A DNA stretch of 37,940 nucleotides from Muribaculaceae bacterium (GTDB lineage Bacteria; Bacteroidota; Bacteroidia; Bacteroidales; Muribaculaceae). The stretch spans positions 91,551-129,490 of the forward strand of contig JAGATX010000027.1 in NCBI GenBank assembly GCA_017621055.1, given 5' to 3'. Made by a program: the position numbers and the translations under genes. The notes under the pieces are model-generated. The model was not told the DNA's origin, ran no database searches, and worked only from the letters and a program-made list of their open reading frames with translations. Positions 1-37,940 of the stretch are shown here, piece by piece. Every line of letters begins with the position of its first letter. The stretch's first letter is position 1.

Positions 1-216
1 GTGGGCCACGTAGTAGCCGCCCTCAGAGTCTATATATACCCTTGTGGAGGGCTTCAGGGGTGTCTGCTGCGTGCTCTGCGGCAGCTGTATCTCCAGTGCC
101 GTGGGAAACACGAAAGCGCTGGTCACCATGAAGAACACCAGAAGGAGAAACACCACATCGGTCATCGACGCCATCGAGAAGGTGGCGAGCATGTCCTGCT
201 GTCGTTTGAGAGCCAT
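1..216 (-). CDS. exbD: ExbD/TolR-family biopolymer transporter, partial (C-terminus beyond window)
   Basis: ExbD is the single-span inner membrane partner of ExbB. The pair uses the proton gradient to drive TonB and so powers outer membrane receptors. The 72 visible residues start MALKRQQDMLATFSMASMTD, followed by a hydrophobic segment (about residues 21-40) and a short periplasmic part reading ALEIQLPQST. The membrane-embedded Asp typical of the family is visible in the SMTDVVFLLL stretch. The start is the ATG at 216, four bases after the exbB stop, so the two are almost certainly co-translated. The reading frame is open at the window edge, so the C-terminal periplasmic domain is not seen. 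This window holds two TonB-dependent receptors that such a motor could energise. Confidence 0.9.
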   Translation of the reverse strand, partial: MALKRQQDMLATFSMASMTDVVFLLLVFFMVTSAFVFPTALEIQLPQSTQQTPLKPSTRVYIDSEGGYYVAH

Positions 217-220
217 GGCG

Positions 221-859
221 CTATACGGCAGGTTCGTTGAGGAGGTCCATGAAGTCCATGGTCCGTGCCTCAAGCCGGTTGGTAATCTTGTTGATGCGGG
301 CAACGAGGTAGTTGTAGGCGAACAGAGCGATGATACCCACGATAAGGCCGGCCACGGTGGTGACAAGGGCGGCGTAGATGCCCGACGCGAACGAGTCGAT
401 TGTTGCCGAGCTGCCGCTCTGCGCTATGGCGAAGAAGGCCTGCACCATGCCTATGACAGTACCTAAAAAGCCTATCATGGGTGCTCCGGCGGCGGTGGTG
501 GCCAGCCAGGGCAGCCCGCGGCTGAGGTTGGCGAGCTCTATGTTGCCGGTGTTCTCGATAGCCACCAGGACATCGTTCATCGGGCGCCCTATTCGGGTTA
601 TGCCCTTGGCTACCAGGCGTGCAGTGGGCGTGGCCGTTGCCTCGCACAGGTTTAGGGCGCTCTCGGTCTCGCCCTCATGGATGTACCCGCGGATACGGTC
701 CATGAAATTGCGGTCTTCGCGGCCGGCGCTGCGTATGGCGGCCAGACGCTCGAAAAAGATGTAGACACACAGCAGCAACAGCGCCGCGAGCGGTATCATA
801 ACCCATCCGCCCTGCAGGCACAGTTCCCAGAGATTCATTGATTGCACTGTATTTTCCAT
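221..859 (-). CDS. exbB: MotA/TolQ/ExbB proton channel family protein
   Basis: This 212-residue protein has the three-helix layout of ExbB/TolQ. A first membrane segment lies near residues 17-37 and is followed by a cytoplasmic stretch. Two further membrane segments lie near residues 118-142 (containing GAPMIGFLGTVIGMVQAFF) and 160-185 (ending AGLIVGIIALFAYNYLV). The G-GT-xGM pattern in the second is characteristic of the family. With ExbD it forms the proton-driven motor for TonB. It lies four bases downstream of pdxJ and four bases upstream of exbD, so the three form one minus-strand operon. ExbB is preferred over TolQ because ExbD follows and the context is Bacteroidales, but the two cannot be separated with certainty from sequence alone. 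Confidence 0.9.
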   Translation of the reverse strand: MENTVQSMNLWELCLQGGWVMIPLAALLLLCVYIFFERLAAIRSAGREDRNFMDRIRGYIHEGETESALNLCEATATPTARLVAKGITRIGRPMNDVLVAIENTGNIELANLSRGLPWLATTAAGAPMIGFLGTVIGMVQAFFAIAQSGSSATIDSFASGIYAALVTTVAGLIVGIIALFAYNYLVARINKITNRLEARTMDFMDLLNEPAV

Positions 860-863
860 TTCT

Positions 864-1580
864 TCAGTGTATTAAGCATTCTTTGTAGGCCCTGACGGCA
901 TTTTCCAGTCCCATGTACAGGGCATCGCATATCAGTGCGTGGCCTATCGACACCTCGGAAAGGAAGGGTATGTTCTCCGAGAAGAACCGCAGATTTTCGA
1001 GCGAGAGGTCGTGGCCGGCATTTACACCCAGCCCCAGGCGGCGCGCGGCGTTTGCGGCCTCGACAAAGGGCTCCACGGCACTGCGGCGGTCGGCGGCATA
1101 GCCGTCGGCATAGGGCTTGGTATAGAGTTCAACGCGGTCGGTGCCGGTGGCGGCGGCGGCGCGTATGGTATCGGCATCGGCATCGACAAAGATGGAGGTG
1201 CGTATGCCCGCTTCCTTGAGGCTCTCCACCACCCCGGCGAGGAAATCGGCATTGGCGGCCACATTCCAGCCCGCCGACGATGTCAGGGCGTCCGGCGCAT
1301 CGGGCACAAGGGTGACCTGCGTGGGGCGCACGCTCATTACCAGTTTGATGAATTCCTCGGTGGGGTTGCCTTCGATGTTGAATTCGCAGCGCAGCAGCGG
1401 CCGCAGACGCAGCACGTCGCTGCGGCGTATGTGCCTCTCGTCGGGACGTGGGTGCACGGTGATGCCGTCGGCGCCGAAACTCTCGATATCGAGAGCCACG
1501 GCCTCAACGTCCGGGCGGTTGCCGCCGCGGGCATTGCGCAAGGTGGCTATTTTGTTTATATTAACGCTTAGGTTTGTCAT
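864..1580 (-). CDS. pdxJ: Pyridoxine 5'-phosphate synthase
   Basis: PdxJ condenses 1-deoxy-D-xylulose 5-phosphate with 3-amino-2-oxopropyl phosphate to form pyridoxine 5'-phosphate, the last ring-forming step of the DXP-dependent vitamin B6 pathway. The 238-residue protein starts [20 protein letters not shown], the typical PdxJ N-terminus, and carries the signature [16 protein letters not shown] near residues 37-52. Further family features are VTLVPD, RVELYT and [12 protein letters not shown] towards the C-terminus. A longer in-frame reading extends upstream to 1664, but the added 28 residues are unlike the family, so the ATG at 1580 is chosen. Length matches the family (about 240). It is the first gene of a pdxJ-exbB-exbD operon and is divergent from the nadK cluster. 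Confidence 0.95.
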
Positions 1581-1583
1581 CCG

Positions 1584-1616
1584 TTGGGATATATCAGAAT
1601 TTTTTCGTATTTTTGT
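1584..1616 (+). promoter_or_regulatory. Candidate promoter for the ACT-nadK-metallopeptidase cluster
   Basis: The plus strand has TTG at 1584-1586, 22 bases, then TATTTTTG at 1609-1616, a perfect TAnnTTTG. A start just downstream would give a leader of about 115 bases. It lies between pdxJ and its own -7 element, so the two divergent promoters would face and cross each other. Confidence 0.4.
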
Positions 1617-1661
1617 AGTTACTTTCGGCGGCAGGTTCCGGCCGTCCGCCTTTTGCAACTG

Positions 1662-1669
1662 CAAAAATA
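1662..1669 (-). promoter_or_regulatory. Bacteroidetes -7 element upstream of pdxJ
   Basis: The minus strand reads TATTTTTG here, a perfect match to TAnnTTTG, about 80 bases before the pdxJ ATG. A TTTC sits about 19 bases upstream in place of the -33 TTTG. The match is read directly; its use as a promoter is inferred. Confidence 0.5.
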
Positions 1670-1735
1670 GTCAGAATAAATCTAAAAAGAAAGATTTTGG
1701 GCTCAAAACAAGTTTTTTCTCCTCAAAGCACCCCG

Positions 1736-2056
1736 ATGTACCCTCCGGTCGACGACTGGAGCATAGTTTCGGCGCAGTGTCTGCCGGCGCAGTACAGCGC
1801 CTCGGCAGTGGCGCGCGCCGTCGAGGACTGCGACGCGCACGTGCTCAATCTCAACGTCACCGACCTCGGCGACGCCGACAACCCCATGCTCGTGTTCGAG
1901 CTCCGCGCCAACCGGCGCAACGCCGACGGCATAGCCCGCTCGCTGGAGCGCTACGGCTTCGACGTGCTGTCCGTCGACGGCAGCGACAATGCCGGCGCCG
2001 ACACCGATACCACGCGCCAACGCATCGACAACCTTTTACGATACCTTGAAATATGA
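1736..2056 (+). CDS. Stand-alone ACT-like domain protein upstream of nadK
   Basis: A 106-residue protein starting MYPPVDDWSIVSAQ. The pattern (SASAVARAVEDCDAHVLNLN, then PMLVFELRANRRNADGIARS, then a tail ending RIDNLLRYLEI) resembles the C-terminal ACT-like regulatory part of the CBS-pair protein that, as I recall, precedes NAD kinase in many Bacteroidetes. The CBS pair itself is absent: only about 155 bases separate this ATG from the divergent pdxJ start. A TTG at 1697 is in frame but adds no family-like residues, so the ATG at 1736 is chosen. The stop overlaps the nadK start by four bases (ATGA), implying translational coupling. A ligand-sensing or regulatory role tied to NAD kinase is inferred; no catalytic motif is visible. 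Confidence 0.75.
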   Translation: MYPPVDDWSIVSAQCLPAQYSASAVARAVEDCDAHVLNLNVTDLGDADNPMLVFELRANRRNADGIARSLERYGFDVLSVDGSDNAGADTDTTRQRIDNLLRYLEI

Positions 2057-2922
2057 CCATAGCAATCTACGGCAGCCGACGCCAGCACGACGCCCTGCAA
2101 TATATCGACGAGTTTCTGCACATCATGCAGCAGCGCGGCAACAGGATAGTGATGCACCGCAAGCTCTTCGGCCACCTTCAGGAGGTGATGGGCACCGCCG
2201 TGGGCGCGCTGGTGACCACCGTGACCGATAGTCCCGATTTCAGCGCCGACCTGGCGGTGAGCCTCGGTGGCGACGGCACCCTGCTGCGCACCGCCGCCTG
2301 GGTGGCCGACAAAGAGATACCCATCGTGGGTGTGAACACCGGTCACTTAGGATACCTCACGGCGCTCACCGTCGAAAGCCTGCCCATGCTCACGGAGCTG
2401 GTGGCTGCCGACGCCCTGCGTCTGGAGCGCCGCTCCATGATTATGGCTACGGCACCGGGATTGCCGCCCCACGCCTGCCCCTGCGCCCTCAACGAGGTGG
2501 CGGTGGCGAAGGTGGACAGCGCCTCGATGATCGAGGCCGCAGTGGCCGTCGACGGCGCCCCCCTCGCCGACTACCGCGCCGACGGCCTCATTGTGTGCAC
2601 CTCCACGGGCAGCACAGCCTACAACCTGTCGGTCGGCGGCCCCATCGTCCAGCCCACCGTCGATGTCTTTGTCATCTCGCCGGTGGCCGCCCATTCGCTG
2701 AACATGCGCCCCATGGTTGTGGGTGTCAATTCCGTTATCGACATCGCCACCGGCGGCCGAGCTCCCCACGTGCGCATATCGCTCGACGGCCGCTCCTACC
2801 TGCTCGACACCGGCAGCGCCATCCGTCTTAGCAAAGCCCCGTACAGCACCCTCATCCTCCAGCAGGCAGCCCACACTTTTGCCGACGCCCTGCGCCAAAA
2901 AATACATTGGGCCGAAAAATGA
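2053..2922 (+). CDS. nadK: NAD kinase
   Basis: ATP-dependent NAD kinase, which makes NADP+ from NAD+ in the cytoplasm. The 289-residue protein has the diagnostic GGDGT motif at residues 72-76, the NE motif at residues 147-148 (CALNEVAV), and the glycine/serine-rich segment TSTGSTAYNLSVGGPIV around residues 183-199, preceded by the conserved YRADG. The C-terminal region (ISPVAAHSLNMRPMVV, then ISLDGRSYL) also fits the family. It overlaps the preceding ACT-like gene by four bases and the following metallopeptidase by four bases, so the three genes are very likely one operon. Confidence 0.96.
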   Translation: MTIAIYGSRRQHDALQYIDEFLHIMQQRGNRIVMHRKLFGHLQEVMGTAVGALVTTVTDSPDFSADLAVSLGGDGTLLRTAAWVADKEIPIVGVNTGHLGYLTALTVESLPMLTELVAADALRLERRSMIMATAPGLPPHACPCALNEVAVAKVDSASMIEAAVAVDGAPLADYRADGLIVCTSTGSTAYNLSVGGPIVQPTVDVFVISPVAAHSLNMRPMVVGVNSVIDIATGGRAPHVRISLDGRSYLLDTGSAIRLSKAPYSTLILQQAAHTFADALRQKIHWAEK

Positions 2923-3686
2923 ACGAGCGATACCTTCGCGACGGCCTCATTATCGCCGCCGGCCACTATGATCACCCGCGAATAGGCCGCGTGGCGGTGC
3001 GTCCCGGTCGCACCACCGCATGTTTCCGTGCCCGCTGGCGCGGCAACATGCTGACGGTGAGCTGCCCATACGGTGTGACAACGGCGGCTTTCGAGAATTT
3101 CATAGCGTCGTGCGAGGCAAAATTCATGGAGGTGCGTCCTGAACTCTTCTTCCCTTTAAATAAGGTCATAGACACCCCCGAAACCGACATCGCCATCCTG
3201 ACGGGCACCGACGTGCAGCCCTACGACATAATGACGAGCGTGGAGATGAACTCTCCCGCACGCGGAAAAATCGAAAACCACCGCGTGCTGGTGGCGCCGC
3301 GCGTGCTCCACATGATAACCTCGCCCGAATGCCAGAAGGCCATCAACAATGCCGTGCTCGACCTCGCCGCACGCAGCACCCGCATGTTCGTGCTGCCCAT
3401 GGCCCGACGCATAGCCGCCGAAATAGGTCGCCAGCCTATGGCATGGGAGGTGAAAAAATCGGTGCATCTGCTCGGCAAATGCACATCGCAGGGCATCATC
3501 ACCCTCAACCCCAAGCTGGCATTCATGCCCGCCGACCTGCGCCGCTTCGTGGTGTGCCACGAGCTGGCGCATCTCTCCGAAATGAACCACAGCGCAGCCT
3601 TCCACCGGCTGTGCGACAGCTATCTGGGCGGCCGCGAAGCCGAACTGAACCGCGCCGTCAAGGCCTTCCGCTTTCCGGTGTTCTGA
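2919..3686 (+). CDS. YgjP-like (DUF45/M48-type) zinc metallopeptidase
   Basis: A 255-residue protein of the YgjP/SprT-like predicted zinc peptidase group. The C-terminal third contains HELAH at residues 214-218 followed by EMNHSAAFH (His224, His229), so the HExxH zinc site and further candidate ligand histidines are present. The N-terminal region (about 1-90) is the beta-rich part seen in this family (IGRVAVRPGRTTACFRARW). No signal peptide or membrane segment is visible, so it is probably cytoplasmic. The ATG at 2919 overlaps the nadK stop (ATGA). A TTG at 2907 is in frame but less likely. Substrate unknown. The long linker between the two parts (about residues 85-185) is not one I recognise. 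Confidence 0.8.
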   Translation: MNERYLRDGLIIAAGHYDHPRIGRVAVRPGRTTACFRARWRGNMLTVSCPYGVTTAAFENFIASCEAKFMEVRPELFFPLNKVIDTPETDIAILTGTDVQPYDIMTSVEMNSPARGKIENHRVLVAPRVLHMITSPECQKAINNAVLDLAARSTRMFVLPMARRIAAEIGRQPMAWEVKKSVHLLGKCTSQGIITLNPKLAFMPADLRRFVVCHELAHLSEMNHSAAFHRLCDSYLGGREAELNRAVKAFRFPVF

Positions 3687-3732
3687 CGCGCCGGAACATT
3701 TGCCCCGCCCGCGCCGTTATCAGTAATGGTGG

Positions 3733-3747
3733 CTGACATTTTGGCAG
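3733..3747. promoter_or_regulatory. Interrupted palindrome upstream of groES (candidate heat-shock operator)
   Basis: CTGACA, TTT, TGGCAG forms an inverted repeat with five of six pairs matching, centred about 95 bases before the groES ATG and just upstream of the putative promoter. No CIRCE element is present. A regulatory role is inferred from position and symmetry only. Confidence 0.35.
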
Positions 3748-3757
3748 TCCGTACCCC

Positions 3758-3787
3758 TTTGGCGTCAAAATTGCCGAAGTATAGCTG
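3758..3787 (+). promoter_or_regulatory. Weak candidate promoter for groES-groEL
   Basis: TTTG at 3758-3761 is followed after 18 bases by TATAGCTG at 3780-3787, a partial match to TAnnTTTG. Position relative to groES (about 50 bases upstream) is reasonable, but the -7 match is poor. Confidence 0.3.
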
Positions 3788-3836
3788 TAAAAACATCACG
3801 TATATATACAATAACTAAAATACAAACACTGCGAAT

Positions 3837-4112
3837 ATGAAACTCAAACCGCTTGCAGACCGCGTGGTAATCGCCCCCACGGCTGCCGAAGAAGTAACGA
3901 TGTCAGGTATCATAATCCCCGACTCCGCAAAGGAAAAGCCCCTCAAAGGCAAGGTTCTCGCCGTGGGAAACGGCACCAAGGACGAGGAAATGATTCTCAA
4001 GGCCGGCGACGAAGTGCTCTACGGCAAATATGCCGGCACAGAGATAGAGTACGACGGCGAAAAAGTGCTCATCATGCGCCAGAACGAGGTCCTCGCTGTT
4101 ATCGAGGCCTGA
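3837..4112 (+). CDS. groES: Co-chaperonin GroES
   Basis: The 91-residue GroES (Hsp10) caps the GroEL barrel during ATP-driven folding of cytoplasmic proteins. The sequence starts MKLKPLADRVVIAPTAAEE, contains a mobile-loop-like TMSGIIIPDSAKEKP segment near residues 22-36, and has the conserved GTEIEYDGEKVLIMRQNEVLA-type C-terminus. Length is normal for the family. It precedes groEL by 36 bases on the same strand, the usual groESL operon. An inverted repeat and a weak promoter lie just upstream. Confidence 0.97.
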   Translation: MKLKPLADRVVIAPTAAEEVTMSGIIIPDSAKEKPLKGKVLAVGNGTKDEEMILKAGDEVLYGKYAGTEIEYDGEKVLIMRQNEVLAVIEA

Positions 4113-4130
4113 TTTTCCTGCTTTTCATAA

Positions 4131-5780
<1,650 letters not shown>

Positions 5781-5801
5781 TTCCATCAATAATCCCACAC
5801 A

Positions 5802-5835
5802 ACGGGCACCCCAACGCCGGGTGCCCGTTTTTTTT
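5802..5835 (+). terminator. Intrinsic terminator after groEL
   Basis: A perfect 10-bp stem, ACGGGCACCC and GGGTGCCCGT, encloses a 7-base loop and runs directly into eight T residues. It ends the groESL operon. Confidence 0.93.
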
Positions 5836-5878
5836 GGAGGGGAGAGGTGCTTTCACGGTAAACTTTCAGCGATTATGT

Positions 5879-5909
5879 TTTGTTATATGAAAACAAATCG
5901 CTAACTTTG
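5879..5909 (+). promoter_or_regulatory. Bacteroidetes promoter for the toxin-antitoxin locus
   Basis: TTTG at 5879-5882, exactly 19 bases, then TAACTTTG at 5902-5909. This is a textbook match to the Bacteroidetes consensus, 27 bases before the toxin ATG. Confidence 0.75.
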
Positions 5910-5935
5910 CAATACCAAACATCACGCATGAGAAG

Positions 5936-6269
5936 ATGGAGATAAAGCCACGATTTGAAGTAATATACCTTGAGGAGGCTGACAGCTTTCTCCAATCTCT
6001 ACCCGTAAAAGTTCGTGCAAAGATACTATACAACATCATGGTTGCCCAGCATGAGAACGACCTTGTTTAAGAAACTGAATGAAAGCATTTGGGAGTTCCG
6101 CACACGTTTCAATGGAATGGCCTATCGGCTGTTCGCCTTTTGGGACAAAGACATACGCGCAATGGTGGTGGCCACGCACGGACTTGTCAAGAAAACACAA
6201 AAGACCCCGCCCGGTGAGATCCGCAAAGCCGAAGCGATAATGAAAGCCTATTATGAACTACGAAAATAA
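5936..6269 (+). pseudogene. HigB/RelE-family toxin, frameshifted
   Basis: Two overlapping frames together make one RelE/HigB-like protein. From the ATG at 5936 the first frame gives MEIKPRFEVIYLEEADSFLQ and continues to HENDLV, then hits TAA at 6068. The second frame continues from about 6063 with LFKKLNESIWEFRTRFNG, then AYRLFAFWD, VVATHGLVKKTQKTPPGEI and KAEAIMKAYYELRK, which are classic for this family. The switch is +1, so one extra base (for example one of the two C at 6061-6062) or a two-base loss would explain it. The rejoined length, about 111 residues, is normal. The downstream antitoxin frame is intact. A sequencing error or programmed +1 frameshifting at GTT-TAA cannot be excluded. 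Confidence 0.8.
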
Positions 6270-6276
6270 GCACGGT

Positions 6277-6546
6277 ATGGAAAAGATGAAGATATATAGT
6301 CAGGCTGAGATACTTGACCGCACTCTTGGCCCTAAGGGGACTCCCGAAAGGGATGAGTACGAGGCAAAAGTCGAGGACTACATGGTAGGCCTTGCAATCC
6401 GTAAAGCGCGTGAGTCGAAGAATCTTACCCAGGAACAGCTTGGAGAGCGTATCGGAGTTCAACGTGCAAGGATTTGCAGTATTGAGCGCGGAGCGAACCT
6501 CCGGCTCTCGACTATACGTAGAATCTTCTCTGCGCTTGGTATGTAG
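6277..6546 (+). CDS. XRE-family antitoxin (HigA-like)
   Basis: An 89-residue protein (from the ATG at 6277) with a C-terminal helix-turn-helix: LTQEQLGERIGVQRARICSI, then ERGANLRLSTIRRIFSALG. It should bind and neutralise the HigB-like toxin encoded just upstream and repress the shared promoter. An earlier in-frame ATG at 6253 overlaps the toxin's end. The ATG at 6277 gives an N-terminus (MEKMKIYSQAEILDRTLGPK) most like relatives as I remember them, but the choice is uncertain. The N-terminal half, with GTPERDEYEAKVEDYMVG, is the usual dimerising/toxin-contacting part in this group. The gene is intact although the toxin is frameshifted. Confidence 0.85.
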   Translation: MEKMKIYSQAEILDRTLGPKGTPERDEYEAKVEDYMVGLAIRKARESKNLTQEQLGERIGVQRARICSIERGANLRLSTIRRIFSALGM

Positions 6547-6611
6547 GTGAAACTTGATATAGCCGATATGCAGTCGATACCTCTCTGCTAATTGTCAGAA
6601 CCAAAGTTTTG

Positions 6612-6637
6612 AGGCGTGCTCGCAAGGCACGCCTTTT
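6612..6637 (+). terminator. Intrinsic terminator after the toxin-antitoxin locus
   Basis: GGCGTGC and GCACGCC form a 7-bp stem around a 7-base loop, followed by TTTT and a T-rich stretch. Confidence 0.75.
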
Positions 6638-6697
6638 GTTTTACATAAGATAATATAACCTCCCCTACGAAACCTTCCCTCCGGGTTGCGAAAAAGA

Positions 6698-6729
6698 TTT
6701 GTAAATTTTGTTGAGAATGCTTAACTTTG
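6698..6729 (+). promoter_or_regulatory. Bacteroidetes promoter for the secreted multidomain protein
   Basis: TTTG at 6698-6701, 20 bases, then TAACTTTG at 6722-6729. The leader to the start codon would be about 110 bases, GC-rich and without an obvious riboswitch. Confidence 0.7.
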
Positions 6730-6849
6730 CGGCGTAATACCGCATACGGGGCGCTATCGGCGCCCGTCCAGTCCTCCCCTTCCCCTCCCAGGCCTGCCCC
6801 GACGCAGGATATAATATACTTTAAACCAATCTATTCAATGTTTTTGTTT

Positions 6850-8718
6850 ATGAAAAAATTTCTACTCACAGTAGTGCTGCTGTCCTCTATGGGATTGGCG
6901 GCTATAGCTGCACCTGCCGAAATATTTACTGTCTCTTTCGGCTCCGCAGGCAATGTAAGCGCACCCAATAATTCATCTTACACCGCTACTCAGACCTATA
7001 CCGGCAAAGCCACCACAGCGGTCGCCAATAAGAGCTGGACAGTCGTTAACTTCAACAACAATAACAATGGCTGGTCCGACATGATCAAATGCGGTCGTAA
7101 GAATAACGCATCCACCGGTTCTGCCGCTACCGACTTCGCATTCACAGAAAAGATAACGAATATCGATGTCACTGTCAAAATCAATTCTGACAACGTCTCC
7201 TCCGCCAACCTCTATATATCGACCGACGGTACCACATGGGGAGATGCAGTAGCATCCAACACATCAATCACAACTTCGACAACCTCCATATCGTTCGATG
7301 TCCCCGCAGCCTCCGCAGCCGGCGATCTTTACTATAAAGTAGACTTTGTCTGCACATCGGCAAAAGGCAATGGCGTGGTATGGCTCAAATCAATCAAGTA
7401 CACCGGCGAGGCTTCCAATCCCGATGACACCCGCGCAGAGGCAGGGCTGGAATTTGCAACAGCAAGCTATGATGTCGTTCTCGGCGATGCCTTCGAGGCT
7501 CCCGTGGTGGCCAACCCCAACGAGCTGTCGCCCATCACCTATACCAGTAGCGCTCCCGCTGTTGCTACCGTCGACGCCGCTACCGGCGCAGTGACCATTG
7601 TCGGTGCCGGCACCACCACCATCACCGCCGCATATGCCGTGGAGGACAACGCCAACTTCAAACCCGGTTCCGCACAATACAAGATCAACGTTCTTGAAGC
7701 CGCCACCAGCATTGCCGAATTCGCAGCATTCGGCGAAGGCAAGGAAATAATCATGAACTGCCCGCTGACCGTCACATATGTCAACGATCAGAATGTATAT
7801 GTTACCGACGGCACCTCATACACCCTCGTCTATGGTGCCAACAGCCTTGCCACGGGCGATATCATCGCCAAAGGCTGGAAAGGCAAAAACGAGCCGTTCA
7901 ACGGCCTGCCTGAAATCAAGCCTATTGACGGCACCGTATTTGAGACAGCCGGCACCGCCGAGGTGACCTACGCCGAAGTCGACGCCTACACCGAGGCGAA
8001 CATCAATCAGGTTCTCGTCCTCAAGAATGTGGTGTTCGCAGCCGCCACTCCCACCGCAAAGACCAACTTCACCGGAAAGGTCGGCGAAACCGAGTACACC
8101 TTCCGCAACAACTTCACTCTGGCATCCGTTGCCGCCGGCACCTACGATGTGAAACTTGCCGTCGCCACATTTAACGGCACCCTCCAGGCCTACCCCATTG
8201 AATACATCGAAGTGGCCGCGCCCGAGTTCGTCGGCAATCCCCAGTTCGTCAATGTGGGTATAAGCCTTGACGGAGAAATTTCCGGTAAATTGGTCTTTGA
8301 AGTTATGAACTACAGCGGCGAGACTCCCGAAGTAACCGTTACCGTTATCGATGCCGCCGGCAACGTGCTCACTGCAGATCAGGCCTTTGTAGAAGCAACA
8401 CTTGACGAACCCGCCGCCGCACCCGCCCGTGCTGCCGGTGAGGTTAAATCCTTCACCTACAATCTCTCAGGTCTTATTGACCAGCCCGGTGAAAAGGACA
8501 CCAATTACTCTCTTAGCGCCGATATCAAGGTAGGCAATACACTCACCACTACCGTAAACAGCCCCAACACCCCCACCGCCGTTGAGGGCATAGTTGTAGA
8601 GGATGCCAATGCACCTGTGGAGTACTTCAACCTTCAGGGTGTGCGTGTGGCCAACCCGGCTAACGGTCTCTATATCCGCCGTCAGGGCAACACCGTCAGC
8701 AAGGTGTACGTGCGCTGA
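6850..8718 (+). CDS. Secreted multidomain protein with Ig-like domain and type IX sorting tail
   Basis: A 622-residue exported protein. Residues 1-20 are a signal peptide (MKKFLLTVVLLSSMGLAAIA). Residues 22-190 form an Asn/Ser/Thr-rich beta-sandwich-like region. Residues about 197-282 look like a bacterial Ig-like (Big_2) domain, with ITYTSSAPAVATVD and GTTTITAAY. About 285-455 resembles the OB-fold-like beta domain common in Bacteroidales surface proteins. About 460-573 is another beta domain. The last 45 residues (EYFNLQGVRVANPANGLYI to SKVYVR) match the type IX secretion C-terminal sorting pattern. An alternative ATG at 6838 adds four residues; frame-open codons further upstream overlap the promoter and are rejected. 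No catalytic motif is recognised, so an adhesive or surface-bound role is inferred. Confidence 0.8.
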   Translation: MKKFLLTVVLLSSMGLAAIAAPAEIFTVSFGSAGNVSAPNNSSYTATQTYTGKATTAVANKSWTVVNFNNNNNGWSDMIKCGRKNNASTGSAATDFAFTEKITNIDVTVKINSDNVSSANLYISTDGTTWGDAVASNTSITTSTTSISFDVPAASAAGDLYYKVDFVCTSAKGNGVVWLKSIKYTGEASNPDDTRAEAGLEFATASYDVVLGDAFEAPVVANPNELSPITYTSSAPAVATVDAATGAVTIVGAGTTTITAAYAVEDNANFKPGSAQYKINVLEAATSIAEFAAFGEGKEIIMNCPLTVTYVNDQNVYVTDGTSYTLVYGANSLATGDIIAKGWKGKNEPFNGLPEIKPIDGTVFETAGTAEVTYAEVDAYTEANINQVLVLKNVVFAAATPTAKTNFTGKVGETEYTFRNNFTLASVAAGTYDVKLAVATFNGTLQAYPIEYIEVAAPEFVGNPQFVNVGISLDGEISGKLVFEVMNYSGETPEVTVTVIDAAGNVLTADQAFVEATLDEPAAAPARAAGEVKSFTYNLSGLIDQPGEKDTNYSLSADIKVGNTLTTTVNSPNTPTAVEGIVVEDANAPVEYFNLQGVRVANPANGLYIRRQGNTVSKVYVR

Positions 8719-8736
8719 TAAAGCATAGAACCAAAT

Positions 8737-8773
8737 AAAAATCGCCAATCGCACGTCGGTTGGCGATTTTTTT
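8737..8773 (+). terminator. Intrinsic terminator after the type IX cargo gene
   Basis: AAAATCGCCAA and TTGGCGATTTT form a strong stem around an 11-base loop, running into seven T residues. Confidence 0.88.
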
Positions 8774-8774
8774 G

Positions 8775-8782
8775 TACCTTTG
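8775..8782 (+). promoter_or_regulatory. Bacteroidetes -7 element for the FadL-like gene
   Basis: TACCTTTG is a perfect TAnnTTTG 20 bases before the ATG at 8803. It begins two bases after the terminator of the previous gene. No TTTG sits at the expected -33 spacing because the terminator stem occupies it. Confidence 0.5.
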
Positions 8783-8802
8783 CAGAAAATAGAGTTAAAA
8801 AA

Positions 8803-10167
8803 ATGAAAAAGGCAATTACAACAGCACTTTTGCTGACGGCCGCGCTTGGCGCGCTCGCCGAAGGCTATCAGGTAAACACTTACAGCGCCCGCCAGTTGGG
8901 CATGGGCCACACCGGCACCGCCATGGCCCTCGGCGCCGAGAGTCAGATTTTCAACCCCGCCGCCATGGTGTTCTCCGACAAGACCTTCGAGCTGTCCGGC
9001 TCGGTGACGGCAGTGGTATCTAAGGCCACGGCCACACACGAGGGTACGCGCTACGAGAGCGACAACCCCGTGTCGACGCCCATGAACGTGTGCACCTCCT
9101 TCCACATCTTCGATAACTTCTACGGCGGTCTGAGCTTCCTCACGCCGTGCGGCAGCGCCATCAACTGGGGCGACAACTGGCCGGGCGCCGTCCTCAACCA
9201 GAAAGTGAGCATCAAGATATTCAGCATCCAGCCCACACTGGCATACAAGATACTGCCCAACCTGTCGGTGGGAGCTGGCGTGACAGTGAACTGGGGCAAC
9301 GTGAACCTCGACAAGGGCCTGATGACGGGCAACTCCATGAATATGCTGATGGGGGCGCTGGGCATGCCGCCGTCGGCTATGTATGCGCCGAACGTCACGC
9401 CTGCGAGCGTGAACCTCAAAGGCAACTCGCGCATAGGCGTGGGATATAACGTAGGCGCGCTGTGGCAGATCGACCGGCACTGGAGCGTGGGCGCCTCGTT
9501 CCGCAGCAAGACTGTGCTCACCGTCAACAAAGGCGACGCGCAGGTGCGCTATAACGGCGAGGCCAAGACCCTGCTGGAGCCGGTGCTCGACAACCTCAAC
9601 CGCACCAACTTCAAGGCTTCGCTCCCCTGCCCTTATGTGCTGAGCGTGGGTGTGGCCTACAAACCCATAGAGAGCGTGGTGATCGCCGCCGACGTGCAGC
9701 TCAACGGCTGGAAGGCCTACGACCGCCTCGACATTGAGTTCGACAACCTGTCGGCCTTCGACCAGCATCTCACCAAGAACTACCACAACGCCATGACCTA
9801 CCACGTGGGCGCCCAGTGGACGTGCACGCCGCGCCTGGACGTGCGCGCCGGCATGATGGTGGACACCAACCCCTGCGACAAGGACTATTACAACCCCGAG
9901 ACACCGGGCCAGACACGCATAGAGCCGGCCCTCGGCTTCTCGTTCCGCCCCATCCGCGGCCTCAGCATCGATTTCGCGCTGATGTACGTCCACGGCTGCG
10001 GTACCGACAACGCCACCGGACAATACGAGGACTTTGTGTACAACATGGCCTCGCAGGTCAACCCCGCCCTCCCCGACATGCTCGGCATCAAGCCCGTCGG
10101 CACCTTCACCGCCGACTACAAGGTGCGCGCCTGGCTCCCCGCCCTCGGCCTGAGCTACGCCTTTTGA
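8803..10167 (+). CDS. OmpP1/FadL-family outer membrane transport protein
   Basis: A 454-residue outer membrane beta-barrel related to FadL/TodX, which lets hydrophobic molecules cross the outer membrane. Residues 1-19 are a signal peptide. The mature N-terminus carries the family hatch pattern: SARQLGMGHTGTAMALGAES, then QIFNPAAM. Alternating amphipathic strands follow (for example LSVGAGVTVNWGNVNLD, VGASFRSKTVL, GFSFRPIRGLSIDFALMYVH), and it ends with the aromatic AFGL-type strand LGLSYAF. Length is typical (about 450). The substrate cannot be told from sequence. It appears to be a single-gene unit. Confidence 0.88.
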   Translation: MKKAITTALLLTAALGALAEGYQVNTYSARQLGMGHTGTAMALGAESQIFNPAAMVFSDKTFELSGSVTAVVSKATATHEGTRYESDNPVSTPMNVCTSFHIFDNFYGGLSFLTPCGSAINWGDNWPGAVLNQKVSIKIFSIQPTLAYKILPNLSVGAGVTVNWGNVNLDKGLMTGNSMNMLMGALGMPPSAMYAPNVTPASVNLKGNSRIGVGYNVGALWQIDRHWSVGASFRSKTVLTVNKGDAQVRYNGEAKTLLEPVLDNLNRTNFKASLPCPYVLSVGVAYKPIESVVIAADVQLNGWKAYDRLDIEFDNLSAFDQHLTKNYHNAMTYHVGAQWTCTPRLDVRAGMMVDTNPCDKDYYNPETPGQTRIEPALGFSFRPIRGLSIDFALMYVHGCGTDNATGQYEDFVYNMASQVNPALPDMLGIKPVGTFTADYKVRAWLPALGLSYAF

Positions 10168-10194
10168 CAATTGAAAATTTAAAATTTAAAATTG
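10168..10194. repeat. AT-rich imperfect palindrome beside transposase remnant
   Basis: CAATTGAAAATTT (10168-10180) and AAATTTAAAATTG (10182-10194) are inverted repeats matching at 11 of 13 positions around one base. It directly follows the FadL-like stop and may act as a terminator or be a REP-like palindrome linked to the adjacent transposase fragment. Confidence 0.5.
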
Positions 10195-10231
10195 CGAGCC
10201 ATTATGTCGCCGCCCGTAGGGATGCACGGCT

Positions 10232-10417
10232 TTGAGCGTTGTGATAGGCGGATACAAACAATCGGTTACCATGTTTGCGAGACGAAACAATATAGAATTC
10301 GACTGGCAAAAACGTTATTATGATCATATCATACGCGGCCTCAAGGATGGCGGTTTAATAACGGAATATATCGAGAACAACGTGGTTCGATGGGACGCCG
10401 ATTGTTTCAAACATTAG
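10232..10417 (+). pseudogene. REP-associated (Y1-type) transposase, C-terminal remnant
   Basis: About 60 residues match the C-terminal end of REP-associated tyrosine transposases: VIGGYKQSVTMFARR, then FDWQKRYYDHIIRG and ITEYIENNVVRWDADCF. The DHIIR and YIENN-W patterns are typical of that family. The N-terminal catalytic HUH domain and tyrosine are absent, and no plausible full-length frame extends upstream. It is therefore a fragment left by decay. Just upstream are an AT-rich palindrome and a GTAGGGATGCACGGC segment of the kind often seen around such elements in this order (from memory). It is unlikely to encode a functional protein. Confidence 0.72.
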
Positions 10418-10465
10418 AATTCCCTATTTAGGCCACTCCACCGCCGCGTTTTCAAAAAAAATTGC

Positions 10466-10473
10466 TAAATTTG
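10466..10473 (+). promoter_or_regulatory. Bacteroidetes -7 element for the MazG-deoC operon
   Basis: TAAATTTG matches TAnnTTTG perfectly but lies only four bases before the ATG at 10478. Transcription from it would give an almost leaderless mRNA unless a later start codon is used. Confidence 0.45.
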
Positions 10474-10477
10474 CGGC

Positions 10478-10876
10478 ATGACCGATAACTCCACCACTGC
10501 CGCGGGCGCCGCACCCGATGCCGCCGGTCTGCGGGCGGCGCAGACTACCGTCGACCGCTGGATACGCAGCTACGGCGTGCGCTATTTCGACGCCCTCACC
10601 AACATGGCCGTCCTCACCGAGGAAGTCGGCGAGGTGGCGCGCGTGATAGCCCGCACCGACGGCGAGCAGAGCGCCAAAGGCGGCGAACGCCTCGACCTCG
10701 CCGACGAGCTCGCCGACGTGGTGTGGGTGGTATGCGCCATCGCCAACCAGCACGGCATCGATCTGGGCGACGCATGGCTCAACAATATAGCCAAAAAAAA
10801 CGTTAGGGACAAAGAGAGGCACCGCGCCAACAGCCGCCTGGCTCCCGACAACACAACAGACAATCAAACCCTATAA
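10478..10876 (+). CDS. MazG-like nucleotide pyrophosphohydrolase
   Basis: A 132-residue all-alpha NTP pyrophosphohydrolase that cleaves nucleoside triphosphates to monophosphates and pyrophosphate, probably cleaning up non-canonical nucleotides. The metal-binding pattern is present as LTEEVGEVARV (Glu48, Glu49, Glu52) and DELADVVWV (Glu77, Asp80), the EExxE...ExxD arrangement of the family. The N-terminal 20 residues are Ala/Thr-rich and probably disordered; the -7 element only four bases upstream leaves open that translation begins later. deoC follows 14 bases downstream, so the two form an operon, consistent with nucleotide and deoxynucleoside metabolism. Confidence 0.88.
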   Translation: MTDNSTTAAGAAPDAAGLRAAQTTVDRWIRSYGVRYFDALTNMAVLTEEVGEVARVIARTDGEQSAKGGERLDLADELADVVWVVCAIANQHGIDLGDAWLNNIAKKNVRDKERHRANSRLAPDNTTDNQTL

Positions 10877-10890
10877 CCGACATAAACACT

Positions 10891-11796
10891 ATGAGCGAAA
10901 ACACCAACCCCGCAACCGATAAATACACCCAGGCCCTTCAGGCCAGCACCGTTACCGATTCCGACGCCGCCGTGGCCGAGGCCCTCAAAAAAATCCTCGA
11001 CGAGCACCTCGACGAAAACCGCAACCGCGACGTCTACAAATTTCTCTTCAGCTGCATAGACCTCACCACCCTCAAGAGCACCGACTCCCCCGAATCGGTG
11101 GCCCGGTTCACCGAAAAAGTGAATTCCTTCGAGGAGCTGTTCCCGTCGCTGCCGTCGGTGGCCGCCATCTGTGTGTATCCCAACTTTGCGGGCGTTGTCC
11201 GCGCCGTCCTCGAAGTATCGGATGTGAAGATAGCCTGCGTGTCGGGCGGTTTCCCGTCGTCGCAGACTTTCGAGGAGGTGAAAATCGCCGAGACGTCGCT
11301 GGCCGTGGCCGCCGGTGCCGACGAAATCGACATAGTGATGAATCTGGGCTATTTCTTCGACAAGGACTATGAGAGCCTCTGCGACGAGATTGCCGAACTT
11401 AAGGAGGCCACACGCGGCGGACGCCTCAAGGTCATCCTCGAAACGGGCGCACTGCGCACCGCCGCAAACATCAAGACAGCCTCGGTGCTCTCCCTCTACT
11501 CCGGCGCCGACTTCCTGAAGACCTCAACGGGCAAGGAATATCCGGGCGCCAGTCTCGAGGCCGCCTATGTCATGGCCCTCGCCATCAAGGAATACTACGA
11601 AAAGACGGGCCGACGCGTGGGCTTCAAGGCCGCCGGCGGCGTAGCATCGACCGATGACGCCGTGCGTTACTACACCGTGATCAAGGAAGTCCTCGGCGAA
11701 GAATGGCTCACCCCCGAATATTTCCGCCTTGGCGCCAGCCGCCTGGCAAATCACCTCCTCGCCGACATCGCCGGCCACGAGGTGAACCACTTCTAA
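10891..11796 (+). CDS. deoC: Deoxyribose-phosphate aldolase
   Basis: DeoC cleaves 2-deoxy-D-ribose 5-phosphate to glyceraldehyde 3-phosphate and acetaldehyde, feeding deoxynucleoside carbon into glycolysis. The 301-residue protein shows the class I aldolase residues. The Schiff-base lysine is Lys210 in ADFLKTSTGKE, the second active-site lysine is Lys246 in VGFKAAGGV, and the catalytic aspartate is Asp147 in ADEIDIVMN. The N-terminus (about 50 residues before FLFSCIDLTTLK) is longer than in the E. coli enzyme, which is common in Bacteroidetes. It sits downstream of the MazG-like gene in an apparent operon. It is cytoplasmic and intact. Confidence 0.95.
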   Translation: MSENTNPATDKYTQALQASTVTDSDAAVAEALKKILDEHLDENRNRDVYKFLFSCIDLTTLKSTDSPESVARFTEKVNSFEELFPSLPSVAAICVYPNFAGVVRAVLEVSDVKIACVSGGFPSSQTFEEVKIAETSLAVAAGADEIDIVMNLGYFFDKDYESLCDEIAELKEATRGGRLKVILETGALRTAANIKTASVLSLYSGADFLKTSTGKEYPGASLEAAYVMALAIKEYYEKTGRRVGFKAAGGVASTDDAVRYYTVIKEVLGEEWLTPEYFRLGASRLANHLLADIAGHEVNHF

Positions 11797-11827
11797 GACA
11801 CCGCTCTCCCCTCACCATCAGCTTGCA

Positions 11828-12442
11828 ATGAAAATATGGATATACAAGGACGGCGCCCAGCAGGGGCCGTTCGACTACGAAGAACTGACAAACCTCGAAA
11901 TAGGCCCGGACACCAAGGTATGGTTCTCCGGAATGCCTAAATGGGCGGCTGCCGCCGAAGTCCCCGAACTCGCGGGGCTCTTCGGCGGGGGCGCCGCGCC
12001 CGTGCAGGCACCGCTGCCTCCCGAGTCTCCCGCCGTCACGGCTGAAGGCGACACTTCCGCCCAAAACTATGACCAGCAGGGATATGAACAGGGATATGTG
12101 CCGCAGCAGGGCTACGAGCCGCAACAAGGCTACGAACAGCCGCAGCAGGGCTACGAGCCGCAGCAGGGCTACGAATACTGCACGTGCGAGGCTCCCGGCG
12201 CTGCCGCGCCCGAGGTGGAGCCGTGTCCGCCGGCATATCTGCCCTGGACCATAATCCTCACCGTGCTGTGCTGCTCGCCCGTGGCCGTGGCCGCTCTGAT
12301 AACGAGCATCTATACCGGCGTTTACTACCGTCGCGGCAACATGGCTGCGTCGCACCGCGCCTCCGAGGCCACGGCATGGCTCATCATGGTCACCATAGCC
12401 CTGGGCGCTCTTCCTTCCATGATATTATCGCTGATGTTCTGA
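11828..12442 (+). CDS. GYF_2 domain and CD225/dispanin membrane protein with QQGYE repeats
   Basis: A 204-residue protein in three parts. Residues 1-50 are a GYF_2-type domain (IWIYKDGAQQGPFDYEEL, then KVWFSGMPKWAAA). Residues 51-135 are a Pro/Gln/Tyr-rich linker with about five QQGYE units at 83-117. Residues 136-204 are a CD225/dispanin-like two-helix membrane module: AYLPWTIILTVLCCSPVAVA, GVYYRRG, ATAWLIMVTIALGALPSMIL. The GYF_2-to-CD225 pairing is known in bacteria, but the function is not established. The linker suggests protein-protein contact or clustering at the inner membrane. It lies between deoC and a YfhO-like gene whose ATG comes two bases after its stop, so it is probably co-transcribed with that gene. 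Confidence 0.8.
   Translation: MKIWIYKDGAQQGPFDYEELTNLEIGPDTKVWFSGMPKWAAAAEVPELAGLFGGGAAPVQAPLPPESPAVTAEGDTSAQNYDQQGYEQGYVPQQGYEPQQGYEQPQQGYEPQQGYEYCTCEAPGAAAPEVEPCPPAYLPWTIILTVLCCSPVAVAALITSIYTGVYYRRGNMAASHRASEATAWLIMVTIALGALPSMILSLMF
12070..12178 (+). repeat. Tandem QQGYE-coding repeats
   Basis: Near-identical units of about 18-21 bases coding CAGCAGGGCTACGAG-like segments repeat about five times within the GYF_2/CD225 gene. The copy number could vary by slippage; unit length is a multiple of three, so the frame would be preserved. Confidence 0.7.
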
Positions 12443-12443
12443 C

Positions 12444-15041
12444 ATGGAAAAACTCCGCAAGATACTTCGCAACCCCCAGGTCTGGGGGTTCTTCGTCGCC
12501 CTGGCCGTCATGGCCGTGATATCGCTGGCATTCTTCTATCCCGACAACTTCGAAGGCAACAGCCTGCGCCAGCCCGACATGCAGCAAGGCGCCGCCAACG
12601 GCCACGAAGGTCTGGTCTACGAGCAGACCACCGGCGAGAAAGCGCTGTGGACAAACTCGCTGTACGGCGGCATGCCCACCTTCCAGATCTCGCCGTCGTA
12701 CCCCTCCAACTCGCTGTTTACGTGGATAAACGGAGCCTACGGCCTGTGGCTGCCGGCACCGTCGAACCTCCTGTTCATGATGATGTTCGGTTTCCTCATC
12801 CTGATGTACGCCCTCGGCAAACGGTGGTACTACGGACTTATCGGCGCGGTGGCATGGGGGCTGTCGAGCTACTTCATCATCATTATCGGCGCGGGCCATA
12901 TCTGGAAATTCGTCACCCTGGCATATGTACCGCCCACGATAGCGGGACTGCTGCTCCTCTACCGCGGCCGGCGCGTGGCCGGTACGGCGGTCACCGCCAT
13001 CTTCGCCATGCTGCAGCTCAACGCCAACCACCCGCAGATGAGCTATTATTTCGGCATCCTCATGGCCATAATAGCGGTTTGCTACCTCATCGACGCCATC
13101 CGTCGCCACACCGTGCGCCGCTGGCTGGCGGCAACGGGTCTGGCCCTCGCCGCCGGTGCGCTGGCAGTTGGCGCGAACGCGCCGTCGCTCTACAACACAT
13201 ATGAATACAGTCTCGAGACACAGCGCATGCCCGGTGAACTATCTGTTGCAGCCGACAACGCGCCTTCGACTGGCGGAATGGCACACGACGACATACTGCG
13301 CTGGAGCTACGGCACCAAGGAAATGCTCACTTTCGTGGTGCCCGACGCCAAAGGCGGCGCCGGCGCACGCCCCGAAGCCGGCGCCATGAGCCTGGCGGCA
13401 CTCGCCGACCTCGACGACGCCGAAATATACCGCGGAACGCCCACAGAAATGCTGCTGCGCTTCCTGCCGCAGTACTTCAACGACTCGGAGAGCACAAACG
13501 GACCCGTATACCCCGGCGTGATCATCACTGCGCTCTTCCTGCTTGGCTGTTTCACCGTGAAAGGCCCCCTGAAATGGGCCCTCGCCGCCGGCACCGTCGT
13601 GTCCCTGCTCCTGTCGCTGGGCTACAACGCCATGTGGCTGTCGGACTGGATGATTTACCACTTCCCGATGTACAACAAGTTCCGCGCCGTGGAGAGCATC
13701 CTCGTCGTGGCCGAATTCACCATGCCCCTGCTGGGCATTCTCGGCCTGATAGCCTTCATAGAGGCCGGAAAGGAGGCCTGGAGCCGCTACGGCAAGGCTT
13801 TCGTCGGCTCTTTCGGCGTGTGCGCCCTGATTTCCGCCGCGGCAGCCTTCTTTCCGGGTCTGTTCGGCCCGTTCGTCACGGGCGCCGACCTCGACAGCGC
13901 CTACCGCCTGCAGAGCTATGTGGCGCAGAGCTATCTTGCGCAGGGTGCCTCGCAGCCCGAAGTGGAAGCGGCACTCTACGACTACTCGCTCGACAACCCG
14001 CACAACGCCGAGGCAATATCGGGCCTGCGACGCGGGCTGGTAAGCTCCGACGGCCTACGCTCGCTGCTGTTCCTGCTCCTTGCCGGCAGCGCCCTGGGCC
14101 TCTGGGCCAACCGCCGCTGCTCGGCCGGCGTGGCCGTGCTGTTCACCGGTGTGCTCATTTTCAGCGATCTGTACACCGTGGATAAACGCTATGTGAGCCA
14201 CAGCTCCTTCGGACCGGCCGTCGACGCCGATACCCACGGCATAGAACCCGACGCCATAGACCTCGCCATTATGGCCGACAGCACCGGCCACTACCGCGTG
14301 CTCGACATTCCCGGCTTCAGCGACGGCCGCCGCTCGTACTTCCACTCCATGGTTGGCGGCTATCACTCGGCAAAACTCAGCCGGACAAACGAGATTGTGA
14401 ACGGCAAACTCCTGCCGGCCTTCGGTCGATACGGCTGGGGGTACGGCGACAGCGTGCCCGCCGAGCTGCGCAGCGCACGGCGCATAGCCGACATGCTGAA
14501 TACCCGGTACATCATCACCGGCGACCCGACCGCGCCCGTGCTCCGCAACACCTCGGCAGCCGGCAATGCGTGGTTCATCGACTCGATAGTGTGGACCGAC
14601 GGCGCCGCCGCCGAATTCGCCGCCCTCGACGAGCCCGACCTTGACGTGCGCACCACCGCCGTGGCCGACAGCGAATACCGGGCCATTCTCGGCGAACCTT
14701 CGCCAATCGCCGCCGGCGACTACATAGCCCTCACCGACTATACCCCCAACCGCCTCACATACCGCAGCGCCTCCACCCTCGGCGGCGTGGCAGTATTCTC
14801 CGAAGTATACTTCCCCTGGGGATGGAAGGTGAGCGTCGACGGCGAAAGCCGCACCCTCGGACGTGTGAACTACTTCCTGCGCGCCGTGGCCGTACCCGCC
14901 GGCGAACATACCGTGGTGATGACCTTCGACCCCGACAGCCTCCACGTGACCGGCGCCGTGGCTTATGCCTGCGTAACGCTGATATATCTGCTGCTCGCTG
15001 CCGGCATCTTTGTGGAGTGCCGCCGATGGAAGGTATTCTGA
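12444..15041 (+). CDS. YfhO-like polytopic membrane protein
   Basis: An 865-residue integral membrane protein resembling the YfhO family, members of which are implicated in glycosylation of cell-surface polymers. A first membrane helix lies at about residues 12-31. An extracytoplasmic loop follows with LRQPDMQQGAANGHEGLVYE and NSLYGGMPTFQISPSYPSN, a region typical of YfhO relatives. There are then roughly ten more hydrophobic segments (for example LLFMMMFGFLILMYALGKRW and ISAAAAFFPGLFGPF). A long soluble domain (about 570-830) precedes a last helix, AVAYACVTLIYLLLAAGIFV. The stop overlaps the next gene by 16 bases. The exact substrate is unknown. Confidence 0.8.
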   Translation: MEKLRKILRNPQVWGFFVALAVMAVISLAFFYPDNFEGNSLRQPDMQQGAANGHEGLVYEQTTGEKALWTNSLYGGMPTFQISPSYPSNSLFTWINGAYGLWLPAPSNLLFMMMFGFLILMYALGKRWYYGLIGAVAWGLSSYFIIIIGAGHIWKFVTLAYVPPTIAGLLLLYRGRRVAGTAVTAIFAMLQLNANHPQMSYYFGILMAIIAVCYLIDAIRRHTVRRWLAATGLALAAGALAVGANAPSLYNTYEYSLETQRMPGELSVAADNAPSTGGMAHDDILRWSYGTKEMLTFVVPDAKGGAGARPEAGAMSLAALADLDDAEIYRGTPTEMLLRFLPQYFNDSESTNGPVYPGVIITALFLLGCFTVKGPLKWALAAGTVVSLLLSLGYNAMWLSDWMIYHFPMYNKFRAVESILVVAEFTMPLLGILGLIAFIEAGKEAWSRYGKAFVGSFGVCALISAAAAFFPGLFGPFVTGADLDSAYRLQSYVAQSYLAQGASQPEVEAALYDYSLDNPHNAEAISGLRRGLVSSDGLRSLLFLLLAGSALGLWANRRCSAGVAVLFTGVLIFSDLYTVDKRYVSHSSFGPAVDADTHGIEPDAIDLAIMADSTGHYRVLDIPGFSDGRRSYFHSMVGGYHSAKLSRTNEIVNGKLLPAFGRYGWGYGDSVPAELRSARRIADMLNTRYIITGDPTAPVLRNTSAAGNAWFIDSIVWTDGAAAEFAALDEPDLDVRTTAVADSEYRAILGEPSPIAAGDYIALTDYTPNRLTYRSASTLGGVAVFSEVYFPWGWKVSVDGESRTLGRVNYFLRAVAVPAGEHTVVMTFDPDSLHVTGAVAYACVTLIYLLLAAGIFVECRRWKVF

Positions 15042-15529
15042 GTTGGTTCCGGCGTCTGCGCCACAGCCGCGGCTTCGGCATTCACTCGCCCTTCGCCTAT
15101 CGCTTCATAACCCACACACTGAGGCAGCCCTACGCCTACTATGCCTACTCCGGTCTGACCACGCCGGAACAGCGTCTGCTTTTCCGCGTCGCACTGGCTT
15201 TCGGAGCACGTAGCCCCTTCTGCGCCGGACTCGACAAAAATATGACTGCCGCCGTCATCCTCGCCAAGCGCAAGGACATCGACGGCAGTATTGACAGCCA
15301 TGACTTCATAGCCGTCGACGCCGTACGTGCGGAAAAAAGCGATATTGCCGACGCCGCCGACAGTATAGTGGGCGGTACGCCGGCAATCATCTATAACAGC
15401 TCTGAATTTCCACTCGCCGCAGTGCTGGGACGCATGACAGCCGGCATGACCTTCGCCAACGGCAAAGGCACGGTGATAATCGCGCCACTGCCACATCTCC
15501 CCCGTCAGGACTTCGACGTGCGGTTTTAA
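15026..15529 (+). CDS. HSPF-motif protein, possibly a degenerate SAM methyltransferase relative
   Basis: A 167-residue protein starting MEGILSWFRRLRHSRGFGIH and carrying HSPFAYRFITHTL at its N-terminus, the hallmark of a Bacteroidetes protein group often annotated as SAM-dependent methyltransferase-like. The C-terminus (KGTVIIAPLPHLPRQDFDVRF, split here as KGTVIIAPLP and HLPRQDFDVRF) also fits that group. No glycine-rich SAM-binding motif is visible: the expected region reads VALAFGARSPFCAGLDK. The protein is shorter than the roughly 230-250 residues I would expect. Its start lies inside the end of the YfhO-like gene (16-base overlap), so it is translationally coupled. Function is unknown; catalytic activity is doubtful. 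Confidence 0.6.
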   Translation: MEGILSWFRRLRHSRGFGIHSPFAYRFITHTLRQPYAYYAYSGLTTPEQRLLFRVALAFGARSPFCAGLDKNMTAAVILAKRKDIDGSIDSHDFIAVDAVRAEKSDIADAADSIVGGTPAIIYNSSEFPLAAVLGRMTAGMTFANGKGTVIIAPLPHLPRQDFDVRF

Positions 15530-15574
15530 CCATGTAGAGATGCTCCCAAGGTGCATCCGCCGCTATACCGGCTG

Positions 15575-17449
15575 TCAGAACAGATAGTCCACGCAGGTCA
15601 CGTCGGCGCTCGGCCTCTGGCATTGCGGCGAGGCGGCCACATGGAGGGCTATGGCGCGCGTCATCAGCATATCGTCGTGGTAGCCGCGACGTGCCGCAAA
15701 GCTGCCGTTGGGCAGCTGCTCGTAGGTGGCCATCTCGTCGCAACACCCGGCATCGTGCTCTATGTAAGCTCCCTCGCGCACGGCCTCGACGAGGCCGGCA
15801 ATGAGCATGGCCTTGGTGGATCGGTTGGTATGAAATCCCACGCGGCGGCTCACCGTCTGCGTGGCCGTGTCGTAACTCTCGCGGTGGTACAGGTTCTCAT
15901 ACTGAGCGGCCATGCGGTTGAGCACAAAGAGGTTGCCCTCGGCGGCGCCTCCGCCATAGGCCGAGGTCTCGAAGGTATTGCTCTCCACCACCAGCAAGGC
16001 ATCGTTGTAGAATCGTCCTATCGTCATGGCCTTTGCCGCCAGCAGGTCGTGGTCGCAGTGACCTCGCCACTGAGCGGCGATCTCGGGCAGGCGGTCACCG
16101 TCGCCGCGGCGCAGCACGGCCACCACCGACCAGTCGGCTTTTGCCGAGCGGCCGCCGACATCGACGGCCACAACATAGTCGGCACCCTCTTCAGGCATGA
16201 GCCATACGGTCATGGCGCCCGTGGCGTCGGCGGTGAATCCGGCGCCCCCGACATCGCCGCGGCGTCCCTCAACGCCGGCGCAACGCTGACGCAGCGCCTC
16301 CACGGCGGCGTTGGCAAAGACACCGGCACCCGTGTTGGCGAAGGCTTCGATGTCGTCGGTGGGATATTCGGCGTGCAGCTGCTCAGCCGACGGATATTCC
16401 AGACTTTTGAGGTGGTACCAGTAGATGCGGTCGAGGTCGATGCCCATGTTCCACAGGCGCCGCTCGTAGTCGGTTAGTGTTGAGGCGAAAGCGCGGCGGT
16501 CGGGCGGCGGCGTGCTGTATATGTCGATCATATACCACGGCACGAAGACGGCGTGCTTGTCGCCGTGCCCCTCGCGGCAGCGCAGCCACTCGGTGTGGAA
16601 ATAGTTTCCCACTCCGTTGGCCGTGGACTCCATCACTATCAGTGAATAAGGCACCAGAGCTATGGCGCCGCATACCGCACGCACAAAATCGGAAGGCGAG
16701 CGGCGATCGGAAGCACCCCAGAATGCTGTCTCGCTAAGGTGCGCCATGGCATAGTCGGCGCCGCGCACGGCGTCGGCGTTCTCGGCGGTGCCCAGGGTCA
16801 CGCGGCAGCCGCGGCCCGTGATTTCGCGAACGTTGGCGCTCCCCTCGTAGACCTTGAACTGCGGAGGCGTGTCGCCCTCCCACAGCTCCGTCGGGTAGTT
16901 CGCCAGCAGCGTACGGTACATGCCGCGTATGCCCGCGGCGGTATCTTTCACGTGCGCGCAGATGAGCGAGTGCCAGTTACGGCGGTGGCAGCTCTGCAGC
17001 CACGCCATATATATCTGCACCAGCGTGCTGCCGCCCCACTGCCGTGCTTTCAGCAGAATGAGGCGGATAGGGCGCCCTGCCAGGCGGTCACTCTCCAGCA
17101 CCTCCAGCACGTGGCGCTGCGCGCGGTTGAGCCTGAACGGCACGTATGCCGACGTGATTTTGTCCTTGATCACCACGCATCGGGCGCACCAGTACTCGAA
17201 ATCGTGGCGGCAGCGCAGACGGCGCCACACGTCGCCACCGCTGCCGGCGGCTGCCTTGAATTCGGCGTCGGCAACCATGGTGCGCGGCAGGTATGCTACC
17301 GGCACATCAGGCTCGGGAGTACGCCGACGCACGCGCACAGCCGACGGCGCGCTCCGCAGAGGGTCGTGCTCCGCTCCTTTGCGCCACTGGCGCCGGCGCC
17401 GCTCGTCATCGGCGAGCATGGCCTCGAGATCGGGGGTCTTATCGCTCAT
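15575..17449 (-). CDS. Phage-type terminase large subunit (TerL), orphan
   Basis: A 624-residue protein with the full two-domain architecture of a tailed-phage DNA-packaging motor. The ATPase part has an adenine-contact region (FRLNRAQRHVLEVLE, about 106-119), a Walker A-like loop KARQWGGST at 134-142 in which the usual lysine is Gly140, a Walker B-like AMAHLSETAFW with Glu240, and a coupling motif ESTANGVGN at 274-282. The RNase H-like nuclease part has Asp430 and Asp439 (VVAVDVGG, KADWSVV), Glu489 (LLVVESN) and Asp592/Asp593 (GYHDDMLM), so its metal-binding acidic residues look intact. The ATG at 17449 overlaps the upstream gene by 11 bases. No portal, small terminase, capsid or integrase gene is present in the window. 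Known role of the family: filling and cutting phage DNA; its role here is unknown. Confidence 0.85.
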   Translation of the reverse strand: MSDKTPDLEAMLADDERRRRQWRKGAEHDPLRSAPSAVRVRRRTPEPDVPVAYLPRTMVADAEFKAAAGSGGDVWRRLRCRHDFEYWCARCVVIKDKITSAYVPFRLNRAQRHVLEVLESDRLAGRPIRLILLKARQWGGSTLVQIYMAWLQSCHRRNWHSLICAHVKDTAAGIRGMYRTLLANYPTELWEGDTPPQFKVYEGSANVREITGRGCRVTLGTAENADAVRGADYAMAHLSETAFWGASDRRSPSDFVRAVCGAIALVPYSLIVMESTANGVGNYFHTEWLRCREGHGDKHAVFVPWYMIDIYSTPPPDRRAFASTLTDYERRLWNMGIDLDRIYWYHLKSLEYPSAEQLHAEYPTDDIEAFANTGAGVFANAAVEALRQRCAGVEGRRGDVGGAGFTADATGAMTVWLMPEEGADYVVAVDVGGRSAKADWSVVAVLRRGDGDRLPEIAAQWRGHCDHDLLAAKAMTIGRFYNDALLVVESNTFETSAYGGGAAEGNLFVLNRMAAQYENLYHRESYDTATQTVSRRVGFHTNRSTKAMLIAGLVEAVREGAYIEHDAGCCDEMATYEQLPNGSFAARRGYHDDMLMTRAIALHVAASPQCQRPSADVTCVDYLF

Positions 17450-19826
17450 ATTCCAGGGTGAAATGATTGAACACCATGTACTTGCCCGCGCCGGCAAGAC
17501 GCAGCAACGCGCCCGTGGCGGAGCGTCCGTGGAGTGCCCCGCGCACCGGATAAGCCGGCGCGCCGCTTATTTTCAGCGTTGTGGGCGGTACCGCGGCTCT
17601 CTCGTCGTTGCCCGGCGTGGCGGTGAGGGTACATCTGAGACCGCTGCCGGAGATACGTGCGCCAAAGGCAACGGGTCGGCACGGGCCGGCCTCCCCATAG
17701 TCTGCGTACTGCTCGTACTCCATCTCCACCTCGCTGTTTGGGCTGCTCTCCGGCAGAATAAGGGCGTCAGAACTTGTGAAAAAGAGCTCGGAACCGACAG
17801 TCGCCACCCCGCAGCCCTCCACCCCGCCGCGGCGGTAGCTGCCATGCGTTGCCGATGCCTCGAAGGCACGGGCGCCGGCGGTAACGAGGGCTATTACCTC
17901 GTTGTGGGCAATATCACGGGCCACAGCGCTATATGTGGCGTTCCACAAAGTGCGCACCCGCCGCGCGTCGTTACCCACCAGCAGCAATGCGCCCTCCACG
18001 GCGGCATAGACGCCGCCGGCACCGGCGCACAGCGACTGCCGCGAGAGGGTGCCGCGGCTGTCGAGCGACCGTAGCGTAATTTTCCGGCTGTCGGCGCCGC
18101 TGACAGTTGCCGAGAGGAGTCCGCGGGCACATGCCGCCACAAAACGATGTCGTCCGAACTCCCAGGAGCTGTCGGAGCCGTCGGCGGCGCACAGCGCTGC
18201 CACTACGCCGGTACCGCTGCTGCCGCAGCAACGCAGAGCGAGCGGCGCCGACGCATCGCCGACAGCCACGGCATCGTCAAAATCCTCGTCGGCGTTCTCG
18301 ATATCCACAATCAGCGCCGCCGATACCTCGCGGGGAGTCACCGGCGCCAGGCCCGCGTTGACCCATGCCGAAAAACGCCCGCAAGCCGAAGGCCGCAGTT
18401 CGAAATCGGCACGCCGCGTGGTGCCCGAACTGTAGATAATAACGCTCATGCGTGTGGCGTCGGGCGACGGATAGCATACCAGCGGTCCCAGCTTAGTCGG
18501 CGCCGCGCCCGCACCCTCGAAAGAGCTTTGCACGCCGCGTCGACCGTTGCCGAACCAAGTGACCACCAGCGCCCGCCAGGCGCCGTCGCCGCTCGCGGCT
18601 GCATATTCGGCGGGACTGTAACCCCCGAAGCGCACAGCATGGAGATTGCCCCACAGCAATACGCCGCCCGAGCGCGCCAGTGCCGACGCCCCGAAGGTGT
18701 GCGGTGCCGTCAGAAGGCATTCCATTGGTGTGGCGACATTCACGGGCCGCCCCAGAGCCTCGCCGAAGGCCCGCGCCTCGGCGGCGATGTCGGTGCCTCG
18801 GCAATTAGCCACCGTGGCCGTCACACCCATGGCCGACGGCGCACCCAGAGTGGCGGCGGAGGTGCACACGCTGTCTATCCGGGCAAGGGCGGCAAACACG
18901 GCCGACGGCGATGCCGACGTGGCGGCGCCTCCGGGCGTGAGACGCCCTATGCCGTGCGCGCTGTCGCGAACGGGTGTGAACACCGTGGGCGACGTCGGCG
19001 ACCAGCTGTGGAACTGCGGTGACACCTCTACCTCCACACGTGCCACCCGCCCATCGGTATCCGGCTCTACTGCGGCCTCTATCACATATGTCGACGCCGT
19101 CAGGGTATAGGGCGCCACTGTGGTGGCATCGCTGTTGGCCAGCAGAACGCCGTCGGCGAGCTGTGCGCCGCCGGCGCTGACAACCACGGGCGCCGTGCGG
19201 TGCACGCAGCGACCCGACCGGTCGTAATAGGCGCAGCGGGCAAGTACCGGCTGCACGTAGCGACCCATGGCCGCAGCCTCGGAGGTGAGCTGCCGGTATG
19301 CGTCCTCGAAGTCGGAAATCAGTGCCTTGAGGTCAGTGGCGTTCGGCCTACTGCCGGCGCCGTAGCTCGCCGACAGCTTGCGCGCGCCCACAGTAACGCT
19401 CAGCGATGTAACCGCCGCTGCCTGCAGACGTGCCGTCGGGAATGGCCGTGCTGCAGGCGTGAGCGTCCACTCGCTGCCGCTGCCCTTGAATTCGTACACA
19501 CCCTCGCGGCACACTATATTCAAGGTTCCGTCGGTGCCAGTGAATGTCGCCGTCGGCTCCGACGGCAAGGAGTCGGCCAAGGGTGTCGGTCCGTTTGTCT
19601 GCGACAGGTGGGCGACGGCCAGTTCACCGCCACGGCACAGCAGATAGCGCGGCAACCGCCCCTCGGTGAGGCGAGCCAGCGGTCGCCAGCCGCCATAGCC
19701 TTTGAGCGGCACATCGCCGCCTATCGACCGAAGGACTCCGTCGCCGCCAAGGCGCAGATTTGTTACTTTCACGGCACCACGGCCATCCATTTCCTCGAGT
19801 TTGTTGGTGATTTTCTTTGTCTTCAT
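17439..19826 (-). CDS. Large protein of unknown function paired with TerL
   Basis: A 795-residue protein, first gene of the two-gene cassette. It has no signal peptide or membrane segment. The N-terminus is basic (MKTKKITNKLEEMDGRG), followed by VTNLRLGGDGVLRSIGGDVP. The rest is Ala/Gly/Ser/Thr-rich and looks like beta structure, with blade-like repeats such as GTLNIVCREGVYEFKGSG (101-118), GGVYAAVEGALLLVGNDARR (604-623) and VGSELFFTSSDALILPE (677-693). The C-terminus (about 715-795) reads like the closing domain of phage stabilisation or tail-hub propeller proteins, ending KYMVFNHFTLEYER. I do not recognise a named family; a phage neck or tail structural origin is inferred from the layout and the adjacent TerL. 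The frame is open upstream to 20198, but the ATG at 19826 gives the only sensible N-terminus. Confidence 0.75.
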   Translation of the reverse strand: MKTKKITNKLEEMDGRGAVKVTNLRLGGDGVLRSIGGDVPLKGYGGWRPLARLTEGRLPRYLLCRGGELAVAHLSQTNGPTPLADSLPSEPTATFTGTDGTLNIVCREGVYEFKGSGSEWTLTPAARPFPTARLQAAAVTSLSVTVGARKLSASYGAGSRPNATDLKALISDFEDAYRQLTSEAAAMGRYVQPVLARCAYYDRSGRCVHRTAPVVVSAGGAQLADGVLLANSDATTVAPYTLTASTYVIEAAVEPDTDGRVARVEVEVSPQFHSWSPTSPTVFTPVRDSAHGIGRLTPGGAATSASPSAVFAALARIDSVCTSAATLGAPSAMGVTATVANCRGTDIAAEARAFGEALGRPVNVATPMECLLTAPHTFGASALARSGGVLLWGNLHAVRFGGYSPAEYAAASGDGAWRALVVTWFGNGRRGVQSSFEGAGAAPTKLGPLVCYPSPDATRMSVIIYSSGTTRRADFELRPSACGRFSAWVNAGLAPVTPREVSAALIVDIENADEDFDDAVAVGDASAPLALRCCGSSGTGVVAALCAADGSDSSWEFGRHRFVAACARGLLSATVSGADSRKITLRSLDSRGTLSRQSLCAGAGGVYAAVEGALLLVGNDARRVRTLWNATYSAVARDIAHNEVIALVTAGARAFEASATHGSYRRGGVEGCGVATVGSELFFTSSDALILPESSPNSEVEMEYEQYADYGEAGPCRPVAFGARISGSGLRCTLTATPGNDERAAVPPTTLKISGAPAYPVRGALHGRSATGALLRLAGAGKYMVFNHFTLEYER

Positions 19827-19837
19827 CTTTTTTTCGG

Positions 19838-19845
19838 CAAAAATA
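19838..19845 (-). promoter_or_regulatory. Bacteroidetes -7 element before the terminase cassette
   Basis: The minus strand reads TATTTTTG, a perfect TAnnTTTG, 11 bases upstream of the ATG at 19826, implying a very short leader. No TTTG is found at the normal spacing upstream, so promoter function is uncertain. Confidence 0.4.
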
Positions 19846-19908
19846 GAAGGACCGCAGCGGCATAAATCGTCCAAAAAACAATTTTTACCCATCGTGGCCG
19901 TTAGTAAT

Positions 19909-22323
19909 ATGATGAAAATCCGCATTATCACATATATACTGCTGGCGGCCTCTCTCACCGCCGGCGCCGCACCCGTAAAAATCAGCGGTCTGGTCACCGA
20001 CGCCGAAAACGAACCTCTGGAGTTCGTCACTGTCAAGGTCGGCGGCACCGCAATAGGCACAACCACGGGTCTCGACGGCCGATACACCCTCACCACCGCC
20101 GAGGCCGACACCATCCGTCTTGTTTTCAGCTGCATAGGCTTCGAGGAGTCGCGCCGCCGCCTGATAGAGCCCACCGGTGAGGTAACCGTCAACGTCAAGA
20201 TGACGCCGGCATCCTATGCCCTCGGCGGTATCGAGGTCACCGACTACCAGCGCCAGCTCGGCGGCGTCCAGCGAATTGATATCGGCGATGTCGGCCTCTC
20301 GCCCGACGTCAGCGGCGGCTCTGTGGAAAGCCTCATCACCACCATGGCCGGCGTGAACTCAACCAACGAGATGAGCAACCAGTACAGTGTGCGCGGCGGC
20401 AGTTACGACGAGAACAGCGTGTATATCAACGGCATAGAAGTCTACCGCCCGCAGCTCGTCACCAACGGACAGCAGGAGGGCCTCAGCATTGTCAACCCCG
20501 ACCTCGTCGGTGCCATCGGCTTCTCAACCGGCGGTTTCTCGGCACAGTACGGCGACCGCATGTCGTCGGTGCTCGATATCACATACCGCGAACCCGAGGC
20601 CTTCGAGGGACATGTGGCGGCATCGCTCATGGGCGCTTCGGTGGCTATCGGCACAAGCAGCAACCGTTTCAACCAGCTCCACGGCGTGCGTTATAAGCAG
20701 AACTCGTCGCTCCTGAGCTCCATGGACGAAAAAGGAGAATACGACCCCCGCTTTTTCGACTACCAGACGAGCATGAACTTCAAGATCACGCCCAAATGGA
20801 AGGTGTCGCTCTTAGGCAACATCGCCCTCAACAACTATAAGTTCACGCCCCGCAACCGCACCACAAAATTCGGCACTTCCACCGATGCAAAGGAGTTCAC
20901 CGTGTACTTCGACGGTCAGGAAAAGGACCGCTTCGAAACCTATTTCGGTGCCCTTACCCTGAGCTACGCCCCCTCCCGCGCACATGAATTCAGCCTCCGC
21001 GCCTCAGGCTTCCTCACCAACGAGCTGGTGGCTTACGACATCTCCGGCGAATACTGGCTCGACCAGGCCGGCACCGGCGGCGGCGACAGCGGCGGCGCTG
21101 TCGGCGGCGAACTCGGCGTAGGCCGCTATCACGAACACGCACGCAACAGAATGAAAGCCGGTGTATTCTCCTTCGAACTCCACGGCGCATCGGGCATCGG
21201 CGGCCACAACATCGACTATGGTGTGGTGTTTCGCCACGAGACAATCCACGACCGCGCACGCGAATGGGAACTGCGCGACTCCGCCGGCTACTCCCTGCCG
21301 TTCGATCCCGACGCCCTGAAGGTTATCTACAACCTCGGGTCGAAGCACGACCTCAGCACAAACCGCCTGGCATTCTATGCTCAGGACTCCTGGAAAATAA
21401 GCACCTCCAAGGGCTACCTCAGCCTCAACGGCGGCATTCGCTTCTCATACTGGGACTACAACCGCGAGTTCCTTGTCAGCCCACGCATCAGCCTCGGCTT
21501 TGTGCCCGACGCCTGCCCGCGCCTGGCCCTCCGGTTCGCCACGGGCCTGTATTACCAGAGTCCCTTCTACAAGGAATTCCGCATGCCTGTCACCGACGGC
21601 GACGGAAACACCACAATAGAGCTGAACAACGAGATAAAGAGCCAGCGCTCCCTCCAGTTCATTGTCGGCGGCGACTATACCTTCCGCGCCATGAACCGTC
21701 CCTTCAAAATCACTGCCGAAGCTTACTATAAGGCCCTGAGCAACCTTATACCCTACGAAATCGACAACCTCAAGATCGTGTACACCGGCCGCAATCTCAC
21801 CAGCGGTTTCACCACCGGCATCGATTTCAAGCTCTTCGGCCAGTTTGTGCCCGGCAGCGACTCGTGGCTCAGCTTCTCGCTGATGAAAACGCAGGAAACC
21901 CTCAACGGCGTGAAAGTGCCGCGACCCACCGACCAGCGATACAGCGTGGCGCTCTTCTTCACCGACTTCTTTCCCAAATTTCCCAAACTAAAGTTCAACC
22001 TGCGCGGCATCTTCTCCGACGGGCTGCCTATGACGGCACCGCGCCAGAGCCGCGACAAAGGCTATTTCCGCGCTCCAGCCTACAAACGCCTCGACATCGG
22101 CCTGGCTTACGCTCTCCTCCAGCCCAAAGCCGACGGAACTCAGCGCTCCGGCTGGCTCCGACACTTCAAAAACATATGGCTGGGAGTCGACGTGTTCAAC
22201 CTGCTCGACATCAGCAATGTCAGCTCATACTATTGGGTAACCGACGTAAACGACATCCAGTATGCCGTGCCCAACTACCTCACGCGCCGTCAGTTCAACG
22301 TGCGCCTGAGCATCGATTTCTAA
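19909..22323 (+). CDS. TonB-dependent receptor with N-terminal carboxypeptidase-regulatory-like domain
   Basis: An 804-residue outer membrane receptor. Residues 1-20 form a signal peptide (MMKIRIITYILLAASLTAGA). About 22-105 is the CarboxypepD_reg-like beta domain (ISGLVTDAENEPLEFVTVKV, GLDGRYTL, FSCIGFEE). The plug follows (SVESLITTMAGVNSTNEMSN, YSVRGGSYDENSVYINGIEV, DRMSSVLDITYREP), then a 22-strand-type barrel ending QFNVRLSIDF with a terminal Phe. It imports an unknown ligand using TonB-ExbBD energy. No SusD-like gene follows. The ATG at 19909 (or 19912) is chosen because upstream in-frame codons overlap the divergent terminase cassette, whose start lies only 82 bases away. Confidence 0.9.
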   Translation: MMKIRIITYILLAASLTAGAAPVKISGLVTDAENEPLEFVTVKVGGTAIGTTTGLDGRYTLTTAEADTIRLVFSCIGFEESRRRLIEPTGEVTVNVKMTPASYALGGIEVTDYQRQLGGVQRIDIGDVGLSPDVSGGSVESLITTMAGVNSTNEMSNQYSVRGGSYDENSVYINGIEVYRPQLVTNGQQEGLSIVNPDLVGAIGFSTGGFSAQYGDRMSSVLDITYREPEAFEGHVAASLMGASVAIGTSSNRFNQLHGVRYKQNSSLLSSMDEKGEYDPRFFDYQTSMNFKITPKWKVSLLGNIALNNYKFTPRNRTTKFGTSTDAKEFTVYFDGQEKDRFETYFGALTLSYAPSRAHEFSLRASGFLTNELVAYDISGEYWLDQAGTGGGDSGGAVGGELGVGRYHEHARNRMKAGVFSFELHGASGIGGHNIDYGVVFRHETIHDRAREWELRDSAGYSLPFDPDALKVIYNLGSKHDLSTNRLAFYAQDSWKISTSKGYLSLNGGIRFSYWDYNREFLVSPRISLGFVPDACPRLALRFATGLYYQSPFYKEFRMPVTDGDGNTTIELNNEIKSQRSLQFIVGGDYTFRAMNRPFKITAEAYYKALSNLIPYEIDNLKIVYTGRNLTSGFTTGIDFKLFGQFVPGSDSWLSFSLMKTQETLNGVKVPRPTDQRYSVALFFTDFFPKFPKLKFNLRGIFSDGLPMTAPRQSRDKGYFRAPAYKRLDIGLAYALLQPKADGTQRSGWLRHFKNIWLGVDVFNLLDISNVSSYYWVTDVNDIQYAVPNYLTRRQFNVRLSIDF

Positions 22324-22328
22324 CCTGA

Positions 22329-22583
22329 TTATTCAGCCATGGCGGCGCCGAGGGCGGCGCCGAACTGGTCGGGGCACGATGTGGCCTTGGCGCCGCAGCG
22401 TATGCCCCGCAGACGCTCGGCAAGCGCCGCGGCGTCCATACCCTCGGCAAGGGCGCCCACGCCCTGCGTGTTGCCGCTGCAGCCGCCCGTAAACCGCACA
22501 TTGTGCACCTTGCCGGCCTCGTCGAGGTCAAAATCTATCATGCGGGAGCACACTCCCGATGGCTTGTAGCTATAGTGTTCCAT
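22329..22583 (-). CDS. TSCPD domain protein (TIGR03905-type)
   Basis: An 84-residue protein with SYKPSGVCSRMIDFDLDE, VRFTGGCSGNTQGVGALAEG and the name-giving CGAKATSCPDQFG near the C-terminus. These match the small TSCPD proteins found as free-standing genes in Bacteroidetes and Firmicutes; related domains occur at the ends of some ribonucleotide reductases. The three conserved cysteines (in GVCS, GGCS and TSCPD) suggest metal or redox chemistry, but function is not established. The ATG at 22583 is chosen; the open frame continues to 22679 without family-like sequence. It converges on the TonB-dependent receptor, with five bases between stops. Confidence 0.85.
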   Translation of the reverse strand: MEHYSYKPSGVCSRMIDFDLDEAGKVHNVRFTGGCSGNTQGVGALAEGMDAAALAERLRGIRCGAKATSCPDQFGAALGAAMAE

Positions 22584-22602
22584 ATCTTTTCGAATTTTTC
22601 CG

Positions 22603-22610
22603 CAAAGATA
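22603..22610 (-). promoter_or_regulatory. Bacteroidetes -7 element for the TSCPD gene
   Basis: The minus strand reads TATCTTTG, a perfect TAnnTTTG, 19 bases before the ATG at 22583. The -33 region is not well matched. Confidence 0.5.
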
Positions 22611-22685
22611 GCGAATTTTCCCCAACTCCCCCCGCCGACCCCGTCCTAAATGGCTCGAAAAGGCATTCCCGTCCTCCAAACCTCG

Positions 22686-22735
22686 TTATAATCCCCCAAA
22701 AGTGGGTGAAAAAGGACACTTTTGGGGGATTATAA
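22686..22735. repeat. Perfect 19-bp inverted repeat with 12-base loop
   Basis: TTATAATCCCCCAAAAGTG (22686-22704) is followed by 12 bases and then its exact reverse complement (22717-22735). No target-site duplication is evident at the edges. It could be a miniature mobile element, a structured RNA or operator, or an unusual terminator; there is no T run directly after either arm. Confidence 0.9.
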
Positions 22736-22978
22736 GCATATTCCGTCCTTCCGGGCCGACCGCAAACCCTCCTTCCGTCAGATGGAAATTTTCGGTCGGT
22801 CACGTTTCGAAAAAGCACCGATTATGAAAATTGTTCCCCAGATACGGATTCGACAAGGGACGCACTTCCTAAAGGAAACGACAATAAAAGATAGGTTTCA
22901 GTGACCTTTTCGTTAAGTCAACCCATAAAAGCCGCCTGAGACTTATGACCTCTGCCCTCTGACTTATTACCTAAAAAA

Positions 22979-24283
22979 TCACCTTCCGGCGTAGAAGTTG
23001 AGGACGCGGGCGCGGAGAATTGCCTCGTATTTTGTGCGGGCGGCCTCGGTGAGGGCGTTCGTATAGTCCGATTTGGCGTTTTCCAGCTCGGTGGCATTGG
23101 CGCGCCCCAGCTCATATTTGGTCTGCATGGCCTCGAAGGCAGCGCGCGAGCTCTCCACAGCGGTGGCGGCTGCAGCGCGGCCGCGCACTGCCGTGAGCGC
23201 ACGTGTATAAGCCTGCTGTATCGCCTTGTAGAGAGCATTGCGACTGTCGTCGAGCTGCAGTTCGGCTTCGAGATGCGCTATTTTTGCACGGCGCACGCTG
23301 TTTCTCGTACCGAAAGCATCGAAAATGGGCACACTCAGCGAGAAACCGAGGCTCTGCGAGAAATTATGTCGCATCTGCGGGCCGAAACCCTCGTTGTTCA
23401 TGCCCGAAGTGCTGTAATAGTTCGTGCCGAGGCCGGCGTTGAAGCTCAGGGTGGGAATATAGCCGGTGCGAGCCAGCGCGACATTGCGCTCGGCGGCGTC
23501 CACGCCCAACAGGGCGGCGCGCAGACTGTGGTTGTGTCCGGTGGCGGCGGCGAATACCTCGTCGGCACTCATCAGCATAGGCTCCTCGTCGGACAGCGGC
23601 ACGATCTCGAAGCCGGCGGCACCCGGCAGATTGAGCATCTGGGTGAGGTCGAGCACGGCCAGGGCGCTGTCGCCGGCGGCGGTGACAACGCTGAGCTCAT
23701 CCTGCGCCACCTGAGCGCGGGCCTGCGCAAGGTCCAGCTCGGCCACGCGCCCGGCATTGACCAGCGCTTCGGTTCGGGCGGCGTCGGCACGCGATATGGC
23801 CAGACGCCCGCGGGCTATGGCGCTGACCTCGCTGCTGTAAAGTGCCTGAAGATAGGCCGCTATGACATTGAGGGTGAGGTCATCCTTTGCGGCCTCGGCC
23901 TGCTCGAGGACCGCCGACAGGTTGGCTTTGGCATAGTCCACACGCCGTATTCCCGCAAGGCCCTGAAAGATAGGCAGCTGCAGCTGCGCACCGAACGACG
24001 TCGACGCGGTGTTGCGGTTGGCGTAGGTATTCTCGGCGGTAAGGCCGCGGCCGAAACTGAAATTCTGCGAGGCATAGCCGCCGACAGTGGGCAGAAAGCG
24101 GTCGCAGGCCTCGGTGACATCCTGGCGCGCCGACTCGGCACGCAGCTCATAGCGGTGGATATCGATATTGTTGGCAATGGCATAGTCGATGCAGCGCTGC
24201 AGGTCCCACTGCTCGGCGCCGGCAGCGACGGCGCACCCCACGGCCGCCGCGCAAACGGCTATTTTTCTGATAACGTTGTTCAT
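22979..24283 (-). CDS. TolC-family outer membrane efflux protein
   Basis: A 434-residue outer membrane channel of the TolC/OEP family. The signal peptide is MNNVIRKIAVCAAAVGCAVA. The mature start QWDLQRCIDYAIANNIDIHR is the standard OEP opening. Two repeated halves follow, with long amphipathic helices (AGRVAELDLAQARAQVAQDE and ELGRANATELENAKSDYTNA are the helical repeat motifs) and barrel strands such as SFGAQLQLPIFQG and SLGFSLSVPIFDAFG. It is the last gene of the five-gene export operon, four bases after the adaptor, and should form the exit duct for that pump. Confidence 0.92.
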   Translation of the reverse strand: MNNVIRKIAVCAAAVGCAVAAGAEQWDLQRCIDYAIANNIDIHRYELRAESARQDVTEACDRFLPTVGGYASQNFSFGRGLTAENTYANRNTASTSFGAQLQLPIFQGLAGIRRVDYAKANLSAVLEQAEAAKDDLTLNVIAAYLQALYSSEVSAIARGRLAISRADAARTEALVNAGRVAELDLAQARAQVAQDELSVVTAAGDSALAVLDLTQMLNLPGAAGFEIVPLSDEEPMLMSADEVFAAATGHNHSLRAALLGVDAAERNVALARTGYIPTLSFNAGLGTNYYSTSGMNNEGFGPQMRHNFSQSLGFSLSVPIFDAFGTRNSVRRAKIAHLEAELQLDDSRNALYKAIQQAYTRALTAVRGRAAAATAVESSRAAFEAMQTKYELGRANATELENAKSDYTNALTEAARTKYEAILRARVLNFYAGR

Positions 24284-24287
24284 ATCC

Positions 24288-25385
24288 TTACTGAATTACT
24301 GCGCCGCGAATTGTTGCGGTGGTATCGACACCGCTCTTGATCTCGATATTCATGCCGTCGCTCATGCCCGTCTCTACAGCAACGCGGTTGTATGTGGCCG
24401 TAGCGGCGGCGGTATCGGCAACGACATATACATAAGCGCTGTCACCGGCAAATTCCACGCAGCTCTCCGGCAGAGTGATGACGTCGGCGGCCGACGACAG
24501 GGCTACTGTGGCGTTGGCGCTGTACCCGGCACGGAGCGCCGACACATCGTCGACATCAAGCGCCGCCTTGATTTCAAAGGTATTGGCGCCGCCGGAGTCG
24601 GCACCCTTGGGCGAGATGTATTCTATCGTTGCCGTGGGCGTCAGGTCGGGCACGGCGCCGATGACAATGCGCATGGGCATGCCTACATGGAGCATACCTA
24701 CCTCTGTCTCGTCGACGTTGCCGCGGAAGATGAGGTTGTTCATATCGGCGATGGTGGCTATGGTGGTGCCGTCGTTGAAGGTGTTGCTCTGTATCACCGA
24801 GCTGCCCACCTTGACCGGGACATCAAGCACAAGCCCCGTGATGGTTGCGCGAACAAGAGTGTTGCTCTCCGAGGCGTTATAGCGCGACACACCCTCGCGG
24901 ACGATATTGAGGGCGTCGGCGGCCGCGGCGGCCTCCTCGCGGGCGGCGCGGTAGTTGCGTTCGGAAGTCTCGTACTCCTCGCGCGATATCACGCGGGCGG
25001 CATAGAGGGCGCTGTCGCGCGCATAGAGCGTGCGCCGGTTGTCGAGGTCGATATTGGCGGTATTGAGGCGGTTCTGCGCCGACGACAGCTGTGAAGCCTC
25101 CGGCACAACCTGAATTCTGGCGATGACATCGCCGACACTCACATGCTCGCCGGCCTCGACAAGCACCTCTGTGACTATACCCGATATCTGGGGCTTGATT
25201 TCTATCTCGTCGCGCGGCTCTATCTTGCCGGTAAGCACCGTGTTGCGCTCTATCGACCCAACGGTGGGACGCACGGTGCCGTACTGCACCTCCTTATCCT
25301 GCGAATTCTTATAGAGGAAGAAGAACGTACCGACAAAAAGCACTCCCAGGAGCACCCACATCGCTATCTTAAAAAACTTTTTCAT
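24288..25385 (-). CDS. Efflux periplasmic adaptor (MacA/HlyD-like)
   Basis: A 365-residue membrane fusion protein. A single N-terminal helix (FKIAMWVLLGVLFVGTFFFL) anchors it. Lipoyl-type halves flank an alpha-helical hairpin: VLTGKIEPRDEIEIKPQISG, IVTEVLVEAGEHVSVGDVIA, then hairpin residues about 95-165, then GLVLDVPVKVGSSV. Beta-barrel and membrane-proximal domains follow. It links the inner membrane permeases to the TolC-like channel. There is a 43-base gap from the upstream permease, the largest in the operon. Closest in layout to MacA; the exported substrate is not evident. Confidence 0.9.
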   Translation of the reverse strand: MKKFFKIAMWVLLGVLFVGTFFFLYKNSQDKEVQYGTVRPTVGSIERNTVLTGKIEPRDEIEIKPQISGIVTEVLVEAGEHVSVGDVIARIQVVPEASQLSSAQNRLNTANIDLDNRRTLYARDSALYAARVISREEYETSERNYRAAREEAAAAADALNIVREGVSRYNASESNTLVRATITGLVLDVPVKVGSSVIQSNTFNDGTTIATIADMNNLIFRGNVDETEVGMLHVGMPMRIVIGAVPDLTPTATIEYISPKGADSGGANTFEIKAALDVDDVSALRAGYSANATVALSSAADVITLPESCVEFAGDSAYVYVVADTAAATATYNRVAVETGMSDGMNIEIKSGVDTTATIRGAVIQ

Positions 25386-25428
25386 CGCCTTTGGTTGTTA
25401 TGTTATTTCTAATTTACTAATTTCATGA

Positions 25429-26676
25429 TTATTTTGCCCTCATGGCCTCTACGGGCTTGATGCGCAGCGCCTTGACGGCCGGCAGCGTGCCGGCCAGCGA
25501 CCCAAGCAGGATGAATACGCCGATAATCGACACCGCCACGCCGAAGGGCAGTTCGAAGCCGGCGAGACCCTGAAGCGGGTCGGCGGTGGCCTGGTCGATC
25601 ACGGCAAGTATCAGCGCGGCGAAGCATACGCCGGCGGCGCCGGCAACGGTGGTGAGCAATATGCTCTCGCACAGAACCTGAGCGGTTATCTGCCAGGGCT
25701 TGGCGCCGATGGCGCGACGCACGCCGAACTCGTGGGTGCGCTCGCGGACCACTATCCACATTATATTTCCCACACCTATCACGCCGGCGAGCAACGAGCA
25801 GCCCCCGACAAAGAGCGCCAGCAGGCTGATGCCGAGGAATACCTTGTCGATAATGCTGAAAAACTCCGAAAAGTCCTGAAAAAAAGCGGCATCGTCATCC
25901 AGCGGATGGATGGGATGATTGAGGCGGATGGCGCGCATGATGGCGTCGCGGCTGTCGGTGGGCGTGGTGCCCGGACGCGCCGCGAAAATAAAGAAATGCA
26001 CGGTGTTACCCTGATTGAACGCCTGACGCATGGTGCTCGACGGCATGATCACGCTCTCGTCCACGCGGGCGCCTATGCTTGCCTCACCCATCTGCGAGGC
26101 CACGCCGACCACCATGAAGCTTATGCCGGCGAGCTGCACCTGCTGCCCCACGGCCTCCTCGCCGCCGAAGAGTTCGTTGGCAAGGTTGCGGCCTATGACG
26201 GCCACCTTGCGCGTGGCTGCTATATCTGAGGCGTTGATAAATCGGCCGCTGTTGATTATCACAGTATTGAGGCGGGGATAAGCCTCTTCCACCCCTATTA
26301 TCTGCGACCGTTTGGAGTGGTCGGCGTGCGAAACGTCGACACTCGCCCAGTTTATGGTGGAAGAGCTCTCGATATCAGGTGCCAGACGCCGTATGTTGTC
26401 GATGTCGGCAATAGTCAGTTCCCACGCCATACCCTTGGGGAAACCCCGGTAGGCCATGGTGGTACGCCAGCTGCTGACACCGCCTATGTTTGCGGCCAGG
26501 CCCGCGAACTCACGCCGCATTATCCCCTCGAAGCCTTGGGCGCCTCCCCAGAGCAGTGCCAGGATGGCGGTGCCCCAGAAGATGCCGAACGCCGTGAGGA
26601 ACGTCCGCGTTTTGTTGTGCGCGAGGGTGGTGATCGTCTCGCGCCATATCTCGTGGTCGATCAGTGGTATTCTCAT
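25429..26676 (-). CDS. MacB-like ABC transporter permease (second of pair)
   Basis: A 415-residue permease of the MacB/FtsX superfamily. The N-terminal helix ([20 protein letters not shown]) is followed by a large periplasmic domain (about 45-280). Three C-terminal helices follow ([60 protein letters not shown]). Between the first two is the coupling segment [19 protein letters not shown], which contacts the ATPase, and the end reads [13 protein letters not shown] as in the family. Unlike MacB it lacks a fused ATPase. It begins two bases after the other permease; the two probably form a heterodimer. Confidence 0.9.
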
Positions 26677-26678
26677 GT

Positions 26679-27899
26679 TTATTCGTCGCGCAGCGCTTCT
26701 ACAGGTTTAACTTTTATGGCCTTTAGAGCAGGGAACAGACCGGCGAGCATGCCCGCCACCACCAGGGCGACGGTTACCTGCACGGCAAGGCTGATGTCCA
26801 CCGTGGCATTGACAAAGCCATAATCCTCAAGGACGCCGAGACCGTCGACAATCTGAAGAATAAGCATGCCGAAAAATACTCCCATATAGCCGAACAGCGC
26901 CGTGATGGCCACACTCTCGCTCAGCACCTGGGTGAGAATGCTGCGCGGACGGGCGCCGATGGCACGGCGTATGCCTATCTCGTGGGTGCGTTCGCGAACG
27001 GACACAAACATGATGTTGCTCACGCCCACGATGCCGGTCAACAGCGTCAGCAGCCCTATTACCCACACGACTATCACAAGATAATTGCCTATCTGAGCGG
27101 AGGCTATGTTCTGCCTGAGGCTGTTCCACACCCAGACTGCCCCCTGATCGTCGGGATGAAAACCGTGGGAGCGCGCAAGGGTGGCGCGTACATCCTCCTC
27201 CACCTCCATGGCGGCGCCTTCGGTATCTACGCCCTCGACGCGCACCTCCAGCGACGACACGCGGTCATCCGAGCCGGTAAGAGCCTTGTGGGTGGTATAC
27301 GGCACATATGCCGATGACCGCCACCGGTGCGAATAAACGCCTACCACGCGCCACCCCAGACCCATGCATCGAACGGTCTCGCCTATGGCTGCGCTGTCGG
27401 TGCCGAAGAGTGTACCCGCCGTGCGCTCCGACAGCACTATCACACGGCGGTGCTCGTCGATATCGCGGTTATTGATAAAGCGGCCGTGGCTGAGCTCCAC
27501 GCGCTCCGACTGCTGCGACTGAGGATATACGGCGATATATCCGCAGTCGGCATACTCGGTGAGGCCGAATACCTTGGCGGTGTCGACACGAGCATAGGCC
27601 ATGGCGCTGCTCACGCGGCTGTTCTCATGTTCCAGCCTGCCGATGTCGGCCGACCGCAGCTCTATCATACGTCCCTGCTTGTAGCCGTTATAGGGCATGG
27701 TAGTATAGTCGCCCCATATCTGCATTTTGTTTGAGGCCATCGAATTCGAGCTGTCTTCGAACGAATTCACGGTGCCGCGCGCCGCACCCAGCAGCAGGAT
27801 GAGCATGAACACACCCCACGCCACCGATATGCCCGTGAGGAACGTGCGCAACCGGTTGCAGCGTATAGTCTGCCCTATTTCGCGGAAGAGATCAAACAT
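26679..27899 (-). CDS. MacB-like ABC transporter permease (first of pair)
   Basis: A 406-residue permease with the same architecture as its downstream neighbour: an N-terminal helix (FLTGISVAWGVFMLILLLGA), a MacB-type periplasmic domain, the coupling segment VRERTHEIGIRRAIGARPR and an ending KAIKVKPVEALRDE. The two permeases share order and motifs but differ clearly in the periplasmic domain, as expected of an old duplication that now forms a heteromeric pump. Its start overlaps the ATPase stop by eight bases. It acts in the inner membrane together with the ATPase, the adaptor and the TolC-like channel. Confidence 0.9.
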   Translation of the reverse strand: MFDLFREIGQTIRCNRLRTFLTGISVAWGVFMLILLLGAARGTVNSFEDSSNSMASNKMQIWGDYTTMPYNGYKQGRMIELRSADIGRLEHENSRVSSAMAYARVDTAKVFGLTEYADCGYIAVYPQSQQSERVELSHGRFINNRDIDEHRRVIVLSERTAGTLFGTDSAAIGETVRCMGLGWRVVGVYSHRWRSSAYVPYTTHKALTGSDDRVSSLEVRVEGVDTEGAAMEVEEDVRATLARSHGFHPDDQGAVWVWNSLRQNIASAQIGNYLVIVVWVIGLLTLLTGIVGVSNIMFVSVRERTHEIGIRRAIGARPRSILTQVLSESVAITALFGYMGVFFGMLILQIVDGLGVLEDYGFVNATVDISLAVQVTVALVVAGMLAGLFPALKAIKVKPVEALRDE

Positions 27900-28605
27900 C
27901 GGTATCGGGGTTTTCGGTTGCGGCGGGGCTCCCGTCGGCGTCGACTATCCGGCCGTCGGCAATGTGGATAATGCGGTTTGTTGCGGCTCCCACGCCCGGG
28001 TCGTGAGTCACGATTATCACCGTCATGCCCTCGGCGTTGAGTTCGCGGAAAATCTCCATCACCTCGCGCGAGGTATGGGAGTCGAGGGCGCCCGTGGGCT
28101 CGTCGGCAAGGATAATAGACGGATTGGTGACAAGTGCCCTGGCAATGGCAACCCTCTGCTTCTGGCCGCCCGACAACTCGCCGGGAAGATGGTGACTGCG
28201 GTCGGCAAGGCCCAGCCGTTCAAGTTGCTCCATGGCGAGGGCGTTGCGCCGCTTGCGCCCAATCCCCTGATAGTACAGCGGCAGGGCAACATTCTCCATC
28301 GCGCTTTTGTAGCCTATGAGGTTGAACGACTGGAAAACAAAACCTATCAGGCGGTTGCGCAGGTCGGCGGCACGGTTTTCGCTGAGGTCGCGGATGGGCA
28401 GCCCGTCGAGAACATAGCTGCCGCTGTCGTAGCTGTCCAGAATACCCAGAATATTCAGCAGCGTCGATTTGCCGGAGCCTGACGCACCCATGATCGACAC
28501 CAGCTCGCCGCGTCCTATACGCAGATTGATGTCGTGCAGTACATGTAGAGGCACTGCACCGGGGTAGGTCTTGTTGACTTTATCTAATGTTATTATATCT
28601 TCCAT
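27892..28605 (-). CDS. ABC transporter ATP-binding protein (MacB/LolD type)
   Basis: A 237-residue ABC ATPase. Walker A is GASGSGKST (residues 40-48), the Q-loop is in FVFQSFNLIGYK, the signature is LSGGQKQR (144-151), Walker B is IILADE (164-169) followed by PTGALD, and the switch histidine is His201 in IIVTHDP. These features place it in the MacB/LolD branch that powers mechanotransmission-type exporters. It is the first gene of the operon ATPase-permease-permease-adaptor-TolC. No clear TAnnTTTG is visible upstream on this strand, so the operon promoter was not located. Confidence 0.94.
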   Translation of the reverse strand: MEDIITLDKVNKTYPGAVPLHVLHDINLRIGRGELVSIMGASGSGKSTLLNILGILDSYDSGSYVLDGLPIRDLSENRAADLRNRLIGFVFQSFNLIGYKSAMENVALPLYYQGIGRKRRNALAMEQLERLGLADRSHHLPGELSGGQKQRVAIARALVTNPSIILADEPTGALDSHTSREVMEIFRELNAEGMTVIIVTHDPGVGAATNRIIHIADGRIVDADGSPAATENPDTDV

Positions 28606-28824
28606 TGCGTTTTTTGCTGTTGGCTTCGGTTATATGACACACCGCGGCAACAGCAAATTACAGCGAATATTGATATTTAAAGTTATTTAACACGCAAAAA
28701 TCCTATTTGTGCCCTCCGCCAGCCCGATCCCACATTTTCCCGGCCTATTATCACTATCCAGACTCCGGCACTTCGTTTTCATAAAAAAAGAATGTAAAAA
28801 TCATAAAATATATTTACCGTCCGC

Positions 28825-28854
28825 TTGCGCTGTCGGTATTTTTGGTTACCTTTG
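28825..28854 (+). promoter_or_regulatory. Bacteroidetes promoter for the NagB-like/PIG-L gene
   Basis: TTG at 28825-28827, 19 bases, then TACCTTTG at 28847-28854, a perfect -7. The leader to the ATG at 28910 is about 50 bases. The remainder of the 304-base divergent interval (28606-28909) is AT-rich and shows no gene. Confidence 0.65.
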
Positions 28855-28909
28855 CGCATATAAACCTGAAACCTAAAAAACATAAACAACAAAATCACAT
28901 ACACCTTCC

Positions 28910-30895
28910 ATGAGAACCGATCTCACCGCTCAAATCAAGCTCGACCGAATTCCGCGCCGCTACTATGCTCCGGAAAGCGAAATCGAGGCCGCTGCACTCT
29001 CCCACAAGGAGAAACTCGACATGCGCATCAGCGAAACCGCCAACGACGGCGCCCTCGCTGTGGCACGCTACATTGTCAAACACATAAACCGCTACAAGAG
29101 CAAAAAAGGCAAATGCGTTCTCGCCCTCGGCGCCGGTGCATCGACTCACCGCGCATATGCCGAACTCATCAAACTCTATAAAGCCGGCGAAGTGGACTTC
29201 AAGGACGTGGTTGTCTTCAACCTCGCCGAGTTCTTCCCCCTCGTCCCCGAAGGGGGCGCCAGCACATTCGCACGCCTGAAGGAAATCCTCCTCCGGCACA
29301 TCGACATCGACCCCGCCAACGTCCACACCATCGACCCCGCGATCACCAAAGAGAACATGGCCGACTACTGCGGCGCCTACCTCCAGGCCATCGAAGAGGC
29401 CGGCGGCCTCGATCTGGTGGTCTGCGAAATAGGTCCCAACGGTGCAATAGGCTTCAACGAACCCGGCACCGCCCCTTCCAGCAGCTGCCGTCTGGTGGCG
29501 CTCGGCAACGAAACCCGCCATCTGGTAAGCTCCGACTACAGCGAAGCCCGCGAAGTGCCCGCAACAGCCATTACCCTCGGTCTGGCCGACATCGCCAAGG
29601 CCCGCCGCGTATGCACAATGGCATGGGGTGAAAACCGAGCCGCCATCATACGGCGCACCGTCGAGGAGAAACCCACCGTCGACGTTCCCGCTTCCCTCCT
29701 GCAGGGCCATCCGCACGTAAAAGTATTCACCGACCTCCCCGCCGCCGAAGACCTCACCCGCATAGCACAGCCCTGGCTCGTTACATCCTGCGAATGGAAC
29801 GACAAACTCATGCGCCGCGCCCTGGTATGGCTCTCCGCAAAAACCGGCAAACCCATCCTCAAACTCACCAACAAGGACTACTCCGACTGGGGCCTGGGCG
29901 AACTCATAGCCCTGTTCGGCTCGGCATACAACGTCAACATCAAGATATTCAACGACCTGCAGCACACCATCACCGGCTGGCCCGGCGGAAAGCCCAATGC
30001 CGACGACACCTACCGTCCCGAACGCGCAAATCCGTACCCCAAGCGCGTGATAGTGTTCTCGCCCCACCCCGACGACGACGTCATCTCCATGGGGGGCACC
30101 CTCAAACGCCTCGTCGACCAGAAGCACGACGTTCACGTGGCTTACGAAACCTCCGGCAACATAGCCGTCGGCGACGAAGACATGATGCGGTACATCATGC
30201 TCATGGACGGCATAGCACCGGAATTCGGCATCGACACTCCCGATTTCCGAAAGAAAAGTGAGGAAGTCCACGATTTCATCGCAGCTAAAGCGCCCGGCGA
30301 AGTAGACTCAAAGGACATCCGCTTCCTCAAAACAAAAATACGCCAGTGCGAGGCCCGCATAGCCTGTGCTTATATCGGCGTAAAACCGCAGAACGTCCAT
30401 TTCCTCAACCTCCCCTTCTACGAAACCGGCACCATCAAGAAGGGTGACCTCTCGCAGAAGGACGTCGATATAGTCAAGAAACTCATCACCGACGTAAAAC
30501 CCCATCAGATATTCGTTGCCGGCGACCTCGCCGACCCCCACGGCACACATAAGGTATGCACCGACGCTGTCCTCGCCGCTATCGACGAACTCAAGGGCGA
30601 AGAATGGATGAAAGACTGCCGCATATGGATGTACCGCGGCGCCTGGGCCGAATGGGAAATCGACCACATCGAAATGGCAGTGCCCATAAGCCCCGAGGAA
30701 CTCCGCTTCAAGCGCAACTCCATCCTCAAGCACCAGAGCCAGATGGAGAACGCCCCCTTCCTCGGCGACGACGACCGTCTCTTCTGGCAGCGCGCCGAAG
30801 ACCGCAACCGCGCAACAGCCCGCCTCTACGAAGGCCTCGGACTCGCCTCGTACGAAGCCATCGAAGCTTTCGTCGAGTACCATCCCGTTAACTGA
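28910..30895 (+). CDS. NagB-like domain fused to PIG-L/LmbE-type deacetylase
   Basis: A 661-residue two-domain protein, usually annotated glucosamine-6-phosphate deaminase in Bacteroidetes. Residues about 1-300 have the NagB/RpiA fold (KCVLALGAGAST, VVVFNLAEFF, EIGPNGAIGFNEPG). Compared with E. coli NagB, catalytic Asp72 aligns with Ala106, Asp141 with Asn177 and His143 with Ala179, so ordinary deaminase chemistry is doubtful. Residues about 375-560 are a PIG-L/LmbE zinc deacetylase, with VFSPHPDDDVISMGGT near 383-397 and ADPHGTH near 541-547, both intact. An amino-sugar N-deacetylase with a sugar-phosphate-binding N-terminal domain is a reasonable inference. Monocistronic, with its own promoter and strong terminator. 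Confidence 0.88.
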   Translation: MRTDLTAQIKLDRIPRRYYAPESEIEAAALSHKEKLDMRISETANDGALAVARYIVKHINRYKSKKGKCVLALGAGASTHRAYAELIKLYKAGEVDFKDVVVFNLAEFFPLVPEGGASTFARLKEILLRHIDIDPANVHTIDPAITKENMADYCGAYLQAIEEAGGLDLVVCEIGPNGAIGFNEPGTAPSSSCRLVALGNETRHLVSSDYSEAREVPATAITLGLADIAKARRVCTMAWGENRAAIIRRTVEEKPTVDVPASLLQGHPHVKVFTDLPAAEDLTRIAQPWLVTSCEWNDKLMRRALVWLSAKTGKPILKLTNKDYSDWGLGELIALFGSAYNVNIKIFNDLQHTITGWPGGKPNADDTYRPERANPYPKRVIVFSPHPDDDVISMGGTLKRLVDQKHDVHVAYETSGNIAVGDEDMMRYIMLMDGIAPEFGIDTPDFRKKSEEVHDFIAAKAPGEVDSKDIRFLKTKIRQCEARIACAYIGVKPQNVHFLNLPFYETGTIKKGDLSQKDVDIVKKLITDVKPHQIFVAGDLADPHGTHKVCTDAVLAAIDELKGEEWMKDCRIWMYRGAWAEWEIDHIEMAVPISPEELRFKRNSILKHQSQMENAPFLGDDDRLFWQRAEDRNRATARLYEGLGLASYEAIEAFVEYHPVN

Positions 30896-30914
30896 CCCTT
30901 TACCAAATACGCGC

Positions 30915-30950
30915 AAGCCGCCGGCCCCAACAGAGCCGGCGGCTTTTTTT
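30915..30950 (+). terminator. Intrinsic terminator after the NagB-like/PIG-L gene
   Basis: AAGCCGCCGGC and GCCGGCGGCTT form an 11-bp stem around a nine-base loop, with seven T residues at the end. Confidence 0.95.
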
Positions 30951-30976
30951 GTTTGTGCGGATTTATCAAATGAAGT

Positions 30977-31333
30977 ATGAGCGACGGCACGGAGGCCACC
31001 TCTTCGATGGCCGACAGACCGACAGTAACGTTCACGGCCGACAACATGCACATTGCAAGTGCCTTGCTCAGAGCCGACTATCGACGCAGCGAAGTCAGCG
31101 GCATCGACTTTGTGGAGGGTTCGGCGACTGCCATGAAATCCGTCACAGCCGAAAACACGAATTACCGCTACGATGGCTGCACGTTCGCCTGCGAAGGGCA
31201 TGAAATAGAGGTATACAACCTCGGTGGCGCCGTCGTTGCCCGCGGCGCCGACTGTGTATCGGTCCAGGCTCTCGTTCCCGCAGTATATATTGTAAAAATC
31301 GATAACCGCACATTCAAAATCACCAAGCAATGA
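30977..31333 (+). pseudogene. C-terminal remnant of a secreted protein with type IX-like tail
   Basis: A 118-residue open frame that looks like the end of a larger Bacteroidales secreted protein. It has no signal peptide, begins in mid-domain (MSDGTEATSSMADRPTVTFT, then NMHIASALLRADYRRSEV), and ends with a type IX-like sorting tail: IEVYNLGGAVVARGADCVSV, then PAVYIVKIDNRTFKITKQ. The in-frame codon just before the ATG region is a stop, and the strong terminator of the previous gene lies about 30 bases upstream. It has therefore lost its 5' end and probably its promoter. Its stop overlaps the ATG of the next remnant (ATGA), preserving a former operon junction. Confidence 0.65.
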
Positions 31334-31831
31334 AAAAATCTACACCATAGCCGCAGCGGCCGCGCCCTCTCGGGCGTGAAAAACGTGGAGTACAAGGACT
31401 ACTACGACATGAGCGGCGGCACCGTCGAGGTCCGTTATCCGCCCTATACCCTGTGGAAAATATCGGCCACGCAGAGTTTCGGCAGCCATGTGCGCCTCAG
31501 CCTCGCCCTCGACAATATTTTCAATTACAAACCCGAATATTACTATCTCAACAGTCCGCTCACCGCCGGAGCCACTTTCACCGCCGGTATCATCGTGGGC
31601 CTTGGCTGTCTCGTCGGCTCCTTTTTCATCTTTGCCAAGCAGTTGCGCATCCGCGCCTGGGGCGCAAATATCCGCATGGCCATCCCGGCAGTGATAGTGT
31701 TCTGGACTCCCGCGGAAATTCTCGGCCGCATGAACCTCTTTCAGGAAATATGGATAGCGCCCCTGCAGCATAAGACCGGGATGCTCATAATCCTCGGCGT
31801 TTTCGTGGCTCTGGCCGCCTCGCTTTCATAA
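31330..31831 (+). pseudogene. TonB-dependent receptor remnant fused to a membrane-protein fragment
   Basis: Three pieces in one decayed locus. From the ATG at 31330, a signal peptide MKKIYTIAAAAA can be read only if one A is restored to the A run; as it stands it stops after MKKSTP. An open frame from about 31376 then gives the end of a TonB-dependent receptor barrel: NVEYKDYYDMSGGTVEVRYP, PYTLWKISATQSF, LDNIFNYKPEYYYLNSPLTA. The roughly 2 kb in between are missing. Instead of ending, the frame runs into about 75 residues of a helical membrane protein (VGLGCLVGSFFIFAKQLRIR, AIPAVIVFWTPAEI, MLIILGVFVALAASLS) that I cannot assign. No function is expected. Confidence 0.7.
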
Positions 31832-31850
31832 GATTGACCTTTCACCTCGC

Positions 31851-31868
31851 TTTGAACGAATGTTCAAA
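31851..31868. promoter_or_regulatory. 18-bp interrupted palindrome, candidate operator
   Basis: TTTGAAC, four bases, GTTCAAA: a perfect 7-bp inverted repeat in the 277-base interval between the decayed locus and the receptor at 32109, about 190 bases upstream of the receptor promoter. The symmetry resembles sites bound by dimeric repressors; no regulator gene lies nearby. Confidence 0.3.
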
Positions 31869-32055
31869 CGACCGCCCGTCAGGACGGCGCCTCGCAATGC
31901 ATCTGCCTTTTCGGTGTCTCGTGCCGTTATACAGGTGTCGCCAGACTGACTCTCCGCCATTCACTGTGCATCCCCGCCACATCCGCGTCAGCGCAGCCCA
32001 TTAATTTTTTGTTAAGTTTATTTCATCGGTGCTAACGAAACTAAAAAATAAGTTG

Positions 32056-32063
32056 TATCTTTG
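32056..32063 (+). promoter_or_regulatory. Bacteroidetes -7 element for the receptor-lipoprotein operon
   Basis: TATCTTTG matches TAnnTTTG perfectly, 45 bases before the ATG at 32109. No clear TTTG at -33. Confidence 0.55.
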
Positions 32064-32108
32064 CAGCGATATTCATTATCACATAACTCCAACAAATCCA
32101 TAATTGCA

Positions 32109-34841
32109 ATGAGACGACTTTTGACTGTGATTCTGGTGCTTTGCCTTGGCAGTGCCATGGCTTTTGCCGCCGGAGCCAACATTGTGTGCCATGGCACCGT
32201 GGTCGACGAAACCGGCGAGCCTATCATAGGTGCCAGCGTAGTGATAACGGACGGCCGCGCCCTCGGTACTACCGACATCGACGGCGAATTCGATGTACGT
32301 GTGCCCGAAGGCACTCCCTCGCTTACTTTCAGCTACGTGGGATACGTCAACAAAACGGTGGCTGTCGCCGCCGACATGGGCACTATCCGCCTGGAGCCCT
32401 CCAATGAGCTGCTCAACGACGTTATCGTGACCCAGAGCCTTGCGCGCACGCGCCAGACCCCTGTTGCCGTCACCCAGGTGAACCGCGCCGAACTCGACGT
32501 GAAATTAGGCACCCAGGAACTCCCCGAAGTGCTCAACACCACCCCCGGCGTCTGGGCTACCAAGGACGGCGGCGGCTTCGGCGACGCCAAAATCAACATG
32601 CGCGGCTTCAAGAGCGAAAACGTTGCCGTGCTCGTCAACGGTATCCCCGTCAACGATATGGAAGGCGGCTGGGTATACTGGAGCAACTGGGCAGGCCTCG
32701 GCGACGTGGCATCCAACATACAGACGCAGCGAGGCCTCGGCGCCGCCGTGCTTTCCGCTCCCTCTATCGGCGGTACCATCAACATCACCACCCAGACCCT
32801 CGACGCCGAACGCGGCGGCCGCATATGGTACGGCATGGGTAACGACGGCATGAACGACATGGGCATCAAGCTCTCGACCGGCGTCCTCAAAGGCGGCTGG
32901 GCCATCACAGTGCTCGGCTCCCACAAATGGGGCGACGGATACATCCAGGGCACCGACTTCAAGTCGTACAACTACTTCGTGAATATCTCCAAGCGTATCA
33001 ACGACCGCCATCAGCTGTCGCTCACGGCCTTCGGCGCACCCCAGACCCACAACAAGCGCTCCAGCCAGGACGGCCTGACGATTATGAACTATCAGACCCT
33101 CGCACGCCGATACATGGGCAGCGAGAGTCCCTACCGCTACAACCCCTCGTTCGGTTACGACCTTCAGGGTCAGCGCCGCACATCTAACCGCAACACCTAC
33201 CACAAGCCCCAGATATCGCTGGCCCACATATGGCAGATAGATAAGAAATCGAGCCTCTCCACAACCCTGTACGTATCGCTGGCTTCCGGCGGCGGTTACT
33301 CCGGCCAGGGCCGCGGCACTTACAACGGCACAAGCCTCTCCAACTCGTCGTGGTACGGCGCCACCGCCGGCACGCCGAACACCTTGTTCCGCAACGCCGA
33401 CGGCACCTTCGGCTACAACCTCATTCAGGAGATGAACCGCGCCAGCGAGACCGGCTCGAACATGGTGATGTCTGAAAGCAACAACTCCCACAACTGGTAC
33501 GGCCTCGTGTCCACCTACACCAACAGCTTCTTCGACAAGCGGCTCAACATCCTGGCCGGTATCGACCTCCGCTACTACGTGGGGTATCACAACAACAAAA
33601 TCATCGACCTATACGACGGCGAATACTTCATGGATGACTCCTCGCGTAAAAACGTGAAAGTCGAGAACAACGCCGCCGCCGCCGACCCCAACTGGCGCTA
33701 CCAGAAACTCGGCGTGGGCGATGTGGTTTACCGCGACTACGAAGGCCGCACTAATCAGGAAGGCGTCTACGCTCAGGCCGAGTACACCCTCTTCGACAAG
33801 CACCTCAACCTCGTGCTCTCCGGCTCGCTCTCCAACACCGGCTACCAGCGCGTGGACCATTTCTATTACGACAAGGAGCACGCCAAGAGTCCCACTTACA
33901 ACTTCCTGGGCGGTACCGCCAAATTCGGCGCAAACTATAACATCGACCGCCACAACAACGTATTCTTCAACATCGGCTACATCAGCCGCGCTCCTTTCTT
34001 CGCAAAAGGCGTGTTCCTGAGCCAGGCAACCTCCAACGCCGCCAACCCCAACCCCGTCAACGAGAAGATTTTCTCCGTCGAGGCCGGTTACGGTTTCCGC
34101 TCCAAGATATTCTCCGCACAGCTCAACGCTTACTACACAAAGTGGTACGACAAAACCACCACACGCGGCGGCGACATCACCAACGAAGCCCACTACGGCG
34201 ACCGCTTCTACCTCAACCTCACCGGCGTGAACGCCCGCCACATGGGTGTGGAACTCAACTTCACCGTCGTGCCCACTCGGTGGATGGAAATCACCGGCAT
34301 GCTCTCCCTGGGTAGCTACATATGGGACAACAACGCCAAAGGTTACTTCTACAACCAGCTCGGCCAGCCCCTCAAAAACCTTGCCGGCGACCAGGCCGAG
34401 GGCATCCTCTCCCCCGACCATGCATGGGCCGTACTCAACCAGGACGGCATCAAAGTCGGCGGCTCGGCACAGACCACCGCCGCACTGGGCGTAAACTTCC
34501 GCCCCTTCAACGGCTTCCGCATCGGCGCCGACTGGAAAGTGGCCGCAAACAACTACTCCGACTACACCATCAGCTCCTCGGCATTCTCCGCCAACAAGGA
34601 GATCACCCTGCCCGACCCCTGGAAGATACCCTGGGGCAACCAGCTCGACCTCAACGCATCGTACTCCTTCGATTTCGGCGGTGTACGCGCCACCCTCTTC
34701 GGCAACGTCCACAACCTGTTCAACTACAACTACATGGTCGATGCCACCACTCCTTCCGACGTTGCCGGCACCTGGGAGAACGCCTACGGCTTCTACAGCT
34801 TTGGCCGCACCTACTCCATGAAACTGCGCGTCAACTTCTAA
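32109..34841 (+). CDS. TonB-dependent receptor (SusC-like position, with lipoprotein partner)
   Basis: A 910-residue outer membrane receptor. The signal peptide is MRRLLTVILVLCLGSAMAFA. A CarboxypepD_reg-like domain follows at about 25-105 (HGTVVDETGEPIIGASVVIT, DIDGEFDV, LTFSYVGY), then a plug with VIVTQSLARTRQTPVAVTQV, ELPEVLNTTPGVWATKDGGG, NMRGFKSENVAVLVNGIPVN and VLSAPSIGGTINITTQ. A long barrel ends GRTYSMKLRVNF. The start is the ATG at 32109, giving a proper signal peptide; an earlier in-frame ATA/TTG-type extension overlaps the promoter. Its lipoprotein partner begins 21 bases after the stop. The ligand is unknown; no glycosidase or regulator is in reach to suggest a sugar. Confidence 0.92.
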   Translation: MRRLLTVILVLCLGSAMAFAAGANIVCHGTVVDETGEPIIGASVVITDGRALGTTDIDGEFDVRVPEGTPSLTFSYVGYVNKTVAVAADMGTIRLEPSNELLNDVIVTQSLARTRQTPVAVTQVNRAELDVKLGTQELPEVLNTTPGVWATKDGGGFGDAKINMRGFKSENVAVLVNGIPVNDMEGGWVYWSNWAGLGDVASNIQTQRGLGAAVLSAPSIGGTINITTQTLDAERGGRIWYGMGNDGMNDMGIKLSTGVLKGGWAITVLGSHKWGDGYIQGTDFKSYNYFVNISKRINDRHQLSLTAFGAPQTHNKRSSQDGLTIMNYQTLARRYMGSESPYRYNPSFGYDLQGQRRTSNRNTYHKPQISLAHIWQIDKKSSLSTTLYVSLASGGGYSGQGRGTYNGTSLSNSSWYGATAGTPNTLFRNADGTFGYNLIQEMNRASETGSNMVMSESNNSHNWYGLVSTYTNSFFDKRLNILAGIDLRYYVGYHNNKIIDLYDGEYFMDDSSRKNVKVENNAAAADPNWRYQKLGVGDVVYRDYEGRTNQEGVYAQAEYTLFDKHLNLVLSGSLSNTGYQRVDHFYYDKEHAKSPTYNFLGGTAKFGANYNIDRHNNVFFNIGYISRAPFFAKGVFLSQATSNAANPNPVNEKIFSVEAGYGFRSKIFSAQLNAYYTKWYDKTTTRGGDITNEAHYGDRFYLNLTGVNARHMGVELNFTVVPTRWMEITGMLSLGSYIWDNNAKGYFYNQLGQPLKNLAGDQAEGILSPDHAWAVLNQDGIKVGGSAQTTAALGVNFRPFNGFRIGADWKVAANNYSDYTISSSAFSANKEITLPDPWKIPWGNQLDLNASYSFDFGGVRATLFGNVHNLFNYNYMVDATTPSDVAGTWENAYGFYSFGRTYSMKLRVNF

Positions 34842-34862
34842 CCACCAAGCAAGCATAAACTT

Positions 34863-36845
34863 ATGAAAACTCCAAAATTAACATACGCTCTGCTTGCCAT
34901 GGCAGCCGCCGCAACCCTCACCGGGTGCGACGAGAACTCGTGGAACAAGCACATCGACGGGTTCGATGAAATCAACGACGAACCCATAGCCGACGTCCGC
35001 ACGATAGATTACACCCTCACCGCCGCCGACTACAACGCCATAGCAACCAACGCCACAAACAAGGCTCTGGCAGGCGAAGAAGGCGCCGACGCCCTCGCTG
35101 CGGTCGGCAAAAACAAATGCTTCTCCGAGGCCATCAGCGCCGCCGACTACGTGCCCGCCTTCCTCGAAAGCACATCGTTCCCATACTTCACCCTCACCGA
35201 CGGCTCGGCAGTGAAACTCACCTACAACCTGCAGAACGACGTGCCCGCCGCCGTCGCCGCCGGGCGCTCGGCACAGGCAATAACCATAGCCGACGATTAC
35301 TATGCCGATGAGGTATGGTACGATACCGAAGACCACATCAACGCCTTCGCGCCGTCGCACCCCGCCGAAAACTACCTCGCCGCATATCTCGCCGACTATG
35401 CCGACCCCGCTGAAGGTACCGTCTGCGTGGTGACTTACAACAACGCCCAGTCCGACCCCGTCTTCGGAGGCGCCGACCAGCCCGTGGGTCCCGTCGACGT
35501 CTACTCCAAGGCCTTCACCGACAATATCGACGGCTACACCATCGACAACAAACTCCTCCCCCCCGAACTCGAATACGTATGGAGCTACGGCGGCGAGATC
35601 TACGGGGCCAAAGCCGCCGCATATAAAGACGGCACAAGCTATGCTACCGAATCGTGGCTGATCTCACCCGAAGTCAGCCTCGACGGCGTGACCGACATCA
35701 CCATGACCTTCGAACACGTGGTCAACAAATTCCCCTCCGCCGAATTTGCCCGCGAACACTGCACCATGCTCGTTAAGGTTGTCGGCACATCCACCTGGAC
35801 CCCCGTGGCCATCCCGCAGTACACCAACAACGACAGCTGGACCTTCGGCGCCAGCGGCGACATAGACCTCAACGCCTTCCAGGGCAAGAACATACAGTTC
35901 GCCTTCCGCTACGTCAGCCTCGAAGGCCAGAGCGGCACATGGGAAATCAAGAACCTCGTGATCAAGGGCATGCCCGCCGCCGACAACGCCCCCGCCCGAG
36001 CCTCAGCCCTCCAGGGCCTCGTAATCGACAAAGTAGCTGCGGCTTACGCATACAGCGAAGAAACCGGCGAATGGTCGCCCGCCGACTACGTAGTGCTCCA
36101 GCCCGACACATACTCACAGATGGGCCAGAGCCACGCCAACCTCGCCACCGCAGAGCCGTATCTTTCCACATACCTCGCCCTCACCTTCCCCTATGCTCCC
36201 GCCGAGACCGTCAAAAACGTACTATGGCTCCACTATGCCGGCGGAAGCACATCGTATGACTGCACCCAGTACGTCAGCAACGGCACCGCATGGACTGCCA
36301 ACAACTTCGTGACCGAAGAAACCGCCCAGTTCGTGCGCAACGCCGGCCACTGGCTCTATAACCCCAATGTAACCCTCGTCCTTCCCGCCGGCAAAAACCA
36401 GGAACTCAGCACCCTCTACTTCCAGGCATGCGTCGACTGGGTATATGAGAACATATGCGTGCCCCTGGGCGACACCTCGATAAAGAGCGGCAAATTCTAC
36501 GTCACCTCCTACGGAAACAACGAGTACTATTCCGGTACCTCCGCATACCAGGGTAACGTAGACCTCCGCGCCGACAAAGCACGCGAACAGTATCCCGCCG
36601 GATACGAAGGCATGACCGACGACCAGATCGTGACCCTCATGAAAGAACGCTTCATGAACGAAGTAATGCCCGGCGCACTCGCCCGACTCCATCCCGACGC
36701 AGCGCCAATACCCGGCATAGACCTCCTGTACACAATCACATTCGGCGTATACACCGGCACAAGCACAACATATACCGCCGTATTCAAAGTCACAGCGCCC
36801 GCAACATTCGAACCCGTGAGCTGCACATGGGATAACCCCGAATAA
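34863..36845 (+). CDS. Surface lipoprotein, DUF5017/choice-of-anchor-like, partner of the receptor
   Basis: A 660-residue lipoprotein. The signal and lipobox are MKTPKLTYALLAMAAAATLT followed by Gly-Cys22, so the mature protein is anchored by Cys22. The first third (DYTLTAADYNAIATNATNKA, FSEAISAADYVPAFLESTSF) resembles lipoproteins found beside TonB-dependent receptors in gut Bacteroidales. The middle (about 225-375, with ESWLISPEVSLDGVTDITMT, FEHVVNKF, NIQFAFRYVS) is a jelly-roll of the DUF5017/choice-of-anchor type. The C-terminal third is not recognised. It follows the receptor by 21 bases and probably caps it or captures its ligand, playing the SusD role without SusD sequence. It ends at a GC-rich hairpin. 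Confidence 0.82.
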   Translation: MKTPKLTYALLAMAAAATLTGCDENSWNKHIDGFDEINDEPIADVRTIDYTLTAADYNAIATNATNKALAGEEGADALAAVGKNKCFSEAISAADYVPAFLESTSFPYFTLTDGSAVKLTYNLQNDVPAAVAAGRSAQAITIADDYYADEVWYDTEDHINAFAPSHPAENYLAAYLADYADPAEGTVCVVTYNNAQSDPVFGGADQPVGPVDVYSKAFTDNIDGYTIDNKLLPPELEYVWSYGGEIYGAKAAAYKDGTSYATESWLISPEVSLDGVTDITMTFEHVVNKFPSAEFAREHCTMLVKVVGTSTWTPVAIPQYTNNDSWTFGASGDIDLNAFQGKNIQFAFRYVSLEGQSGTWEIKNLVIKGMPAADNAPARASALQGLVIDKVAAAYAYSEETGEWSPADYVVLQPDTYSQMGQSHANLATAEPYLSTYLALTFPYAPAETVKNVLWLHYAGGSTSYDCTQYVSNGTAWTANNFVTEETAQFVRNAGHWLYNPNVTLVLPAGKNQELSTLYFQACVDWVYENICVPLGDTSIKSGKFYVTSYGNNEYYSGTSAYQGNVDLRADKAREQYPAGYEGMTDDQIVTLMKERFMNEVMPGALARLHPDAAPIPGIDLLYTITFGVYTGTSTTYTAVFKVTAPATFEPVSCTWDNPE

Positions 36846-36869
36846 CACACTCACGCAAGCCCATAACCG

Positions 36870-36904
36870 ACGCCCCCGCGGAACATCAGCACCCGCGGGG
36901 GCGT
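36870..36904 (+). terminator. GC-rich hairpin after the receptor-lipoprotein operon
   Basis: ACGCCCCCGCGG and CCGCGGGGGCGT form a perfect 12-bp stem with an 11-base loop. Only a short TTAT follows, so it may be a pause or partial terminator and may let some transcription continue into the adenosyltransferase gene 32 bases on. Confidence 0.7.
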
Positions 36905-36936
36905 TATCACCTAAAAAACCTCCAACTCCCCGAAAT

Positions 36937-37485
36937 ATGCCAAAATCGAACATCTACACCCGCACAGGCGACAAAGGAACAACATCCCTCGTCGGCGGCA
37001 CACGGGTCGACAAAACCGACCCGCGTCTCGAAGCCTACGGCACCGTCGACGAACTAAACAGCTGGCTCGGCCTCATGAACACCTCCGAGGCAATACCCGC
37101 TCAGGCGCACACAACCCTCAGCACAGCTATGAACCACCTCTTCGACATCGGCGCTGCCCTCGCAACAGAGCCCGACTCCGTCTGGCAGCCTCGGCCATTC
37201 CCCGCCGAAGCCGTCGCCGCCCTCGAAGCCGACATCGACAGCCTCGACGCACAACTGCCACGCCACAACCGGTTCATACTGCCAAGCGGCCACCCCGACG
37301 CCGCACGTGCCAATATAGCACGCGCCGTGGCACGCCGCGCCGAACGACGCATTCTCGCACTGCCCACCATAGAGCCCGCTATAATCCAGTATATCAACCG
37401 GCTAAGCGATTACCTGTTCGTTCTCTCCCGCGCCATAAACATTTTAAACAACGTCAATGAAATATTTTGGCAAAAAAATTGTTAG
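36937..37485 (+). CDS. PduO-type ATP:cob(I)alamin adenosyltransferase
   Basis: A 182-residue enzyme that transfers the adenosyl group of ATP to cob(I)alamin, making coenzyme B12. The N-terminal ATP-binding motif YTRTGDKGTTSLVGGTRVDK spans residues 7-26. It is followed by YGTVDELNSWLGL and, near the C-terminus, INRLSDYLFVLSRAINI, all standard for the PduO/EutT-like trimeric type. Helical throughout, cytoplasmic and full-length. It follows the hairpin after the lipoprotein gene and precedes a small DUF2795 gene by 44 bases, with no clear promoter of its own. The product supports adenosylcobalamin-dependent enzymes such as methylmalonyl-CoA mutase. Confidence 0.95.
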   Translation: MPKSNIYTRTGDKGTTSLVGGTRVDKTDPRLEAYGTVDELNSWLGLMNTSEAIPAQAHTTLSTAMNHLFDIGAALATEPDSVWQPRPFPAEAVAALEADIDSLDAQLPRHNRFILPSGHPDAARANIARAVARRAERRILALPTIEPAIIQYINRLSDYLFVLSRAINILNNVNEIFWQKNC

Positions 37486-37529
37486 TATATACAACTGAAC
37501 AGCAAAAACAATAAAACCAACATAGCAAA

Positions 37530-37751
37530 ATGTACTGGACACTCGAATTGGCCTCGAAGCTCGAAGACGCACCCTGGCCCGCAACCAAAGAAGAACTCAT
37601 CGACTACGCCATGCGAAGCGGTTCGCCCATGGAAGTGATTGAAAACCTCCAGGAAATAGAAGACGAAGGCGATACCTACGAGAGCATAGAAGACATCTGG
37701 CCCGACTACCCCTCAAAAGAAGACTTCCTCTTCAACGAGGACGAGTACTAA
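37530..37751 (+). CDS. DUF2795 family small acidic protein
   Basis: A 73-residue protein, MYWTLELASKLEDAPWPATK to FLFNEDEY, strongly acidic in its second half. It matches the DUF2795-type proteins common in Bacteroidetes: PWPATKEELIDYAMRSGSPM, then EVIENLQEIEDEGDTYESIE. The aromatic start and acidic tail are typical. Function unknown. It probably shares a transcript with the adenosyltransferase gene upstream and is closed by a hairpin beginning 29 bases after its stop. Confidence 0.85.
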   Translation: MYWTLELASKLEDAPWPATKEELIDYAMRSGSPMEVIENLQEIEDEGDTYESIEDIWPDYPSKEDFLFNEDEY

Positions 37752-37779
37752 GACCCTGAAATCTACATAAATACTGATT

Positions 37780-37824
37780 ACCAGCCATATAAACAATTCG
37801 AATTTGTTTGTATGGCTGGTGTTT
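37780..37824 (+). terminator. Intrinsic terminator after the DUF2795 gene
   Basis: ACCAGCCATA and TATGGCTGGT pair, with an inner AAACAA/TTGTTT extension, giving a long hairpin followed by GTTTT. The last 115 bases of the window beyond it are AT-rich and hold no gene I can support. Confidence 0.85.
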
Positions 37825-37940
37825 TATGGCCTCAAATGGCAATATTTGTTCGTATAATTGATGGGAAAAGAGGTTTTGTTTGTATATAATTCGTTGCAAT
37901 TATGTACATTCTCAATAGAGGAGTAATATCACCTGTCTTA

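Follow-up and report, generated by a model that had tools for sequence, protein, structure and literature searches.

The DNA analyzed here (the window, 37,940 nt) is a stretch of the genome of a Muribaculaceae bacterium, at positions 91551-129490 of contig C1 in an assembly (G000) of 2.03 Mb, with 34 contigs and 93.5% completeness. A two-gene cassette is encoded on the minus strand, comprised of a phage-type large terminase and a probable tail protein:

15575-17449, minus strand: TerL, the large terminase, 624 aa, with ATPase and RNase-H-like nuclease motifs intact and homologues across the family
17439-19826, minus strand: probable tail nozzle-type protein of short-tailed phages, 795 aa, assigned by AlphaFold fold matches
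17439-17449, minus strand: 11-nt overlap of the nozzle gene 3' end with the TerL start, likely a site of translational coupling

The positions and strand of both reading frames agree with those given in an initial annotation of this DNA, which also proposed that the genes are translationally coupled; the 11-nt overlap makes such coupling plausible. Among PHROG TerL families the terminase matches phrog_2 (9e-21), and it matches T4 gp17 chains at 2e-8; Pfam returned zero matches for either cassette protein, and NCBIfam a sub-threshold TerL match and nothing else. The sequence has the motifs KARQWGGST, HLSE, ESTANG, VDVGGRS, VESN, and HDD, and an 18-row alignment shows no variation at K134, E240, E274-G279, D430, D439, E489, D592, or D593. 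We take these motifs and residues to serve the ATPase and nuclease functions, and the original description of a full-length TerL with both sets of motifs holds.

The surroundings of the cassette are ordinary chromosomal genes, as initially described. Of 20 other open reading frames in the window searched with Pfam, 16 belong to ordinary families (NAD kinase, GroEL, FadL-type porin, YfhO, TonB receptor, MacB efflux, cobalamin adenosyltransferase, and others), four have no match, and the Pfam scan of these 20 recovered no phage family and no integrase or transposase. The contiguous run of phage genes with integrase, lysis, and replication genes that characterizes an intact prophage was likewise not found at the cassette by Pfam on the 20 flanking frames; this assessment covered the window, and the blocks described below (on contig C12 and around gene c11) were viewed as maps and translations. 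The GC content of the cassette, initially likened to that of its neighbors, is in fact somewhat higher (0.659 vs. 0.621 and 0.591 in the 5-kb flanks). A repeat scan around the cassette revealed no terminal repeats flanking it, and repeats nearby that were considered as element ends were rejected, as they resemble chance matches in GC-rich coding DNA.

The 795-aa partner had been assigned to no known family, which is correct for sequence searches (no match in Pfam, PHROG, or NCBIfam, none by tblastn against phage records, and no credible match of its profile to PDB sequences) but not for its fold. The AlphaFold model (pLDDT 86.9, pTM 0.84; alignment of 32 sequences) has 20 best PDB fold matches that are without exception chains from phage entries (virion, tail, or portal-tail), with phicrAss001 and SU10 at the top and P22, Sf6, T7 gp12 ("tail nozzle protein"), and others also among them; some of these chains we take to be nozzle-type tail proteins. 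Additionally, 170 viral models match at an E-value of 0.001 or better. With TM-scores that are partial (0.22-0.47 by query length for the 20 best), the match assigns a fold and a likely role rather than close kinship, and the nozzle-type proteins of SU10, P22, phicrAss001, and T7 share the fold with no detectable sequence match. Based on this model, the partner is likely a tail nozzle-type protein of short-tailed phages. Homologues of its gene occur in six of 82 phage loci, and in three of those six they lie within ∼2 kb of the portal gene.

The absence of portal and capsid genes, also noted initially, is true of the window but not of the genome. The capsid and portal profiles, built from chromosomal genes that were found near some cassettes with proteins of the Bacteroides phage BKO1-TP3, helped to locate a second set of particle genes on contig C12, and a third block lies on C1:

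C12:15533-16777: major capsid protein, 419 aa, Pfam SU10_MCP at 2.2e-52
C12:13564-14829: portal protein, 433 aa, Pfam P22_portal at 9.5e-17
C12, between capsid and portal: adaptor-like protein, 191 aa, SU10_adaptor at 0.038, below its cut-off
C12, beside the capsid: scaffold candidate, 112 aa, proposed from where it lies and from a stretch at its C terminus resembling that of G003
C1:78480-78836: c11, putative small terminase
C1:77990-78866: block of c18 and c11, beyond the window and ∼28 kb away from the cassette

On C12 the order is scaffold candidate, capsid, adaptor-like gene, and portal; the scaffold candidate of this genome is absent from the matches of the c5 profile. For c11, we propose a small-terminase role from its position and its likeness to a phage gene near TerL: a c11-like gene is present in 49 of 80 viral loci and, in the cases shown, lies near TerL, mostly just before it. 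The particle proteins are of caudoviricete origin, as determined by sequence for TerL, the SU10-type capsid, and the P22-type portal, and by fold for the nozzle. No integrase, replication, or repressor genes were noticed in the three blocks (Pfam on window neighbors; maps and translations elsewhere), and no lysis or receptor-binding/fiber genes were identified in them. The retained genes are what a short-tailed phage needs for head building, filling, and closing. As a yardstick for core genes hidden by assembly gaps, 23 of 28 genomes yielded rpoB, the present assembly not being among them.

Although initially called an orphan, the cassette belongs to a set of eight genes that is divided into three blocks. 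The common order is nozzle-TerL-scaffold-capsid-adaptor-portal-c11-c18, in one direction, and it is seen in the chromosome of G022 (L214) and, as far as each contig reaches, in the short viral-collection contigs L421-L423. The present genome has the same order divided into consecutive blocks: nozzle and TerL in the window (block A), the scaffold candidate, capsid, adaptor-like gene, and portal on C12 (block B), and c11 and c18 on C1 (block C). The genome of this set is endogenized at multiple loci, as is often the case for gene transfer agents (GTAs).

Dispersal is widespread in related genomes. Among the first 61 of 149 family genome handles (listed rows for TerL, nozzle, capsid, portal, and c11, with prophage-type TerLs excluded by hand), 45 have all five markers, at one, two, three, four, or five places in 3, 7, 21, 6, and 8 genomes, respectively; 42 of the 45 have them at two or more places, a count that contig breaks may inflate. 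TerL and nozzle lie within 3 kb of each other in 33 of 51 genomes, as do capsid and portal in 29 of 50, and blocks are up to 2.5 Mb apart along single contigs. In G437, a complete genome from another family, the genes stand apart, with the nozzle at 1.13, the capsid at 1.40, and TerL at 1.43 Mb. When the window was compared with 20 loci of 19 related genomes (one locus, L048, being a prophage copy), the partner gene adjoined or lay near TerL in 14 of the 21 loci, and besides the partner no gene cluster was common to more than four of them.

The neighbor genes of the blocks differ in most genomes compared, as would be expected if the blocks were moved, with helper phages, by a multipartite satellite or transposing element. 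There is one match per genome in most genomes, however, and the trees described below follow genera; together with the lack of an integrase or transposase among the 20 window frames and of noticeable terminal repeats at the cassette, this leads us to give such an element the least credence of the readings considered.

Within the family, TerL was found in 136 of 149 genomes and 29 of 30 genera, mostly as one match per genome, and in 127 of 149 once the apparent prophage-only genomes are set aside. The best TerL matches listed are mostly at 45-59% identity (range 36-59%, apart from the query). The nozzle was found in 134, the capsid in 136, the portal in 140, and c11 in 131 of the 149 genomes, counts which include prophage-type copies, the two types being counted together for portal and c11. 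A TerL was classed as prophage-type where its frame is at least 690 aa, its identity 41-48%, and no other copy is present among the matches listed. By this definition G028, G030, G064, G069, G100, G102, G118, G131, and G139 seem to have a prophage-type TerL only, the call for G131 and G118 being less sure given that their markers lie on several contigs; the capsid is also prophage-type by score in G069, G100, G118, G131, and G139.

Beyond the family, a sample of 295 genomes from the order has TerL in 24 (two weak or partial), the capsid in 22, and the nozzle in 22 (one weak). All three occur together in the same 21 genomes, which are nearly the only ones with any of them, and which comprise four of the same family and members of seven other families. 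The TerL of f20 falls among viral rows in the tree, and f20 seems to be a phage-type case. In a sample of the phylum, matches were limited to two of 306 genomes (the present genome and one weak match). Among the best 80 of 553 named records, TerL matches are mostly from Muribaculaceae, Porphyromonadaceae, or Bacteroidales, including Heminiphilus faecis. The cultured strain H. faecis AM35 (L153) carries TerL, nozzle, c11, and c18.

Evidence for purifying selection comes from dN/dS across homologues, which in the listed pairs is 0.03-0.09 for TerL, 0.03-0.23 for the capsid, 0.04 and 0.14 for the portal, 0.17-0.23 for the nozzle, and 0.11-0.30 for the adaptor. These pairs have 72-99.3% identity and dS of 0.02-2, with at most 14 listed per gene, and several of them represent one genome as two loci, such that independent pairs are fewer. 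Stops inside the matched span occur in two TerL rows and 10 capsid rows among the matches listed. The relaxed selection and broken frames of a degenerate prophage were not found, with dN/dS well below 1 in the listed pairs. These low values, the invariant catalytic residues, and near-universal presence in the family contradict the suggestion that the cassette is a chance relic.

Phylogeny was analyzed by genus for 38 of 38 TerL rows and 44 of 46 capsid rows. In the TerL tree (38 genomes), six genera require five changes, which is the minimum (shuffled mean 19.1, with 0 of 200 as low); g1, g5, g13, g22, and g20 form single clades, and g12 does not. In the capsid tree (44 rows), eight genera require nine changes against a minimum of seven (shuffled 25.6, with 0 of 200 as low), and g5, g3, g12, and g13 are not single clades. 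The nearest neighbor belongs to the same genus for 19 of 21 TerL, 19 of 21 capsid, 17 of 19 portal, 13 of 15 nozzle, and 17 of 19 rpoB sequences, such that TerL and rpoB are much alike in this respect. Distances were correlated across 26 genomes (15-26 per comparison; 22 rpoB sequences, with the partial G053 rpoB excluded), giving r of 0.72 for nozzle-rpoB (p 0.001), 0.38 for TerL-capsid (p 0.007), 0.31 for TerL-rpoB (p 0.02), and 0.29 for capsid-rpoB (p 0.035); the TerL-portal and portal-rpoB correlations (both 0.13, p 0.16) are not significant. The genus clustering indicates mostly vertical inheritance and co-diversification with hosts; TerL and capsid distances correlate modestly with those of rpoB, and portal distances do not do so significantly.

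The chromosomal TerLs were also compared with those of viruses. In a tree of 114 rows, which kept 77 of 82 viral rows (at least 480 aa), 34 chromosomal rows (25 from the family, nine from other families) stand on one side of a branch with SH-aLRT support of 96, joined there by three viral rows that are very distant and on long branches; on the other side are L090, two prophage rows, and the remaining 74 viral rows. The best viral-collection TerL has 43% identity, in addition to one 113-residue fragment at 52%, in a single-protein scan that recovered 59 loci (an earlier scan gave at least 80). Among the best 80 of 116 viral-collection capsid matches, those in five contigs reach 51-57% identity; three or four of these contigs have the compact cluster, and one has a prophage-like set. 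The remaining matches do not exceed 40%, except for a partial one at 54%. The three to four contigs with the compact cluster may represent a mobile form of it.

Among the records searched, the isolates with the nearest TerLs are the Bacteroides phages BKO1-TP3, BS-TP4, and BF1-TP2 (38-41% identity; 40.6% for BKO1-TP3), which are phage records of 64-68 kb, unlike the dispersed chromosomal blocks. BKO1-TP3 has a homologous capsid, portal, and adaptor and a c11-like gene, as in the chromosomal set, but is also annotated with an integrase, a repressor, an endolysin, and genes of 2,638 and 5,553 residues, none of which was noticed in the chromosomal blocks. Three Bacteroides phage records, PQ571269.1 (L181 17873-19987), PQ571277.1, and PQ571263.1, label their TerL-matching genes "tail spike protein." The prophages L048 (G002:C3) and L087 (G282:C32) are related to the chromosomal set and coexist with it in some hosts; in L048, an open frame of ∼2,300 residues adjoins the portal gene. 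In a comparison of amino-acid cost, the GC-adjusted difference from viral homologues is −0.42 for TerL, −0.54 for the portal, and −0.07 for the capsid, differences which are small and come from rows that were not deduplicated, and which weakly favor a cost shift of the kind regarded as a GTA signature.

These relationships bear on whether the genes are decaying or repeatedly acquired prophage remnants that are common by chance in these hosts. Such an origin would account for the related prophages in the same hosts (L048 and L087), the related temperate phage BKO1-TP3, and the genomes that seem to hold prophage-type copies only. It is very unlikely, however, given the low dN/dS of the listed pairs, frames that are mostly open, the clustering by genus, the position of chromosomal TerLs apart from nearly all viral TerLs, and the joint occurrence of the same three genes in 21 of the 295 genomes sampled from the order.

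The arrangement and descent of these genes suggest that the cassette is probably the packaging-motor and nozzle block of a GTA that is dispersed in the genome and was domesticated from a short-tailed temperate Bacteroidales phage. A piece of a dispersed GTA-like system was among the options named in the initial annotation, and it is the one that the evidence supports, from the three-block particle set, the co-occurrence of its genes, and selection on them; a stand-alone DNA-cutting or defense module, also named, is unlikely because the capsid, portal, adaptor, and nozzle genes are co-inherited. A GTA is defined, in the accessible part of a published account, by a caudoviricete-derived particle, an endogenized genome that is often multi-locus, and mostly vertical inheritance, and further by a genome of its own that is not fully packageable in one particle, mostly random host DNA inside, and delivery to cells (PMC9662315). 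The first three of these six features are found here, as read from the genes; as to the fourth, blocks lying as much as 2.5 Mb apart on a single contig may be too distant to fit together in one head, depending on its capacity.

We lean, with less assurance, toward a broader reading, in which the GTA is ancient and still functional, predates the split of several Bacteroidales families, and is near-universal in the Muribaculaceae-type family, its operon having broken into blocks and its particles, made in trans, exchanging chromosomal DNA among dominant gut commensals. In the mechanism proposed for the GTA, a host signal would lead to expression of the particle parts in trans from the separate blocks, and a procapsid would assemble on the portal. 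Since nothing known marks its own DNA, the motor should package chromosomal DNA by the headful: TerL would pump this DNA until the head is full and then cut it, the adaptor and nozzle would close the filled particle, and the particle, once released, would inject host DNA into kin cells. A phage particle that was domesticated and kept for some other use (lysis-linked killing, a phage decoy, or protein delivery) would also be consistent with the conservation of particle genes across the family and with a nozzle that evolves faster than TerL in the listed dN/dS pairs. We consider it unlikely, as DNA packaging is indicated by the portal, by c11, and by a TerL whose ATPase and nuclease residues are invariant, and a killing tail or an empty shell should need none of these.

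The GTA proposed here has parallels in the alphaproteobacterial and spirochete GTAs (Rhodogtaviriformidae, Bartogtaviriformidae, and Brachygtaviriformidae), which likewise are phage-derived genes fixed in host genomes, and from which it differs in host phylum and in its nozzle of the short-tailed type; the RcGTA tail is longer and non-contractile. Those GTAs, as far as the available text of the source describes them, often occupy several loci, are vertically inherited, and have a TerL distinct from viral homologues (PMC9662315). The Faecalibacterium GTA, FpGTA, also comes from a gut bacterium and, in the accessible portion of its description, comprises TerL, a TerS candidate, portal, scaffold, and capsid and has no replication genes; it differs in belonging to Bacillota, in its 10.5-kb operon, and in its particle reads and mass-spectrometry data (PMC12946183), the present set, in comparison with all of these GTAs, being known from its genes alone. 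The likeness to these GTAs and FpGTA is drawn from descriptions rather than gene homology. For Bacteroides, the same portion reports lateral transduction, not a GTA (PMC12946183), and a literature search by title and start of abstract, with most subscription papers and preprints outside its reach, found no report of a GTA in Bacteroidota.

If the proposed reading is true, a major group of gut bacteria owns a gene-exchange particle independent of phage infection, which would add a new phylum and a new particle type to the known GTAs. Selection would then have held the parts of the virion together even as the operon dispersed, and why hosts retain GTAs, a question of long standing, could be addressed by experiment in harmless commensals that grow in culture. 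Such a particle might also help to explain transduction-like Bacteroidetes DNA in mouse gut particles, for which the part of the study available provides a lead only: in a mouse fecal sample, Bacteroidetes contribute 83 of 186 contigs with mobilization patterns, much the same proportion as they make up of all contigs, and generalized-transduction or GTA-like patterns are present in 46 contigs (PMC7667829). These patterns are consistent with the GTA reading and do not constitute a test of it.

Several variations were observed in individual genomes. In genus g30 (G050, G086, G113, and G126; L215, L216, L217, and L220), the TerL match covers the ATPase half only, and the nuclease half seems to have diverged or been lost; the capsid and portal are kept. 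G041 has two near-identical TerL copies on different contigs (L045 and L046), neither adjoining a nozzle gene. Apparently identical capsid genes occur in bins of two genera (L197, G127:C169, and L198, G116:C262), perhaps due to cross-binned contigs. The capsids at L036 240-1673 and L154 10367-11854 have an N-terminal hydrophobic stretch, as in the phage-type capsids of L181 and L087, and those of the same genus as the present genome (L213, L040, L222, and L224) do not. In other families (L081, L082, L084, L085, and L086), TerL lies near c12 (another small-terminase candidate), c7, c36, or c97, and near c33 or c85; the latter two (574-864 aa) are similar to part of phage gp55, which has 5,553 residues, as if a giant gene had shrunk.
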